Assembly: GCF_013705725.1 (NCBI RefSeq)
Contig: NZ_CP055481.1
Span: forward strand, 2,914,001 to 2,978,000
Length of the DNA: 64,000 bases
From: Klebsiella sp. RHBSTW-00484
GTDB lineage: Bacteria > Pseudomonadota > Gammaproteobacteria > Enterobacterales > Enterobacteriaceae
Direction: 5' to 3'
Shown here: one piece after another, positions 1 through 64,000 of the stretch
Position numbering within the stretch: position 1 is the first letter of the stretch
Layout: each line of letters opens with the position of its first letter
Made by a program: the position numbers and the translations under genes
The notes under the pieces: generated by a model
Database searches by the model: none
The model's input: only the letters and a program-made list of their open reading frames with translations
What the model was told of the DNA's origin: nothing

Positions 1-582
1 AAAACCCGCCCGCAGAGCGGCAGGGCGCTTTACGATCAATCGATAGATTTAATGACCCTCGATCCCATCGCTATCGCTCGTCAGGGCATTGGACGTAAGT
101 TTCAGAAACCGACGGTGTTTGAGGCGCTCACGGTGGCGGAAAATCTTGAACTGGCGATGAAGGGCGATAAGTCGGTGTGGGCCAGCCTGCGGGCGCGCCT
201 GAACAGCGAGCAGACCGATCGAATCAGCGAAACCCTGCGCCTGCTGCGGCTGGAGGGTGAACGTTCCCGACCGGCCGGACTGCTGTCGCATGGGCAAAAG
301 CAGTTTCTTGAGATCGGTATGCTGCTGGTGCAGGAGCCGCATCTGTTGCTGCTGGATGAACCCGCCGCCGGGATGACCGACGCCGAAACGGAGTATACCG
401 CCGAGCTGTTCCGCACCCTGGCCGGGCAGCATTCGCTGATGGTGGTCGAGCATGATATGGGGTTTGTCGAGACCATCGCCGACCGGGTGACGGTGCTCCA
501 TCAGGGGCAGGTGCTGGCGGAAGGGTCGCTGCGCGAAGTGCAGGCCAACGAACAGGTGATAGAAGTTTATCTCGGACGCTAA
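1..582 (+). CDS. urtD: Urea ABC transporter ATP-binding protein UrtD (5' truncated by window edge)
   Basis: The reading frame is open from base 1, so the gene begins upstream of the window and its Walker A motif is missing. The visible part has the ABC signature LSHGQ (with LSHGQKQFLEIG context), the Walker B run LLLLDEP and the switch histidine in VVEHDMGF. The branched-chain-type ATPase style (DEPAAGMTDAE) and the following urtE-like ATPase ten bases downstream fit the UrtABCDE urea importer, a cytoplasmic ATPase pair energising urea uptake under nitrogen limitation. The ATG at position 52 is internal and not the start. A LivG-type amino-acid ATPase is the main alternative; the pairing and the sequence favour UrtD. 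Confidence 0.85.
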   Translation, partial: KTRPQSGRALYDQSIDLMTLDPIAIARQGIGRKFQKPTVFEALTVAENLELAMKGDKSVWASLRARLNSEQTDRISETLRLLRLEGERSRPAGLLSHGQKQFLEIGMLLVQEPHLLLLDEPAAGMTDAETEYTAELFRTLAGQHSLMVVEHDMGFVETIADRVTVLHQGQVLAEGSLREVQANEQVIEVYLGR

Positions 583-591
583 GGAGCGCGG

Positions 592-1290
592 ATGCTACAG
601 GTTAATCAGTTACATCAATACTATGGCGGCAGCCATATTTTGCGCGGCGTGGATTTTGCCGCTCGTCAGGGAGAGATTACCTGCCTTCTCGGGCGCAACG
701 GAGTGGGAAAAACCACCTTGCTGAAGTGTCTGATGGGGCTTATTCCGGCACGCAGCGGCGAAGTGCTGTGGCAGGAGAAAAATATCACCCAGCGCAAACC
801 GCATCAGCGAGTGCAGTCCGGGATCGCTTACGTTCCGCAAGGGCGCGAGATTTTTCCGCGCCTGACGGTAGAAGAGAACCTGCTGATGGGGCTATCGCGC
901 TTTCCCGCTCGCGACGCACGGACGGTGCCGGAAGAGATTTATCAGCTGTTTCCGGTACTGAAAACCATGAAGCAGCGGCGCGGTGGCGACCTTTCCGGCG
1001 GTCAACAGCAGCAGTTAGCGATTGGTCGCGCGCTGGCCAGTCGCCCGCAGTTGCTGATCCTTGATGAGCCAACGGAAGGTATTCAACCATCGGTGATTAA
1101 GGAGATCGGCGAGGTTATCCGCCAGCTAGCGAATCGTGGCGATATGGCGATTCTGCTGGTTGAGCAGTTCTATGATTTCGCCGCCGGGCTGGCGGACCGC
1201 TACCTGGTAATGTCGCGCGGGGCTATTATCCAGCAGGGTAACGGCAGCGATATGGAAGCCGAAGGCGTGCGCGGAATGGTCACCATCTAG
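592..1290 (+). CDS. urtE: Urea ABC transporter ATP-binding protein UrtE
   Basis: A 232-residue ABC ATPase of the LivF/UrtE type. Walker A is GRNGVGKTT at residues 34-42, the signature LSGGQQQQ lies near residue 134, Walker B LLILDEP is near 155 and the switch region reads LLVEQ. It starts nine bases after urtD behind an AAGGAG ribosome site and is the last gene of the urt operon. With UrtD it should drive high-affinity urea import. Length matches UrtE. The operon ends here: a REP-type repeat follows and the next gene is on the opposite strand. Confidence 0.88.
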   Translation: MLQVNQLHQYYGGSHILRGVDFAARQGEITCLLGRNGVGKTTLLKCLMGLIPARSGEVLWQEKNITQRKPHQRVQSGIAYVPQGREIFPRLTVEENLLMGLSRFPARDARTVPEEIYQLFPVLKTMKQRRGGDLSGGQQQQLAIGRALASRPQLLILDEPTEGIQPSVIKEIGEVIRQLANRGDMAILLVEQFYDFAAGLADRYLVMSRGAIIQQGNGSDMEAEGVRGMVTI

Positions 1291-1293
1291 TCA

Positions 1294-1407
1294 TTCCCGG
1301 ATGGCGGCGTCTCCCCGGCTCGCGCTGCGCTTAGCCGGGCTACGGGTCTACAGCCGTCTGTGGCCCCGTAGCCCGGGCAAGGCGCGTTAAGCGCCGCCCC
1401 CGGGAAA
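1294..1407. repeat. REP/BIME-type intergenic palindromic repeat
   Basis: GC-rich inverted arms built on CCCCGGCTCGCGCTGCGC, TAGCCGGGCTACGGG and CCGTAGCCCGGGC, lying between the convergent ends of urtE and the XRE gene. The same motif family recurs near 25222, 34526, 37490, 43816 and 46694, which is typical of enterobacterial REP/BIME elements. Confidence 0.75.
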
Positions 1408-1430
1408 AACGCGCAGAGTCGTTCAAAAGG

Positions 1431-1901
1431 CTACTTGCGCAACAGCCGCTGCAAGCGCGCCTGCCGCCAGTTCCTGATCCATTCGCCAAACACAAACAAG
1501 CGCAACCCTTTGACCATCAGCAGCGCCCCCCAGATAATCGCTACCCACGCGGACCAGTAGCTATCGGAACCGGTGAGCCAGTTCAGCACCGCCAGCAGAG
1601 CGCAGACCACCATCGCCACCGTCAGCGATCGATAAAACCGACTCTCTCGCTCAACGCGCTCTTTAGCTTCTTCAATACGTAAATCCAGCGACTCTTCATG
1701 CCCTGCAGATGAATCGCCGCTAATCCCGGCGACGTTCACTTCAAATACCGCCGCGAGAGCGCTCAGCGTTTCCAGACCTGGACGCTCGCCGTTCTCAATA
1801 CGCTGAATGGTCCGCACGCTGAGCCCGGTAAGTTCGGCAAGCTGCTCTTGTGACCATGCGCGCTGCAAACGCAATTGTTTAACCTGATTATTGCTGTTCA
1901 T
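1431..1901 (-). CDS. XRE-family DNA-binding protein with C-terminal 2TM membrane domain
   Basis: A 156-residue protein. Residues about 5-60 form a Cro/CI-type helix-turn-helix (WSQEQLAELTGLSVRTIQRIENGER). After a short charged segment, residues 88-135 contain two hydrophobic helices with a tryptophan-rich loop between them (NWLTGSDSYWSAWVAIIW), the 2TM domain layout, and the tail is basic. This suggests a membrane-tethered regulator; no target is evident. It stands alone on the minus strand, with ydeE further upstream on the same strand. Specific function is unknown. Confidence 0.75.
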   Translation of the reverse strand: MNSNNQVKQLRLQRAWSQEQLAELTGLSVRTIQRIENGERPGLETLSALAAVFEVNVAGISGDSSAGHEESLDLRIEEAKERVERESRFYRSLTVAMVVCALLAVLNWLTGSDSYWSAWVAIIWGALLMVKGLRLFVFGEWIRNWRQARLQRLLRK

Positions 1902-2018
1902 TATTTCTATCTCCGGGTGAAAACCTGAGATGGAGTGTTATCTATAAGGTTGTCGGGCACCACGATCGGAACCCGACAGAGACGCGACAGTAACCTGACA
2001 GCCGTGCGGTGCCTGGGT

Positions 2019-3212
2019 TTACGCGCTGGCGACCACGTTTCCGTTCCACGGGCGCACGTTCATGCCGCGGAAAATCATCAGCCATGCGGCGACAATCGCC
2101 ACCATCAAAATCACAAACAGCGACCAGTGCGGCAGGTGGGTCAGAATGGTGCCGGTCAGCATCGGGTTAAAAGCCGCCCCCAGCCAGCCCAGTGATTGAG
2201 CAGAAAAGTAGCTGGCCTTCATACCCGCCGGGGCGATGTTATCGATAAGCATATACTCGCCCGGCGCATATATGACTTCACCGAGCGTAAAGACCGCCGC
2301 TGAAACGCCCCACAGCAGCAGGCTATTACCAGAAATCACAAAGCCGCCAAGCCCGAGCACAAAGCACACCGTACCAAACGTCATTAGCGGACGAATATTG
2401 CGGGCGGTCAGGCGACGCCCAACCGCGTACTGCAGCGCCACCACTACGGCGGCGTTGACCGGCAATACCACGGCAACCACTTTCTCGGCAAAATCGCTAT
2501 CAGCAACGACCAGCACGTACTGGGAAATACAGGAAGCAAAAGAGCCGCCAACGAAAGAGGCTAACAGGCCGGAAAGGGTAAACCACAGCAGCGCCCAGTC
2601 GCGTAACAGCACCGAAGGCGACCACTGGGTGGCGTTATCCTGAGCAATTGCCGCCGTTGTACGCTGTACAAACAGCTGAATAAACACCAGCGGCAGCGCC
2701 GCGCATCCCGCCGCCAGCCAGAACGGCAGATTGATGCTGTGCATCACCAGCAGGGTGCCAATAGGTGGCCCGACGGTCCAGCCAATATTGAGAAAGGTAT
2801 AGTTGAGCGAAAAAATCTGCGCCTTCTTTTCCGGCGACAGCACGTCGGCGAACCAGGCTTTTAACACGGTCGAGAACACGGAATAAGCGCAGTTAATCAG
2901 CGCGAAGAAAAACACGACCAGCGCAACGCTATTGACCAGCGGAATAGCAACAAAACCGCCAATAAACGCCAGTACGGCGATGGTCATATAGCGTTTTTTG
3001 TCGAACTTATCGGCCAGGATACCAAACCCCATACTGAACAACACGCCGACGATCAATGCAGTTGACAGCGCATAGCCGATTTTATCTACCTCCAGTTGGT
3101 ACTGGCGGGTGAGGTAGATAGTCATAAAAGGTAACGTTGCGCCACGACCAATAGTTAACAGCAACGACGAAGCCAGCAGCGCCGCGGTTGAGCGCCTGAG
3201 TGTCGGTATCAT
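2019..3212 (-). CDS. ydeE: MFS efflux transporter YdeE
   Basis: A 397-residue, 12-helix major facilitator protein. The N-terminus (SSLLLTIGRGATLPFMTIYL), the loop ADKFDKKRYM after TM2 and the segment YAPGEYMLID match my memory of E. coli YdeE closely. E. coli YdeE is an inner-membrane exporter implicated in dipeptide export. It is divergent from eamA, the same neighbour as in E. coli. The substrate here is inferred from the family. Confidence 0.88.
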   Translation of the reverse strand: MIPTLRRSTAALLASSLLLTIGRGATLPFMTIYLTRQYQLEVDKIGYALSTALIVGVLFSMGFGILADKFDKKRYMTIAVLAFIGGFVAIPLVNSVALVVFFFALINCAYSVFSTVLKAWFADVLSPEKKAQIFSLNYTFLNIGWTVGPPIGTLLVMHSINLPFWLAAGCAALPLVFIQLFVQRTTAAIAQDNATQWSPSVLLRDWALLWFTLSGLLASFVGGSFASCISQYVLVVADSDFAEKVVAVVLPVNAAVVVALQYAVGRRLTARNIRPLMTFGTVCFVLGLGGFVISGNSLLLWGVSAAVFTLGEVIYAPGEYMLIDNIAPAGMKASYFSAQSLGWLGAAFNPMLTGTILTHLPHWSLFVILMVAIVAAWLMIFRGMNVRPWNGNVVASA

Positions 3213-3405
3213 TTTTTCCTTGCCTGATGTGATGTTATTTTTGTTGTCCCGATCACAAATAGCACGCTAACCGAGGCTTGTATAGTTCCCTTCGGTGATG
3301 AAAAGAGCACCTGGGCCCTACCGAAATTAATGATCTATGCGTCGGGCGAATTATTCGGTACTTTGATTTTGTTCACAAAAATTCCAATAACAACCGAGGC
3401 AGGTT

Positions 3406-4305
3406 ATGACGCGTAAAGACGGGCTGCTGGCATTGCTGGTGGTCGTGGTATGGGGGCTGAATTTCGTGGTGATTAAGATGGGGCTGCATAACATGCCGCC
3501 GCTGATGCTTGCCGGACTGCGTTTTTTATTGGTGGCGTTCCCTGCCTTGCTGTTTGTCGCCCGGCCGAAAATTCCGCTGCGCCTGCTGCTGGGCTATGGC
3601 CTGACGATAAGCTTCGGTCAGTTTGCCTTCCTGTTTTGCGCCATTAACCTCGGCATGCCTGCCGGACTGGCATCGCTGGTGCTGCAAGCTCAGGCTTTCT
3701 TCACCATTATTCTCGGGGCATTTGTCTTCGGTGAACGTTTGCAGGGCAAACAGGTAGCGGGGATCGCACTGGCGATTTTTGGTGTGCTGGTGCTGGTGGA
3801 AGCCAGTCTTGGCGGCCAGCATGTGCCGTTGGTGGGTTTTATGCTCACGCTGGCGGCGGCGCTGAGCTGGGCCTGCGGCAATATTTTCAACAAGAAAATC
3901 ATGTCGCACGAGAGCAGACCGCCGATTATGTCGCTGGTGGTGTGGAGCGCGCTGATCCCGGTGCTGCCGTTTATGCTGGCATCGTGGCTCCTCGACGGCC
4001 CTCAGGTGATGGCGGCAAGTCTGCTGCATATCGATCTGCTGACGATCCTCTCGCTGCTGTATCTGGCGTTTATCGCCACCATTGTTGGCTATGGGATCTG
4101 GGGTTCGCTACTCGGACGCTATGAAACCTGGCGCGTGGCGCCGCTGTCGCTGCTGGTGCCAGTGGTCGGAATGGCCAGCGCCGCGCTGCTGCTTGGCGAG
4201 ACGCTAAACGGTCTGCAACTGCTGGGTGCGGTGCTAATTATGGCCGGGCTGTATATCAACGTGTTTGGCCTGCGGATCGTGCGTCCGGGCATGGCGCGGG
4301 GATAA
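3406..4305 (+). CDS. eamA: Cysteine/O-acetylserine exporter EamA
   Basis: A 299-residue drug/metabolite transporter with ten predicted helices in two EamA repeats (roughly residues 5-130 and 145-290). The repeat ends show typical motifs such as GERLQGKQVAGIALAIFGVLVLV and LLGETLNGLQLLGAVLIMAGLYIN. The E. coli orthologue (formerly ydeD) exports O-acetylserine, cysteine and related cysteine-pathway metabolites across the inner membrane. It is convergent with marB and divergent from ydeE, the standard enterobacterial order. Confidence 0.88.
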   Translation: MTRKDGLLALLVVVVWGLNFVVIKMGLHNMPPLMLAGLRFLLVAFPALLFVARPKIPLRLLLGYGLTISFGQFAFLFCAINLGMPAGLASLVLQAQAFFTIILGAFVFGERLQGKQVAGIALAIFGVLVLVEASLGGQHVPLVGFMLTLAAALSWACGNIFNKKIMSHESRPPIMSLVVWSALIPVLPFMLASWLLDGPQVMAASLLHIDLLTILSLLYLAFIATIVGYGIWGSLLGRYETWRVAPLSLLVPVVGMASAALLLGETLNGLQLLGAVLIMAGLYINVFGLRIVRPGMARG

Positions 4306-4330
4306 AAAAAGCCCCGTTGCCGGGGCTAAA
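4302..4330 (-). terminator. Intrinsic terminator of marRAB (between marB and eamA)
   Basis: The stem AGCCCC/GGGGCT encloses a short loop. Read on the minus strand it is followed by a run of seven T, so it terminates marRAB. On the plus strand the trailing sequence is TAAAA, a weaker exit for eamA. Confidence 0.8.
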
Positions 4331-4337
4331 AGGGATT

Positions 4338-4556
4338 TTACAGGCCTTGCTGGTTGTAATACGGCACGCCTAATTCGTCTGATTTATCACTGCCCGAAGC
4401 CATGTGATTGAAATCAAACGGCGAATCATTATGTTCGGAAGGAATAATCATCGCATCCCGATTGTTGTGACGAACCGGAGTGGTGGTTTGCTCCGCGAAA
4501 CTCTGGCTGGAGACCAGCGCCAATAGCACGATGGCGGCGGAAGCGAATAATTTCAT
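4338..4556 (-). CDS. marB: Periplasmic multiple-antibiotic-resistance protein MarB
   Basis: A 72-residue protein with an N-terminal signal peptide (hydrophobic run to about residue 21, cleavage plausibly after SFA) and a short, polar mature part containing HNNRDAMIIPSEHNDSPFDF. It is the third gene of marRAB, 30 bases after marA. E. coli MarB is a small periplasmic protein reported to dampen marRAB expression indirectly. Identification rests mainly on position and signal-peptide design. Confidence 0.85.
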   Translation of the reverse strand: MKLFASAAIVLLALVSSQSFAEQTTTPVRHNNRDAMIIPSEHNDSPFDFNHMASGSDKSDELGVPYYNQQGL

Positions 4557-4586
4557 GATTTCCTCAATACGTCTTTTTGCAGGCGA

Positions 4587-4970
4587 TTAACAACAGTTAT
4601 TTAGTGGGAGCAGGTAGCGCGACTCGCCCGGTACGTTGGTAATGCGATACTGGTGCGGCGGCACATCGAAATAGTTTTTGAAAGTCCGCGTCAGCGTTTG
4701 CTGCGATTCAAAGCCATAACGCTCGGCCAGATACAAAATCGGCTCGTTGCTTTGCTTGAGCTTCTGCGCAATTTCAGTCAGCTTACGGCTACGGATATAC
4801 TGGCCCAGAGAGTGACCGGTCTCTTTCTTAAACATTCTTTGCAGGTGCCACTTGGAGTAACCTGAGCGCTCTGAAACCTTCTCCAGCGACAGGGGCGATT
4901 CCAGGTTATCCTCAATCCACGACAAAATACTATGGATAGTGATGGCGTCGTTATTACGTCTGGACATCAT
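4587..4970 (-). CDS. marA: AraC/XylS-family activator MarA
   Basis: A 127-residue protein made only of two AraC helix-turn-helix units, with no sensor domain. The first recognition region is [20 protein letters not shown] and the second [20 protein letters not shown], ending in the [16 protein letters not shown] tail of MarA. MarA activates mar/sox/rob regulon promoters, including efflux pumps and micF, as a monomer on marboxes. It lies 14 bases downstream of marR and is co-transcribed. Length and sequence agree with the E. coli protein. Confidence 0.95.
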
Positions 4971-4984
4971 CTTACCTCTTCTTA

Positions 4985-5419
4985 TTACGGCAGAACTTTT
5001 TTGAGCAAATACTCAAGAGTGACCACTTCATCTGCCGACAGATTTTTTGTTAGTTCCTGGTGCAATTTCTGACCCACAACCTGATGACAATGCTCACAAA
5101 GTGCTGCGCCGTCTGCTGTTAGCTGCACCAGTACGCCGCGCTTGTCAGTGGGGTTGGGTAACCGTTCAATCCAGCCCTTACAGACCAGACGGTCAAGCAT
5201 GCGCGTCATTGCGCCTGGGTCGACCGAGAGCACGGTTTTAAGCTCAACGGGGGTAATACACACTTCGCAACGAATGGAACAGAGCACCCGAAACTGGGTG
5301 GACGTAATATCCATCGGTGAGAGGTAGTCGTTGAGCAGGCGATCTTTCTGCTGGTTAACCATCTGGATCAAGCGACCAAGGGGGATCATTTCGTTAAACA
5401 GGTCGCTCGTACTTTTCAC
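4985..5419 (-). CDS. marR: Multiple antibiotic resistance repressor MarR
   Basis: A 144-residue winged-helix repressor starting at a GTG codon, as in E. coli marR. The wing region reads [24 protein letters not shown] and is intact. The regulatory cysteine region ([10 protein letters not shown], cysteines near residues 47-51) is present but differs from E. coli in detail. MarR represses its own operon and is released by phenolic ligands and oxidation. Two MarR sites lie directly upstream. I see no truncation or stop, so the repressor looks functional. Confidence 0.95.
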
Positions 5420-5420
5420 A

Positions 5421-5518
5421 ATGGTTGCCCAGGCAATGACTTAGTTGCCGGGGATATTATTGCCTAGGCAAATATAAGTCAAACTGATTGATTGGCCGAT
5501 GCCACGATTTGCTAAAAC
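5421..5518 (-). promoter_or_regulatory. marO operator/promoter: -10/-35, two MarR sites and a marbox
   Basis: Read on the minus strand: a marbox-like TTTAGCAAATCGTGGCAT (5499-5516) lies upstream of a -35 TTGACT (5477-5482), with 17 bases to a -10 TAATAT (5454-5459). One MarR palindrome (TTGCCTAGGCAA, about 5460-5471) sits between the two hexamers; the second (TTGCCTGGGCAA, about 5424-5435) sits just upstream of the marR GTG. This reproduces the E. coli marO arrangement: self-repression by MarR and activation by MarA/Rob/SoxS. Confidence 0.9.
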
Positions 5519-5680
5519 GAATCGTTGTGACTCAGGTCACTCTATTTCACGTTGCTGTCTTATGATTTTACTGATTGATGAATACGTTCTGCGGGAAACT
5601 GGCAACAACCTGATGGCAAACGATATACTCAGAGCGCGTCATTTCTTGATAATCCAACACTTACAGGACCTTAATTTTCT

Positions 5681-6349
5681 ATGATGGATCTCTTTAAAGC
5701 GATAGGCCTGGGGCTGGTCGTGATCCTACCGCTGGCAAACCCGCTGACTACCGTGGCGCTATTCCTTGGCCTTGCCGGGAATATGAACAATGCCGAGCGT
5801 AACCGTCAGTCGTTGATGGCCTCGGTTTATGTGTTCGCTATCCTGATGGTCGCATGGTATGCCGGGCAGGTGGTGATGAACACCTTCGGAATATCGATTC
5901 CCGGACTGCGTATTGCCGGGGGGCTGATCGTCGCCTTTATCGGTTTCCGCATGCTGTTCCCACAGCAGAAAGCGCACCATTCGATGGAAGCTAAGCTGAA
6001 ATCAGAAGAGCTGGAAGACGAACCGACGGCTAACATTGCTTTTGTCCCGCTGGCGATGCCAAGTACCGCAGGTCCGGGGACCATTGCGATGATCATCAGC
6101 TCTGCGTCGACGGTAAATCATGCGGCTACCTTTCCTGATTGGGTGGTGATGGTGGCGCCGCCGGTGACGTTTGCGCTGGTCGGACTCATCCTGTGGGGCT
6201 GCCTGCGCAGCTCCGGGGCGATTATGCGCCTGGTGGGCAAGGGCGGCATCGAGGCTATCTCCCGCCTGATGGGCTTCCTGTTGGTCTGTATGGGCGTGCA
6301 GTTTATTATTAATGGCGTGCTGGAGATCGTCTCCACTTATCACGCCTGA
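5681..6349 (+). CDS. marC: MarC family inner-membrane protein
   Basis: A 222-residue integral membrane protein with six predicted helices. Conserved blocks include [36 protein letters not shown] and [16 protein letters not shown]. It diverges from marRAB across marO, the universal enterobacterial arrangement. It is not required for Mar-type resistance in E. coli and its biochemical role is unknown. The first of two adjacent ATG codons is used here. Confidence 0.92.
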
Positions 6350-6359
6350 TTGGTTCTTG

Positions 6360-6392
6360 CTCCGGATATGGTTCGTCGTGCCATATCCGGAG
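6360..6392 (+). terminator. Perfect 12-bp hairpin after marC
   Basis: CTCCGGATATGG and CCATATCCGGAG pair perfectly around a nine-base loop, eleven bases after the marC stop. There is no clear T-run on either strand, so it may act as a transcript end by processing rather than as a textbook intrinsic terminator. Confidence 0.65.
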
Positions 6393-6400
6393 GATTTATA

Positions 6401-6685
6401 CTAAGATTCAACTTTTACCGTCTTTCCTGTTCCAAAATAGGTAGCCAGCGCGCTGGCCGATAATGGACCAGTGTATGTCCATTTAAATTCGTTGGTTACC
6501 GATGTTGGCTTAACGCTTAGTTTTACTTCAGAGCTTAATGCGACAATCGTCGCAATGCTAAACGTTGGCACGGTAGCCAGTCGAATAATACCCAGCAGCG
6601 GCGGGATTCCCGCAGCGCTATTAATCCCCGTTTGTCCTGAGGGTTGAACTTCAAACAACGTCACTTCTTCATTTGCTTCAGACAT
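6401..6685 (-). CDS. Hypothetical 94-residue protein in the marC-sotB islet
   Basis: Starts with MSEANEEVTLFEV behind a GGGTG-like ribosome site. It is rich in Ser, Thr, Ala and Val, has no signal peptide or cysteine, and ends in a beta-like segment (TYFGTGKTVKVES). I do not recognise a family. It converges on marC and diverges from the RhiA-like pair across 640 bases of AT-rich DNA. The open frame, start signal and terminator-flanked position support it as real. It may belong functionally with the two downstream paralogues, but nothing in the sequence proves this. Confidence 0.55.
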   Translation of the reverse strand: MSEANEEVTLFEVQPSGQTGINSAAGIPPLLGIIRLATVPTFSIATIVALSSEVKLSVKPTSVTNEFKWTYTGPLSASALATYFGTGKTVKVES

Positions 6686-7325
6686 TTTATCACCCGCAAG
6701 TTAATGGCTATCAGGATCTTAACAAGTGCCGAAAATTTTAATGCAGTAAATTAATTATTTTGCCCATGGCTTTATCGCACTAATTATAACTTCAGCTAAG
6801 AAGTTATTTATTGGTGAGATAAATCAAACTCAGGCATAGCACCTGCAGGTTATGCCGTAGATAAATATTTCATGGCGTTTCCTTTTGATTTATTAGAATA
6901 TTGCAATATCTGGAAGCAACAGGTGCTGCCCCAGTACGAATTAACAGACATGAAAACATTCAGAGCACTGACTTTTCTGCAGTCAGTGGGAGTTAATAAT
7001 AATTAATTAAGCGTAAATAGCAAGCTGGGCTGTTGTTTTTTTATTTTCAATAAAATCAATGCTGTCATTTTAATGTTATGAAATACTTGGGTTATTTCCT
7101 GTAAATTACCTGACTTTCAATAAAATCATGATGATAAACGTTAGGTTATGATATTTATCACTTCAGGTTATCTTATTTGTTAATTTTAAAGAGTTGGGGG
7201 CGCAAAAAATATATTTGCGTAATGAGAAATATTGATAATAATTACTTCGTTCCGGAACGCAACGTCGCAGCCATCTGGCTGCAAATACCATTCTGTAGTT
7301 AATACACACTGAAAGGAATAAACCT
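6686..7325. other. AT-rich noncoding region upstream of the RhiA-like genes
   Basis: No convincing gene in 640 bases. Base composition is visibly more AT-rich than the surroundings. It contains an inverted repeat CGCAAAAAATATATTTGCG (7201-7219), a perfect palindrome CGTTCCGGAACG (7248-7259) and a small hairpin GCAGCC/GGCTGC just after it, all within 130 bases of the 7326 gene and possible regulatory sites for it. A 44-codon open frame at 6872-7006 lacks a ribosome site. Confidence 0.6.
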
Positions 7326-7955
7326 ATGTCTTCCTATTCTATTTCTGTATTAAATTCTAGCGGCGCACCCGCAAATGTTGCTATCTATCAGACATACCCT
7401 AACCTTATCGCGGGGTTGCCTCTGGTCTGGCTACTGCAAACGGTTAATGACGGAAATACTAATACCTATAACTGGTCAATTGATTGGGCGCTAAACTGGG
7501 GTACCTCCGAACAACCATTAGCACCGGGGGTTTTATGGAGCTCTGGCGGGCCGATTCAAAGTATGAATCCGACAGCCGCTGGCGGGAATAACGAGATGGG
7601 CGTGACGTTCTCCAACGGCCAGTTTCAAACGCAGCCGCAGGCGTTTTGCGACCCGCAAGTCCCTAGCGGTAGTATGCTGGTAACAACGGACTCAACATTT
7701 ACCGTATCGCAATCCAAAGCAATGAGTCTGGCAGTTTATATGAATTCTTTACCGGCATTCGCTATGCAGGGTAAACCCAATGGTAATTTCCTGTTTGATA
7801 CGCATCCAACATATTGGATTTGTACTACCGATTCGAAACAGGGCGTCGCTGTCTCCGGAACATTTGTGAGTAGCCCAACGAAGTTTTCCTTTGCCAATGG
7901 CGTAACCTCATTAAAATACCAACTTAATGAAACATTGCAATTTGTACCGATTTAA
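7326..7955 (+). CDS. RhiA-like protein (first of two paralogues)
   Basis: A 209-residue protein with no signal peptide and predicted beta-rich, aromatic character (YSISVLNSSGAPANVAIYQ at the N-terminus, NTYNWSIDWALNWGT near residue 50). It resembles, as far as I recall, Rhizobium RhiA, a quorum-controlled rhizosphere-expressed protein of unknown biochemical role. The start is behind AAGGAAT, eight bases upstream. It shares many blocks with the next gene, so the two arose by duplication. Family assignment is from memory and tentative; the function is unknown. Confidence 0.6.
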   Translation: MSSYSISVLNSSGAPANVAIYQTYPNLIAGLPLVWLLQTVNDGNTNTYNWSIDWALNWGTSEQPLAPGVLWSSGGPIQSMNPTAAGGNNEMGVTFSNGQFQTQPQAFCDPQVPSGSMLVTTDSTFTVSQSKAMSLAVYMNSLPAFAMQGKPNGNFLFDTHPTYWICTTDSKQGVAVSGTFVSSPTKFSFANGVTSLKYQLNETLQFVPI

Positions 7956-8008
7956 CCTTATTCGTTTTATAATTGTTTTCAAGTAATAACACACAGCTAA
8001 CGTTAATG

Positions 8009-8041
8009 AAAACCAACCTGTCATTCCCGGCAGGTTGGTTT
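8009..8041 (+). terminator. Hairpin between the two RhiA-like genes
   Basis: AACCAACCTG pairs with CAGGTTGGTT around a ten-base loop. Only a short T-rich tail follows, so it may be an attenuating or processing hairpin separating expression of the two paralogues. Confidence 0.5.
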
Positions 8042-8101
8042 ATCAGGCATGCTGTTTGATGCTTAAACATTACGCCAGAATATTTTCAAATGGGGGTGAT
8101 T

Positions 8102-8767
8102 GTGACTTATTCTGTGACGATAGCGAATAATAGCGGTGCTCCGCAAAATGTGGCGATATTTGTCGCGACGGGACTGAATCAGGCATTCTCTCTGGTCTGG
8201 CTTTCGCAGACTATCAACGACGGTGGGAATCATCAATTTAAATGGAATGAAAAAGCCTTTGGGTTAGGGTGGGGTACCACTGCTCAGCCTATTGATATTG
8301 GCGGCCAATTTAATTCCGGCCATCCTCCGGCAGTCGTTGAACCTTATTCAGCTGGCGGTAAAAATACGTTGCCGGTAAAATATGACAATCAGAGTTTTAT
8401 GTTTGGCGATACTTACTATAAAAACGATCTTTACAATGCGCTGGTAATATCAACGGATACTAGTTTTACAGTCGCACAATCGCTAACTATGAGCGTCGCG
8501 TTATATGTGGATTTGTTTCCCGCGCTGGCAATTCAAGGCACGCCTAATACGCTCTACTACTTTGATTTAACGCAGGTGAGATACTTTTTAACGGTAACAA
8601 ATCTTACGTCAGGTGCGGTGCTACCCAATATGATTATGCAGGCCAGCTTTTATGCAACGTCTTCTTTGGCCGCAACTATGACGACGCCAGTGATGCTGGT
8701 TTTCAGCCCAGGGGTGACGAATCTTCAGTATGAACTGGGCGGAAACCTGATATTTAGCAAAAAATAA
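8102..8767 (+). CDS. RhiA-like protein (second paralogue)
   Basis: About 221 residues. I place the start at GTG 8102 instead of ATG 8090: the GTG has GGGGGTG just upstream, and the protein then begins MTYSVTIANNSG, aligning with MSSYSISVLNSSG of the first paralogue; the ATG has no ribosome site. Shared blocks with the 7326 gene include LVWLxQT(V/I)NDG, W(N/G)WGTxxQP, SAGGxN, DTSFTVAQSxxMS and VTNLQYEL. No signal peptide. The function is unknown. Divergence is substantial, so the duplication is not recent. Confidence 0.6.
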   Translation: MTYSVTIANNSGAPQNVAIFVATGLNQAFSLVWLSQTINDGGNHQFKWNEKAFGLGWGTTAQPIDIGGQFNSGHPPAVVEPYSAGGKNTLPVKYDNQSFMFGDTYYKNDLYNALVISTDTSFTVAQSLTMSVALYVDLFPALAIQGTPNTLYYFDLTQVRYFLTVTNLTSGAVLPNMIMQASFYATSSLAATMTTPVMLVFSPGVTNLQYELGGNLIFSKK

Positions 8768-8793
8768 ACCGGGCTGTTTTACCAACCCGGTTT
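8766..8793. terminator. Bidirectional terminator between RhiA-like gene and sotB
   Basis: AAACCGGG pairs with CCCGGTTT around a 12-base loop. On the minus strand it is followed by ATTTTTTG, making a good terminator for sotB. On the plus strand TTTGTTC follows. Confidence 0.75.
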
Positions 8794-8807
8794 GTTCATT
8801 CTGGCCA

Positions 8808-10007
8808 TCAAGAATGATGCGGTTGCTGATCTTCCAGTGAGACCGGCCAGCGGCGGAAAATCATCACCGCCCACACCAGCGCCACGAGGGCCGGGATTGC
8901 GCCGACATAGCCAATTGACGCCATCGACAGATGAGTACTGACCTGGCTGCCGACCAGCGCGCCCGCGCCGATACCAATATTAAAGATTCCCGAGAACAAC
9001 GACATCGCCACATCGGTGGCATCCGGTGCCAGCGCCAGCACTTTCACCTGCATCCCAAGGCCGATAATCATGATTGCCACGCCCCAGAAGACGCTGAGCA
9101 GCATCAGGTGATTGGCATTATGCGATGCCGGTAACAGCAGTAACAGACACGCCAACAGCAGGCCAATTGCGGCGTTAATCAAGCCGGATGCGTGGCGGTT
9201 GCCAAGCTTACCAAACAGGATACTGCCGACAATGCCCGCACCACCGAGGGTCAGCAGCAGCACGGTGGCGAAATTACCGCTTAAACCAGCGACCGTCTGA
9301 ATGAACGGTTCAATATAGCTGTAGGCGGTGTAGTGCGCGGTCACCACAATCACCGTCAGTAAATAAATGCTGAGCAGCGCCGGGCGACGGAACAGTACTG
9401 GCAGACTTTTTAACGAACCGGAATGCTCGCTCGGCAGTTTTGGCAGCAGTTTGATCAGGCAAGCCATGGTTATCAGCGCGCCCACCCCAATGACCAGGAA
9501 GGTGGTACGCCAGCCAAAATATTGCCCGACGATGCGCCCAATCGGGATACCAAAGACCATCGCCAGCGCGGTACCGGTGGCAATCAAGCTCAAAGCCTGA
9601 GCGCGTTTACCTGCAGGGGCCATACGGATAGCCAGCGCCGAGGTAATTGACCAGAACACCGCATGGGCGAAAGCGATGCCAATACGGCTGATGACCAGAA
9701 CGTTAAAGTTCCATGCCAGAAACGACAGCACGTGGCTGGCAATGAACAGAATAAACAGGCCAACCAGCAGACGACGGCGCTCCATCTTGCTGGTCAACAG
9801 CATAAAGGGCAGCGACATCAGGCCGACGACCCAGGCGTAGATGGTCAGCATGATCCCGACCTGTGCCGTTTCCATGCCAAAACTGTCGGCGATATCCGAC
9901 AGCAGGCCCACGGGCGCAAATTCGGTGGTATTAAAGATAAATGCCGCAATCGCAAGCGTGACTACGCGAAGCCACGCGACCTTGCGTGAAACCGTGTCTG
10001 TAATCAT
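8808..10007 (-). CDS. sotB: Sugar efflux MFS transporter SotB
   Basis: A 399-residue, 12-helix MFS protein. The N-terminus ([24 protein letters not shown]), [16 protein letters not shown] and [29 protein letters not shown] match my memory of E. coli SotB (YdeA), which exports arabinose and IPTG-like sugars. In E. coli it is next to marC; here a 2.4-kb islet separates them. It ends at a bidirectional terminator. Confidence 0.92.
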
Positions 10008-10212
10008 AAGTTCAGGGCTGGTTACTAAGAGGAAAGAAGTGGCACGATCTTAAAACGATTGCTGCTGAAAATACAATCATTTTGTGACGTGTGTCTCATT
10101 TTTGTTTTGGTAGGGTAAAAGGCGCTAACAGATTAATTTCTCTATAGAACGTGTGCATTTACTGCATTTATGTCATGTTATCGATAAGTAAAAAAAATGA
10201 AAGGACAGGATT

Positions 10213-11004
10213 ATGCAGGAAATTAACTTTTATCTGGTCGATGCGTTCAGCGACCACAACTTTGGCGGCAATGCGGCGGCAGTTTGCCCGCTCACCGAAT
10301 GGTTGCCGGACGAAACGTTGTTGAAAATGGCGCAGCAGCACAATCAGTCGGAAACTGCGTTTTTTGTCCGTACTGATGAAGGATATGAGCTGCGTTGGTT
10401 TACCACCTTGCATGAAATTAATCTCTGCGGCCACGCGACGCTGGCAGCTTCGCACGTCATCTTTGAGTACCTCGACCATCCGTCATCGACAATTGTCTTT
10501 AGTACCCGTTTTGTTGGCGAGCTCCGCGTGACGCGCAGCGGCGACTGGCTGACCCTGGATTTCCCTGCCTGGGCGACGACGGTCGTCGAACAGCCGCCAG
10601 CGGACCTGCTTGCCGGTCTGGGGCTAAGCGAAGCGCAGGAAGTACGCGTGGCTCGCGATTACCTGGTGATCTTACGCGATCGTCAGCAGGTAGAATCGGT
10701 ACAACCGGATATGCACCAGCTTCAGCGCCTGGGTAAAATGATTTGTATTAGCGCCGCAGATGATGAGTATGATTTTGTCAGCCGCTTCTTCTGCCCGGGG
10801 GAGTCGCTGTGGGAAGACCCGGTGACCGGCTCGACGCATAGCATGTTGATCCCGTATTGGGGCGAGAAGCTCGGTAAAATGGAGATGCAGGCGCGGCAGG
10901 TATCCGCTCGCGGCGGCGATCTACGCTGCCAGTGGCAGGGCGACCGGGTGCTGATTGGCGGCCAGGCGACAACCTATTTAATCGGTACGATAACGCTGCG
11001 TTAA
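10213..11004 (+). CDS. PhzF-fold isomerase/epimerase, first of a tandem pair
   Basis: A 263-residue protein of the PhzF/diaminopimelate-epimerase-like fold. It carries the conserved catalytic glutamate in NQSETAF (E47), the NLCGHATLA loop near residue 73 and the second-domain motif WEDPVTGSTHSML near 200. E. coli relatives include YddE, but this protein is shorter. The AAAGGACAGG site supports the start. Nine bases separate it from a second copy, so both are co-transcribed. The substrate is unknown. Confidence 0.8.
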   Translation: MQEINFYLVDAFSDHNFGGNAAAVCPLTEWLPDETLLKMAQQHNQSETAFFVRTDEGYELRWFTTLHEINLCGHATLAASHVIFEYLDHPSSTIVFSTRFVGELRVTRSGDWLTLDFPAWATTVVEQPPADLLAGLGLSEAQEVRVARDYLVILRDRQQVESVQPDMHQLQRLGKMICISAADDEYDFVSRFFCPGESLWEDPVTGSTHSMLIPYWGEKLGKMEMQARQVSARGGDLRCQWQGDRVLIGGQATTYLIGTITLR

Positions 11005-11013
11005 GGAGAACCG

Positions 11014-11802
11014 ATGACAGAGGTTCCTGTATATCTGGTTGCGGCTTTTAGCAAACAGCCTTTTGCTGGTAACCCGGCAGCGGTATGTCTGCTTGACGAA
11101 TGGTTGCCGGATGAGTTGCTGTTGAAAATGGCTCAGCAGCATAATCAGTCTGAAACCGCATTTGTGGTCCGCGAGAGCGATGGTTTTGCGCTGCGCTGGT
11201 TTACCACTCGTAACGAGGTCAATCTCTGCGGGCACGCCACGCTTGCCAGCGCACACGTGATTTTTCATCACCTGGATTTTCCCGACGCGGTGATTCACTT
11301 CGCCACGGCTTCCGGTCTGTTGACCGTGAGTCGTGACGGCGATTGGCTGACCCTGGATTTCCCCGCCGGCGAAACTGAAGAGTGCGAGCCGCCAGCCGAT
11401 ATGCTCTCCGCGTTAGGGATCGATAGCTATCTGCATGCCCGCAAGGGGCGCGCCTGGCTTATCGAACTGGCCTCTCGAGAACAGGTTGCCGCCGTGCGGC
11501 CGAACATTTCCTCGATGATCCCCGGCGAGCATAAGGTGACCATTACCGCCGTAGGTGATGGCAATTATGATTTTGTCAGCCGTTTTTTCTCCCCTGGCGA
11601 AGCAGTATGGGAAGATCCGGTGACCGGCTCGGCGCATACCATGCTCATTCCTTACTGGAGCGTGAAGCTTGGCAAAACCCAAATGCTGGCGCGGCAGATT
11701 TCCGCGCGCGGCGGTGATATTCGCTGCGAGCTGCAAGGGGAAAGAGTATTAATGAGCGGTCAGGCGGTGTCGTATTTAAGCGGCGCCATTATGCTGCGCT
11801 AA
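11014..11802 (+). CDS. PhzF-fold isomerase/epimerase, second of a tandem pair
   Basis: A 262-residue paralogue of the preceding gene, with the same glutamate motif NQSETAF (E47), NLCGHATLAS and WEDPVTGSAHTMLIPYW. The two are very similar in the first 50 residues (EWLPDExLLKMAQQHNQSETAF shared) and diverge most around residues 100-170, where substrate specificity would be expected to differ. It follows an AAGGAG ribosome site. An inverted repeat (CGGGATCGG/CCGATCCCG, 11832-11862) follows. The function is unknown. Confidence 0.8.
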   Translation: MTEVPVYLVAAFSKQPFAGNPAAVCLLDEWLPDELLLKMAQQHNQSETAFVVRESDGFALRWFTTRNEVNLCGHATLASAHVIFHHLDFPDAVIHFATASGLLTVSRDGDWLTLDFPAGETEECEPPADMLSALGIDSYLHARKGRAWLIELASREQVAAVRPNISSMIPGEHKVTITAVGDGNYDFVSRFFSPGEAVWEDPVTGSAHTMLIPYWSVKLGKTQMLARQISARGGDIRCELQGERVLMSGQAVSYLSGAIMLR

Positions 11803-11831
11803 ATAAGCGATAGCGGGTGATGAAAATAAGA

Positions 11832-11862
11832 CGGGATCGGCACATAAATTATACCGATCCCG
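11832..11862 (+). terminator. Hairpin after the PhzF-fold pair
   Basis: A nine-base perfect stem CGGGATCGG/CCGATCCCG with a 13-base AT-rich loop, 30 bases after the second stop. It lacks a T-run. Confidence 0.5.
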
Positions 11863-11930
11863 CGCCCGTAGGGGTTACGGGCAAAAGAGTGCTGCGTACT
11901 CAACGAAAAACCAGAGCCACTAGCGGGTGT

Positions 11931-12057
11931 TATACCCTAAATAATTCGAGTTGCAGGAAGGCGGCAAGTGAGCGAATCCCCGGGAGCTTACTCAGGTAAG
12001 TGACTGGGGTGAACGAATGCGGCCAACGCACATGCAACTTGAAGTATGACGGGTATA
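11931..12057 (+). repeat. ERIC (IRU) element, full length 127 bp
   Basis: Begins TATACCC and ends GGGTATA as inverted termini. It contains the diagnostic core CGAATCCCC...GAGCTTAC and GTAAGTGACTGGGGTGAACG, matching the ERIC-PCR primer regions. It lies downstream of the convergent PhzF and permease genes. Confidence 0.9.
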
Positions 12058-12082
12058 TACGACAACTGCTCTTATTTGATAA

Positions 12083-13363
12083 TTACATCGGAAATATCAC
12101 GATAGCGCCGACGCATAATGCCAGAATACGAATTAAGTACATCGGCACGGAGAATATCCAGAACTCTGGCAGCTTATATTTTCCCATTCCCAGTATCATC
12201 GCCGGCATACCGTCAATTGGCATATAGCCGCCGTTCCAACCTGAGATCACCACAGCAATGGCGGCAGCGGTCGGGTTGAGGCCGAGGCTGGTACAGGCGG
12301 CGATAGCAATAGGCGCGAAGATATACACCGAACCCATGTTGGAGCCGGTAAAGGTGGAGCAGGTACTGGTCAGCAGAGCAAAGATAAAAATAAACAGGAA
12401 CGGCGAAACGTTAGCGCCGAGAACGCCTGCTACCGCATCACCCACCATCGCCGTAAAGCCGGTGCCGGCCAGCGCATCGGCGACGCCGATAACCCCCGCC
12501 ATCATCAGAATAACCGGCGCGCCCATATGATCGCGCACCTCTTTGAAGTCGACGACGTTAATCATCATCACAAAAGCGGCGGCAAGACCCGGAACCACAT
12601 AGGCAATATTACCCAACTGATTCATCAGCATCATACCGACAACGCTGATGGCAAATGCCCCCACGGTGCAGTACTCTTTCCACGCGGGCAGGGTGACGAC
12701 TTCCTCTTCCCGTACCGACATCGCTTCCTCAGACGCATCGGCAATCGGGTGATCGGGTAAAAAACGATACGAGATCAGGCACCAGGCCAGAAACGCCAGC
12801 GACATCACCAGATTCACCAGCGCGAATTTCACCATCGAAACCTCTTCGGTGATTCCTGCTGTTTGCAGCACGGTGGCGGTGACGCCAAAAAGCAGCGCGA
12901 CGTTAATCGGAATTAATGGATGGTTGGTCGCAAATCCCAACGGCATCATCAGCTTCGAGGTCGGTAGCTTTTTGCTGTAAGGGATTGTCGAAACCAGCGA
13001 CAGAATCAGCACGTAGTAGCCGGTTGAACCGGTACCCGCCAGACTCGCGCCAATCATCACAATCACCAGCAACAGCGCATAGCTCTTGTAGCTGCCTTTA
13101 TTGACCAGGCTCACCATAGAGGATTTCACGTTGCCGATGAGGCGCGTTTTCTGGAGCGCCGCCATCACCACCATAAACCCGGCGATCATAATCACGCTGG
13201 AGTTCACAAAACCGGCAAAGGCCTGCTGAACGTTTGATAGCCCGGTCACCACCAGTAAAAGACAGGCGAGCAGCGGTGGTGCGCCAAAGGCCATCTTGTC
13301 CGACATGATCAACACGATCATCAGCACCAGGATGCCCAGCGCCAGAATCATTTCCATTGTCAT
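12083..13363 (-). CDS. SLC13/CitMHS-like anion permease
   Basis: A 426-residue integral membrane protein with about 11-12 hydrophobic segments. The duplicated architecture and the conserved SLAGTGSTGYYV and STCSTFTGSNMGSVYIF re-entrant-like segments point to the ion-transporter/SLC13-type carboxylate transporter superfamily. It is the last gene of the minus-strand cluster that also encodes YhcH-like, sialidase-like, TerC-like, aldolase and dehydrogenase proteins, so it is the likely importer of the (sugar) acid substrate. The exact substrate is unknown. Confidence 0.7.
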   Translation of the reverse strand: MTMEMILALGILVLMIVLIMSDKMAFGAPPLLACLLLVVTGLSNVQQAFAGFVNSSVIMIAGFMVVMAALQKTRLIGNVKSSMVSLVNKGSYKSYALLLVIVMIGASLAGTGSTGYYVLILSLVSTIPYSKKLPTSKLMMPLGFATNHPLIPINVALLFGVTATVLQTAGITEEVSMVKFALVNLVMSLAFLAWCLISYRFLPDHPIADASEEAMSVREEEVVTLPAWKEYCTVGAFAISVVGMMLMNQLGNIAYVVPGLAAAFVMMINVVDFKEVRDHMGAPVILMMAGVIGVADALAGTGFTAMVGDAVAGVLGANVSPFLFIFIFALLTSTCSTFTGSNMGSVYIFAPIAIAACTSLGLNPTAAAIAVVISGWNGGYMPIDGMPAMILGMGKYKLPEFWIFSVPMYLIRILALCVGAIVIFPM

Positions 13364-13379
13364 TTTTCTATCTCCTTAT

Positions 13380-15028
<1,649 letters not shown>

Positions 15029-15052
15029 ACTCCATTATTATTCAGTAGGGTT

Positions 15053-15814
15053 TTATTTATTGAGCTGTAATGAGTCGTAAGCTTCATCCTGCTGCGAAGC
15101 CTTAATGATTTTTTTAGTGCGAACGATATTTAATGTTTCTACGGTCAGGGAGAAGAAAATAGCAAAATAGAGATATCCCTTCGCAATATGGACTTCCAGG
15201 CTATCGGCAACCAATAATGCGCCGACCAGCAACAAAAAGGTTAATGCCAGCATTTTCATGGTTGGCGTGTTATTGACAAAATCACCAATGGTTTTAGCGG
15301 CGAACATCATTATGCCCACGGCAATAATCACGGCGGTAATCATGATGAAAATATGTTGTGACAAACCGACAGCGGTGATCACAGAGTCCAGGCTGAAGAC
15401 AATATCCAGCAGCATGATCTGAACGATAGCGCCTGCCAGCGAGATCTGGCCCTGGCTGCCGCCATGCGACTCCTCTTCCTGCATCAGTTCGCCGCGGATC
15501 TCCTGCAGCGATTTGTAAATAAGGAAACAACCGCCAACAAATAAAATGATTGTGCGAACTGAAACGACAAAATTCGCAATGGTAAATAGCGGAACCGTAA
15601 TGTGCGCAAGCCAGGCAATCGACACCAGCAATAACACGCGCATTACCATCGCGCCGCCTAATCCCAACTTTCGGGCCATATTTTGCTGATGTGGCGGAAG
15701 TTTTGCCACCACCAGCGAGAGGAAAATAATATTATCGACCCCGAGAATAATTTCCAGAAAGGTGAGCGTAACCAGCGTCAACCATATTTCAGGGTCAAGC
15801 ATCCATATAAACAT
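15053..15814 (-). CDS. TerC/Alx-family integral membrane protein
   Basis: A 253-residue protein with seven predicted helices. TerC-family acidic motifs are present: FLEIILGVDNIIFLSLV near residue 20 and LLDIVFSLDSVITAVGL near 145. These buried aspartates and glutamates are thought to bind metal such as manganese. It sits between the aldolase gene (across an ERIC) and the sialidase-like gene, a placement not obviously linked to metal. No other ter genes are present, so tellurite resistance is not implied. Confidence 0.8.
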   Translation of the reverse strand: MFIWMLDPEIWLTLVTLTFLEIILGVDNIIFLSLVVAKLPPHQQNMARKLGLGGAMVMRVLLLVSIAWLAHITVPLFTIANFVVSVRTIILFVGGCFLIYKSLQEIRGELMQEEESHGGSQGQISLAGAIVQIMLLDIVFSLDSVITAVGLSQHIFIMITAVIIAVGIMMFAAKTIGDFVNNTPTMKMLALTFLLLVGALLVADSLEVHIAKGYLYFAIFFSLTVETLNIVRTKKIIKASQQDEAYDSLQLNK

Positions 15815-15836
15815 TTAAAATATCCCTTACGCTACG

Positions 15837-16031
<195 letters not shown>

Positions 16032-16095
16032 TAATCTTGAATCTTGTCGGTGCTGCTTTTCGTTTAAAACAGCACCGGAGTTATTTCTGTTATCG

Positions 16096-16986
16096 TCAGG
16101 AAATATATTTAGCAATAACCTGTTTAATTTGCTCACACTGCGCTGGCGTAAAGCTGACCGCATAGCGGCTATCGCCAACCTCATGGCCCATCAGCTGCAA
16201 TGCTTTTTTCACTGCTGCCGGGGAGAACGCCACTTTATAAAGATCGGTACGTAGTCCGGTCACGCTCTCCTGAGCCAGGCGGGAGCCGTCAACATCGCCC
16301 GCGTTAAAGTTTGCCCAGATGGCGTTGATCTCTTTCGGCGCGACGTTGGCCAGCCCGGAAATACAGGCGGAACAGCCGTCAACGAAGCCCTGGTGGATCA
16401 GCGAGTCAGGACCGTTCAGCACGTTGAAATCGGCAATATCCTGCACCGCATCAAGGAAGCCCTTCAGGCTTTCGTAGCTGCCAGCGCTATCTTTGACGCC
16501 GATAATGTTCGGGTGTTTTGCCAGCGTGCGCGCGGTCTGCGGTTCGATGGTGTTGCCAGTACGTGCCGGAATGTTGTAGAGAAATACCGGAACGCTCAGG
16601 TCGTCAGCGATGGCGGTGTAGTGGCTGATAAGCTCATCTTGCTTCAGCGGCACAAACCACGGCGTGATCACCGAAACCGCATCGACGCCCAGCTTTTCAA
16701 TCTGCTTACCCAAACGAATGGTTTCGCGAGTCGACACTTCGCCAATATGCGCCACCACGTGGGCGCGCCCGGCCACTTCTTCAACGCAGGCTTTGGCAAC
16801 CGCGACTTTTTCCGCTTCATTCAACACAAAAAACTCGCCGTTGGTACCGCCGCAAAAAATACCGTTTCCTGCGGCGAGCTGACGTTGGACCTGCTGCTTC
16901 AGCGCCGGAATATTCACTGCGCCATCGGCGGTAAAAGGGGTCACAATGGCGGTCAGTACGCCAGTAATTGCATTGCTCATTCTCAT
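16096..16986 (-). CDS. DapA/NanA-superfamily aldolase-type lyase
   Basis: A 296-residue class I TIM-barrel. The Schiff-base lysine is K165 in GVKDSAGS, the partner tyrosine Y137 in FLYNIPARTG and the substrate-carboxylate loop GGTNGEF at 46-52. This superfamily includes dihydrodipicolinate synthase, N-acetylneuraminate lyase and 2-keto-3-deoxy acid aldolases. In this cluster a 2-keto acid aldolase is most plausible. A second ATG at 16980 is possible. It follows the dehydrogenase gene after 13 bases. Confidence 0.85.
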   Translation of the reverse strand: MRMSNAITGVLTAIVTPFTADGAVNIPALKQQVQRQLAAGNGIFCGGTNGEFFVLNEAEKVAVAKACVEEVAGRAHVVAHIGEVSTRETIRLGKQIEKLGVDAVSVITPWFVPLKQDELISHYTAIADDLSVPVFLYNIPARTGNTIEPQTARTLAKHPNIIGVKDSAGSYESLKGFLDAVQDIADFNVLNGPDSLIHQGFVDGCSACISGLANVAPKEINAIWANFNAGDVDGSRLAQESVTGLRTDLYKVAFSPAAVKKALQLMGHEVGDSRYAVSFTPAQCEQIKQVIAKYIS

Positions 16987-16999
16987 TTCTTCCCTGGTG

Positions 17000-18145
17000 T
17001 TATTGTTCTGGAAATAGGGTGCGATAAACCGCCTGGACCTGATCCTGGCTCACGCTGCACGGCGCGTTATTCATTAAACGTTTGACGTTAAGCGCCGCTT
17101 CGCTCAGCTCAATGATGCTCTCCTGCGGTACGCCCAGCGCGGCAAGGTTATCCGGTAGCTGCAGGCGTTTTACTAGTGCGGCAAGCCACTCAACCAGCGC
17201 ATGAGATTTCTCTTCCTCGCTGAGGGTCTGGTCGGCGTCGGGGATCAAATCCCAGACTTGCGCAAACTTCGCTACCGCGTGCGGACGCACCACCTTCATA
17301 CAAGGTGCCAGCAGGATGGCGTTAGCCACGCCGTGCGGCAGGTGGTATTTGCCGCCAAGCGGATAGGAGAGGGCGTGGACCAGATGGGTGCCCGCATGGT
17401 TAATTGCCACGCCGCCATAATATGAGGCCCACAGCATTTCCAGCTTCGCGGTCAGATTCTGCGGCTCGGTCACCGAAAGCTCGATATTGCGTACCAGTTT
17501 GCGCAGGCCAATCAGCGCCGCGTTATCGCTAACCGGGTTAGCGACGGTTGAGGTAAAGCACTCAATCAGGTGGCACAGTGCGTCAATGCCGGTCGAAGAG
17601 GCGATATGCGCGGGCATGCTGGTGGTCAGTTCCGGCAGCAGGGCAACATAATCCGGCAGCAAAACCGGCGAGATAATCCCCACCTTGGTGTTCTGTTCCG
17701 GGATCGCCAGGATCGCGTTCGGCGTGGCTTCCGAGCCGGTGCCCGCCGTGGCAGGAATTAACAGCGACATCACTTTTTGCTGCGGCTTTTCACCTGCCAG
17801 CAGCGCGTCCAGCCCCGGCGAGCAAGGATGCAGCAAAACGGAGAGCAGTTTGGTCACGTCGAGGACGCTACCTCCGCCGATACCGACCACTAATTCCGGC
17901 TGACTTGCGCCAACGAGGTTCTGGATCTGCGCCATATCATGCTGGCTCGGCTCGGCAGGGACCGCATCAATCACCTGTACCTGACGTCCTTCACCTTCCA
18001 GAATCGCGCGGATTTGCTGAGCAGCGTCAAGTTTGCCGACGTTGGCGTCGGTGATCAGCAAAATGCGCTGTTTACCTGCCAGCAACGGAACCAGGGCAGT
18101 AAACGCGCCCGCGCCGCTAATCACAGTGCTGTTAATGGTTGCCAC
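17000..18145 (-). CDS. Iron-containing (group III) alcohol dehydrogenase
   Basis: A 381-residue protein with an N-terminal NAD(P)-binding domain (GIGGGSVLDVTKLL near residue 95, ATAGTGSEATPNAI near 135) and a C-terminal helical iron-binding domain with TGIDALCHLIE near 190, NHAGTHLVHALSYPLGG near 250 and HLPHGVANA near 268. The aspartate and three histidines expected for metal binding can be seen. It is first in a six-gene minus-strand cluster and is divergent from the DUF1537 kinase across a palindrome-rich promoter region. It probably oxidises or reduces a sugar-acid intermediate. Confidence 0.87.
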   Translation of the reverse strand: MATINSTVISGAGAFTALVPLLAGKQRILLITDANVGKLDAAQQIRAILEGEGRQVQVIDAVPAEPSQHDMAQIQNLVGASQPELVVGIGGGSVLDVTKLLSVLLHPCSPGLDALLAGEKPQQKVMSLLIPATAGTGSEATPNAILAIPEQNTKVGIISPVLLPDYVALLPELTTSMPAHIASSTGIDALCHLIECFTSTVANPVSDNAALIGLRKLVRNIELSVTEPQNLTAKLEMLWASYYGGVAINHAGTHLVHALSYPLGGKYHLPHGVANAILLAPCMKVVRPHAVAKFAQVWDLIPDADQTLSEEEKSHALVEWLAALVKRLQLPDNLAALGVPQESIIELSEAALNVKRLMNNAPCSVSQDQVQAVYRTLFPEQ

Positions 18146-18166
18146 TTCCTTTCTCCTGTCTTATGA

Positions 18167-18184
18167 ATGATTAAATTTAATCAT
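18167..18184. promoter_or_regulatory. Perfect 18-bp palindromic operator candidate
   Basis: ATGATTAAATTTAATCAT is its own reverse complement and lies 22 bases upstream of the dehydrogenase start. Related half-sites TGATT/AATCA recur at 18261-18289, near the kinase. A local regulator such as the DeoR-type protein encoded at 20541 is the natural candidate. Confidence 0.6.
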
Positions 18185-18260
18185 CCGTTATTCGGGTCAC
18201 TCACATTGTGGGTGAAGTTATAATTTATACGGCGGTTTAATAACTTGAGCTTGCTCACAT

Positions 18261-18289
18261 TTAATCAATTGTGATTGAATATAATCATA
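18261..18289. promoter_or_regulatory. Second operator candidate with TGATT/AATCA half-sites
   Basis: Contains AATCAATTGTGATT and TGATTGAATATAATCA, two overlapping imperfect dyads that reuse the half-site of the 18167 palindrome. It is located 33 bases upstream of the kinase ATG, so the pair of sites could control both divergent transcripts. Confidence 0.45.
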
Positions 18290-18321
18290 AACAGTTTCGA
18301 ACAGCGAGAAAAGGGAAAACG

Positions 18322-19560
18322 ATGGGCAGCGGTGATAACAAGGTGCTGGTGCTGGCAGATGACTTTACCGGTGCCAATGACGCAGGGGTTAGCCTGGCGG
18401 AGACTGGAATGCGGGCGGAAGTGGCGTTCAGCGCCAGCTATCAGGGAGAAGCGCAGGCGCTGATCCTCAATAGCGATAGCCGTGCGCAGCCCGCTGTAGA
18501 GGCGGCGCGGCGGGTCACGCATTTACTACAGGCGGTTTTGCCGCGTTTGCAGCCGCGCTGGACGGTAAAAAAAATCGACTCCACGCTGCGCGGGAATCTT
18601 GGCGCAGAACTGGACGCAGCAATGACGGCGCTCAACTGCCCGATCGCGGTGCTGGCTCCTGCCTTCCCGGCGGCAGGTCGGGTGACGCGGCAGGGTAAGT
18701 GCTATGTGCACGGCTTGCCGGTTGATGAGACTGAGTTTGCAACTGACCCGAAAACGCCGGTTAGCAGTGCTGATATCGCCACCGTGGTGGCACAGCAAAG
18801 CAATGCGCGCTGTTCACGGGTGACGGTCGATACGCTGGGGGCTGCGCTGGCGCAAACCGTAAACGCAGCAAGCGTGCTGATCGTGGATGCAGAAGAGAAC
18901 GCCCAACTGGACGCCATTATCGCGGCAGTGGCTGAATCTACGCAGCGGGTGCTGCTGGTGGGGTCTGCCGGGCTGTGCGACGCTCTGGCGCGAAACCTGG
19001 CCACCGCGCCGCACGGGCCGCTGCTGGCGGTCGTTGGCTCGATGAGTGAAATCGCTCAACAGCAAGTCGCATGCCTTGAGAAGCATCCTCGCATCACACG
19101 GGTAGAAATTGATGTCGCCATGGCCTTTGGCGGCGACGCAACGGCAGATGCCCGGCGCATTGCCGCGGTGTTGAGCGAAAACAATCATTGTGTGGTTACC
19201 ACTCGTCCCGATAGCGAGGCGCGAAAGGGGATTGAAGCCCTGTGCCAACGGCATGGGGTCGATCGCACTTCCCTCGGCGAGCGTATTTGCGCTTATCTGG
19301 CGCGCGTCAGCGAACTGGCCATCGCGCAAAGTCAGCCGGGAGCGCTCTATTTATCCGGCGGTGATGTGGCTATCGCCGTCGCGCAGGCTCTGGGAGCCAG
19401 CGGATTTCATATTACAGGTCGCGTGGCGCAGTGCGTGCCGTACGGCAATTTTCTGGGTAGTAGCTGGCAACGGCCGGTAATGACCAAGGCAGGCGGATTC
19501 GGAACACAAACCACCCTGCTGGAAGTCGTGAACTTTATTGAGGAGAAAATGAGTGACTAA
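18322..19560 (+). CDS. Four-carbon acid sugar kinase family protein (DUF1537; DtnK/OtnK type)
   Basis: About 412 residues. The start chosen is ATG 18322, preceded by AAAAGGGAAA; an in-frame ATG at 18271 lies within the operator region and lacks such a site. The N-terminal substrate domain begins with VLVLADDFTGANDAGV and the C-terminal ATP domain contains YLSGGDVAIAVAQALG. The family phosphorylates D-threonate, D-erythronate, L-threonate or 3-oxo-tetronates at O4. It overlaps pdxA2 by eight bases, the pairing established for the threonate/erythronate routes. The actual acid is not deducible. Confidence 0.87.
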   Translation: MGSGDNKVLVLADDFTGANDAGVSLAETGMRAEVAFSASYQGEAQALILNSDSRAQPAVEAARRVTHLLQAVLPRLQPRWTVKKIDSTLRGNLGAELDAAMTALNCPIAVLAPAFPAAGRVTRQGKCYVHGLPVDETEFATDPKTPVSSADIATVVAQQSNARCSRVTVDTLGAALAQTVNAASVLIVDAEENAQLDAIIAAVAESTQRVLLVGSAGLCDALARNLATAPHGPLLAVVGSMSEIAQQQVACLEKHPRITRVEIDVAMAFGGDATADARRIAAVLSENNHCVVTTRPDSEARKGIEALCQRHGVDRTSLGERICAYLARVSELAIAQSQPGALYLSGGDVAIAVAQALGASGFHITGRVAQCVPYGNFLGSSWQRPVMTKAGGFGTQTTLLEVVNFIEEKMSD

Positions 19561-20539
19561 CATCATTGCGGTAACGATGGGAGACCCGGCAGGCATTGGC
19601 CCGGAAATTATTATCAAATCCCTGGTTGAGGGGAAACTGAACGGCGCACCGGTTGTGGTGGTGGGCTGCGCGCAGACGCTGCGGCGGATCCTGGCGATGG
19701 AGATCACTCCGCGCGCCGAGTTGCGAATCATTGATAATCCCGGACAGGCACAGTTTAGCCCCGGCACCATTAACGTTATCGACGAACCGCTGGCCGACCC
19801 GGAAGGGTTACGCGTCGGGGAAGTGCAGGCGCAGGCGGGCGATTTGGCCTACCGTTGCATCAAGCGCGCGACCGAACTGGCGATGGCCGGTGAGGTTTTT
19901 GCGATTGCTACCGCGCCGTTGAACAAAGAAGCGCTGCACCTGGCAGGACACAATTTCCCGGGGCATACCGAGATGCTGGCCCATCTGACGCAGACCAAAG
20001 ATTACGCGATGGTGCTGTATACCGATAAGCTCAAAGTTATCCATATTTCCACCCACGTCGCGCTGCGCAAGTTTCTCGATACCCTGAACCAGCCGCGAGT
20101 CGAAACGGTGATTGGTATCGCCGATAGCTTCCTGCGTCGGGTTGGCTTTAGCAATCCGCGCATTGCCGTCGCAGGCGTTAACCCGCACGCCGGGGAAAAC
20201 GGTCTGTTTGGTGATGAAGAGATTCGTATCGTCGGCCCGGCCGTTGAAGCGATGAAAGCCAAAGGGTTGAACGTGACCGGCCCATGCCCGCCGGATACGG
20301 TATTTATGCAGTGCCACGAGGGACTGTTTGATATGGTGGTGGCGATGTATCACGATCAGGGGCACATTCCGCTAAAACTGCTCGGGTTTTATGATGGGGT
20401 GAATATCACTGCCGGACTGCCGTTTATTCGTACATCCGCAGACCACGGCACGGCGTTTGATATTGCCTGGACAGGTAAAGCTAAGTCTGACAGCATGGCT
20501 ACCTCTATTGAGCTCGCCATGCAAATAGCACAGGAATAA
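19553..20539 (+). CDS. pdxA2: 4-hydroxythreonine-4-phosphate dehydrogenase homologue PdxA2
   Basis: A 328-residue NAD-dependent oxidative decarboxylase. PdxA motifs are [11 protein letters not shown] at the N-terminus and the metal-ligand histidines in [26 protein letters not shown] and [14 protein letters not shown]. It overlaps the kinase gene and precedes deoR by one base. PdxA2 enzymes convert the 4-phosphate of D-threonate or D-erythronate to dihydroxyacetone phosphate and CO2. It is a catabolic paralogue rather than the vitamin B6 enzyme, judged by the kinase coupling. Confidence 0.88.
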
Positions 20540-20540
20540 C

Positions 20541-21302
20541 ATGAAGGGATATAACCGGTTAGAGCAGATTATGGATTATCTGAAGAGCCATAATCTGGTG
20601 ACAGTGGATCAGCTCGTGGCGGTGACCAACGCGTCGCCGGCAACGATTCGCCGCGATCTGATTAAACTCGATCAGGAAGGGGTGATTAGCCGTACTCATG
20701 GCGGCGTGACCCTTAACCGGTTTATTCCTTCCCAGCCGACGACGCAGGAAAAATCCCAGCGTAGCCTGCAGGAAAAATACGCCATCGCCAGCGCGGCGGC
20801 GGCGTTAGTCAAGGCCGGGGATGCCATTGTCCTCGATGCCGGGACGACGATGATTGAACTCGCTCGGCAAATTACTCATCTGCCGCTGCGAGTAATCACC
20901 AGCGATCTGCATATCGCTCTGTTTTTATCCGAATTCAAGCAAATCGAAGTGACCATTATCGGCGGGCGTATTGACGACAGCAGCCAGTCCTGCATTGGTG
21001 AACACGGTCGCCGACTGCTGCAAAACATCTGGCCCGATCTGGCTTTTGTCAGCTGCAATGGCTGGGATCTGGAGAAAGGCGTCACTTCGCCAACAGAAGA
21101 AAAAGCGGCGCTCAAGCGCGATTTAATCGCCAATGCCCGGCGGCGAATTCTGCTGGCGGACAGCTCGAAATACGGTGCCTGGTCGCTGTTCAACATCACT
21201 CATCTCGATTCGTTAACCGATATCATCACTGATGATCACCTGCCGGAAGAGACGCGCGAGATGTTAGCGCATATTCATCCCCGACTGCTCATTGCTGACT
21301 AG
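20541..21302 (+). CDS. DeoR/GlpR-family transcriptional regulator
   Basis: A 253-residue protein with an N-terminal winged helix ([30 protein letters not shown], including the typical RRDL motif) and a C-terminal sugar-phosphate-sensing domain ([25 protein letters not shown]). It begins one base after the pdxA2 stop, so it is made from the kinase operon. It likely represses the divergent dehydrogenase and kinase promoters through the TGATT/AATCA dyads, relieved by a phosphorylated intermediate. The operator link is inference. Confidence 0.85.
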
Positions 21303-21315
21303 CCGGGAGCGCGGA

Positions 21316-22260
21316 TTACGGCAAACGGGCGATATTGGCTTTAATCACCTCAATAGAGTGGCGGAATTTCTCCGCTTCGTCGTCGGCTAATTGCAACTCA
21401 ATAATCTGCTGCACGCCGCTTTGCGTCAGCACCGCAGGAACGCCCGCCGCCGCGCCGCTCACGCCATACTCGCCATCAAGAATGCACGACACCGCCAGCG
21501 CACGATGGCTGCCGGTGAAAATATTGCGGCAGATCTCAGCGATGGTCCCGGCAACGCCATATTCGGTGCAGCCTTTACCCGAATAAATTTCAAACCCCAG
21601 CTTGCGCACTTTTTCGGCAATCAGCTCCCGGTCCAGCGCTTTGCCGGTATGTTTTTGATAAACGTCACCGATGGCTGAACCGTAGACCGCCGAGTGCGAC
21701 CATACCGGAAACTGGGTATCGCCATGTTCGCCGAGGATAAAGGCATCGATACTTTGCGCGCCGATGTCCAGCTCCTGGGCCAGCACCCGGCGCAGGCGAG
21801 TGGTATCCAGCCAGACGCCGGTGCCCAGTACCTGATTACGCGGCAGGCCTGAAAGTTGCCACACCTGCCAGGTGATAATGTCGCAAGGGTTAGTGGCAAT
21901 CAGAAAGATGCCGTTGAAGCCGCCGTTCATCATCTGCGGGACGATACTTTTGACGATTTTCGCCGTGTTGGTCAGTTCGTCCAGGCGCGTCTGGCCCGGT
22001 TTGAGAGCGCCGCCGGAAACGGTGATCACCGCGATATCGACATCGGCGCAGTCGCCGGCTTCCCGTGTGGATATCGTCATCATTCCCGGCATGTAAGCAG
22101 CTGCATCACTGAGGTCCTGAGCGTGGGCTTCGGCGCGGGCTTTGTTCAGATCAACGAGGATCAGCTCCTCGCAGATATTCTGGTTCAACAGGGCATAGGC
22201 CGCAGAGGCGCCGACGTTTCCGGCCCCGATAATCATCACCTTACGCGCTTTGGTATTCAT
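21316..22260 (-). CDS. L-lactate/malate dehydrogenase superfamily NAD-dependent 2-hydroxyacid dehydrogenase
   Basis: About 314 residues (start ATG 22260, seven bases after AGGAAA). Rossmann motif VMIIGAGNVGASAA, active-loop KPGQTRLDEL, TNPCD, catalytic D152/R155 in LDTTRLR and H179 in GEHGDTQFP. The residue before KPG (L86), corresponding to the position that reads glutamine in lactate and arginine in malate dehydrogenases, is leucine, so another 2-hydroxy/2-oxo acid is likely. It converges with deoR and may belong to the neighbouring sugar-acid pathway. Confidence 0.82.
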   Translation of the reverse strand: MNTKARKVMIIGAGNVGASAAYALLNQNICEELILVDLNKARAEAHAQDLSDAAAYMPGMMTISTREAGDCADVDIAVITVSGGALKPGQTRLDELTNTAKIVKSIVPQMMNGGFNGIFLIATNPCDIITWQVWQLSGLPRNQVLGTGVWLDTTRLRRVLAQELDIGAQSIDAFILGEHGDTQFPVWSHSAVYGSAIGDVYQKHTGKALDRELIAEKVRKLGFEIYSGKGCTEYGVAGTIAEICRNIFTGSHRALAVSCILDGEYGVSGAAAGVPAVLTQSGVQQIIELQLADDEAEKFRHSIEVIKANIARLP

Positions 22261-22405
22261 CATTTTTTCCTGATAACAGACATCGTGCCGCAAAATTACT
22301 GCGCCTCAAGGGGTTAGCGCAAGAGGGGGCGGGAGCTATAAGTTAAAGCTATGGCGGTTCAGCGTACGCCTCGCGTTACAGTGCGCTTAAAAAAGGAGCT
22401 TATTT

Positions 22406-22888
22406 ATGTATACCATCGCCGCGACCCCGCTGGACCACCCGGAATTGAACGCCTTGATCGCCCAACTGGACGTCTACCAGCAGGCGCTTTATCCGGCCGA
22501 AAGCAACCATCTGATAGATCTTAGTGCGCTGCCGCCTGAATCGGTGATTGCGCTGCTGATCCGCGACCCTCAACAGCAGGCTGTTGGCTGTGGGGCAATT
22601 GTGCTGGGGGAGGAGGGCTTTGGTGAGATGAAGCGGGTATTTATCGACCCGACCCATCGCGGTCAGCAGCTTGGCGAGAAACTGCTGGCGGCGCTGGAAG
22701 AAGAGGCTTTACGGCGCGAGTGCCACACCGTGCGTCTGGAGACCGGCATCCATCAGCATGCGGCCGTGGCGTTATATACCCGTAATGGCTATCAGACCCG
22801 CAGCGCCTTCGCGCCGTATCAGCCGGACCCGTTAAGCATCTTTATGGAGAAACTGCTGCTTGTCGATCTTCGTTCAGCAGTTCTATAA
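22406..22888 (+). CDS. GNAT-family N-acetyltransferase
   Basis: A 160-residue protein. Acetyl-CoA binding motif A appears as [21 protein letters not shown] near residue 76, followed by [22 protein letters not shown] and a [15 protein letters not shown] end. It follows AAAAAGGAG. Its 3' end overlaps ptrR tail-to-tail by 47 bases on the opposite strand. The acceptor substrate is unknown. Confidence 0.82.
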
Positions 22889-23720
22889 ACGCTTCAAGTT
22901 GACGGGTTTTCGCCCCGCGACGCCACACCAGACAGGTCGTTAGCCATCGCCACTCTTCGGCCAGCGGCCAGGCGGAGACCTGCTGATGGCCTGGCATGCT
23001 CTCCAGCATGCTGCGCGGGATCAGCGCCAGCCCGGCCCCAGTAATCACGCAAGCCAGCATCCCGTGATAGGACTCCATTTCGTGAATTCGACCCGGCGTG
23101 GCGCGATCGGCATGGAACCAGCTTTCAAAATGACGTCGATAGGAACAGTTGGCGCGAAACGCGTAGACGCTGGCTCCGTTCACTTCGCTGGCACGAGCAA
23201 TGGGCGGGTGGCCCATTGGTGCTACGATCATCATCTCTTCCGGGAACACCGGTAACCCTTCAAGCCCCGGATGTACCACCGGACCGTCAACAAAGGCCGC
23301 GCTAAGATTGCCTTCAAGTACGCCGTCGATCATGGTGCCGGAGGGGCCGGTGGAGAGGGCAAGATGAATCTTTGGGTAGCGCTGATTAAAGTGCGCCAGC
23401 GTAGTAGGGATGCGCACGGCGGCGGTACTTTCCAGCGAACCGAGCGAAAACAGCCCCTGGGGTTCATCCCCGGCAACCACCATGCGTGCCTCATCAACGA
23501 GAGCCAGAATTTGCTGACTATAGCGTAAAAAACTGTGCCCGGCGGGCGACAGGCGCAGGCGCTGGTTTTCGCGGATAAACAACTCGACGCCGAGATCTGC
23601 CTCCAGTTGGCGAATACGGGTCGTCAGGTTTGACGGCACGCGATGTACCTTTTGCGCGGCCTGAGTGATGCTGCCGGTAATAGCGACGGCGTTGAACATC
23701 TCGAGTTGGGTCAGATCCAT
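22842..23720 (-). CDS. ptrR: LysR-family regulator PtrR (YneJ)
   Basis: A 292-residue LysR protein with an N-terminal HTH ([28 protein letters not shown]) and an effector domain. Sequence and the divergent placement from sad match E. coli YneJ/PtrR, a regulator connected to putrescine/glutamate utilisation and to sad expression. The sad-ptrR intergenic region (23721-23825) would hold its binding site. The 3' end overlaps the GNAT gene. Confidence 0.9.
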
Positions 23721-23825
23721 AGCATTCTCTTTTTGTGAAAATGTTGCTTAATATTATTCATTTTTAATGAACGGTAGGGTAAGCCAGAATAAGGTCACTT
23801 CGCAATCAACACAGAGAGAAAAACG

Positions 23826-25211
23826 ATGAATTTATCTGCAACTCATGCGGTTTCCGTGAATCCGACGACAGGTGAAATGGTGTCGTCTCTGCCGTGGGCG
23901 ACCGAACAGCAAGTCGATTCAGCGATTGCCCTTGCGGACCAGGGTTATCGCCAGTGGCGCAACGTCAGCGTGGCGAACCGCGCGGCGGCGCTGCGTAACG
24001 TCGGCAGCGCGATGCGTATCCGCGCTGAAGAGTTGGCGCAAATGATTAGCCTTGAGATGGGCAAGCCGATTGCCCAGGCGCGCGGCGAAGTCGCTAAATC
24101 AGCCAATCTTTGCGACTGGTATGCCGAGCATGGTCCGGCGATGCTTAGTACCGAAGCGACTCTGGTTGAAGACAATAAAGCGGTGATTGAATTCCGCCCG
24201 ATGGGTCCCATTCTGGCTATCATGCCGTGGAACTTCCCGGTGTGGCAGGTGCTGCGCGGTGCGGTACCGATTCTGCTGGCAGGTAACAGCTATTTGCTCA
24301 AACATGCGCCGAACGTGATGGGCAGCGCGGCGATAATGGGTGAGATCTTCGCACAAGCGGGCGTCCCGGCTGGCGTGTTTGGTTGGGTTAATGCTACCAA
24401 CGACGGCGTTTCACAGATTATTAACGATTCGCGTATTGCCGCCGTGACCGTCACCGGCAGCGTGCGGGCCGGGAAGGCTATTGGCGCGCAGGCCGGTGCG
24501 GCGTTGAAAAAATGCGTGCTGGAGCTGGGTGGCTCCGATCCGTTTATCGTGCTGAACGACGCCGACCTCGACGAGGCGGTAAAAGCCGCGGTGATTGGTC
24601 GTTATCAGAATACCGGGCAGGTCTGCGCCGCCGCAAAACGCTTTATCGTTGAAGCGGGGATTGTTGACGCCTTTACGCAGAAATTCGTCGCCGCCGTCGC
24701 CGCGCTGAAAATGGGCGATCCGCGCGATGAGCAGAACTATGTTGGGCCAATGGCGCGCTTCGACCTGCGCGATGAGCTGCATGAGCAGGTGCTTGCAACC
24801 TTAAAAGAAGGCGCAACGCTGTTGCTGGGTGCGGAGAAAATCGAAGGTGCGGGTAACTACTATGCGCCAACGGTGCTGGGGAACGTCACCGCCGAGATGA
24901 CCGGTTTTCGTCAGGAGCTGTTTGGCCCGGTGGCGACCATCACCGAAGCACGAGACGCCGACCACGCACTGGCGCTGGCAAACGATAGCGAGTTTGGCCT
25001 CTCTGCGACGGTTTATACCACCAGCGAGGAGCAGGCTCAGCGTTTCGCCAGTGAGCTGGAGTGCGGCGGAGTGTTTATCAACGGCTACTGCGCCAGCGAT
25101 GCCCGCGTGGCGTTCGGCGGGGTGAAGAAAAGCGGATTTGGTCGTGAGCTATCCCACTTCGGCCTGCACGAATTCTGCAACGTGCAAACCGTCTGGAAAG
25201 ATCGTCGCTAA
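23826..25211 (+). CDS. sad: Succinate-semialdehyde dehydrogenase Sad (YneI)
   Basis: A 461-residue aldehyde dehydrogenase. It shows the coenzyme motif VTVTGSVRAGKAIG, the glutamate motif LELGGSDPF, and the catalytic cysteine in NTGQVCAAAKR near residue 262; the C-terminus FGGVKKSGFGRELSHFGLHEFCN matches E. coli Sad. It oxidises succinate semialdehyde, completing putrescine/GABA and related degradation, with NAD preferred. It is divergent from ptrR. The ribosome site is GAGAGAAAA. Confidence 0.92.
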   Translation: MNLSATHAVSVNPTTGEMVSSLPWATEQQVDSAIALADQGYRQWRNVSVANRAAALRNVGSAMRIRAEELAQMISLEMGKPIAQARGEVAKSANLCDWYAEHGPAMLSTEATLVEDNKAVIEFRPMGPILAIMPWNFPVWQVLRGAVPILLAGNSYLLKHAPNVMGSAAIMGEIFAQAGVPAGVFGWVNATNDGVSQIINDSRIAAVTVTGSVRAGKAIGAQAGAALKKCVLELGGSDPFIVLNDADLDEAVKAAVIGRYQNTGQVCAAAKRFIVEAGIVDAFTQKFVAAVAALKMGDPRDEQNYVGPMARFDLRDELHEQVLATLKEGATLLLGAEKIEGAGNYYAPTVLGNVTAEMTGFRQELFGPVATITEARDADHALALANDSEFGLSATVYTTSEEQAQRFASELECGGVFINGYCASDARVAFGGVKKSGFGRELSHFGLHEFCNVQTVWKDRR

Positions 25212-25221
25212 CCTCCAGAAA

Positions 25222-25437
25222 ACCCCCGGCTCGCGCTGCGCTCAGCCGGGCTACGGGTTCACAATCGCCTGTGGACCGGTAGTCCAGACAGGTGCGCCAG
25301 CACCGCCTCCGGGAAAACAGATTGCAATGTTGCTGCAGATATCTCCCCCGGCTCGCACTGAGCTCAGCCGGGGTACGGGTTCACAATCGCCTGTGGACCG
25401 GTAGCCCGGACAGGTGCGCCAGCACCGCCTCCGGGAG
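25222..25437. repeat. Two tandem REP/BIME-type copies (about 95 bp each)
   Basis: Copies at about 25222-25316 and 25347-25437 share GGTTCACAATCGCCTGTGGA, CAGGTGCGCCAGCACC and flanking CCCCGGCTCGC arms with a few substitutions. They separate sad from the S-alkylcysteine-type operon. They are too few and too palindromic to be CRISPR. Confidence 0.75.
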
Positions 25438-25572
25438 CTTTTGACCTTTCCCAATGGTACTCCGTACCCCCGCATATCTAATTTCCGGCAGAGCACATGT
25501 AAATAAATTGTTTCTCAGCGGCCGCGACCGCTTCTAATAATGCAGACATGTTAATTCACATGAGCCTGCTAA

Positions 25573-26574
25573 ATGTCTTATCGAATCAGTATCCTGGATA
25601 AAAGCCCGCTGGCAGCCGGGGAAACGGCAGCACAGGCGCTAGCGCGTACATTAACGCTTGCGCAACAGGCGGAAGCCTGGGGCTATCACCGTTTCTGGAT
25701 TGCCGAACACCACAATACCGACCAGCTCGCGAGCCCGTCGCCGGAGCTGGCGATCGCCTGGATCCTCGGACAAACCCGTAAAATTCGCGTCGGCTCTGGC
25801 GGCGTCATGCTGCAACACTACAGCCCGTACAAAGTGGCGGAAAATTTCAATATGCTCGCCGCCATTGCGCCGGGGCGCGTTGATCTTGGCGTCGGCAAAG
25901 CACCCGGCGGCCTGCCGCTCTCCACTCGCGCTTTACAACAAGGGCTTAATCCACAGGAAAAAGGCTCATTCGCTGATCAACTTGCGCAACTGGATAACTG
26001 GCTATCGCTAACCGATGCCGATGGTGAAGAGAGCGTGCGCGCCACGCCGATCCCGCCGCGTCGTGCCGATGGCTTTCTCCTGGGAGCCAGCCTTGAGAGC
26101 GCACAGCTGGCGGCACAGCTTGACTGGAACTTTGTCTTTGCCGCTCATCTCAACGGCGATAAAAATCTGCTGCGCGACGTGCTGACTCGCTGGCGTGAAC
26201 TCAGCCGTCGCGAGGCGATTGTCGCGGTTCAGGTGGTGGTCGCTGAAGATGCCGCCACGGCAACCGAACTGGCGAAACAGGTAGAAGTGTGGGGCGTTGA
26301 GCTGGAAAACGGCCAGCGGGTGAGCGTTGGCAGCGAAGCGCAGGCGGCGGCGTTTGCCCGTCAGGCGGGCAGCAGGCCAACGCGTATTGCCCGCCGGGAA
26401 TCTGCCGTGTTGTTTGGTACCGCGGAAGAGGTGAAAGCGCAGCTCGATGCGCTCCAGTCCGCCTGGAACATTGACGAATTTATTATCGACACCCCCATTA
26501 CCGACGGCGCGGCGCGTCTTAACTCCTTACGCCTGCTGGCCCAGGCGCATCTGAGCGCGGAGGTGCAGCCATGA
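25573..26574 (+). CDS. LLM-class flavin-dependent monooxygenase (MsnO8/CmoO-like)
   Basis: A 333-residue luciferase-like TIM-barrel protein. FMN-barrel markers are RFWIAEHHN near residue 40 and IRVGSGGVMLQHYSPYKVAENF near 75. Related proteins in Bacillus S-alkylcysteine salvage oxidise the N-acetylated thioether to a sulfoxide. It is the first gene of an eight-gene run and overlaps the M20 gene by an ATGA junction. The ribosome site is weak (GAGCCTGCTAA). The sulfur role is inferred from the operon content. Confidence 0.78.
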   Translation: MSYRISILDKSPLAAGETAAQALARTLTLAQQAEAWGYHRFWIAEHHNTDQLASPSPELAIAWILGQTRKIRVGSGGVMLQHYSPYKVAENFNMLAAIAPGRVDLGVGKAPGGLPLSTRALQQGLNPQEKGSFADQLAQLDNWLSLTDADGEESVRATPIPPRRADGFLLGASLESAQLAAQLDWNFVFAAHLNGDKNLLRDVLTRWRELSRREAIVAVQVVVAEDAATATELAKQVEVWGVELENGQRVSVGSEAQAAAFARQAGSRPTRIARRESAVLFGTAEEVKAQLDALQSAWNIDEFIIDTPITDGAARLNSLRLLAQAHLSAEVQP

Positions 26575-27692
26575 GCTTTGACGAGCAGTTAATTCGCTGG
26601 CGGCGCGAGCTGCACCAGTTCCCGGAACTCTCGTTGCAGGAAGTCGACACCACTGCGCGTATTCGCGACTGGCTGCAAAGCGGTGGTATCAACTTGCTGC
26701 CTTATGATCTGAAAACCGGCGCGGTCGCCGAAGTCGGTTCCGGCGATAAGGTGATTGCTCTGCGTGCCGATATCGACGCATTGCCCATTGAAGAGGCAAC
26801 CAGCGTAGCGTTTCGCTCGCAAAATGCCGGGGTGATGCACGCCTGTGGGCATGATATCCATACCAGCGTTATTCTTGGCGCGGCCCTTTTGCTTAAACAA
26901 CGCGAAGCGCAGCTTGCGGGACGAGTCCGCATTCTGTTCCAGCCAGCGGAGGAAAACTTCGGCGGCGCGAAGACCCTGATCCGCGCGGGCGTGCTGGAGG
27001 GCGTATCGGCGATTTTCGGTATGCATAATGAGCCGGGCCTGCCGGTCGGTGAATTCGCCACCCGTGGCGGCGCGTTTTACGCCAACGTCGATCGCTTTGT
27101 GTTTAAGGTGACCGGTAAAGGTGCGCACGCCGCACGGCCCCATGAAGGCAAAGACGCTATCCTGCTGGCCAGCCAGCTAGTCACTCTGCTGCAAAGCGTT
27201 GCCAGCCGCGAAGTGAATACCCTTGATTCCGTGGTGCTTAGCGTGACGCGTATTCAGGGCGGCAATACCTGGAACGTGCTGCCGGAAAGCGTTGAGCTGG
27301 AAGGGACGCTGCGCACCCACAGCAGCGAAGTTCAACAGCGGGTAAAAGCCCGGGTTAGCGAAATCGCCGCCGGGTTCGCCAGCGCCTTCGGCGCGCAGAT
27401 CGACGTGTTCTGGTATTCCGGTCCGACCGCACTGGTGAATGACGAACGCTGGGCTGCCTTTGCCAGCGACGTGGCCGATAAATCTGGCTACCGCACGCAC
27501 CATGCGGATTTACACCTCGGCGGTGAAGACTTTGCCGTTTATCTCCAGCATATCCCCGGCGCGTTTGTCAGCATCGGCAGCGCCAGCGAATTTGGTCTCC
27601 ACCATCCGGCGTTTAATCCGGATGAGCGTTTAATTGCCCCGGCGGCGCACTATTTTGCCCGCCTGGCGGAACAGGCACTTCAACAACTGTAG
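26571..27692 (+). CDS. M20D-family metallo-deacylase/amidohydrolase
   Basis: A 373-residue dinuclear-metal amidohydrolase. Metal ligands are seen in MHACGHDIHTS (C92, H94), QPAEENFGGAK (E126), FGMHNEPG and GLHHPAFNPDE; the dimerisation lid contains KGAHAARPHEGKD. The family deacylates N-acyl amino acids. In this operon it would remove the acetyl group from an N-acetyl-cysteine product. It is translationally coupled to the LLM monooxygenase. Confidence 0.87.
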   Translation: MSFDEQLIRWRRELHQFPELSLQEVDTTARIRDWLQSGGINLLPYDLKTGAVAEVGSGDKVIALRADIDALPIEEATSVAFRSQNAGVMHACGHDIHTSVILGAALLLKQREAQLAGRVRILFQPAEENFGGAKTLIRAGVLEGVSAIFGMHNEPGLPVGEFATRGGAFYANVDRFVFKVTGKGAHAARPHEGKDAILLASQLVTLLQSVASREVNTLDSVVLSVTRIQGGNTWNVLPESVELEGTLRTHSSEVQQRVKARVSEIAAGFASAFGAQIDVFWYSGPTALVNDERWAAFASDVADKSGYRTHHADLHLGGEDFAVYLQHIPGAFVSIGSASEFGLHHPAFNPDERLIAPAAHYFARLAEQALQQL

Positions 27693-27716
27693 ATTTTGAC
27701 AAGGGAAGGGTTAACG

Positions 27717-29033
27717 ATGTCTGAACAACGGCAACTGCGCATTGGCACGATATTACATGGCGCATCGGGAAATATGTCAGCATGGCGTCATCCGGCTGCG
27801 CTGGCGGACGCCAGTATTAATTTCGATTTTGTTAAGCAAACGGCGCTAAAAGCGGAAGAGGGCAAGCTAGACTTTATTTTTGTTGCCGACGGTTTATATA
27901 TTAATGAAAAATCGATCCCACATTTTTTAAATCGCTTCGAACCGCTGACGGTATTATCCACCCTGGCGGCGGTGACTTCGCATTTAGGCCTGGTTGGTAC
28001 TCTGTCGACCTCCTACAGCGAACCCTTTACCACCGCGCGCCAGTTTGCCAGTCTCGACCACCTGAGCGGCGGTCGCGCAGGCTGGAACGTGGTGACCTCG
28101 CCGCTGGAAGGCTCAGCGAAAAACTTCTCCCGTGCGCAGCACCCGGACCATGCCCTGCGCTATCGCATCGCCGATGAATATTTGCAGGTGGTGAAAGGGC
28201 TATGGGACTCCTGGGAACAGGATGCTTTTGTGCGTAATAAACAGAGCGGGCAGTTTTTTGATAAAAATAAGCTGCACACTCTCGACCACCACGGCGATTT
28301 CTTTAAAGTCGCCGGGCCGCTGAATATTGCCCGCACGCCGCAGGGGCGTCCGATTATCTTTCAGGCCGGTGCCTCCGATGACGGTAAAAAGCTGGCGGCG
28401 ACCCATGCTGATGCTATTTTCACCCATCAGGAATCGCTGGCGGAAGCACAGGCTTTTTATCGCGATGTGAAAAGCCAGCTTGCGGCGCATGGTCGTCATG
28501 AGAATACGCTACATATTTTCCAGGGCGTCAGCGTGATTGTGGGCGATAGCGCCGAAGACGTGGAACAGCAATATCAAACCACCGCCGCGCTGGTATCAAT
28601 TGACGATGCGCTGAATTATCTCGGTCGCTATTTCGAGCACCACGACTTTGCCCAGTATCCGCTGGATGAACCCTTCCCGGATATCGGCGACCTCGGGCAG
28701 AACAGCTTTCGCAGCACCACTGATGAGATTAAACGCAACGCCCGCGAGCGCAGCCTGACCCTACGCCAGGTGGCGCTGGAAGCCGCCAGCCCGCGCCCGC
28801 GTTTTGCCGGGACCGCCGAAGAGGTGGCCGATGGTTTGCAACTGTGGTTTGAACAGCGGGCGGCGGACGGTTTTATTATCCAGGGCGGCACGCCGGATAC
28901 CTTCCCGCGCTTTGTGGATCAGGTGGTGCCGATTCTTCAGCAGCGTGGGTTATTTCGCCACGACTATCCCGGCACCACGTTGCGCGAAAGCTTAGGGCTG
29001 GCTGAGCCCGTGAATCAATTCCAAAAACAATAA
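27717..29033 (+). CDS. NtaA/SnaA/DmoA-family FMN monooxygenase
   Basis: About 438 residues from ATG 27717, which is preceded by AAGGGAAGGG; the ATG at 27696 is less likely. FMN-binding features [34 protein letters not shown] and [16 protein letters not shown] (positions near 95-130 and 215-235) are characteristic. Homologues cleave C-N or C-S bonds with reduced FMN (nitrilotriacetate, dimethylsulfide, Bacillus YtnJ/CmoJ). The third gene of the operon, it likely performs the C-S cleaving oxygenation. Confidence 0.85.
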
Positions 29034-29048
29034 TAGAGAACACTCGCT

Positions 29049-29981
29049 ATGCAGAAAAAATCATTCTTACTGGCGCTTGCGCTGGCCGTTAGCACCTCAT
29101 CGTGGGCGCAGAACGTCAATATCAACGGCACCGGCGTGAGCCTGGAAGCCAACAAAACGCCGATTCATACGGCGAAAAACCCGCAGGCCATCGCGCAGTT
29201 GCCGAAAGGCCTTCACCTGGCCGTGCCGGGCAAACTGACCGTCGCGGTGGCGGCGCTAAACTCGCCGCCGCTGACCGTTTTCTCCGACGATAACAAAACC
29301 CTGCTCGGCAGCGAGGTGGATATCGCCCGCCTGGTGGCCGATAGCCTCGGGCTGGAGCTGAACGTGGTCCCCACCTCTTGGGAAGACTGGCCGCTCGGCG
29401 TCGCCTCCGGCAAATATGATGCCGCAGTCAGCAATATTACCGTCACCAAAGAGCGCAAAGAGAAGTTCGACTTTGCCACCTACCGCAAGGATTCGCTCGG
29501 CTTTTACGTGAAGAGCACCAGCCCGCTGAACAAAATTGAAAAAGCGGAGGATATCGCCGGGCTGCGGATCATCGTCGGATCCGGCACCAATCAGGAAGCG
29601 ATCCTGCTGGCGTGGAATGCGGAAAACGTCAAGAAAGGGCTGAAGCCGTTTACCCCGGTGTATACCAAAGATGATGCCGCCCAGACACTGGCGCTGCAAT
29701 CCGGGCGTGCAGATGCGTTCTTCGGTCCGAACGTTATTGGCGCGTGGAAAGCAGCGCTGACCGGCAAAACCAAACTGGTGGGTAGCGTTGACGGCGGCTG
29801 GCCGAAGGCGGCGCATATCGCGGTAACGGTGAAAAAAGGCAGCGGCCTGGTAGAGCCAGTACAGACGGCGCTGAACGGCGCAATTCAGAGCGGCGACTAC
29901 GCCAAAGTGCTGAACCGCTGGGGCGAAGGGGTGGAGAGCATTCCACAATCTGAAATTAACCCGGCCGGACTTGGCGACTAA
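29049..29981 (+). CDS. Periplasmic amino-acid-type ABC substrate-binding protein 1
   Basis: A 310-residue polar amino-acid-type (SBP_bac_3) protein with a signal peptide to about residue 20 (cleavage after SWA). Ligand-domain blocks include [63 protein letters not shown] and [11 protein letters not shown]. It resembles the second binding protein at 32198 throughout, and the two flank GNAT, permease and ATPase genes. It may bind a modified cysteine or its N-acyl form. Confidence 0.85.
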   Translation: MQKKSFLLALALAVSTSSWAQNVNINGTGVSLEANKTPIHTAKNPQAIAQLPKGLHLAVPGKLTVAVAALNSPPLTVFSDDNKTLLGSEVDIARLVADSLGLELNVVPTSWEDWPLGVASGKYDAAVSNITVTKERKEKFDFATYRKDSLGFYVKSTSPLNKIEKAEDIAGLRIIVGSGTNQEAILLAWNAENVKKGLKPFTPVYTKDDAAQTLALQSGRADAFFGPNVIGAWKAALTGKTKLVGSVDGGWPKAAHIAVTVKKGSGLVEPVQTALNGAIQSGDYAKVLNRWGEGVESIPQSEINPAGLGD

Positions 29982-29992
29982 CAGGAGGCGTT

Positions 29993-30502
29993 ATGCGCGA
30001 TATCTTCCGCGATGTGTCTCCGGAAACGCCGGAGCTACAGCCGATAATTGAGGGGCTGTTTGGCGAATACGCCTCGCGTTACGGTGATTATTTTTCCCGT
30101 GATGCCGAAGTCGAGCTGACCGAGTGGTACCTGGCTCCGCAGGGGCTATTTATTGTGCTGGAGCGCGACGGCGAAATTATTGCCACCGGTGCGTATAAGC
30201 CAAAAGATGCCAGTACCGCAGAAATCAAGCGGATCTGGACCCATCGAGGTCTGCGCCAGCAAGGACTGGCGGGGAAAGTTGTGCAAGAGCTGGAGCGCCG
30301 GGCGTTGCTTGCAGGCTATAGCCACATCTACCTGACCACCGGTTTTCGTCAACCGGAAGCGGTACGGCTCTACCTGAGCCAGGGCTATGAGGCGCAGTTT
30401 GACCTCAATCGCGACCCGGAAGAGTACAGCCTGCCGCCGTTTGATGGTCGGCTGCGCTTCACGAAAGCGCTGGCGGTCAGCGCGCTAAGCCAGAGCGCTT
30501 AA
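29993..30502 (+). CDS. GNAT-family N-acetyltransferase (candidate SnaB-like)
   Basis: A 169-residue GNAT protein with motif A IKRIWTHRGLRQQGLAGKVVQELERRALLAG near residue 73 and YLSQGYEAQFD near 125. It sits eleven bases after the binding protein behind AGGAGG. In Bacillus ytm/yxe operons a GNAT enzyme N-acetylates S-alkylcysteine before oxygenation, and this is the natural role here. The substrate is inferred only from context. Confidence 0.82.
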   Translation: MRDIFRDVSPETPELQPIIEGLFGEYASRYGDYFSRDAEVELTEWYLAPQGLFIVLERDGEIIATGAYKPKDASTAEIKRIWTHRGLRQQGLAGKVVQELERRALLAGYSHIYLTTGFRQPEAVRLYLSQGYEAQFDLNRDPEEYSLPPFDGRLRFTKALAVSALSQSA

Positions 30503-30511
30503 GGAGCCAAT

Positions 30512-31438
30512 ATGCATAACCCGGAAACGATTAAGGTTGTCCCCGCACGCTATCCGCTGCGGGCGGTTGGCGCGGTGCTGGCGCTGCTGGCGCTGGCAGT
30601 GGTCATTCAGTCCGTTGCTTTTAACCCGCGCTGGGAGTGGGGCGTCTTTGCCCGCTGGTTCTTTGACCCGGTGATCCTCGAAGGGTTGGGGCAGACGCTG
30701 CTGCTGACTTTACTCGGTACGGTGCTGAGCGTCATTTTAGGCGGACTGCTGGCGCTGGCCCGACTCTCCAGCTCATGGCTGCTGAGCAGCCTCGCCTGGG
30801 GTTATATCTGGCTGTTCCGCTCGCTGCCGCTGATCGTGGTGCTGATTATTCTCTACAACTTCTCTTATCTCTACGACACGCTGTCGATTGGCATTCCGTT
30901 CACCGGCATTAGCTGGGCCAGCTATGAAACCATCAACGTACTGGGGCAGTTTTCCACCGCCGTGGTTGGGCTAACGCTGGTGCAGAGCGCTTACACCGCC
31001 GAAATTATTCGCGGAGGCTTCCTTGGCGTCGATCACGGTCAATATGAAGCTGCGGCGGCGCTGGGGCTTCCGGCCAGCCGTCGCACCCTGCGCATTATTC
31101 TGCCGCAGGCGCTGCGCACTATTTTACCGGCCGGTTTTAACGAAATTATTAGCCTCGCCAAAGGAACGGCGATGGTCTACGTGCTGGCGATGCCGGAGCT
31201 GTTCTACACCATCCAGATGATCTACAACCGCACTCAGGAAGTGATCCCGCTGCTAATGGTTGGGGCCGCCTGGTATCTGGTGATCACCAGCGTGCTGTCG
31301 CTGATTCAGTATCTGGTCGAACGCGGCCTGGCACGCAGCGAACGCCGTTCAGCGGTCAATAGTGCACGCAGCAGCCGTCGCGTTGAACCCGTTCGTCGCC
31401 CACAACCGCAGGAGCCCGTTCATGCCCAACTCTCATAA
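30512..31438 (+). CDS. Amino-acid ABC transporter permease
   Basis: A 308-residue membrane protein with about six hydrophobic segments and the HisM/GlnP-type EAA loop [29 protein letters not shown] near residue 178. A basic, proline-rich tail ([17 protein letters not shown]) follows the last helix. It overlaps the ATPase gene by 17 bases. A single permease gene suggests a homodimer. Confidence 0.87.
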
Positions 31439-32201
31439 TGGTCATATTTCCATTACCGGCGTCAGCAAATATTTCGGTCGCCATAAAGCGCTCGATGACG
31501 TGTCGCTGGAAATTAAACCTGGCACGGTCACGGTGATCCTTGGGCCGTCCGGTTCGGGAAAATCGACGCTGTTGCGGGCGATTAATCACCTGGAGCGTGT
31601 CGATGAAGGCTTTATCCAGATTGATGGAGACTATATTGGCTACCGTCGTAAAGGCGATAAGCTGTATGAATTGAAAGAGAAAGATATCCTTCGTCAGCGG
31701 GTTAACGTCGGTTACGTGTTTCAGAACTTCAATCTGTTCCCGCACCTGACGGTGCTGGAAAATCTGATTGAAGCGCCCATCGCCCATAAACAGGTAACCC
31801 GCAAAGAGGCCATTGAACGCGCCTATGAACTGCTGGATGTCGTGGGGCTGCGCAATAAAGCCGACGCCTGGTCACGGCACCTTTCCGGCGGTCAGCAGCA
31901 GCGCATCGCCATTGCCCGCGCGCTGGCGCTCAAACCGCGAGTGATTCTGTTTGATGAACCGACCTCCGCGCTCGATCCCGAGCTGGTGGGGGAAGTGCTG
32001 GATGTGATTAAAAAACTGGCGCGCTCCGGTACCACTCTTGTTGTGGTGACCCATGAAATCGGCTTTGCCAAAGAAGTGGCGGATCAGGTGGTGTTTATGG
32101 TCGACGGCAAGATTGTCGAGCAGGGCAGCAGCGATGAGGTGCTCAACCATCCGCAGCATCAGCGCACGCGGCAATTTTTATCGAGGGTACTACCGGCATG
32201 A
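31422..32201 (+). CDS. Amino-acid ABC transporter ATP-binding protein
   Basis: About 259 residues from ATG 31422, behind CAGGAGCCCGTTC. The upstream in-frame ATG at 31362 lies deep inside the permease gene. Walker [11 protein letters not shown]-loop [14 protein letters not shown], signature [16 protein letters not shown] and Walker [15 protein letters not shown] are complete. Its GlnQ/HisP-type architecture and coupling to the permease fit an L-amino-acid-type importer. Confidence 0.88.
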
Positions 32202-33091
32202 GAAATGGATTTTTTGCCCTGACACTTTTCACTCTGTCTGCTGGTACGCAGGCGGCAATCGACCTGCGCGCCAATGAGCAGCCGCTGCCGGTGACGCGCG
32301 ATGAACAGGCAATCGCGAAGATCCCGGTAAACTATCGGTTCGTTGAACCTGGAACGTTGACGGTCGCTATTTCAGCGCTCAATTCGCCGCCTCTGGCGCT
32401 GCTGGCCAGCGATAACCGCACGCGTATCGGTAGCGATCCGGATATCGCCAGGCTGCTGGCCGGGAGTCTTGGGTTGAAGCTGAAGCTGGTCCCCACCGCC
32501 TGGGAGGACTGGCCGCTGGGGATCACCTCCGGGCGCTACGACGTGGCGCTGGTCAATATTGCGGTGACCGAGCAGCGTAAAGAGAAGTTTGATTTTGCCA
32601 CCTACCGCGTCGACTCGCTGGCGTTTTCCGTGAAATCCACCAGCGATATCGCCCGTGTAAACGGTCCGGCGGATCTTTCCGGCAAAAAGGTGATTGTCGG
32701 TTCCGGGACCAATCAAGAACGAATTCTACTTGGCTGGAATGCCGAAAACGAAGCCGCCGGGCGCAAACCGGCGCTGCCCGTCTACTTGACCGATGACGCT
32801 TCCGGCAACCTCTATATTCAGTCCGGGCGGGCGGATGTGTTCTTTGGTCCTCAGTCGGTGGCGGCTTACAAAGCGGCGCTAAGCGGCAAAACTAAAGTCG
32901 TGGGGCTGGGGCCGAAAAAAGCTTACGTCGCCACTACCACCAAAAAAGGCAACGGACTGGTCTTTGCGCTTCAGGCCGCGCTGGATGGCGCTATTGCTCG
33001 CGGAGAGTACCAGAAGGTGCTGGCTCGCTGGGGCGAGCAGGGCGAAGAGGTGGCGCAATCGCAGGTTAATCCGCCGGGGATAACTTACTAA
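32198..33091 (+). CDS. Periplasmic amino-acid-type ABC substrate-binding protein 2
   Basis: A 297-residue paralogue of the protein at 29049, with a signal peptide ending near residue 19 (TQA). Shared blocks include [40 protein letters not shown] and [21 protein letters not shown]. It overlaps the ATPase by ATGA. Two binding proteins for one permease imply two related ligands or conformers. It ends the operon. Confidence 0.87.
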
Positions 33092-33096
33092 AAAAA

Positions 33097-33131
33097 CCGC
33101 TGTTCCGCAGGAGTGTGATGCGAAACAGCGG
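33097..33131 (-). terminator. Terminator of the MFS transporter operon (minus strand)
   Basis: CCGCTGTT/AACAGCGG form a stem with a 19-base loop. On the minus strand it is followed by TTTTTTTAGT, an intrinsic terminator for the gene ending at 33157. It may also help end the plus-strand ABC operon. Confidence 0.72.
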
Positions 33132-33156
33132 GGGCGAATTCTCGCCAGGTCTTAAA

Positions 33157-34467
33157 TTAAGCGGTACGCGGGGTCAGGGTCAGGCGGTCCAATGGCCCGA
33201 CGATAAACAGATAGGAGAACAGGCCCAGCACGCCCATGGAACCGACGTACAGGATGGCGTAATCAAACGACTGGGTTTTAGCAAGGATCACCCCAATGAC
33301 CAGCGGGGTGATGATGCTTGCCAGGTTGCCGCACATGTTGAATACGCCGCCCGCGATGCCGAGCATCTCTTTTGGCGAGGTGTCGCTGAGCACGCACCAG
33401 CCCAGGTTGCCAAAGCCCTTAGCAAAGAATGCCAGGCTCATGGCAGCGATCACCACCACTTCTGAAGAGGTGTAGTTGGCGACGACAATCACGCAGGAGA
33501 GCAGCATGCCGCAGATCACCGGTAGCTTGCGGGCGGTGGTCAGGCTGTAGCCGCGCTTCAGCAACCAGTCCGAGAACACGCCGCCCAGCAGGCCTCCGAT
33601 AAATCCGGCAATCGCCGGGATACTGGCGACAAAACCAACCTTGAGGATCGACATACCTTTGGCCTGGTAGAGGTAGGTTGGAAACCAGGTGAGGAAGAAC
33701 CAGGTAATCGACGTGACGCAGAACTGACCGATATAGACCCCGATCATCATGCGGTTGACGCAAACGCTTTTAATTTGCGCAAGGGTTAATTTCTGCTGTG
33801 TTTTTTTGCTGCCTAATTCCGGCTCGCCGCCTCCTTCACGAATATAATCGAGCTCCTGCTGATTTATTGCTGGATGATGTAACGGGTCTCTGACCTTAAT
33901 CAGCCAGAATATCCCCAGCACGACGCCAATAGCGCCAATATAATAAAAGACATAGTGCCAGCTGAGATTGTGCAGAATAATCGTCATCAACGGCGTAATA
34001 ATGCCCAGTGAAATATACTGCGCGGCTTGATAAACCGAAGTCACGAATCCACGTTCTTTATTCGGGAACCACTGAACGCTTAAGCGACTGTTGGCGGGAA
34101 AGGCTGGTGCTTCGATGGCACCCATCATCAGACGCAGGATCACCAGGACTACCAGCGGGCTGGCGAACATAAAGATAGTGCCCTGGAACATCGTTACCAC
34201 TGACCAGCCGATCAGCGCGCAGCCGTAGACCAGACGCGAGCCATATTTATCCAGCAGCCAGCCGCCGGGTATTTGCATAATAACGTAGGAGATACCAAAT
34301 ACCGAAAAGGCCAGACCCATTGCCTCCGGGTCAAAACCTAACTCTTTACTCATAATTGGCGCGACGACGGACAGCGTTGCCCGGTCAGCATAATTAAATA
34401 CGGTGGCCAGAAATAAAAATAATAATATACCGTAACGCACGTTGCTGCGTTTTATTTGCTGTTGCAT
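33157..34467 (-). CDS. MFS anion:cation symporter (GudP/GarP-like sugar-acid transporter)
   Basis: About 436 residues from ATG 34467, nine bases after AAGGAG; the upstream ATG 34512 is a poor start. It has twelve helices, the family segment FNYADRATLSVVAP in TM1, and the loop YGSRLVYGCALIGWSVVTMF. It is the second gene after the talarate/galactarate dehydratase and is likely the uptake system for galactarate/talarate or glucarate-type diacids. The REP-type repeat lies between the two genes. Confidence 0.82.
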   Translation of the reverse strand: MQQQIKRSNVRYGILLFLFLATVFNYADRATLSVVAPIMSKELGFDPEAMGLAFSVFGISYVIMQIPGGWLLDKYGSRLVYGCALIGWSVVTMFQGTIFMFASPLVVLVILRLMMGAIEAPAFPANSRLSVQWFPNKERGFVTSVYQAAQYISLGIITPLMTIILHNLSWHYVFYYIGAIGVVLGIFWLIKVRDPLHHPAINQQELDYIREGGGEPELGSKKTQQKLTLAQIKSVCVNRMMIGVYIGQFCVTSITWFFLTWFPTYLYQAKGMSILKVGFVASIPAIAGFIGGLLGGVFSDWLLKRGYSLTTARKLPVICGMLLSCVIVVANYTSSEVVVIAAMSLAFFAKGFGNLGWCVLSDTSPKEMLGIAGGVFNMCGNLASIITPLVIGVILAKTQSFDYAILYVGSMGVLGLFSYLFIVGPLDRLTLTPRTA

Positions 34468-34525
34468 TTTAATCAACTCCTTTGCAGGGTTGTGTATTTT
34501 GGGTACAGCCAAAAAGAGGTTTTTC

Positions 34526-34650
34526 CCCGGCAGGGCTACGGGTTTTCAGTCGTCTGCGGGCCGGTAGCCCGGACAGATGCACAGCATCGCCTCCGGGAAA
34601 ATGTTGTTTTCTCCCGGCGCGGCGCTTGATGCGCCGTCATCCGGGAAAAT
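34526..34650. repeat. REP/BIME-type repeat between dehydratase and transporter
   Basis: Shows GGCTACGGGTTTTCAGTCGT, CCGGTAGCCCGGACAGATGC and a second GCGGCGCTTGATGCGCCG hairpin. It belongs to the same family as the element at 1294 and lies inside the operon, so it may uncouple expression of the two genes. Confidence 0.7.
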
Positions 34651-34653
34651 CGA

Positions 34654-35850
34654 TTATGGGCGTTTACCAAACTCGCAGCTTTGCTGGGTCCAGCGGCGGG
34701 CCTGTTCGCTCAGGGTAAAGCCGAGACCGTGGCGCTCAGAAACCCACATCCGGCCATCGCGTAGCTCAAGCTGCTCATTAAATAGCGGATTCAGCCACTC
34801 GAAGTGCTCCAGCCACGGCTCCAGCGGATAGGCGGCGGCAAGGTGCAGGTGGACTTCCATCGCAAAGTGCGGAGCCAGCTTACGGCCATGCTTCGCCGCC
34901 AGGTCCATAATCTTCAGGAACGGAGAGATCCCGCCAACGCGTGGGGCATCTGGCTGCACAAAGTCGCTGGCATTACCGAGGATCAACTGTTCATGTTCGC
35001 GGAAGCTGGTCAGCATCTCACCGGTCGCAATTGGCGTATCCAGCGCGGCGGCGAGCTGCGCGTGGCCTTCGACATCGTAAGCATCCAGCGGCTCTTCAAT
35101 CCAGATAAGATTGAACTGCTCCATTTTGCGTCCCATACGGATGGCGGTTTCGCGATCCCACTGCTGGTTGGCGTCCACCATCAGCGGGAAATCATCGCCC
35201 AGCACTTCGCGCACCGCCGTCAGGCGACGGATATCTTCAGCCGTGTTTGGCTGGCCAACTTTCAGCTTGATCCCACCAATGCCGTTTTCACGGGAGATAG
35301 CGACATTTTTCAGCACCTGATCCAGTGGCGTATGCAGGAAGCCGCCGGAGGTGTTGTAGCACTGCACGGAATCGCGATGCGAGCCGAGCAGTTTCGCCAA
35401 TGGTAACCCGGCGCGTTTGGCTTTCATGTCCCACAGCGCAATATCGATAGGGGAGATGGCCTGCACCGCCATACCGCTACGACCAACCGAAGCACCAGCC
35501 CATAGCAGTTTGGTGTAGATCTTGTCGATATCGTTCGGGTCTTCACCGAGCAGGTTATCGGCAATCTCTTTGGCGTGGGCGTAAATGCCCTGGCCGCCTG
35601 CACGCTTGGAATAGCTAAAGCCAACCCCTTCAAAACCGTCGCGGGAGCGGATTTCGGCAATGATAATCGCCACTTCGGTCAGCGGTTTTTGCCGTCCGGT
35701 GAGGACCTTGGCATCGCTGACGGGGGTCGCCAGCGGCAGGAAGGCCAGCGACAGTTTGACGTGTTCAATGCGATCGCCGGTTTCAGCGGCGGTTTTGACG
35801 CCGGAAGCTTTGGCGTAAGTCACGGACTCGGAATTAGCGCTAGAGGTCAT
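34654..35850 (-). CDS. L-talarate/galactarate dehydratase (enolase superfamily)
   Basis: About 398 residues from ATG 35850, the same length as the Salmonella enzyme that I recall. Mandelate-racemase-type barrel with the Lys-x-Lys base GGIKLKVGQ near 195, metal-ligand acids in MVDANQQWDRE (near 226) and WIEEPLDAYD (near 252), TGEML, and the His/Asp pair region APHFAMEVHLHL. It dehydrates m-galactarate and L-talarate to 5-keto-4-deoxy-D-glucarate. The divergent LacI-type gene and the adjacent transporter support this. Start has AAGGAAC upstream. Confidence 0.92.
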   Translation of the reverse strand: MTSSANSESVTYAKASGVKTAAETGDRIEHVKLSLAFLPLATPVSDAKVLTGRQKPLTEVAIIIAEIRSRDGFEGVGFSYSKRAGGQGIYAHAKEIADNLLGEDPNDIDKIYTKLLWAGASVGRSGMAVQAISPIDIALWDMKAKRAGLPLAKLLGSHRDSVQCYNTSGGFLHTPLDQVLKNVAISRENGIGGIKLKVGQPNTAEDIRRLTAVREVLGDDFPLMVDANQQWDRETAIRMGRKMEQFNLIWIEEPLDAYDVEGHAQLAAALDTPIATGEMLTSFREHEQLILGNASDFVQPDAPRVGGISPFLKIMDLAAKHGRKLAPHFAMEVHLHLAAAYPLEPWLEHFEWLNPLFNEQLELRDGRMWVSERHGLGFTLSEQARRWTQQSCEFGKRP

Positions 35851-35873
35851 GGTAAGTTCCTTTTGGATTAAAA

Positions 35874-35889
35874 ATGTTTGCGCTAACAT
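35874..35889. promoter_or_regulatory. GntR-like operator site 1 (ATGTTTGCGCTAACAT)
   Basis: A 16-base near-palindrome with ATGTT/TAACAT halves, the format of the GntR (gluconate repressor) operator. It lies 24 bases upstream of the dehydratase ATG, where it would block its transcript or translation-start region. The LacI-type gene at 36154 is the probable binder. Confidence 0.7.
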
Positions 35890-36004
35890 TTTTAATCCTG
35901 ATTTTGTTTTTGTGCCACGACGTTGATTTTAATTTGTACAAATGATCACAATTAACGGTTCTTAATGGTAAAATTATGCAATGCATATCACGTTCCGAAG
36001 AGAT

Positions 36005-36020
36005 TTGTGAATATTCACAA
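36005..36020. promoter_or_regulatory. Perfect 16-bp palindrome TTGTGAATATTCACAA
   Basis: A perfect inverted repeat in the divergent promoter region. It resembles a CRP site but the TGTGA/TCACA halves are separated by four instead of six bases. The binder is unknown. Confidence 0.4.
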
Positions 36021-36026
36021 TGCATA

Positions 36027-36042
36027 ATGATAGCGATAACAT
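36027..36042. promoter_or_regulatory. GntR-like operator site 2 (ATGATAGCGATAACAT)
   Basis: Second 16-base near-palindrome of the same format, 138 bases from site 1, upstream of the LacI-type gene. A two-operator arrangement allows looping between the divergent promoters and self-regulation. Confidence 0.7.
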
Positions 36043-36153
36043 TTTATTTTGCAGGCCGTTGATTCTATTGAGGATGCGCGGGAGCAGGCTGGCAATTGCG
36101 TAGGGCTTCATCAATAATGCCCACAACAAACGACTCAACACGGGGACTTAGTC

Positions 36154-37158
36154 GTGAAAAGCAGAAAACCGACGCGTGCACCGACGCTGGATGATGTTGC
36201 CCGTACCGCCGGGCTGTCGTCGATGACGGTCAGTCGGGCGCTGAATACGCCGCAGCTGGTCAGGCCGAAAACGGTAGAAAAGGTGATGCAGGCGGTGCAG
36301 GCCACGGGCTATATCACCAACGCGCTGGCCGGTGGCCTGGCGTCACGGCGCAGTAAACTGGTTGCGGTGGTGGTACCGCAAATCAACAACAATATGTTTG
36401 TCGATACCATCCAGGCGCTGAGCGATACCCTGGCGGCGCGCGGTTACCATATGCTGCTGTGCGTGGCGGGCTACAGTCGGCAGACCGAAGCCGAGCTGGT
36501 GGCAACCCTGCTTTCGCGACGCCCGGACGGCGTGGTGTTGACCGGGATCCAGCACGCTCCGGCGCTAAAGAAAACCATTCTTAATGCCGCCACGCCGGTG
36601 GTGGAAATTTGGGATTTGACCCCGACGCCGCTGGATATGCTGGTGGGCTTTTCCCATGAAAAAGTGGGCGAGACCATCGGCGAGTACTTGCTGGAAAAAG
36701 GCTATCGTCGTCCGGGACTGCTGTGGGCAGGGGACTCGCGTGCGACGTTGCGTAAACAGGGGCTGTGCGCCCGGCTGGCTAAAAATGGCCTTGATGATGT
36801 ACCGCAGGTTGAAGTACCGCTTCCGGCGTCGCTGGCGCTGGGACGCAGCGGGCTGGCTGAGCTGCTCGATTCCTCCGAGTTTGACGTCATTGTTTGCAGC
36901 TCCGATACCCTGGCGCAGGGGGCGATTATGGAAGCCGAAAGCCGCGGTCTGCGCGTACCGGAAGACCTGGCGGTGATCGGCTTTGGCGATCTGGATTTCG
37001 CCGCCAGCAACCGTCCTGCGATTACCACCGTCAGCGTTGACCGCCACGCCATCGGTGAGCAGGCGGCAACTTTGTTAGCCGACCGCATCGAAGGCAGCGG
37101 AGAAGAAGAGGTGATTGTTGATATCGGCTTTCACCTGGTGGTGCGGGAGTCGGCGTAG
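36154..37158 (+). CDS. LacI/GalR-family regulator (GntR-like) of the galactarate/talarate genes
   Basis: A 334-residue LacI-type repressor starting at GTG 36154 behind GGGGACTTA. The N-terminal HTH is TLDDVARTAGLSSMTVSRALN and the hinge ASRRSKLVAVVVP; a periplasmic-binding-type sensing domain follows (VICSSDTLAQGAI, AVIGFGDLDFA). It diverges from the dehydratase gene and is flanked by two GntR-like operators, so it likely represses the adjacent operon until a sugar-acid effector binds. Effector identity is inference. Confidence 0.85.
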   Translation: MKSRKPTRAPTLDDVARTAGLSSMTVSRALNTPQLVRPKTVEKVMQAVQATGYITNALAGGLASRRSKLVAVVVPQINNNMFVDTIQALSDTLAARGYHMLLCVAGYSRQTEAELVATLLSRRPDGVVLTGIQHAPALKKTILNAATPVVEIWDLTPTPLDMLVGFSHEKVGETIGEYLLEKGYRRPGLLWAGDSRATLRKQGLCARLAKNGLDDVPQVEVPLPASLALGRSGLAELLDSSEFDVIVCSSDTLAQGAIMEAESRGLRVPEDLAVIGFGDLDFAASNRPAITTVSVDRHAIGEQAATLLADRIEGSGEEEVIVDIGFHLVVRESA

Positions 37159-37249
37159 ATTTGTTAAAGGGGGAATGGGGTATTGCAGAGCAATGTTAAG
37201 GCCCCCCGGTCTGTGATAGCTTTATCGTTCTGACAATAAGGAGCCTGCT

Positions 37250-37477
37250 ATGCCACACGTAGATATTAAATGTTTTCCCCGCGATCTGAATGATGAACAA
37301 AAAACGGCGCTGGCCGCCGATATTACCGAAGTGTTGGTTCGCCATCTGAGCAGTAAAGACAGCTCGGTGAGCGTGGCCCTCAAGCAGATTGAACCGAGCG
37401 ACTGGCAGCAGGTCTGGGACAGCGAAATCGCCCCGCAGATGGAGCAGTTGATTAAGAAACCGGGTTACAGTATGTAA
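37250..37477 (+). CDS. pptA: 4-oxalocrotonate tautomerase family protein PptA
   Basis: A 75-residue small tautomerase with catalytic Pro2 exposed after Met removal ([13 protein letters not shown]) and a GYSM end. E. coli PptA (YdcE) has the same length and sequence character. The start follows AAGGAG. In E. coli it borders yddH; here a rhamnoside cluster and DfsB-like gene separate them. Physiological substrate is unknown; the enzyme shows phenylpyruvate tautomerase-like activity. Confidence 0.9.
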
Positions 37478-37489
37478 CTGCGCTTCCTT

Positions 37490-37583
37490 CCCGGAGGCGA
37501 TGCTGCGCATCTGTCCGGGCTACCCACCTTCAGCCGTCTGTGAACCTGTAGCCCGGGCCAGGCGCTTTGCGCCGCGCCCGGGG
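37490..37583. repeat. REP/BIME-type repeat
   Basis: Starts CCCGGAGGCGATGCTGCGCA and includes TGTAGCCCGGGCCAGGCGC plus a GCGCTTTGCGCCGCGCCCGGG arm. It lies between convergent pptA and the porin gene. Confidence 0.75.
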
Positions 37584-37607
37584 GGAAGACCGCACCGTGC
37601 TGCTGTA

Positions 37608-39254
<1,647 letters not shown>

Positions 39255-40637
39255 TTACAGGGCGTGGTTTTCTCCAGATACCGACGAAGTGTCCGACGGT
39301 GCGCGGCGTCCGGCGTCGAGGTCGGCGCGGATCTGCTCGTACTGGTCGTCCAGGCGATAGAAGCGACCAATCCACAGCATCGAGGCGACAATCAGCAGTG
39401 CCGGAATGTAGAGATAACAGGCTTTAATCGCCAGCATCGCGCTGTCGCTTTGCGCCTGGTTGGCGATATAGCCGCCGGAAGAGAGCAGCACGCCGGTAAT
39501 CGCCCCCGCGCCTGCCATGGCGACTTTGCCGAGGAATCCGTTGATCGAGGTTAAAATCCCGGCGGTATTGATACCGGTTTTCCATACCCCGTAATCCACA
39601 GGGTCGGCCTGCATCGAGAAGTAGATCGCCGTGCGTTGCCCTGCGCCAAGCGACAGCACGACGGCACCGGCAATGAGCCCCCAGCTGTTGACGCCCGCCG
39701 CCATCATCATGCCCATACCGATAAGGTTAATCGCGCTGGCAATCAGATAAACGTGGCGTTTTTTCATGCGGCTGGCGAGCAGCGGCACGGTGAGGGTGCC
39801 GAGTAGTGGAACAAAAGTGGAGATCCCGGCAACGATCGCCGTCAGATCGTTATTGCCGACGTAATAGTGGAAGAAGTAAACCAGCGCCCCGGTCTGGAAG
39901 AAGAACGCACCCCACATCAGGAAAATATTAATGGCGAACACAAACCACGGACGGTTGGCGCGCAGGCTGACCCAGGCGCGTTTTAAGGTCATGCGTTCCT
40001 GAGTAATGCTGATATTTTCTTTGACGTTACGAAAACTCACCAGCAGGAAAAAGGTGGCAATCACGCCGAAAATCACCGCGGTATAGAAGAAACCGTGTTC
40101 CTGATTACCTTTGCCCAGCGCGCCGACGAGCGGTAGGGTAGCGACCGCAACAATCGTCGCCCCAAGCGATCCCAGCAGAATACGCACCGCTGACAGGGTC
40201 GTGCGCTCCCGCGAATCGTTCGTCAGAAACGGCAGCATCGCGCAGAACGGAATGTTGACGATGGTGTAGAGAAACGACAGGCACAGATAGGTGATAAACG
40301 CATAAATCAGCTTACCGGTGGTGCCGAAATCGGGCACGTAGAAGGCCAGAATACACAACAGCCCAAAAGGCACTGCACCAATCAACAAGTACGGACGACA
40401 GCGACCCCAGCGGGTGGTGGTGTTGTCGATAACCAGCCCCATCAGTACGTCGGCAACGCCATCTACCAGACGCGTGACGAGGAACATCAGGCCGACATAA
40501 TAGGCAGGAAGGCCCATCACGTCGGTGTAAAAGAACATCAGATAAAGAGAAATCATCTGCCACACGAGGTTGCAGGAGAGGTCAGCGATGCCGTAGCCAA
40601 CGCGCTGCCGCCACAGGGTAAAAGTTGTTTCTGCCAT
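39255..40637 (-). CDS. GPH-family glycoside:cation symporter (MelB-like)
   Basis: A 460-residue, 12-helix transporter with the melibiose-carrier type beginning (LWRQRVGYGIADLSCNLVWQ) and the loop TTRWGRCRPYLLIGAVPFGLL. It lies 25 bases after the rhamnosidase gene and 42 before the porin gene on the minus strand. It is the likely inner-membrane importer of intact rhamnosides for cytoplasmic hydrolysis. Substrate assignment is from context. Confidence 0.87.
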   Translation of the reverse strand: MAETTFTLWRQRVGYGIADLSCNLVWQMISLYLMFFYTDVMGLPAYYVGLMFLVTRLVDGVADVLMGLVIDNTTTRWGRCRPYLLIGAVPFGLLCILAFYVPDFGTTGKLIYAFITYLCLSFLYTIVNIPFCAMLPFLTNDSRERTTLSAVRILLGSLGATIVAVATLPLVGALGKGNQEHGFFYTAVIFGVIATFFLLVSFRNVKENISITQERMTLKRAWVSLRANRPWFVFAINIFLMWGAFFFQTGALVYFFHYYVGNNDLTAIVAGISTFVPLLGTLTVPLLASRMKKRHVYLIASAINLIGMGMMMAAGVNSWGLIAGAVVLSLGAGQRTAIYFSMQADPVDYGVWKTGINTAGILTSINGFLGKVAMAGAGAITGVLLSSGGYIANQAQSDSAMLAIKACYLYIPALLIVASMLWIGRFYRLDDQYEQIRADLDAGRRAPSDTSSVSGENHAL

Positions 40638-40662
40638 AAAATGAACTCGCTAATCGTTGTTG

Positions 40663-42234
40663 TTAAAGTCCGTACTGGCGAATAAACCAGGCCGGGGTAC
40701 AGCTCCACGCATGGCAATAACTGTTTATCAGTTTGCTGCCATAAGGGGAAAACTCAGGGCGCGCCGGGTCAAAAATTTCCCAAAAGGTGTCAGCGCCGTA
40801 ATCGACCATTGCGCCCCAGTAGGCTTTGATCTGCGCAATCGCCTCCTCGCGCAGCCCGCACTGCAAGAGGGCGGCGATATAGTGGTGGCGCAGATAGGGC
40901 GTGTTCATGGCGATAGCGGGGGGATTTTTCTCCAGGTTACGCATAATCTCCTGGCGCTGCTGAGGAGTACCGATTTCCGCCAGTACCAGCCAGATTTGCG
41001 AAGCCCACGAGACCTGTCGATGTGCGCCGCTAACGTAAAAGCCTTGCTGTTGGTCCCAGAGTTCACTTAGTGCCGCCGCTTTGAGCTGCTGTAAGCGGGT
41101 TTTGTAAGTTGCCGCGAGTTCAGGCTCAAAGCGTTCAGCCAGCCAGATGGCACGTTGCAGGCAGTAAATCAGCACTCCTTGTGCGGAGGCCTGTTTATTC
41201 AGCGACTCTTGCCAGTCGATAAATACCCACCAGTCGTCGCTATCGCGCACAAGGCCTGAGTCGTCGCAGCGGGTTAGCGCCAGTTCAATCTGACGCTTAG
41301 CCGTGGGCCACAACTCGTGAGCGGTGGCAATATCCTCAGCGCTTTGCAGATAGTTGTAGAGAACATCGACAAAAAACAGGGAGTAATCAAACAGGAAGGT
41401 GTCATCAGCAATGACATCCGGCTGGACGAAAACGTTGGCCGACACCATGCCATCTTCACGGGTATGCCCGGCGAAAAGGTACAGACAGCGACGCACAAGA
41501 TCGTGTCGGGCAAAGGTGACATCGTTAACCAGCGCCTGCAGGCGTAAATCGCCGAGCCACAGGCGGCGATCACGTTTGGGGCCGTCTTCGAAGACTTCCT
41601 GCATGCAGTTTTGCAGAGTCAGAACGGCAATCTGGTCGATCTCTTGCAGTTGCGGATCGGCGGAGATGCTCGCTGGACAAGTTTGGGTAGCCGAGGTCAC
41701 TGCGTTCACCTGTATCTGGTCGAAACGCAAGCGGAATTTACTCGATACCGCTTTGACCTCGATTTTCAGGAAGCGGAAGCAGTAGCGGCGCGGCAGGTCA
41801 AGCTCTGCGGGCAGTACGTCAAGCCACAGATCCTGCTGCTGTAGCCAACTGCTGCTGAGCCAGCCCTGGTATTCGCTGAAGGGTTCGCAGACTTCGCTGA
41901 GAGTTTCGCCAAAGGTGAGTTGCAGGTGTGCGGGGGCGTCCGGCGGGCTTCCTGCGCTCTGGCAGAGCAAATGCAGGTAGCCGACGTAGTGGCTGCCAAA
42001 ATCGATGATAACGCTATCGCCGCTGGTCAGTTCGCGCTGATAAAAGGCCTCCAGGGTACTCACCGTTTCGGCACGCCAGCCAAATAGCGCGCGGGAGTCG
42101 GCCCGGGCTTCTATCACGGCGACAGGCGGGTGTAGTTCGCTGCGCAGCGCGGGCCGGAGCGCCTCAGCGGTGCGTAAAAAATCCTGGTGACGGGTCATCT
42201 TGACCTGAGAATTATGCTGAATAGCCTGTGACAT
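40663..42234 (-). CDS. GH78-type alpha-L-rhamnosidase (cytoplasmic, compact form)
   Basis: About 523 residues from ATG 42234, preceded by AGAGGACGC; the open frame continues upstream but lacks a start signal. The (alpha/alpha)6 catalytic domain has the GH78 acid cluster FEDGPKRDRRLWLGDLR near 230, where two aspartates keep the spacing known from GH78 and the intermediate glutamate is replaced by aspartate; DTFWEIFDP near 470 holds the general-base glutamate candidate. No signal peptide. It probably releases rhamnose from imported glycosides. Confidence 0.85.
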   Translation of the reverse strand: MSQAIQHNSQVKMTRHQDFLRTAEALRPALRSELHPPVAVIEARADSRALFGWRAETVSTLEAFYQRELTSGDSVIIDFGSHYVGYLHLLCQSAGSPPDAPAHLQLTFGETLSEVCEPFSEYQGWLSSSWLQQQDLWLDVLPAELDLPRRYCFRFLKIEVKAVSSKFRLRFDQIQVNAVTSATQTCPASISADPQLQEIDQIAVLTLQNCMQEVFEDGPKRDRRLWLGDLRLQALVNDVTFARHDLVRRCLYLFAGHTREDGMVSANVFVQPDVIADDTFLFDYSLFFVDVLYNYLQSAEDIATAHELWPTAKRQIELALTRCDDSGLVRDSDDWWVFIDWQESLNKQASAQGVLIYCLQRAIWLAERFEPELAATYKTRLQQLKAAALSELWDQQQGFYVSGAHRQVSWASQIWLVLAEIGTPQQRQEIMRNLEKNPPAIAMNTPYLRHHYIAALLQCGLREEAIAQIKAYWGAMVDYGADTFWEIFDPARPEFSPYGSKLINSYCHAWSCTPAWFIRQYGL

Positions 42235-42295
42235 ACTGCGTCCTCTGTGTTTATTTGAGTGCAGCATAAGATGCCGCTGCCTGCGGCAACCACTC

Positions 42296-42329
42296 TGGCA
42301 ATGCCAAAGCGTTTGAGAAAATGGCAATG
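42296..42329. promoter_or_regulatory. Direct repeat TGGCAATG in the rhamnosidase/AraC divergent region
   Basis: TGGCAATG occurs at 42296-42303 and 42322-42329, 26 bases apart. Direct repeats of this kind suit an AraC-family dimer such as the one encoded at 42438. Confidence 0.35.
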
Positions 42330-42437
42330 ATGGTGGGATGGGGAGGTTGGCGATCACAATTCCATAAATCTTGCTCGTGACGACCGCCAAAATGCATTAT
42401 CTTGCCACTGCGCCGTATGCCGTTTTGGACTTAATAA

Positions 42438-43262
42438 ATGATGATGTTGACCGTTGAGTATTATTTCACCCATCCGCAAGATAAGCTGGGGATGTACGCC
42501 AGCGACCCGGAAGATAATAGCCATGAGCATAGTCACGAGTTTGCCGAACTGGTGATTGTTGAAGAGGGACACGGTTTACACGTTATTAATGGTCGGCCTT
42601 TATATATTCAACAGGGCGATGTTTTTTACGTTCAACCGGGCGATGTGCATTATTATGATGAGCTGGGGACGCTTAAGCTGATTAATGTGTTAATTAATCC
42701 GCTGGTTGAGTTTCGATATTTACAGCATCTTGATGCATTATTACAGACGTTCTCGGCGCAGCAGGCTTCTTGCTACGGTTGGCTGGCCCCGGATACCCGT
42801 CATATCTGCCGGGAGCTGGTTGAAAAGATATTCTCGGCTGAATGCCAGCAGGCTGAAAATAGCGCACTGCGCGAAGCTGCGTTTTTCCAGCTTGTTACCA
42901 CCATTTTGCATGCGGAATCAGAGGCCGAATATAGCAATACAAAGTATAAGCTACATAAGTTGCTTACCTGGTTACAGGAGCACTGTTTTGAGGAACATAA
43001 TTGGCAGCAATTGGCGGAGAAATTTCATCTGACTACGCGAACCGCTTTTCGCCATATTAAAGAGGCCACCGGGCTGACGCCGGATAATTATTTAAAACGC
43101 CTGCGCTTAGTTTCGGCCCGCGTAAAATTACGCGAAACCGATATGACGATTACAGAAGTGGCTTATTTATGCGGTTTCGCGAACAGTAACCACTTCACCA
43201 CCTTATATAAAAAAGTGTTTGGCCTGACCCCTAGCGAAGACCGGCGTCGTTTGCTGCGCTGA
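42438..43262 (+). CDS. AraC-family regulator (RhaS/RhaR-like)
   Basis: A 274-residue protein with an N-terminal cupin sensor (HEHSHEFAELVIVEEGHG, VQPGDVHYYDE) and a C-terminal double HTH (LAEKFHLTTRTAFRHIKEATGLTPDNYLKRLRL, EVAYLCGFANSNHFTTLYKKVFGLTPSE). The architecture matches the rhamnose regulators RhaS/RhaR. It diverges from the rhamnosidase operon, so it is probably its activator, with rhamnose or a rhamnoside as effector. Two or three in-frame Met at the start are possible. Confidence 0.85.
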   Translation: MMMLTVEYYFTHPQDKLGMYASDPEDNSHEHSHEFAELVIVEEGHGLHVINGRPLYIQQGDVFYVQPGDVHYYDELGTLKLINVLINPLVEFRYLQHLDALLQTFSAQQASCYGWLAPDTRHICRELVEKIFSAECQQAENSALREAAFFQLVTTILHAESEAEYSNTKYKLHKLLTWLQEHCFEEHNWQQLAEKFHLTTRTAFRHIKEATGLTPDNYLKRLRLVSARVKLRETDMTITEVAYLCGFANSNHFTTLYKKVFGLTPSEDRRRLLR

Positions 43263-43270
43263 GACAAAGA

Positions 43271-43789
43271 TTATGTCAACGGCACATTTTGTTCCTTTGC
43301 CCATTTGCGCAAACGACCACAGGCGTTGGCATAAGGTGACGAGGTGTTGAAGGAGATCATCCGCCCCAGCGTCCATTTGCCATACCACGGTTGGCCGTAA
43401 AGCGTGTTGTCATCCCGCGCTTCGATGCAGGCGACAATCTGCTGTTTCGCCTGATGCAGGGCAGTAAGCAGAGCAGGGTAATTCAGCGATGGATAATCGG
43501 CATAGAACTTCTGCGCCAGTAGTCCGAGCTGGTTCCATTTAAAGCCGGTTTCCGGGAAGTCGATAGGCTGCCGGCTTTCGTCAAGAGTTATCCATTTGAG
43601 CACCAGTTCATTCCATCCCAGCAGATAGCAGACCAGATCGCGAACGCTCATCATCGTACCCTGTGCGTGACCAGCCAGAGTCTTTTCGTCCGTTTTATCT
43701 TCGGGAATATGTGCCAGGTAATCGGCCAATTTAGCGAAGTTTTTTTCGATGGCTGCCAGTAGCTGATCCTGGGTTTGCGGTACGCTCAT
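43271..43789 (-). CDS. ClbS/DfsB-family four-helix bundle protein
   Basis: About 172 residues from ATG 43789, preceded by AAGGAACTC; an ATG at 43813 is weaker. It has the DinB/DfsB-like helical pattern with PQTQDQLLAAIEKNFAKLADYLAHIP, the motif SVRDLVCYLLGWNELVLKWI near residue 50 and PWYGKWTLGRMISFNT near 140. The family includes the colibactin self-resistance hydrolase ClbS and the stress protein DfsB. No colibactin genes are nearby. Function here is unknown. Confidence 0.78.
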   Translation of the reverse strand: MSVPQTQDQLLAAIEKNFAKLADYLAHIPEDKTDEKTLAGHAQGTMMSVRDLVCYLLGWNELVLKWITLDESRQPIDFPETGFKWNQLGLLAQKFYADYPSLNYPALLTALHQAKQQIVACIEARDDNTLYGQPWYGKWTLGRMISFNTSSPYANACGRLRKWAKEQNVPLT

Positions 43790-43815
43790 AGTGAGTTCCT
43801 TTCTAAGTGACATGA

Positions 43816-43975
43816 TTCCCCGGAGGCGATGCTACGCATCTGTCCGGGCTACCGGTCTTCAGACGTCTGCGAGCCCGTAGCCCGGGCCAGGCGCTTTGCG
43901 CCGCCCCCGGGAAGAAGAGCGCAGGGTGTTGCCGAATTATCCCGGAGGCGATGCTGCATATCTGTCCGGGCTACC
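43816..43975. repeat. REP/BIME-type repeats (two partial units)
   Basis: CCCCGGAGGCGATGCTACGC with CCCGGGCCAGGCGC arms, followed by a second CCCGGAGGCGATGCTGCATA unit that breaks off. It lies next to yddH. Confidence 0.72.
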
Positions 43976-44003
43976 GTTCTCAACAATCTGCGGTCGGCAA
44001 GGT

Positions 44004-44585
44004 TTACTCTTCTGGGGTATTAGCCTGTACGTGGCGACCGCTGGCGACAAAATTGCCGGTGCCGAGATGATGCAGTGTATTGATCTTATCTTCGTCGAAC
44101 TGCCAGCGACCGGTAACAAACGCGCGCTCATCGGCAGCGGCGGAAACCACCTCGCCAAACAGGGTATCGTACTGCTCCTGGGCCGCGGTTGGCGGCAGCA
44201 GGCGGCACTCCATCCACGCCAGACATTTCTCTTCAATCAGCGGCAAACCCAGCACCGGGCCTTGCACCACCGGAATGCCATAAGCGTTAAATTTATCCTC
44301 ATCGCGCCCGCTGATGCTGCCGACCGCGTAGGTCCAGCTTGCGGCCTCCACGCCGGGGACGACGATGCCGAAGGTGCCGTTGCGCTCAATAATTTCCCGC
44401 GTCCAGGCGCTTTTATCCACCACGATAGCCAGCCTCGGCGGCGCGAACTCCACCGGCATCGACCACGCGGCGGCCATGACGTTACGGCGTTGAGACTGGG
44501 CGTCATAGCTGGTTATCAGAATGGTCGGGCCATGATTAAGCAGGCGACTGGCGTACTGGAGTTCCACGTGGCGAAAACGGCTCAT
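44004..44585 (-). CDS. yddH: Flavin reductase-like protein YddH
   Basis: About 193 residues from ATG 44585 (AAGGAACGC upstream; the longer frame lacks a ribosome site). The FMN-binding split-barrel start MSRFRHVELQYASRLLNHG and AAAWSMPVEFAPPRLAIVVDKS closely match my memory of E. coli YddH. It probably binds FMN and reduces it or another flavin. It stands between pptA-type and nhoA-type neighbours, as in E. coli, interrupted by other genes. Confidence 0.88.
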   Translation of the reverse strand: MSRFRHVELQYASRLLNHGPTILITSYDAQSQRRNVMAAAWSMPVEFAPPRLAIVVDKSAWTREIIERNGTFGIVVPGVEAASWTYAVGSISGRDEDKFNAYGIPVVQGPVLGLPLIEEKCLAWMECRLLPPTAAQEQYDTLFGEVVSAAADERAFVTGRWQFDEDKINTLHHLGTGNFVASGRHVQANTPEE

Positions 44586-44685
44586 ATGCGTTCCTTGGTA
44601 AATGGGTCTGATGCCTGACCACACGTTAATCCGCAATGAAAATGTAATCAATACGTCATACAGGCTCCCTATAGTCGGCACCGCG

Positions 44686-44809
44686 ATACCCTAAATAATT
44701 CGAGTTGCAGGCAGGCGGCAAGTGAGCGAATCCCCTGGAGCTTACTTTGGTAAGTGACTGGGGTGAACGAATGCGGCCAACGCACATGCAACTTGAAGTA
44801 TGACGGGTA
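44686..44809 (+). repeat. ERIC (IRU) element
   Basis: Begins ATACCCTAAATAATTCGAG and ends ACTTGAAGTATGACGGGTA, with the GAATCCCC...GTAAGTGACTGGGGTGAACG core. Same orientation and nearly identical to the 11931 copy. It lies between yddH and the iron-type ABC operon. Confidence 0.9.
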
Positions 44810-44832
44810 AAAGTCCCAAAGAGGATCACAAT

Positions 44833-44925
44833 ATGTTAGCTCCCCTGAATTTATCTCAGGTGAGCGCGGCCCGGCGGATGTTGACCGCGGGTAGAGCATC
44901 GCTTTCCCAATGGAGAGGGCGATAA
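44833..44925 (+). CDS. 30-codon leader ORF coupled to the ABC ATPase gene
   Basis: ATG 44833 follows AGAGGATCAC; the frame encodes 30 residues beginning MLAPLNLSQVSAARR and ending SQWRGR. Its TAA overlaps the ATPase ATG as TAATG, which implies translational reinitiation. No homologue is known to me. It could be a real microprotein or a translated leader setting the ATPase level. Absence from the gene track reflects its length only. Confidence 0.5.
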   Translation: MLAPLNLSQVSAARRMLTAGRASLSQWRGR

Positions 44926-45626
44926 TGCGCGCGCTTACCAGCATTAAACTCGACGGCGTTTCCTTCGCCTTCGGCACTCATACCGTTCTTAATCAGATCA
45001 GTCTGCATATCGACGCGGGCAGCATCGTTGCGCTGCTGGGGCCTTCGGGCTGCGGCAAAAGCACGCTGCTGCGCTTGCTCGCTGGGCTAACCGTACCTGC
45101 TTGCGGTGAAATTCACTTCGGCGATCGTCTGGTGGCGAAAACCGGCTGGGGAATGCCCCCGGAACAGCGCGATCTCGGTATGGTCTTTCAGGATTATGCT
45201 CTGTGGCCGCATATGACTGCCGCGCAGAACGTGGCTTTTCCGCTGCGTATGCGCGGTGTAGCGCGTCACGAACGGCAAAAGCGCGTCGAGGAGGCGCTGG
45301 CGATGGTCGGTCTCAACGGCTTTGCTGACCGCAAACCGTCGGGGCTTTCCGGCGGTCAGCAGCAGCGCGTCGCCCTGGCCCGCGCCATTGTGGCAGAACC
45401 CCGCGTGCTGCTGTTTGATGAGCCGCTCTCCAACCTCGACAGCGAACTGCGCGAGTCGCTATGCGTGGAGATGAGCCGCCTGCTGCGCCAGTTGGGTATT
45501 ACAGCCGTCTACGTCACCCACGACCGTCGTGAAGCCGAGCTGCTGGCAGACAAGATTGTGCATTTATCTGCGGGCAGCATTGCCGCCGTCCGCGCCGTTA
45601 CTTCATCCTCAGGGGAACCCGCATGA
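44925..45626 (+). CDS. Fe(III)/phosphonate-type ABC transporter ATP-binding protein
   Basis: About 233 residues from ATG 44925 (GAGAGGG upstream; an ATG at 44910 is possible). Complete ATPase motifs: [51 protein letters not shown] and the HD switch. FbpC/PotA-type helical insert. It overlaps the binding-protein gene by ATGA. Likely transports an iron chelate or a 2-aminoethylphosphonate-like ligand. Confidence 0.85.
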   Translation: MRALTSIKLDGVSFAFGTHTVLNQISLHIDAGSIVALLGPSGCGKSTLLRLLAGLTVPACGEIHFGDRLVAKTGWGMPPEQRDLGMVFQDYALWPHMTAAQNVAFPLRMRGVARHERQKRVEEALAMVGLNGFADRKPSGLSGGQQQRVALARAIVAEPRVLLFDEPLSNLDSELRESLCVEMSRLLRQLGITAVYVTHDRREAELLADKIVHLSAGSIAAVRAVTSSSGEPA

Positions 45627-46591
45627 AAACCGTTATGACCATTAAGACAGGAGTTGCGCTCGCGATTATGTTATCGACCACCATGATCTCCAGCGCCCAC
45701 GCGCTGACCGTATACACCGCCGGTCCGGGCTCTCTGGCGAAAAGTCTCGCCAGCGGCTATGAGAAGAAAACCGGGGTGAAGGTGAATATTTTCCAGGCCA
45801 CTACCGGCAAGGTGATGGCGCGTCTTGAAGCCGAACAGGCGAACCCGCAGGCGGACGTGCTGATCTCAGCTTCCTGGGACACGGCGGAGGATTTGCATAA
45901 CCGCGGCTGGCTACTGGCGTATCAGAGTGCTAATGCCAATAAGGTTCCGGCGAATCTGAAATCCGCTGATTACGTCGCTCAGGGTATTTCGGCGCTGGGG
46001 ATCGTCTGGAACACCAAAAGCGGCACACCGGAGCCGAAAGAGTGGCGCGACCTGACCGAAGCCGCGTTCAAAGATAAAGTCACCACGCCGGACCCGGCGC
46101 TCTCCGGCGCGTCGCTGGATTTGCTGATCGGGTTACAGAATGGCATGGGTGATAAAGCCTGGGCGCTGTTTGACGACCTGAAAAAGAACGGCATGGTGGT
46201 CAGCGGGCCGAATGCCCAGGCGGTAACGCCGGTGATGCAGGGGGCAAAAGCGGCGGTCTTCGGCGCGGTGGACTATGTCTCTTACGGCAATATTCATCAG
46301 GGTGAATCGCTGAAGGTGATTTTCCCGGCCAGCGGTACGGTTATTGCGCCGCGTCCAATGATGATCCTCAAAACCAGCCAGCATGCAGACGATGCCAAAG
46401 CTTTTGTTGACTATGTCCTGTCGCCGGAAGGCCAGACGCTGGTCGCCGATGCCTGGTTAATGCCCGCCCGTAGCGATGTTAAGGCTAAGCGTCCGCTGCT
46501 CAATGAGCTGAAAATTCTGCCGACCACCAGCGATGGCAACAGCGAACGTAGCGCGGTCCTTTCACGTTTTAATTCGCTCTTCGCGCAGTAA
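45623..46591 (+). CDS. Periplasmic substrate-binding protein of the iron/AEP-type ABC transporter
   Basis: A 322-residue protein with a signal peptide to about residue 28 (SSAHA). FbpA/AfuA-like layout: YTAGPGSLAKSLASGYEKKTGVKV, DVLISASWDTAEDL, GISALGIVWNTKSG and VDYVLSPEGQTLVADAWLMPARSD. The dityrosine iron motif of FbpA is not evident (GAVDYVSYGN has isolated tyrosines), so the ligand may be an organic or chelated one. ATGA overlap with the ATPase. Confidence 0.82.
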   Translation: MKTVMTIKTGVALAIMLSTTMISSAHALTVYTAGPGSLAKSLASGYEKKTGVKVNIFQATTGKVMARLEAEQANPQADVLISASWDTAEDLHNRGWLLAYQSANANKVPANLKSADYVAQGISALGIVWNTKSGTPEPKEWRDLTEAAFKDKVTTPDPALSGASLDLLIGLQNGMGDKAWALFDDLKKNGMVVSGPNAQAVTPVMQGAKAAVFGAVDYVSYGNIHQGESLKVIFPASGTVIAPRPMMILKTSQHADDAKAFVDYVLSPEGQTLVADAWLMPARSDVKAKRPLLNELKILPTTSDGNSERSAVLSRFNSLFAQ

Positions 46592-46693
46592 ACCGATTTC
46601 CCCGGGTTGCGAAACGTTGCTCGGCCAATGTAGCCCAGTCATACAGTAGCGCAATCGGGAAGATGCAACGCTGAGGCATCAGGGCCCGGCGCA

Positions 46694-46737
46694 TCTCCCG
46701 GAGGCGGCGCTGGCGCACCTGTCCGGGCTGCCGGATC
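46694..46737. repeat. REP-type unit inside the ABC operon
   Basis: CTCCCGGAGGCGGCGCTGGC and CCTGTCCGGGCTGCCGGATC form one REP-like hairpin in the 176-base gap between binding protein and permease genes. It may stabilise the upstream mRNA. Confidence 0.65.
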
Positions 46738-46767
46738 GCAGACGGGGATCGTTTCCAGGAAAAGACC

Positions 46768-48423
46768 GTGAAACAGAAACTTATTTCGACGGGAACGCTA
46801 ACGGCGCTGCTGGTGCTGGTGGCGTTACCGCTCTTTTTTATCGTCCTACAGGCGATATTCCCCCAGTTTAGCGCCGGTTCGCTGGGCGGCGCGTTTAGCG
46901 GCGTATCGACGTTGATTGCCGACCCGCAACTGCCGACGATGCTTGGCGGCACCCTATGGGTGGCCTGCGGCGTGGCGCTGATGAGCGTGATTATCGGTTT
47001 GCCGCTGGGCGTGCTGCGCGGATTGTTTAATTTACCGTTACCCCGCCTGTGGGATCTGCTATTTCTGATCCCCTTTCTTACGCCACCGTATATTGCCGCG
47101 CTGTCATGGATGCTGGTACTGCAAAGCAACGGCTATCTGCAACAGCTGACCGGCTGGGATCTGAACGATCTGCTGTTCAGCCGCAGCGGGATTGTGCTGG
47201 TGATGACCCTCAACATCTTCCCGGTAGTCTATTTTGCGGTCTCGCGCAGCCTGCTGGCGAGCGGTCAGCGGCTGGCGATAGTGGCGCGGGTGCACGGAGC
47301 CAGCGCCTGGCGGGCGTTCTGGCATATCACGCTGCCGATGCTTTCTCCGGCGCTGGCGGCGGGGATGCTGCTGGCGTTTACCCTCGCCATTGAAGAGTAC
47401 GGCGTTCCGGCGGCGCTCGGTTCACGGGCGGGGCTGGTGATGCTCACCGTCGGGATAGAGAAAAAACTCGCCGACTGGCCTATCGACCTGCCGGGCGCGT
47501 CGCTGCTGTCATTGCTGCTGATTGCGGTAGCGCTGCTGGCCTGGTGGCTGCAAAAGCGGCTGGTTGGCGATAAAGAAGTGACCAGCGTAACCGGCAAGCC
47601 GGGAGAGAATAGCGGGGCGGATTTAGGCTGGCTGACGCTTCCGGCGGTGTTGTTTATGGCGGGCATCGGCGGGCTGGCTGTGCTGCTGCCGGGGGCATCG
47701 ATGGTGCTGACCAGCCTGATGGGGACGCTGTCGGGTGGTATTCATGCCGACAATTTTACCTTCAGGCATTTCGAAGCGCTGTTTGCCCAGCAGGGCGATG
47801 CGCTGTCGGCGCTGGGGACCAGCCTTTCGCTGGCGCTGGCTTCAGCGTTGATCGTCGGTTTGGTCGGTATGCTCGCCGCCTGGCTGGTATTGGTGCAGAA
47901 AATCAGGGGGAGTGCGATTGTCGATGCATTATCGCTGATGCCAGCAGCGCTGCCGGGCGTGGTGGTCGGCGTTGGGCTGATTCTGCTGTGGAATCAGCCG
48001 TTCTGGCCGGTTTCTCCCTATAACACCTGGTTTATGCTGCTGCTTTCTTATTGCTGTCTGCTGCTACCGTGGCCGGTGCGCTATGTCGGCAGCGCGCTGC
48101 GCCAACTCGGTAATAATCTTGAACCGGCGGCGCGGGTGCATGGCGCTACGCCATTGCAGGCGCTACGTTTGATCGTTCTGCCGCTGGTGTTTCCGGCGCA
48201 GCTGGCGGCGATGCTGATGGTGTTTGCCGTGGCTTCCCGCGAGCTCGTGACCTCGCTGCTGCTGGCTCCAGCGGGGACGCAAACCGTGGCGGTGTTTATC
48301 TGGCGTCAGTTTGAGCAGGGCTCGGTAGGGCAAGGGATGGCAATGGCTTCCCTGACGCTATTTACTGGCCTGGCTTTAATGCTCAGCGCGCTGGCGTTGA
48401 TGCAGCGGGGCACGCGTGAATAA
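46768..48423 (+). CDS. Two-domain ABC permease (FbpB/AfuB type)
   Basis: A 551-residue inner-membrane permease with about 12 helices formed by two fused permease halves. Each half contains an EAA-type loop: ARVHGASAWRAFWHITLPMLSPALAAG near residue 173 and ARVHGATPLQALRLIVLPLVFPAQLAA near 460. It completes the 44925-46591 transporter. Start follows CAGGAAAAGACC. The REP hairpin in front may tune its expression. Confidence 0.85.
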   Translation: MKQKLISTGTLTALLVLVALPLFFIVLQAIFPQFSAGSLGGAFSGVSTLIADPQLPTMLGGTLWVACGVALMSVIIGLPLGVLRGLFNLPLPRLWDLLFLIPFLTPPYIAALSWMLVLQSNGYLQQLTGWDLNDLLFSRSGIVLVMTLNIFPVVYFAVSRSLLASGQRLAIVARVHGASAWRAFWHITLPMLSPALAAGMLLAFTLAIEEYGVPAALGSRAGLVMLTVGIEKKLADWPIDLPGASLLSLLLIAVALLAWWLQKRLVGDKEVTSVTGKPGENSGADLGWLTLPAVLFMAGIGGLAVLLPGASMVLTSLMGTLSGGIHADNFTFRHFEALFAQQGDALSALGTSLSLALASALIVGLVGMLAAWLVLVQKIRGSAIVDALSLMPAALPGVVVGVGLILLWNQPFWPVSPYNTWFMLLLSYCCLLLPWPVRYVGSALRQLGNNLEPAARVHGATPLQALRLIVLPLVFPAQLAAMLMVFAVASRELVTSLLLAPAGTQTVAVFIWRQFEQGSVGQGMAMASLTLFTGLALMLSALALMQRGTRE

Positions 48424-48499
48424 AGACGAACGCACGAAATCGCTGGTCTGGTGGGAAAAACAGGCTATAAATATCGGACACCGATTGCTGGAGGCATTG

Positions 48500-49345
48500 A
48501 TGAGTCCATTTTTAAGCGCCTATTTTTCTCGTCTGGGCTGGACGGGAACCCCTGAAGTATCGATTAACACCTTGCGCGAACTGCATATCCACCATAACGG
48601 CGCGATCCCGTTTGAGAACCTGGATGTGTTGCTGCCCAGAGAGATGCATCTCGACGATCGGACGCTGGAAGATAAGCTGATTCATGGCCGTCGCGGCGGT
48701 TACTGCTTTGAACAAAATGGTCTGCTGGAGAGAGCGCTGCGCGAGATTGGCTTTAACGTGCGCAGCCTGCTGGGACGGGTGGTGTTGGCGAACCCGCCGC
48801 ATATGCCGCCGCGCACTCATCGGCTGCTGCTGGTGGAAGTTGAGGGCGAACGCTGGATTGCCGATGTCGGCTTTGGCGGTCAGACCCTGACCGCGCCGAT
48901 TCGGCTGCTGGCGGATGTTGAACAAACCACGCCGCACGGTGAGTATCGCCTGATTTATGAAGGGGATGAATGGGCGCTGCAGTTCAGCCATCACGGTCAC
49001 TGGCAGTCGATGTACCATTTTGATTTGGGTCGTCAGTACGCTTCTGACTACGTGATGGGCAATTTCTGGTCGGCGCACTGGCCGCAGTCGCACTTCCGTC
49101 ACCATCTGCTGATGTGTCGCCATTTACCGGACGGAGGCAAGATGACGTTAACCAATTTCCACTTTACCCATTGGGATAAAAACCATGTGGTCGAAAAGCT
49201 GGACTTACCGGACGTTCCCGCGCTGTACGAAGCGTTGCAAACACGTTTCGGCCTCGGCGTTGACGATGCGAAATATGGCTTTAGCGAAGCGGAGTTAGCG
49301 GCGGTGATGGCGGCGTTTGATACGCATCCGGAGGCGGGGAAGTAG
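48500..49345 (+). CDS. nhoA: Arylamine N-acetyltransferase NhoA
   Basis: About 281 residues from ATG 48500 behind GGAGGC, the same length as E. coli NhoA; an upstream in-frame ATG at 48416 overlaps the permease and is unlikely. The NAT triad is visible: C69 in RRGGYCFEQNG, H107 in PRTHRLLLVE and D122 in IADVGFGG. It acetylates arylamines and N-hydroxyarylamines with acetyl-CoA. Its position next to yddH and the narZ operon fits E. coli synteny. Confidence 0.93.
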   Translation: MSPFLSAYFSRLGWTGTPEVSINTLRELHIHHNGAIPFENLDVLLPREMHLDDRTLEDKLIHGRRGGYCFEQNGLLERALREIGFNVRSLLGRVVLANPPHMPPRTHRLLLVEVEGERWIADVGFGGQTLTAPIRLLADVEQTTPHGEYRLIYEGDEWALQFSHHGHWQSMYHFDLGRQYASDYVMGNFWSAHWPQSHFRHHLLMCRHLPDGGKMTLTNFHFTHWDKNHVVEKLDLPDVPALYEALQTRFGLGVDDAKYGFSEAELAAVMAAFDTHPEAGK

Positions 49346-49360
49346 GTTTTGACGTTTTAC

Positions 49361-49375
49361 CCTCACCCTAACCCT
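49361..49375. repeat. Left half of an interrupted REP-like repeat (IS target, left)
   Basis: Reads CCTCACCCTAACCCT and joins with CTCCCTGGAAGGGAGAGGGG at 50576-50594 when the IS is removed. The element was cut by the IS at its CT dinucleotide. The inverted partner lies at 50634-50677. Confidence 0.75.
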
Positions 49376-49384
49376 TATGTCTTG

Positions 49385-49570
49385 ACCTTCTCCGTTCCGG
49401 CGGAGAAGATCCCCGACTGATCATCGGGAGGTTACCGGTGAGCATCACCCAGCCCTGGAGCCCCTGAGCCCGCGGGAGAGATTATGCCCCGGTAACCTGT
49501 TTCCCTGTCGCCTCAAGACCGAACGGTATCCTGTGCCCTGAGCACCCACATATAAGGATGGTCCGGCGAT
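49385..49570 (+). ncRNA. Predicted bridge RNA of the IS110 element
   Basis: Three folds can be drawn: a 5' hairpin CTTCTCCG/CGGAGAAG (49387-49408); a target domain closed by AGGTTACCGG/CCGGTAACCT (49429-49438 with 49489-49498); and a donor domain closed by TCGCC/GGCGA and GACC/GGTC (49508-49520 with 49560-49569) with a GTGC/GCAC apical hairpin (49533-49545). Target guides CAGCCCT (49450-49456) and GGGAGAG (49474-49480), donor guides ACGGTATC (49523-49530) and ATATAAG (49550-49556). RNA boundaries are approximate. Confidence 0.7.
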
Positions 49571-49595
49571 AATATTCATAAGGTTACGGAGTACC

Positions 49596-50558
49596 ATGAT
49601 GAATCTTGTCCCTGTCGGCGTTGATATCGCCAAACTCAAATTCGACGTTGCTGTCCTGCTGCCAAACCAGAAGTACAAAACCAAAAAATTCGCCAATACC
49701 CCAGCCGGATGCCGCGAATTTCTGAACTGGCTGGCGCGTTTTGGTCACTGTCATGTCTGCATGGAGGCAACAGGTTGCTACAGCACTGAACTGGCCACCC
49801 TGCTGGCCGATAATGGCTGCTGCGTCAGCCTTGAAAACCCGGCACGTATCCATGCGTTCGCAAACACTGAACTGACCCGCAATAAAACGGACAAAAGCGA
49901 CGCGGCGCTGATAGCGCGCTACTGCGCTCTGTATCAGCCGGCCCCCTGGCATCCTGCGCCGCTGAGCGAACGACAACTGACGGCTCTGGTACGCCACCTG
50001 CGTAACCTGGAAGAGATGCGTCAGATGGAGATGAACCGCCTTGAGGCAGCAGATGAAGTCATCGTTCCTTCCCTGAATGAACACGTTACGATGCTGGATG
50101 AGCTGATTGAAGAAACCCGCAATAAAATCAACCGGCATATCGATGATAACCCAGACCTGAAGCGGGACCGGGAGCTACTGAAAAGTATCCCCGGAATAGG
50201 AGACATGCTGAGTGTGAGCCTGCTGGCGTTCGCAGGAAATCTGCGACGGTTCAGCAACAGCAAGGCACTGGTGGCGTATGCTGGTTTGAATCCTCGTCGT
50301 TGTGAGTCAGGGATGTGGAAAGGGAAAAGCAGGCTGTCGAAAGTGGGCCATGCAGAGCTGCGTAGCGCACTGTATATGCCAGCGGTAGTGGCAGGAAGAT
50401 GCAATAAGGTGGTGAAAAACCTGATGGAAAGGCTTGCAGCCCGGGGTAAGACAGGGAAAGAGCGAGTGTGTGCAGGAATGAGGAAATTACTGCAGCTGGC
50501 TTATGGTGTGGTGAAATCCGGGCATGAATTTAACGCTGAAATACCACTTGCAGGATAA
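49596..50558 (+). CDS. IS110-family transposase (bridge-RNA-guided recombinase type)
   Basis: A 320-residue recombinase. The N-terminal DEDD/RuvC-like domain has VGVDIAKLKFDVAV, CMEATGCY and NKTDKSDAALIARYC, supplying the four acids. The C-terminal Transposase_20-type domain has SIPGIGDMLSVSLLAF and GLNPRRCESGMWKGKSRLSK, whose serine is the likely nucleophile. It has no frameshift, so the element seems active. It starts at the first of two adjacent ATG codons after GTTACGGAGTACC. Confidence 0.93.
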   Translation: MMNLVPVGVDIAKLKFDVAVLLPNQKYKTKKFANTPAGCREFLNWLARFGHCHVCMEATGCYSTELATLLADNGCCVSLENPARIHAFANTELTRNKTDKSDAALIARYCALYQPAPWHPAPLSERQLTALVRHLRNLEEMRQMEMNRLEAADEVIVPSLNEHVTMLDELIEETRNKINRHIDDNPDLKRDRELLKSIPGIGDMLSVSLLAFAGNLRRFSNSKALVAYAGLNPRRCESGMWKGKSRLSKVGHAELRSALYMPAVVAGRCNKVVKNLMERLAARGKTGKERVCAGMRKLLQLAYGVVKSGHEFNAEIPLAG

Positions 50559-50575
50559 CCGGCAAGACGGTATCT

Positions 50576-50677
50576 CTCCCTGGAAGGGAGAGGGGATCGT
50601 ACGGTGCGGAGTTTGAGTTCTGCGCCGGTCTGCCTTTCTCCCTCTCCCCGCATTTGGGGAGAGGGTCGGGGTGAGGG
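50576..50677. repeat. REP-like repeat remainder (IS target, right) and its inverted partner
   Basis: Contains CTCCCTGGAAGGGAGAGGGG (50576-50595) and the inverted unit CCTCTCCCCGCATTTGGGGA (50641-50660) with GAGAGGGTCGGGGTGAGG (50660-50677). Together with 49361-49375 they form a two-hairpin BIME-like element between nhoA and narV. The second hairpin may also act at the end of the narZYWV transcript. Confidence 0.72.
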
Positions 50678-50684
50678 GAAAGGC

Positions 50685-51365
50685 TCAACGCCTTGAACGT
50701 ACCACCTGATAGCGGCGGGTGAAATACTCCACCGGGGCGCTCCAGACGTGAACCAGGCGGGTGAAGGGAAATATCAGGAAGATGGTCATCCCAAGCACCA
50801 AATGGACACGATAAATCCACGCCACGCCGTCAAGATGCGCCGACGCGCCGCCGTGGAAAGTCACGACCGCCTGCGCCCAGTCCACCAGTTTTAGCATTTC
50901 GCTACCGTCCGGGTGCTGCGCGGAGAACGGAATCGTCGTCAGGCCGAGCGCGCACTGAATCAGCAGAATGCTCAGAATCAGGATATCCGCGGTAGTGGAG
51001 GTGGCGCGAATGCGCGGATTCGTCAGACGACGAACCAGCAGCCCGATACCGCCGACCAACGTCAGCACACCGCAAACCCCGCCAAGGATCATCGCCATCA
51101 GCTGCTTCTGCGACATCGGCAGGAACCATGAGTAGACCCAGTGTGGCGTCAACATGCCGAAGAGATGGCCGAAGAAGATCCCGAGAATGCCGATATGGAA
51201 CAGGTTCGACCAAAGCACCATCCCGCGCTTATCCAGCATCTGGCTTGACGAGGCGCGCCAGGTGTACTGTCCGTAATCGTAGCGCAGCCAACTGCCGATA
51301 AGGAAAACCGTGCCGCAGAGATAGGGGTAAATATCGTAAAAGAAGACGTTAAGGTACTGTATCAT
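50685..51365 (-). CDS. narV: Respiratory nitrate reductase 2 gamma subunit NarV
   Basis: A 226-residue membrane cytochrome b with five helices; histidines in [18 protein letters not shown] near residues 57-66 and in YRVHLVLG and TRLVHVW near 187-205 bind the two b haems. It takes electrons from quinol to NarY. It overlaps narW by ATGA and is the last gene of narZYWV. Length equals that of E. coli NarV. Confidence 0.93.
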
Positions 51366-52057
51366 TTCGGGCCTCCGGCACGGACGTCGACATACTGCGG
51401 TGCCACGTCCTGGCTAAAGCGTCGTTGATAAGACTGCATTGGGGAGCTGTCGCAGGCGGTGGCGTTATCTTCGATAAACTTCACCTGCTCCTCTTCCCAC
51501 ACTGCATCCAGCGCCTGGCGGGTATCGTCACGCTTTTCTCCCGCCACCTGCTTCGTGACACTGTCACTATTTAACTGACTATCAGCCAGCGACAGCAGTT
51601 CGTCAAACAGCCGATAGTATTCGCACTCCCTTTGCTTAAGCCGTCCGCCGAGCAGCGCCAGAATCGGCGCGACGTTCTGTATGCCTTCGCGGGCTTCGTT
51701 CTCCGGTAAGATGCTCAGATACTCCAGATAGAGCGGCAGGTGGTCCGGCAGTTCACGGCTGCTTAGCTGCAAACCGGCCTGTTCATACTGGCCCATTAAA
51801 TCAACCATCGCCTGGCCGCGATCGCGGGATTCGGCGTGGACGTGTTCGAACAGCAGCAGCGAAGTAGCACGCCCGCGCTCGAACACTTCGCACCATTCGG
51901 CCTGTCGGTCGAGGAGCTTCGCCGCCAGCAGCGGCCCGACGAAAGGCAGCAGCGCCGGAGCATCGGCGCTGACCAGCGTCAGCGCCTCCTCACTGTTCTC
52001 CCACAGCACCTCGTCCGGATACTCCAGCAGCAGGCCGATGACTTTGAGGATCTGCAT
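51362..52057 (-). CDS. narW: Nitrate reductase molybdenum cofactor assembly chaperone NarW
   Basis: A 231-residue cytosolic chaperone (NarJ/NarW type) with the [25 protein letters not shown] core near residue 68-92. It is needed to insert the molybdenum cofactor and mature the alpha-beta complex but is not part of the final enzyme. It overlaps narY by one base and narV by four. Confidence 0.92.
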
Positions 52058-53601
52058 TATTCTCCCTCCCCGTGTTTGCGCACGCCACCGATGTCAATGG
52101 CGTCGATGCGCCGACTGTTGAAGAGGTTGAACTTGGTATCCGACCCATGGCAGCCATCGCCGAAGGTGAAGCCGCAGCCGTTTTTCTCCGGGAAAGCGTC
52201 TTCCGCCATTTCGCGGTGGCTGGTCGGGATCACAAAGCGGTCTTCGTAGTTGGCTATCGCCAGATAGCGGTACATGTCTTCAACCTGTTCCACGCTTAAG
52301 CCGACTTCTTCGATGGCGCGGGTATCGGTGACGCCTTCCACTGTCTGGGAGCGTTTGTAGTGGCGCATCGCCATCATGCGTTTCAGGGCACGCAGCACCG
52401 GGCCTGTATCGCCCGCACTGAGCAGATTGGCGAGGTATTGCACCGGAATGCGCAGGCTTTCTACCGCCGGGAGAATATTGCCGTTGTTCGGCAGGCCGCC
52501 GGCGTCGGCCACCGACTGAATCGGCGACAGCGGCGGCACGTACCAGACCATCGGCAGGGTGCGGTATTCCGGATGCAGCGGCAGGGCCAGCTTCCAGTCC
52601 ATCGCCAGCTTGTAGACCGGGGATTTCTGCGCTGCGTCAATCACGTTATGCGGAATGCCTTGCTTCAACGCCTCTTCGATCACCGCCGGGTCGTGCGGAT
52701 CAAGGAACACGTCGCACTGGCGTTCGTAGAGATCGGTTTCATGTTCGGTGCTGGCCGCTTCTTCGATGCGGTCCGCGTCATACAGCAGCACCCCGAGGTA
52801 ACGGATGCGCCCGACGCAGGTTTCGGAGCAGACCGTCGGTTGTCCGGATTCGATACGCGGGTAGCAGAAGATGCATTTCTCCGACTTGCCGCTTTTCCAG
52901 TTAAAGTAGATTTTTTTGTACGGACAGCCGCTGATGCACAGTCGCCAGCCGCGGCATTTGTCCTGGTCGATCAGTACGATACCGTCTTCTTCACGCTTGT
53001 AGATGGCGCCGCTCGGGCAGGTGGCGATACAGCTTGGGTTGAGACAGTGTTCGCACAGGCGCGGCAGATACATCATGAAGGTGTTTTCGAACTGACCGTA
53101 CATCTCCTTTTGCATTGCGGCAAAGTTCTGGTCGTGGGCACGCTTTTCAAACTCGCCGCCGAGCAGCTCTTCCCAGTTCGGGCCCCATTCAATCTTGTTC
53201 ATACGCTGGCCGCTGATCAGCGAACGCGGGCGGGCGGTGGGCAGATGTTTACCTTCAGCCGCATTGTGCAGGTGTTGGTAGTCGTAGGTGAACGGTTCGT
53301 AATAGTCGTCAATGCCCGGAATCAGCGGGTTGGCAAAGATTTTAGACAGTACGCCGACACGGTTGCCGAGACGCGGAGTGAGCTTGCCGGTAATGCTGCG
53401 AACCCAACCGCCTTGCCATGCCTCCTGATCTTCCCAGTTTTTCGGATAGCCGATGCCGGGCTTGGTTTCGACGTTGTTAAACCACGCGTATTCCATCCCT
53501 TCACGGCTGCTCCAGACGTTCTTGCAGGTAACCGAGCAGGTGTGGCAGCCGATGCATTTGTCGAGATTAAGAACCATGCCGACCTGTGAGCGTATTTTCA
53601 T
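52057..53601 (-). CDS. narY: Respiratory nitrate reductase 2 beta subunit NarY
   Basis: A 514-residue iron-sulfur subunit. The first cluster ligands are C16, C19, C22 and C26 in LDKCIGCHTCSVTCKNVW; further clusters are in CEHCLNPSCIATCPSGAIYK and CRGWRLCISGCPYKKIYFN, where the tryptophan substitution gives the [3Fe-4S] cluster, and CIFC/CSETCVGR. It passes electrons from NarV to NarZ. It overlaps narZ by ATGA. Confidence 0.95.
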   Translation of the reverse strand: MKIRSQVGMVLNLDKCIGCHTCSVTCKNVWSSREGMEYAWFNNVETKPGIGYPKNWEDQEAWQGGWVRSITGKLTPRLGNRVGVLSKIFANPLIPGIDDYYEPFTYDYQHLHNAAEGKHLPTARPRSLISGQRMNKIEWGPNWEELLGGEFEKRAHDQNFAAMQKEMYGQFENTFMMYLPRLCEHCLNPSCIATCPSGAIYKREEDGIVLIDQDKCRGWRLCISGCPYKKIYFNWKSGKSEKCIFCYPRIESGQPTVCSETCVGRIRYLGVLLYDADRIEEAASTEHETDLYERQCDVFLDPHDPAVIEEALKQGIPHNVIDAAQKSPVYKLAMDWKLALPLHPEYRTLPMVWYVPPLSPIQSVADAGGLPNNGNILPAVESLRIPVQYLANLLSAGDTGPVLRALKRMMAMRHYKRSQTVEGVTDTRAIEEVGLSVEQVEDMYRYLAIANYEDRFVIPTSHREMAEDAFPEKNGCGFTFGDGCHGSDTKFNLFNSRRIDAIDIGGVRKHGEGE

Positions 53602-56600
53602 TTTTTCGCCTCCTGTACCTGATCGCGACCTTCGTCATCCAGCCAGTCAATATTTTTCATTTTGCGGATCATGATGAACTCATCGCGGTTGGAGCCGACG
53701 GTGCCGTAATAGTTAAAACCGTAGGCCAGTTGGGCATAGCCGCCGATCATATGCGTCGGTTTCGGACACACGCGGGTGACCGAGTTATGGATCCCGCCGC
53801 GCCGCCCGGTGACTTCCGAGCCTGGAATATTCATCAGGCGTTCCTGAGCGTGATACATCATGGTCATGCCCGGCGGTACGCGCTGGCTGACTACCGCACG
53901 GGCGGTGAGCGCACCGTTGGCGTTAAAGGCTTCAATCCAGTCGTTATCCTCAATGCCCAGCTCTTTGGCGTCGGTTTCGCTAATCCATACAATCGGCCCG
54001 CCGCGCGACAAGGTCAGCATCAGCAGGTTTTCACTGTAGGTGGAGTGGATGCCCCATTTCTGGTGCGGCGTCAGGAAGTTAAGCGCTTTCTCCGGGAATC
54101 CGTTAGGGGGGATCTCCTTCATATGGCTGACGCTTCGGGTGTCGATTGGCGGGCGATAGGCCACCAGGCTTTCACCAAAGGCGCGCATCCAGGGATGATC
54201 CTGATACAGCTGCTGGCGACCGGACAGCGTACGCCAGGGGATCAGTTCATGAACGTTGGTGTAGCTGGCGTTATATGAAACATGCTCGCTTTCCAGGCCT
54301 GACCAGGTCGGGCTGGAGATAATCTTGCGCGGCTGGGCCTGAATATCGCGAAAGCGGATTTTTTCATCCTCTTTATTCAGCGCCAGATGGGTATGTTCAC
54401 GCCCGGTAAATTCGCCGAGCGCCTGCCAGGCTTTCACCGCCACCTGACCGTTGGTTTCCGGGGCGAGAGAGAGGATGACTTCCGAGGCGTCAATGGCGCT
54501 ATCAATGCGCGGACGGCCTTTCGCCGGGCCATCGAGCTTGACGTAGTTAAGCTTGCCGAGGAAATCGACCTCGCTCTGGGTGTTCCACGAAATGCCTTTG
54601 CCGCCGTTGCCCAGCTTGTCGAGCAGCGGGCCGAGAGAGGTGAAACGCTCGTAGGTGGCCGGATAGTCACGTTCAACGACGGCAATCGACGGGGCGGTTT
54701 TTCCGGGGATTAAATCGCATTCGCCCTTGCGCCAGTCGAGTACGTCAAAGGGTTGCGACAGCTCCGCCGGGGAGTCGTGCTGCAGCGGCACCAGCACCAC
54801 ATCGGTCTCTTTGTCGAGATGACCGATGCAGACTTCGGAGAAGGTTTTGGCGATATCTTTATAGATTTCCCAGTCACTTTTCGCCTCCCACGCCGGGTCA
54901 ACGGCGGCGGAGAGCGGGTGGATAAACGGATGCATATCCGAGGTGTTCATATCGTCTTTTTCGTACCAGGTGGCGGTCGGCAGGACGATATCGGAGAAAA
55001 GGCAGGTGCTGGACATGCGAAAATCGAGGGTCACCAGCAGGTCGAGCTTGCCCTCGATGGCGGCGGTCTGCCACTCCACCTCTTCGGGCTTCACGTCATC
55101 GGTTGCTCCCAGCTCATCGCCCTGAATCCCGCTGTCGGTACCCAGCAGATATTTAAGCATGTACTCGTGGCCCTTGCCGGAGGAGCCCAGCAGGTTAGAG
55201 CGCCAGATAAATAGGTTGCGCGGGTGGTTTTTGCCGTTATCCGGCTGCTCGCAGGCAAAGCGAATATCGCCGGACTTTAGCGCCTGAGCGGTAAAGTCGG
55301 CCGGGGAAAGACCTGCGGCGGCGGCCTGCTGTTTGATGGTGAGCGGGTTGACGCCCAGCTGCGGCGCAGAGGGGAGCCAGCCCATACGCTCGGCGCGCAC
55401 GTTAAAGTCGATCAAGTGACCGCTAAATTTGCTGGCGTCCGCCAGCGGCGATAACAATTCCTGGGCGGTAAGTTTTTCATAGCGCCACTGGCAGGCGTGA
55501 TTGTAGAAATAAGAAGTGCTGTTCATCTGGCGCGGCGGGCGGTTCCAGTCGAGGGCGAACGCCAGCGGTAGCCAGCCGGTTTGCGGGCGCAGCTTCTCCT
55601 GGCCGACGTAGTGCGACCAGCCGCCGCCGCTCTGACCAACGCAGCCGCAGAACACCAGCATATTGATCATCCCGCGGTAGTTCATATCCATGTGATACCA
55701 GTGGTTGACACCGGCTCCGAGGATAATCATCGAGCGACCGTGGGTTTTATGTGCGGTATCGGCGAATTCCAGGGCGATCTGCTCGATATGTTGGCGCGGT
55801 ACGCCGGTGATCTGCTCGGCCCACGCCGGGGTATAGGCTTTCACTTCAGCAAAATCTTTTGCCGCGTTGGCGTCCTCTAAGCCGCGATCGAGTCCGTAGT
55901 TGGCGAGGATCAGGTCATAAACGCTCACTACCAAGCCAGTTTCGCCATTGGCCAATGGCAGCTGTTTGACCGGGAGCTGATGAATCGTCACTGGATCTTG
56001 TTTGACGCTACGAAAGTGCGGATTTTCGTTACCGCCGAAGTAGGGGAAACCAACCGAAACGACGCTATCGCGGCTGTCCAGCAGCGACAACGTTAATTCG
56101 GTCTCTTGCCCGGCAGCCCGCTGCTCAAGATTCCATTTACCTTTTTCACCCCAGCGGAAGCCAATTGAACCGTTAGGCGCGACCAGCTCGCCTGCGCTGT
56201 TATACGCCACGGTTTTCCATTCCGGATTGTTGCTTTCGCCCAGCCCGTCAACCAGATCGGAAGCCCGTACCATACGCCCCGGCACGTAGCTACCATCTTC
56301 GCGCGGGTCGAGCATCACCAGCATCGGCATATCGGTATAGGTGCGACAATAGTTGAGGAAGTAATCGCTGGGGTTATCAAGGTGAAACGCTTTAAGGATC
56401 ACGTGCCCCATCGCCATTGCCAGCGCGCTGTCGGTACCCTGTTTTGGGGCCAGCCACTGATCGCAAAGCTTGGCGACTTCCGAATAATCCGGGGTAATGG
56501 CGATGGTTTTTGTGCCCTTGTAACGGACTTCGGTAAAGAAGTGGGCGTCCGGCGTGCGGGTCTGCGGGACGTTGGAACCCCAGGCGATAATGTAGCTGGA

Positions 56601-57338
56601 GTTGTACCAGTCGGCGGATTCCGGGACATCGGTTTGCTCGCCCCAGGTCATTGGCGATGCGGGAGGCAGATCGCAATACCAGTCGTAGAAGCTCAGGCAG
56701 GTGCCGCCAAGCAGCGACAGGTAACGGGTACCGGCGGCGTAAGAGACCATCGACATCGCCGGGATCGGCGAGAAGCCAGCGACGCGGTCCGGGCCGTAGT
56801 TTTTAATCGTCCAGACGTTGGCGGCGGCAATCAGCTGGTTCAGTTCTTTCCAGCTGGAGCGGATAAACCCCCCTTTACCGCGCACCTGTTTGTAGCTGAG
56901 GGTTTTGACCGGGTCCTGCATGATACTGTCCCAGGCCAGCACCGGATCCGGATGCTGAGCCAGCGCCTCGCGCCATAGCTCGATCAGCCGCTTGCGCGCC
57001 AGCGGATACTTCAGGCGGTTAGCGCTGTAAAGATACCAGGAGTAGCTTGCACCACGCGGGCAGCCGCGGGGTTCGTGGTTGGGCAGGTCCGGGCGGGTGC
57101 GTGGGTAGTCGGTTTGCTGAGTTTCCCAGGTGACCAGCCCGTTCTTAACGTAAATCTTCCAGCTGCATGAGCCCGTACAGTTTACGCCGTGCGTTGAGCG
57201 GACAATCTTGTCGAACTGCCAGCGCTGACGGTAGCTATCTTCCCAGTCGCGGTTGGTGTTGTACACCTGACCGTGACCGTTGGCAAAGGTCTCGCCTTTC
57301 TGCTTAAAGTAGCGAAAGCGATCCAGTAGTTTACTCAT
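53598..57338 (-). CDS. narZ: Respiratory nitrate reductase 2 alpha subunit NarZ
   Basis: A 1246-residue molybdopterin catalytic subunit, identical in length to E. coli NarZ. FS0 cluster ligands H50, C54, C58 and C93 appear in THGVNCTGSCSWK and EPRGCPRGAS. Molybdopterin motifs include SIPAMSMVSYAAGTRYLSLLGG and WGSNVPQTRTPDAHF, with the aspartate ligand region YNSSYIIAWGS. It reduces nitrate to nitrite at the cytoplasmic face. Assigned narZ rather than narG by its narU/nhoA/yddG neighbourhood. Confidence 0.93.
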   Translation of the reverse strand: MSKLLDRFRYFKQKGETFANGHGQVYNTNRDWEDSYRQRWQFDKIVRSTHGVNCTGSCSWKIYVKNGLVTWETQQTDYPRTRPDLPNHEPRGCPRGASYSWYLYSANRLKYPLARKRLIELWREALAQHPDPVLAWDSIMQDPVKTLSYKQVRGKGGFIRSSWKELNQLIAAANVWTIKNYGPDRVAGFSPIPAMSMVSYAAGTRYLSLLGGTCLSFYDWYCDLPPASPMTWGEQTDVPESADWYNSSYIIAWGSNVPQTRTPDAHFFTEVRYKGTKTIAITPDYSEVAKLCDQWLAPKQGTDSALAMAMGHVILKAFHLDNPSDYFLNYCRTYTDMPMLVMLDPREDGSYVPGRMVRASDLVDGLGESNNPEWKTVAYNSAGELVAPNGSIGFRWGEKGKWNLEQRAAGQETELTLSLLDSRDSVVSVGFPYFGGNENPHFRSVKQDPVTIHQLPVKQLPLANGETGLVVSVYDLILANYGLDRGLEDANAAKDFAEVKAYTPAWAEQITGVPRQHIEQIALEFADTAHKTHGRSMIILGAGVNHWYHMDMNYRGMINMLVFCGCVGQSGGGWSHYVGQEKLRPQTGWLPLAFALDWNRPPRQMNSTSYFYNHACQWRYEKLTAQELLSPLADASKFSGHLIDFNVRAERMGWLPSAPQLGVNPLTIKQQAAAAGLSPADFTAQALKSGDIRFACEQPDNGKNHPRNLFIWRSNLLGSSGKGHEYMLKYLLGTDSGIQGDELGATDDVKPEEVEWQTAAIEGKLDLLVTLDFRMSSTCLFSDIVLPTATWYEKDDMNTSDMHPFIHPLSAAVDPAWEAKSDWEIYKDIAKTFSEVCIGHLDKETDVVLVPLQHDSPAELSQPFDVLDWRKGECDLIPGKTAPSIAVVERDYPATYERFTSLGPLLDKLGNGGKGISWNTQSEVDFLGKLNYVKLDGPAKGRPRIDSAIDASEVILSLAPETNGQVAVKAWQALGEFTGREHTHLALNKEDEKIRFRDIQAQPRKIISSPTWSGLESEHVSYNASYTNVHELIPWRTLSGRQQLYQDHPWMRAFGESLVAYRPPIDTRSVSHMKEIPPNGFPEKALNFLTPHQKWGIHSTYSENLLMLTLSRGGPIVWISETDAKELGIEDNDWIEAFNANGALTARAVVSQRVPPGMTMMYHAQERLMNIPGSEVTGRRGGIHNSVTRVCPKPTHMIGGYAQLAYGFNYYGTVGSNRDEFIMIRKMKNIDWLDDEGRDQVQEAKK

Positions 57339-57374
57339 GACATTTCTCCTGCTTCGATAATGTACGGCATCGTG

Positions 57375-57467
57375 CCATTGCCGGATGGCGATGCTTGCGC
57401 ATCTTATCCGGCCTACAAGATCGCTCGATCCCGTAGGCCGGATAAGGCGTTAGCCGCCATCCGGCAA
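57375..57467. repeat. Classical REP/BIME pair between narZ and narU
   Basis: Inverted REP units GCCGGATGGCGATGCTTGCG-like and CCGTAGGCCGGATAAGGCG with GCCATCCGGC ends, the E. coli-type REP family, distinct from the CCCGGAGG family seen elsewhere here. It lies in the 137-base gap and may decouple narU from narZ. Confidence 0.8.
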
Positions 57468-57475
57468 ATTTCTCG

Positions 57476-58864
57476 TTATTTTTTTGCCGGTGTGCGTCGG
57501 CCATAGACCAACCACGTCACCAGCACACACACGACGTAGAAGACAAAGAACACTTTCATCGCCCCGACCGGAGAGCCGGTCATCGCCAGCGACGTACCGA
57601 AGGCTTTCGGGATAAAGAAGCCGCCAATCGCGCCGATGGCCGAGATAAACCCGAGCGCCGCCGCGGTATCGGTCACCGCTTCATGCTGGGCCTGTTCGTC
57701 GCTGCCGCCGCGCTTCTTAACGCTCTCGATAGTGATCTGACGGAAAATTACGGCGATCATCTGGAAGGTGGAGCCGCTGCCGAGACCGGCGGTCAGAAAC
57801 AGCCCCATAAACACCACGTAAAAGGCGAGGAAGCTGCCGGAACCGGAGCCAGGCAGGGTGAGGAACAGCAGGCCGGTAAATAGCGCCATCAGGATAAAGT
57901 TGATCAGGGTGACCCGGACGCCGCCGAGACGGTCGGAGATAATGCCGCCGAATGAACGCGCCAGCGCGCCGATAAAGGGTCCGAAGAAGGCCAGCTTAAG
58001 AATATTGACGTCCGGAAACTGCGTTTTCGCCAGCATTGCAAAGCCGGCAGAAAAGCCGATAAAAGAACCAAACGTCGCCAGATATAACAGGCTTAACAGC
58101 CACATATGCGGGCGCTTCAGGACCGGGAGCTGATCGCGAACCGAAGCCTTTGAGCTGGCGATATCGTTCATGCCCACCCAGGCAGCAATGGTGGCGATGA
58201 CCAGCAGCGGTACCCAGATAATAGCCGCGTTGCTTAGCGCGAGGATGGAGCCATCTTCCTGGGGAACTCCGTGAACGCCGAGGAACGCGAATATCGGCAG
58301 GAAGATCACCGCCGGAGCAATCATCTGCATCACGCTGACGCCGAGGTTGCCGAGCCCGCCGTTCACCCCCAGCGCGCTGCCCTGTTTGGCTTTGGGAAAG
58401 AAAAAGCTGATATTTCCCATGCTGGAAGCAAAGTTGGCACCAGCAAAACCGCACAGCAGGGCAATGGTGATAAATACCCAAAATGGAGTAGCGGTATTTT
58501 GAATAGCAATTCCCAGCCAGATGCAGGGCACCACCAGAATAATCGTGCTTAATACTGTCCAGTAGCGCCCGCCAAATATAGGCACCATAAAGGAGTAGGG
58601 TACGCGTAATATTGCTCCGGAAAGTGAAGGCAGGGCGGTTAATAAAAAGAGTTGATCGGTGGTGAAATTAAATCCGACTTTATTGAGATTGACCGCGACG
58701 GCACTAAATAACATCCACACGCAAAAGGCGAGTAGCAGACAAGCCACGGAAATGCAAAGATTCCTCCGCGCTATTTTCTTGCCCTTATTTTCCCAGAATG
58801 CCGCGTTTTCTGGTTTCCACTCTTTTAAAAGGTAATGATTCTTCTTCTCATTTTCTGTCGACAT
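57476..58864 (-). CDS. narU: Nitrate/nitrite transporter NarU
   Basis: A 462-residue, 12-helix NarK/NarU-type MFS protein. The two nitrate-signature regions appear as GNISFFFPKAKQGSALGVNGGLGNLGVS and FLTAGLGSGSTFQMIAVIF. It precedes narZYWV in the same operon, as in E. coli. It exchanges nitrate for nitrite or imports nitrate. Start follows GAGGGCAAT. Confidence 0.93.
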   Translation of the reverse strand: MSTENEKKNHYLLKEWKPENAAFWENKGKKIARRNLCISVACLLLAFCVWMLFSAVAVNLNKVGFNFTTDQLFLLTALPSLSGAILRVPYSFMVPIFGGRYWTVLSTIILVVPCIWLGIAIQNTATPFWVFITIALLCGFAGANFASSMGNISFFFPKAKQGSALGVNGGLGNLGVSVMQMIAPAVIFLPIFAFLGVHGVPQEDGSILALSNAAIIWVPLLVIATIAAWVGMNDIASSKASVRDQLPVLKRPHMWLLSLLYLATFGSFIGFSAGFAMLAKTQFPDVNILKLAFFGPFIGALARSFGGIISDRLGGVRVTLINFILMALFTGLLFLTLPGSGSGSFLAFYVVFMGLFLTAGLGSGSTFQMIAVIFRQITIESVKKRGGSDEQAQHEAVTDTAAALGFISAIGAIGGFFIPKAFGTSLAMTGSPVGAMKVFFVFYVVCVLVTWLVYGRRTPAKK

Positions 58865-58988
58865 ATTGCCCTCGAATGAACAGTATTCAGTGAAAAGAAT
58901 AAATAAGTAAAAACAGTAAATTAAGAAAATACTGTATGCAGAGGTGGTTTTTTTATCCGTTGTAATGATTGAAGAATAGATAAGAAAA

Positions 58989-59009
58989 GCGCGTCATAAG
59001 AAGACGCGC
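58989..59009 (-). terminator. Terminator of smvR
   Basis: GCGCGTC/GACGCGC form a seven-base stem around a seven-base loop. On the minus strand it is followed by TTTTCTTAT, consistent with termination of the smvR transcript ending at 59053. Confidence 0.72.
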
Positions 59010-59052
59010 GAATAATCGGGGGGGATTATTTGTTACAGAATGTAACGTTGAA

Positions 59053-59628
59053 TTAAAATAACTCCATCGATATATAATGGTTTATATAACGGTTGAAGGT
59101 GGCATCATCAATTTCCTGCATCCCCAACGCGTAAATACCATCGAGGCCGCAGACCAGGGCGATCAGCCGCCAGGCGATACTTTCCGCGTTGTCCTTGGGC
59201 TGAAACTCACCCGCCTCGATTCCGCCCAGGATAATCTTCAGCGTCTCTTCATGCCACATGCTCATGGTTAACAGGTATGCGCCTTTGATATCGCTGTCGC
59301 TGTCGGCCAGCAGCTGTGCTTCGCGCCATAAGCGAATATAGGGCTCAAGCCTGCCGTCATCGCTCCCGACCATTGAAAACAGGCGCTCGCGCCAGCTGGC
59401 ATCATTGCTGACCAGCGGCATATCGAGCATTTCTCGGATCAGGCGCACAAAGGTATGGGCTTTTAATTCGCCAGTGGAAGTGAAGTGGTGATGCAACTGC
59501 CCGGCGGCAACGCCAGCCTCAGCCGCTATCTGGCGGACGGTCATCGCGCCCAGTCCGCCTCTTAGCGCCACGCGCATGGCTGCCAGAACAATGACTTCCC
59601 GACGCGCATCGCGATTTAAATAGCTCAT
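59053..59628 (-). CDS. smvR: TetR-family repressor SmvR
   Basis: About 191 residues from ATG 59628 (ACGGAACG upstream). The N-terminal HTH is AMTVRQIAAEAGVAAGQLHHHF near residue 28-49. It diverges from smvA with two TTGGACA-type dyads in the shared region. In K. pneumoniae SmvR represses smvA, and its loss raises tolerance to chlorhexidine and related cationic agents. The sequence shows no disruption. Confidence 0.88.
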   Translation of the reverse strand: MSYLNRDARREVIVLAAMRVALRGGLGAMTVRQIAAEAGVAAGQLHHHFTSTGELKAHTFVRLIREMLDMPLVSNDASWRERLFSMVGSDDGRLEPYIRLWREAQLLADSDSDIKGAYLLTMSMWHEETLKIILGGIEAGEFQPKDNAESIAWRLIALVCGLDGIYALGMQEIDDATFNRYINHYISMELF

Positions 59629-59671
59629 AACGTTCCGTGACCCCTGTTTTTTTGGCGATAGTAACAAAAAG

Positions 59672-59723
59672 TTGGACACTCGTTCAACATTGCGGCAGGA
59701 TCGCCATCCTGGACAAATGTCCA
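59672..59723. promoter_or_regulatory. SmvR operator candidates (TTGGACA dyads)
   Basis: TTGGACACTCGTTCAA (59672-59687) and TGGACAAATGTCCA (59710-59723, perfect six-base arms) share the TTGGACA/TGTCCAA half-site. They lie in the 119 bases between the divergent smvR and smvA starts, as expected for a TetR regulator controlling both genes. Confidence 0.65.
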
Positions 59724-59747
59724 ATTTCAACATTGAGGAAAAGTAGT

Positions 59748-61238
59748 ATGTCTCGGCAATGGTTGACGCTGATGGCGATTTTGTTGGTTTATATTCCGGT
59801 GGCGATTGACGCCACGGTACTGCACGTGGCTGCGCCGACGCTAAGCGTGGCGCTGGGAACCAGCGGCAATGAGCTGCTGTGGATTATTGATATCTATTCG
59901 CTGGTGATGGCCGGTATGGTGCTGCCGATGGGCGCGCTGGGCGATAAAATCGGCTTCAAACGGCTGCTGCTGCTCGGTAGCGGTATTTTTGGCGCGGCAT
60001 CGCTGGCGGCGGCGTTTTCACCCACGGCAGCGACGCTCATTGCTTCCCGCGCGCTGTTAGCGGTAGGGGCCGCGATGATCGTCCCGGCAACGCTCGCCGG
60101 GATCCGTAGCACCTTTTCGGAAGCCCGCCATCGTAACATGGCGCTCGGCCTGTGGGCGGCGGTCGGTTCCGGCGGTGCGGCATTTGGCCCGCTGGTTGGC
60201 GGCATGCTGCTGGAGCATTTCTATTGGGGCTCGGTATTCCTGATCAACGTACCGATTGTGCTGGTGGTGATGGCGATTAATGCCAAAGTGGTCCCACGCC
60301 AGCCTGCGCGGCGCGAACAACCGCTCAATTTATTCCAGGCGTTGATCCTTATTGCCGCCATATTGATGCTGGTATTTAGCGCCAAAACGGCGCTGAAAGG
60401 GCAAATGGCGCTGTGGATAACCGGGCTGGTGGCGATTGCTGGCGCAGCGATGCTGACCTGGTTTGTGCGTAAACAGCTCTCGGCGGCACGCCCAATGGTC
60501 GATATGCGTCTGTTTACCCACCGCATTATTTTAAGTGGTGTGATGATGGCGATGACGGCGCTGATCACCCTGGTCGGTTTCGAGCTGCTGATGGCGCAGG
60601 AACTCCAGTTTGTGCATAACAAAACGCCTTTTGAGGCCGGGTTATTTATGCTGCCAGTGATGGTAGCGAGCGGGTTTAGCGGGCCGATTGCCGGGATGCT
60701 GGTGTCACGATTAGGGCTGCGCGAGGTGGCGACCGGCGGCATGTTGCTGAGCGCCCTGAGCTTCCTCGGCCTGTCGATGACCGATTTCAGCACTCAGCAG
60801 TGGCAGGCCTGGGGGCTGATGACGCTGCTGGGCTTCAGCGTCGCCAGCGCGTTGCTCGCCTCCAGCTCAGCGATTATGGCTGCCGCGCCGAAGGAGAAAG
60901 CCGCAGCGGCAGGAGCCATTGAAACCATGGCCTACGAGCTGGGTGCAGGCCTGGGGATTGCGCTATTTGGCCTGATCCTGACTCGTAGCTACACGTCGTC
61001 AATTATTCTGCCGACGGGCGTGGACGGCGCGGCGGCAGAGCAGGCGTCATCATCGATTAGCGAGGCGATTAAGCTGGCGCAGTCGATGCCCGCCATTCCG
61101 GCGCAAAGTCTGATTGAGGCGGCGAAGACGGCGTTTATCAGCTCGCACAGCATCGTGCTGGCGACGGCCGGCGTCCTGCTTTTACTGCTGACGGCAGGTA
61201 TCTGGCGCAGCCTGGCGAAAGCGCCGGAATTGAATTAA
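59748..61238 (+). CDS. smvA: MFS multidrug efflux pump SmvA
   Basis: About 496 residues from ATG 59748, preceded by TTGAGGAAAAG; the longer frame runs through the operator region. It has 14 predicted helices (DHA2-type), with motif C-like GLWAAVGSGGAAFGPLVGG and motif A GDKIGFKRLLLLG. SmvA exports cationic biocides, methyl viologen, acriflavine and similar compounds. Its expression is controlled by the adjacent SmvR. Confidence 0.9.
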   Translation: MSRQWLTLMAILLVYIPVAIDATVLHVAAPTLSVALGTSGNELLWIIDIYSLVMAGMVLPMGALGDKIGFKRLLLLGSGIFGAASLAAAFSPTAATLIASRALLAVGAAMIVPATLAGIRSTFSEARHRNMALGLWAAVGSGGAAFGPLVGGMLLEHFYWGSVFLINVPIVLVVMAINAKVVPRQPARREQPLNLFQALILIAAILMLVFSAKTALKGQMALWITGLVAIAGAAMLTWFVRKQLSAARPMVDMRLFTHRIILSGVMMAMTALITLVGFELLMAQELQFVHNKTPFEAGLFMLPVMVASGFSGPIAGMLVSRLGLREVATGGMLLSALSFLGLSMTDFSTQQWQAWGLMTLLGFSVASALLASSSAIMAAAPKEKAAAAGAIETMAYELGAGLGIALFGLILTRSYTSSIILPTGVDGAAAEQASSSISEAIKLAQSMPAIPAQSLIEAAKTAFISSHSIVLATAGVLLLLLTAGIWRSLAKAPELN

Positions 61239-61246
61239 TTTCTTTT

Positions 61247-61271
61247 GCCGGAGTTATTCTCCGGCTTTTAT
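61247..61271 (+). terminator. Intrinsic terminator of smvA
   Basis: GCCGGAG/CTCCGGC stem with five-base loop, followed by TTTTATTC. It lies nine bases after the smvA stop. Confidence 0.85.
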
Positions 61272-61406
61272 TCATCCAATCTTCTTTATTTTTTCTGATT
61301 CTTCTATGTGGAGATGCGTTGTGCTGTCGTTTACCACCTGAGTATGTTAATTAATGTTCCGGATACCGTATGAGAAAGTGGCAGAGAAAGGTAAAAGGAA
61401 TTCACA

Positions 61407-62687
61407 ATGATACTGACGTGCTTTAGTCGTAACGCAAAAAAGTTAACCTGCGGTGCTGGGTTATTTATAGCATCGCTTCCGGTATATGCTGCAGGGTTTG
61501 ATTGTTCAGCTCAAAATCTTAATAAGACAGAATTAACGATATGTAATGATACTTATCTTTCAAGTGTGGATAATGTTTTAAACCTGTTTTTTACTTCGGC
61601 ACTTAATAATAGCATTAATCACGGCACATTGTTCAGGGAACAGCGCCAATGGGTGAAAGAAAGAAATCAGTGTGGGGATGATATTTCTTGTATAAAAGAA
61701 AAGTATGTTGCCAGAAATAAAGACTTAACCGCGATTTTACCTTTTCGGAACGTCGATGACGTTTTTGATCGTGATGGCGATTTGCTCGACCCGCCCATGG
61801 CGCAGAATTTGCAAAATAAAAACGGTTTTACCATTACCGAGGATCGCTGGCGGGTTAAGGTAATCGTACCAGAATGGGTTATCTCATCACGGAATTATAA
61901 ACTGGATGACTCTGACTGGCGAGTGCTGACGCACAGAGTGGTGAACGGTGATCTGGTTATCTATTTTCTTGTCTCCGGAAGAGAGAACGATAAGCAGGTA
62001 AACAATATTATTCGCGTTGAAAACGGCTGGAAGTCACTGATTGTTGCTCATTACGAATATTCATACCGTGACGATGTGATGATTAAATACGACCCCGGCA
62101 GTACGGATAGTATCGTCTATTCCATTCTTCAACGCCCCGATCCAGAGCTGGTCGATAGCACCGATTATACGGTAGAGACTTACACTCTTGATCCCACCAG
62201 TGGCAAGGTGGAAAAAACGCAGAGCACCACGCGCAGCGAGGCAAGCTTAAAAAAAGAGGCATGGGTGGGCTACTGCGAAACTCAGGAGTGCACCAGTCGG
62301 GTAGCGTCTCCGGATGGGAAATGGCGCCTGGCGTCGCGCGATGATTATGACGAAGGGATGTTCTATTTCCCGGCAGACAGGCCGGATCAGGGGATTAATG
62401 TATTTCTGGCGCAGGGGGATACTTCAAAGGGTAATGATTTCGGATATATGCGCAACTATGCCTGGGGCGATGAGAATTCATTTTATTTTGATAACGACGG
62501 CGGTTATGCCTGCATCTGGAAAACAGACATTAAAAATAAAACCACTCAGCGTATATTACCGGTGGAAGGGATGTTGCAGCCTTACTATCTGAATTATAAC
62601 GATGAGGATATGGTCGTTGCCTCATACCGCTCTTATTCGGAACGAGATAAAAAGCACCATTACGAGATTTATATCGCTAAAAAATAA
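61407..62687 (+). CDS. Exported LprI-domain protein with C-terminal beta-rich region
   Basis: A 426-residue protein with a signal peptide (cleavage near residue 30, AAG) and an N-terminal LprI/DUF1311 domain: FDCSAQNLNKTELTICNDTYLSSVDNVL, REQRQWVKERNQCG and DISCIKEKY, with the paired cysteines of this family. The C-terminal part from about residue 120 has VASPDGKWRLASRDDY and repeated beta strands, possibly a TolB/WD-like propeller (inference). LprI domains can inhibit lysozyme. Codon use is more AT-rich than in smvA. Function unknown. Confidence 0.72.
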   Translation: MILTCFSRNAKKLTCGAGLFIASLPVYAAGFDCSAQNLNKTELTICNDTYLSSVDNVLNLFFTSALNNSINHGTLFREQRQWVKERNQCGDDISCIKEKYVARNKDLTAILPFRNVDDVFDRDGDLLDPPMAQNLQNKNGFTITEDRWRVKVIVPEWVISSRNYKLDDSDWRVLTHRVVNGDLVIYFLVSGRENDKQVNNIIRVENGWKSLIVAHYEYSYRDDVMIKYDPGSTDSIVYSILQRPDPELVDSTDYTVETYTLDPTSGKVEKTQSTTRSEASLKKEAWVGYCETQECTSRVASPDGKWRLASRDDYDEGMFYFPADRPDQGINVFLAQGDTSKGNDFGYMRNYAWGDENSFYFDNDGGYACIWKTDIKNKTTQRILPVEGMLQPYYLNYNDEDMVVASYRSYSERDKKHHYEIYIAKK

Positions 62688-62728
62688 AGTCCCGATGGCG
62701 GCGAAAGATATCCGCCGCCACGGGCAGC

Positions 62729-63607
62729 TTAGCGCCGGGTCGCCTGCCAGCAGAGCAGGGACCCGATGCACACCATCCCGGCACCCTGCCAGAATGACCA
62801 CGACAGCGCGGCGCTCAGCAGGACCGCCGCCAACGCCGACGAGAGTACCGGGGTAAAGTAAGAAGCCGCAGCCAAAAGGCTAACATTACCGTGCAGGATC
62901 CCGACGTTCCACGCCGCATAGCCCAACCCCAGCGCGATCGAAAGGGTGATAAGTTTAATGATCACCGGCCAGCTAAAGACCATCGGTGGCTGCTCGCTGA
63001 ACAGGAATTTCAGCCACAGGGTCAGGGCGGTGAGCAGGACAAACAGAGTAATGCCGTTTTTGCCTTTTGCGTATTTGGCGGTGACCGTGCAGTAGGCCGC
63101 CCAGATAAACGCGCCGACAAAGGCCAGAATATAGCTCAGTGGACTGGAGACTACGTTGCTGATTATTTCATCGATATTCAGACCGTGCTCACCGCCTAAT
63201 ACCCAGGTAACGCCAAATAACGCCAGTAACAATCCGGGGATCACCAGCCAGCTGCTTTTTTGCCCGTTAAACAAGATGGCGAATAAAATCGTCAGGCTGG
63301 GCCACAGGTAATTGACCATTCCTACTTCAATCGCCTGCTGGCGGGTTCCGGCTAATCCTACCGACAGCGCCAGGCAAATTTCATAGCTGACGAACAGCAG
63401 GCTACCTGCCAGTAAGTAGGGACGGGGGATTTGGCGTATTTGCGGGAAGCCGACGGTAAAGATCAGCAAAATACCGCTCAGACTGTAGATCATCGCCGCG
63501 CCGCCCACCGGGCCAAGCCCTTCACTAACGCCGCGTATCAACCCGACCATCGTACTCCAGAGAATAATGGCGGCGAATCCAATCAGCGTAGCTCTCTTCT
63601 TTTCCAT
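62729..63607 (-). CDS. yddG: Aromatic amino acid exporter YddG
   Basis: A 292-residue DMT-family transporter with ten helices (TLIGFAAIILWSTMVGLIRGVSE; AVGY-like AWNVGILHGNVSLLAAASYFTPVLSSALAAVLLS). Sequence fits E. coli YddG, which exports aromatic amino acids and paraquat-like compounds. It is divergent from fdnG, the same arrangement as in E. coli. Confidence 0.92.
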   Translation of the reverse strand: MEKKRATLIGFAAIILWSTMVGLIRGVSEGLGPVGGAAMIYSLSGILLIFTVGFPQIRQIPRPYLLAGSLLFVSYEICLALSVGLAGTRQQAIEVGMVNYLWPSLTILFAILFNGQKSSWLVIPGLLLALFGVTWVLGGEHGLNIDEIISNVVSSPLSYILAFVGAFIWAAYCTVTAKYAKGKNGITLFVLLTALTLWLKFLFSEQPPMVFSWPVIIKLITLSIALGLGYAAWNVGILHGNVSLLAAASYFTPVLSSALAAVLLSAALSWSFWQGAGMVCIGSLLCWQATRR

Positions 63608-63751
63608 ATTTAACCTGATATTGCTTCAAATGCAGTCGGGTTTTATAACACTTTTTATTGGCTTCAGGGGGATATTTTACTTAACGCTTAATACTAATGG
63701 GGTAATGAATTTCGACGTTCCTGACTATTAAGGGGGCATGCGTTTTGGACA

Positions 63752-63765
63752 TTGATTTGACGCAA
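63752..63765 (+). promoter_or_regulatory. Candidate FNR site upstream of fdnG
   Basis: TTGATTTGACGCAA: the left half TTGAT is canonical, and the right half CGCAA deviates from ATCAA. It is about 215 bases upstream of the fdnG ATG. The E. coli fdnG promoter needs Fnr and NarL. Confidence 0.45.
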
Positions 63766-63810
63766 ATAAAACAGGGGGATTACTGTTAGTTTCCCTCCAC
63801 GATGAATAAG

Positions 63811-63952
63811 AACCTATCCCATTAGGCTATTTTATTCGCCATTTTGTCGCTGGGCAGTGCTCAAAATCCTCACGTACTCTGTGTACGCTCCGGTTTCTGC
63901 GCGCAGTCCAACGCCAAACTGACTTCAACAATTACGCCTACTGGGATAGGCC
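63811..63952 (+). repeat. Long imperfect inverted repeat in the fdnG leader
   Basis: CCTATCCCATTAGGC (63813-63827) pairs with GCCTACTGGGATAGG (63936-63950) with one mismatch. Partial pairing continues inward, and the apex is CGTAC/GTACG (63873-63877 with 63883-63887). The total span is about 140 bases, ending 26 bases before fdnG. It could be a mobile repeat or a leader structure. Confidence 0.65.
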
Positions 63953-63978
63953 CAGAACATCCCGCATGGAGGGGAATA

Positions 63979-64000
63979 ATGGACGTCAGCCGCAGAAAGT
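63979..64000 (+). CDS. fdnG: Formate dehydrogenase-N alpha subunit, first codons (truncated)
   Basis: ATG GAC GTC AGC CGC AGA AAG encodes MDVSRRK, the twin-arginine start of FdnG, following GGAGGGG. The rest lies beyond the window edge. FdnG is the selenocysteine molybdenum subunit that feeds electrons to nitrate reductase. Identity is based on seven codons plus position next to yddG. Confidence 0.75.

Follow-up and report, generated by a model that had tools for sequence, protein, structure and literature searches.

The element described here lies in the window, by which we mean the whole stretch of 64,000 nucleotides of Klebsiella sp. RHBSTW-00484 DNA that was analysed. Between two convergent open frames, 48416-49345 on the plus strand and 50685-51365 on the minus strand, which by eye we take to resemble an arylamine N-acetyltransferase and NarI, we found a 1202-bp element of the IS110 family on the plus strand (49374-50575), in which one gene lies between a left non-coding end of 222 nt and a right end of 17 nt. 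Its main parts are the following.

49374..50575, plus strand: whole IS110-family element including both CT cores, delimited by the ends common to ten identical copies and by an empty site with a single CT
49374..49375, plus strand: left copy of the CT core, from the sequence and the empty site
50574..50575, plus strand: right copy of the CT core, from the sequence and the empty site
49596..50558, plus strand: recombinase gene, 320 amino acids with DEDD and serine domains, from domain, family-model and structure matches and from its catalytic residues

An earlier first-pass annotation of this DNA had called the stretch an IS110 element, and the encoded recombinase bears this out. It matches both PF01548 (DEDD; 93.3 bits, cut-off 29) and PF02371 (86.6 bits, cut-off 21.3), scores 229 bits against the NCBIfam model 'IS110 family RNA-guided transposase' (cut-off 140) and has the solved IS621 protein as its top structure match; its protein identity to E. 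coli copies annotated as IS621 is 47.4%. The residues D11, E60, D102, D105 and S241, given as catalytic for IS621 in PMC11208158, align with D10, E57, D99, D102 and S238, so that all five are kept under a correspondence that presumes a two-residue numbering offset of the solved chain. The same product also resembles, weakly, the TIGR-Tas endonuclease model of NCBIfam, at 29.9 bits against a cut-off of 100. Scanning genome contigs with this single protein returned four distant relatives, and the same scan of viral contigs returned none; DNA searches found no match to the element in near plasmids, nor in near or distant E. coli genomes.

Searching the window's genome, we recovered ten full-length copies of the element, all 100% identical. 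Every one of them is inserted at the same CT of a BoxC repeat, CCCTCACCC-NNN-CC/CT/CTCCC (slashes set off the core), and the CTCCC is followed on its 3' side by a short loop, beyond which stands the returning arm, GGGAGAGGG or a closely similar sequence. The ten flanks thereby conform to the BoxC pattern, CCCTCACCC-NNN-CCCTCTCCC, loop, GGGAGAGGG, as given in Table 1 of PMC4666352, a paper that describes BoxC as a palindromic, structure-prone repeat and as an intrastrand-triplex motif, and whose table distinguishes type A (TTA) from type B (CCG, CTG or TCG), read on the other strand. At the occupied sites the variable triplet NNN is TAA five times, CGG four times and CAG once. None of the copies is an IS621-like insertion in a REP; all ten are in BoxC. 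In the window, the two parts of the interrupted repeat are as follows.

49360..49373, plus strand: left part of the interrupted BoxC (left target side), CCCTCACCCTAACC, from the sequence, the repeat being identified through PMC4666352
50576..50595, plus strand: right part of the interrupted BoxC (right target side), CTCCCTGGAAGGGAGAGGGG, from the sequence, the repeat being identified through PMC4666352

We also observed a second BoxC, vacant and of the CGA spelling on the minus strand, at 50637-50680, about 60 bases to the right of the element.

The orthologous locus in a sister species (G767) is empty. It carries an uninterrupted BoxC, CCCTCACCCTTACC-CT-CTCCCTGGAAGGGAGAGG, with one CT, up to which the left flank of the window copy aligns and from which the right flank aligns. 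Because the flanks meet at this single CT, we conclude that insertion involves a 2-base core and leaves the target otherwise unchanged. The first-pass annotation had held that removal of the element restores a repeat arm around a CT core, which is what this site displays; of the junction that it had reconstructed, the single-CT BoxC stands at this one orthologous site, and is spelled there CCCTTACC-CT-CTCCC, one letter off the proposed CCCTAACC. Across a survey of 20 genomes of the genus, a copy appears only in the window's own, among the matches listed; the top match of element plus flanks in each of the remaining 19 is a piece of flank, none better than E 2.9e-88 among the matches listed.

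In the predicted fold of the left end (-79.7 kcal/mol, z -2.92, with 0 of 200 shuffles as stable), the 5' stem-loop comes first, then another hairpin, and after these the two stems that carry the target loop and the donor loop. This is the IS621 order that had been read from the letters by the first-pass annotation. The features of this predicted bridge RNA, including its four guides, are these.

49384..49411, plus strand: 5' stem-loop of the predicted bridge RNA, from the fold, with 6 of 11 helix pairs changed on both sides
49412..49428, plus strand: second hairpin, CCCCGACTGATCATCGG-type and kept in relatives, from the fold and the alignment
49429..49500, plus strand: target-binding stem and loop, from the fold, with 9 of 15 stem pairs changed on both sides
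49448..49456, plus strand: left target guide (LTG) CCCAGCCCT, 9/9 at locus L001, 8/9 at CGG sites, 7/9 plus a wobble at TAA sites
49474..49480, plus strand: right target guide (RTG) GGGAGAG, fully paired (7/7) with CTCTCCC in each of the ten sites
49505..49571, plus strand: donor-binding stem and loop, from the fold and conserved letters
49523..49530, plus strand: left donor guide (LDG) ACGGTATC, the same letters as in the right end at 50567-50574, kept in relatives
49550..49556, plus strand: right donor guide (RDG) ATATAAG, complementary to the left end CTTATGT apart from one G-U wobble

The fold is kept in nine left ends, those of the element and of eight relatives: 94.7% of the alignment cells are paired, compared with 34-45% when the partner columns are slid. 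Both sides have changed in 17 of the 53 pairs (500 shuffles average 9.2 and none reaches 17), a covariation score that is favoured because the structure was derived from the same nine-sequence alignment. A covariance search had been proposed in the first-pass annotation; as Rfam had no hit between 48900 and 51200 at E values up to 1, we built our own model from the nine left ends. Of 392 genomes of the family, 14, the window's own included, contain matches to it at E 1e-6 or better, and an E. coli element annotated as IS621 (L055) is also recovered through its left end, at 23.7 bits and an E value of 5.5e-5 under rough calibration.

The guides were already recognized in the first-pass annotation, and all four of its readings hold when the letters are read directly. 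GGGAGAG is the exact reverse complement of CTCTCCC at 50574-50580. CAGCCCT, which occupies 49450-49456 in the target loop, had been said to match the left target with one wobble and one mismatch, and this is correct for the window copy, where TAA faces CAG; over its full length the LTG is exact at one of the ten native sites (L001, CAG), has one mismatch at the four CGG sites, and has one mismatch and one wobble at the five TAA sites. The donor loop had been credited with a copy of the right end, ACGGTATC, and with ATATAAG, one wobble from the complement of the left end; both guides of this loop do match the element's ends. We note that immediately after the LDG, at 49531, the sequence reads C where the T of the core would be expected, as it does in two relatives (G337 and G104), and that the core T is kept at this place in five of nine aligned relatives.

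Shuffling the left end 20000 times produces GGGAGAG in 238 cases, so that a single match of this kind is only moderately unlikely. That the guide match goes beyond chance follows from the ten copies, the empty site and the agreement of guides with flanks in relatives. Within this genome, a preference of the ten insertions for better-matching BoxC spellings is not visible: the mean number of triplet mismatches is 0.90 at occupied and 0.96 at vacant repeats, and CAG or CAA is found at 1 of 10 occupied and 5 of 68 vacant sites.

For the element and its relatives we compiled a guide table of 72 rows, from 75 model matches of which two 45-base partial matches (L031, L168) and one with its 5' end cut off (L044) were left out; it holds 25 distinct LTGs and 46 distinct pairs of LTG and flank. 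At the seven non-core bases LTG and flank agree at a mean of 5.33 positions, against 2.43 when permuted (maximum 3.47 in 20000 permutations), and at 5.30 against 2.40 when the ten copies of this element are removed. The RTG, over ten groups, agrees with its flank at 3.52 of 5 bases against 1.49 permuted (0 of 20000 as high), in a test where one locus (L011) was shifted one base by hand, a shift that the LTG test does not include. Position by position, LTG agreement is 35/46 next to the core, 19/46 at the tenth base and 11/46 at the eleventh, a drop in line with the eight or nine bases given for IS110 left guides in section 6 of PMC11208160.

Guides and flanks change together among the relatives, a check that the first-pass annotation had put forward for other copies, and they do so down to the single letter. 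The elements of G065 and G188 differ at two of 220 comparable bases, one lying in the LTG and the other in the RTG; the difference in the LTG (ATCCACCCT / ATCCGCCCT) recurs in the flank. Similarly, two copies in G133 (L125 and L138) have one difference in 160 bases, which is a letter of the LTG, and the flank has changed alike (GCCGCCCCT / GTCGCCCCT). The copies in G188 and G133 end at contig ends before their right targets, and these co-changes are seen at the left flank.

Agreement is not uniform, with 20 of the 46 pairs below 5/7 bases and 7 of the 25 guides lacking any pair at 5 or more. The first-pass annotation had regarded the same loop at unrelated targets as contrary to its reading; this is so at 0 of 10 sites in the present genome, which upholds that reading, and some copies of relatives do stand at poorly matching left flanks, which speaks against it. 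The guide of the Fukatsuia elements, TTGCGCCCT, matches poorly at six of eight distinct left flanks; three of these poor flanks lie inside another element copy and four share one right flank with well-matched copies, and flank exchange between copies could therefore explain them. Another guide, ACCCTCCCT of G104, matches poorly at five of eight flanks, at two of which the right target is still 7/7. At three loci of the same genome (L019, L042, L121) the RTG matches 7/7 but the LTG only 2/7, as if the right guide were dominant or the left flanks had been exchanged. In two distant rows (L130, L131), AAGGAGAG is common to guide and flank, two bases out of register.

Some further loci deserve mention in their own right. 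In G147 a relative is found within copies of itself: at L031, L161 and L168 one copy lies in the left end of another. At L031 and L168 the interruption is located at, or immediately behind, the target guide of the outer copy, a point that resembles half a target because the target guide carries both guide and core. A distant relative in a Gallionellaceae MAG (L011, 2718-3974) matches its right target with the RTG at 8/8, and its donor loop and right end are almost unchanged.

If the two ends of the element are joined, a promoter is predicted across them, with these boxes.

50548..50553, plus strand: -35-like box TTGCAG, part of a motif (TTGNNN-17-TATCTT) present in 14 of 16 distinct joined ends and at the same offset in 12
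50571..50575, plus strand: -10-like box TATCTT, its first five letters, the sixth being supplied by 49376 once the element is circular

The motif is absent at the left junction in 10 of 10 integrated copies of the element. Its boxes are weak, and we treat the promoter as a prediction because they match the consensus here at 7 of 12 letters. For IS621, expression of the RNA from a joined-end promoter after excision is reported in section 5 of PMC11208160.

From these observations, we hypothesize, with a probability of roughly 93%, that this is an IS110-family insertion sequence present as ten identical copies at one point of BoxC, whose left end is a predicted bridge RNA guiding the recombinase to that repeat. 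Since the predicted guide RNA matches BoxC, the element likely picks its landing sites by RNA pairing, like IS621. The recombinase would likely release the element in circular form at both CT cores; the joined ends would create the promoter TTGCAG-17-TATCTT, lacking in integrated copies, from which the left-end RNA and, after it, the recombinase would be expressed; and the DEDD/serine active site would exchange strands at CT, as has been shown for IS621.

One could suppose instead that targeting is a matter of protein only, the recombinase or folded BoxC DNA (hairpin or triplex) selecting the site and the RNA matches being coincidence or a captured piece of BoxC. The palindromic, structure-prone nature of BoxC (PMC4666352), the inexact guide at nine of the ten sites and the fact that GGGAGAG alone is not rare by chance would all suit such a mechanism. 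We regard it as very improbable, however, since relatives that share the RNA scaffold but carry different guides are found at correspondingly different sequences, and the single-letter co-changes of guide and flank speak against it as well. Just as improbable, in our judgement, is a bridge-RNA element that was once active and is now inactive, its ten copies being fixed remnants from which neither RNA nor recombinase is made. Weak promoter boxes and integrated copies without the junction promoter are what one would expect of it, but the ten copies are 100% identical, the gene is open with its catalytic residues kept, and the other 19 sampled genomes of the genus have no near-full copy among the matches listed; together these facts suggest a recent burst.

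We give the least credence of all to a spread of copies by homologous recombination or duplication between BoxC repeats, without guided insertion. Identical copies and abundant BoxC are compatible with it, but the repeat around the copies is short and differs from site to site (TAA, CGG or CAG, with different loops), all junctions share one exact position, with a CT on either end of the element, the empty site has one CT, and flanks shared beyond BoxC and varying junctions are absent in the ten copies.

The spelling of the guide itself may carry information on where the element has been. If one G-T wobble is allowed, its triplet CAG has no mismatch to BoxC of the CAA or CAG spelling. Vacant sites of the exact spelling (CACCCNNNCCCTCTCCC) number 68 in the window's genome and 267 in G337 (the 6.0-Mb genome that contains the closest relative). 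The 68 comprise 27 TAA, 21 CGG, 8 CGA, 4 CAA, 4 TAG, 2 CGC, 1 CAG and 1 AAA, and CAA/CAG thus has a share of 5/68; the first 100 of the 267 include 45 CAA, 40 TAA, 7 CAG and no CGG, a CAA/CAG share of 52; and in G078, of the same genus as G337, the 33 vacant sites include 13 CAA, 10 TAA, 6 TAG, 1 CAG and no CGG (14/33). Over 256 sampled genomes of the family, CAA/CAG occurs in 35, CGG in 37 and TAA in 43. CAA/CAG repeats are also common in some other genera (45 sites in G087, 39 in G144), for which reason we leave the source host unfixed. Tentatively, and with considerable doubt, we suggest that the guide dates from an earlier host, as a kind of fossil, the element having recently jumped between genera and then undergone a burst on sites with one mismatch; the ten identical copies and the lack of a near-full copy in the other 19 genomes of the genus, among the matches listed, are the grounds for a jump and burst of recent date. 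The plain alternative is that the guide is a compromise, with a single mismatch to TAA and likewise to CGG. If the fossil reading is true, the letters of IS110 guides record the repeat families, and hence the hosts, on which an element has lived.

The bridge-RNA mechanism itself has been known since 2024, and these recent RNAs are being turned into genome-engineering tools. What is added here is the target repeat BoxC, natural data on tolerance from ten copies, and single-letter co-changes that make the retargeting of such elements testable. The element amounts to a natural experiment: the same guide, unchanged, goes with ten insertions in three target spellings, in a genome where 68 sites of the exact spelling are vacant, and a sister element with a different guide on the same repeat family contributes as well. 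It yields tolerance data for mismatches of the left guide alongside a full 7-base match of the right guide at 10 of 10 sites. BoxC joins REP as a dispersed docking site in enterobacteria. Among the titles and abstracts listed in our searches there was no report of BoxC as an IS110 target, and 'boxc' has 0 occurrences in the main text of PMC11208160. We consider the element a well-supported addition to the IS110 elements with bridge RNAs, having BoxC as its target and a predicted transcription and activity.

Among known systems, the seekRNA elements of the IS1111 group and ISEc21 are alike in that a non-coding RNA with two target-matching stretches guides insertion (PMC11187229). According to the same paper, the essential non-coding region of ISEc11 (IS1111) is downstream of the gene, whereas here it is upstream; with 222 nt upstream of the gene and 17 nt downstream, the element does not have the IS1111-group layout. 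The IS110 elements ISPa11, ISPpu9, ISPpu10 and ISRm19 have all their counted copies in palindromic REP repeats (6/6, 7/7, 7/7 and 4/4, respectively; PMC1525189), and differ in their hosts and in using REP instead of BoxC, a term that counts of the text of that paper did not find named.

IS621 of E. coli shares with the present element a DEDD and serine recombinase, a long left end 5' of the gene, the CT core, a 5' stem-loop followed by target and donor loops in the same order and a target in a dispersed palindromic repeat (PMC11208160, PMC11208158). The sigma-70-like promoter across the joined ends of IS621 would have a counterpart here in the weak boxes predicted above. The two differ in protein sequence (about 47% identity), in their guides, in the repeat targeted (BoxC here, REP for IS621) and in the RTG, which pairs over 7 bases at the ten sites here and over 4 in IS621 (PMC11208160, PMC11208158). 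Nearer in sequence are the IS110 elements of Candidatus Fukatsuia symbiotica plasmids, with 61% protein identity and the same RNA scaffold; they have the LTG TTGCGCCCT, flanks that match it at some copies, and no BoxC target. Closest of all is the element of G337, from another genus of the same family, which has 78% DNA identity, the same scaffold and the same RTG GGGAGAG, but the LTG CCTAACCCT instead of CCCAGCCCT, and whose six copies are all in BoxC, at four TAA and two CAA sites.
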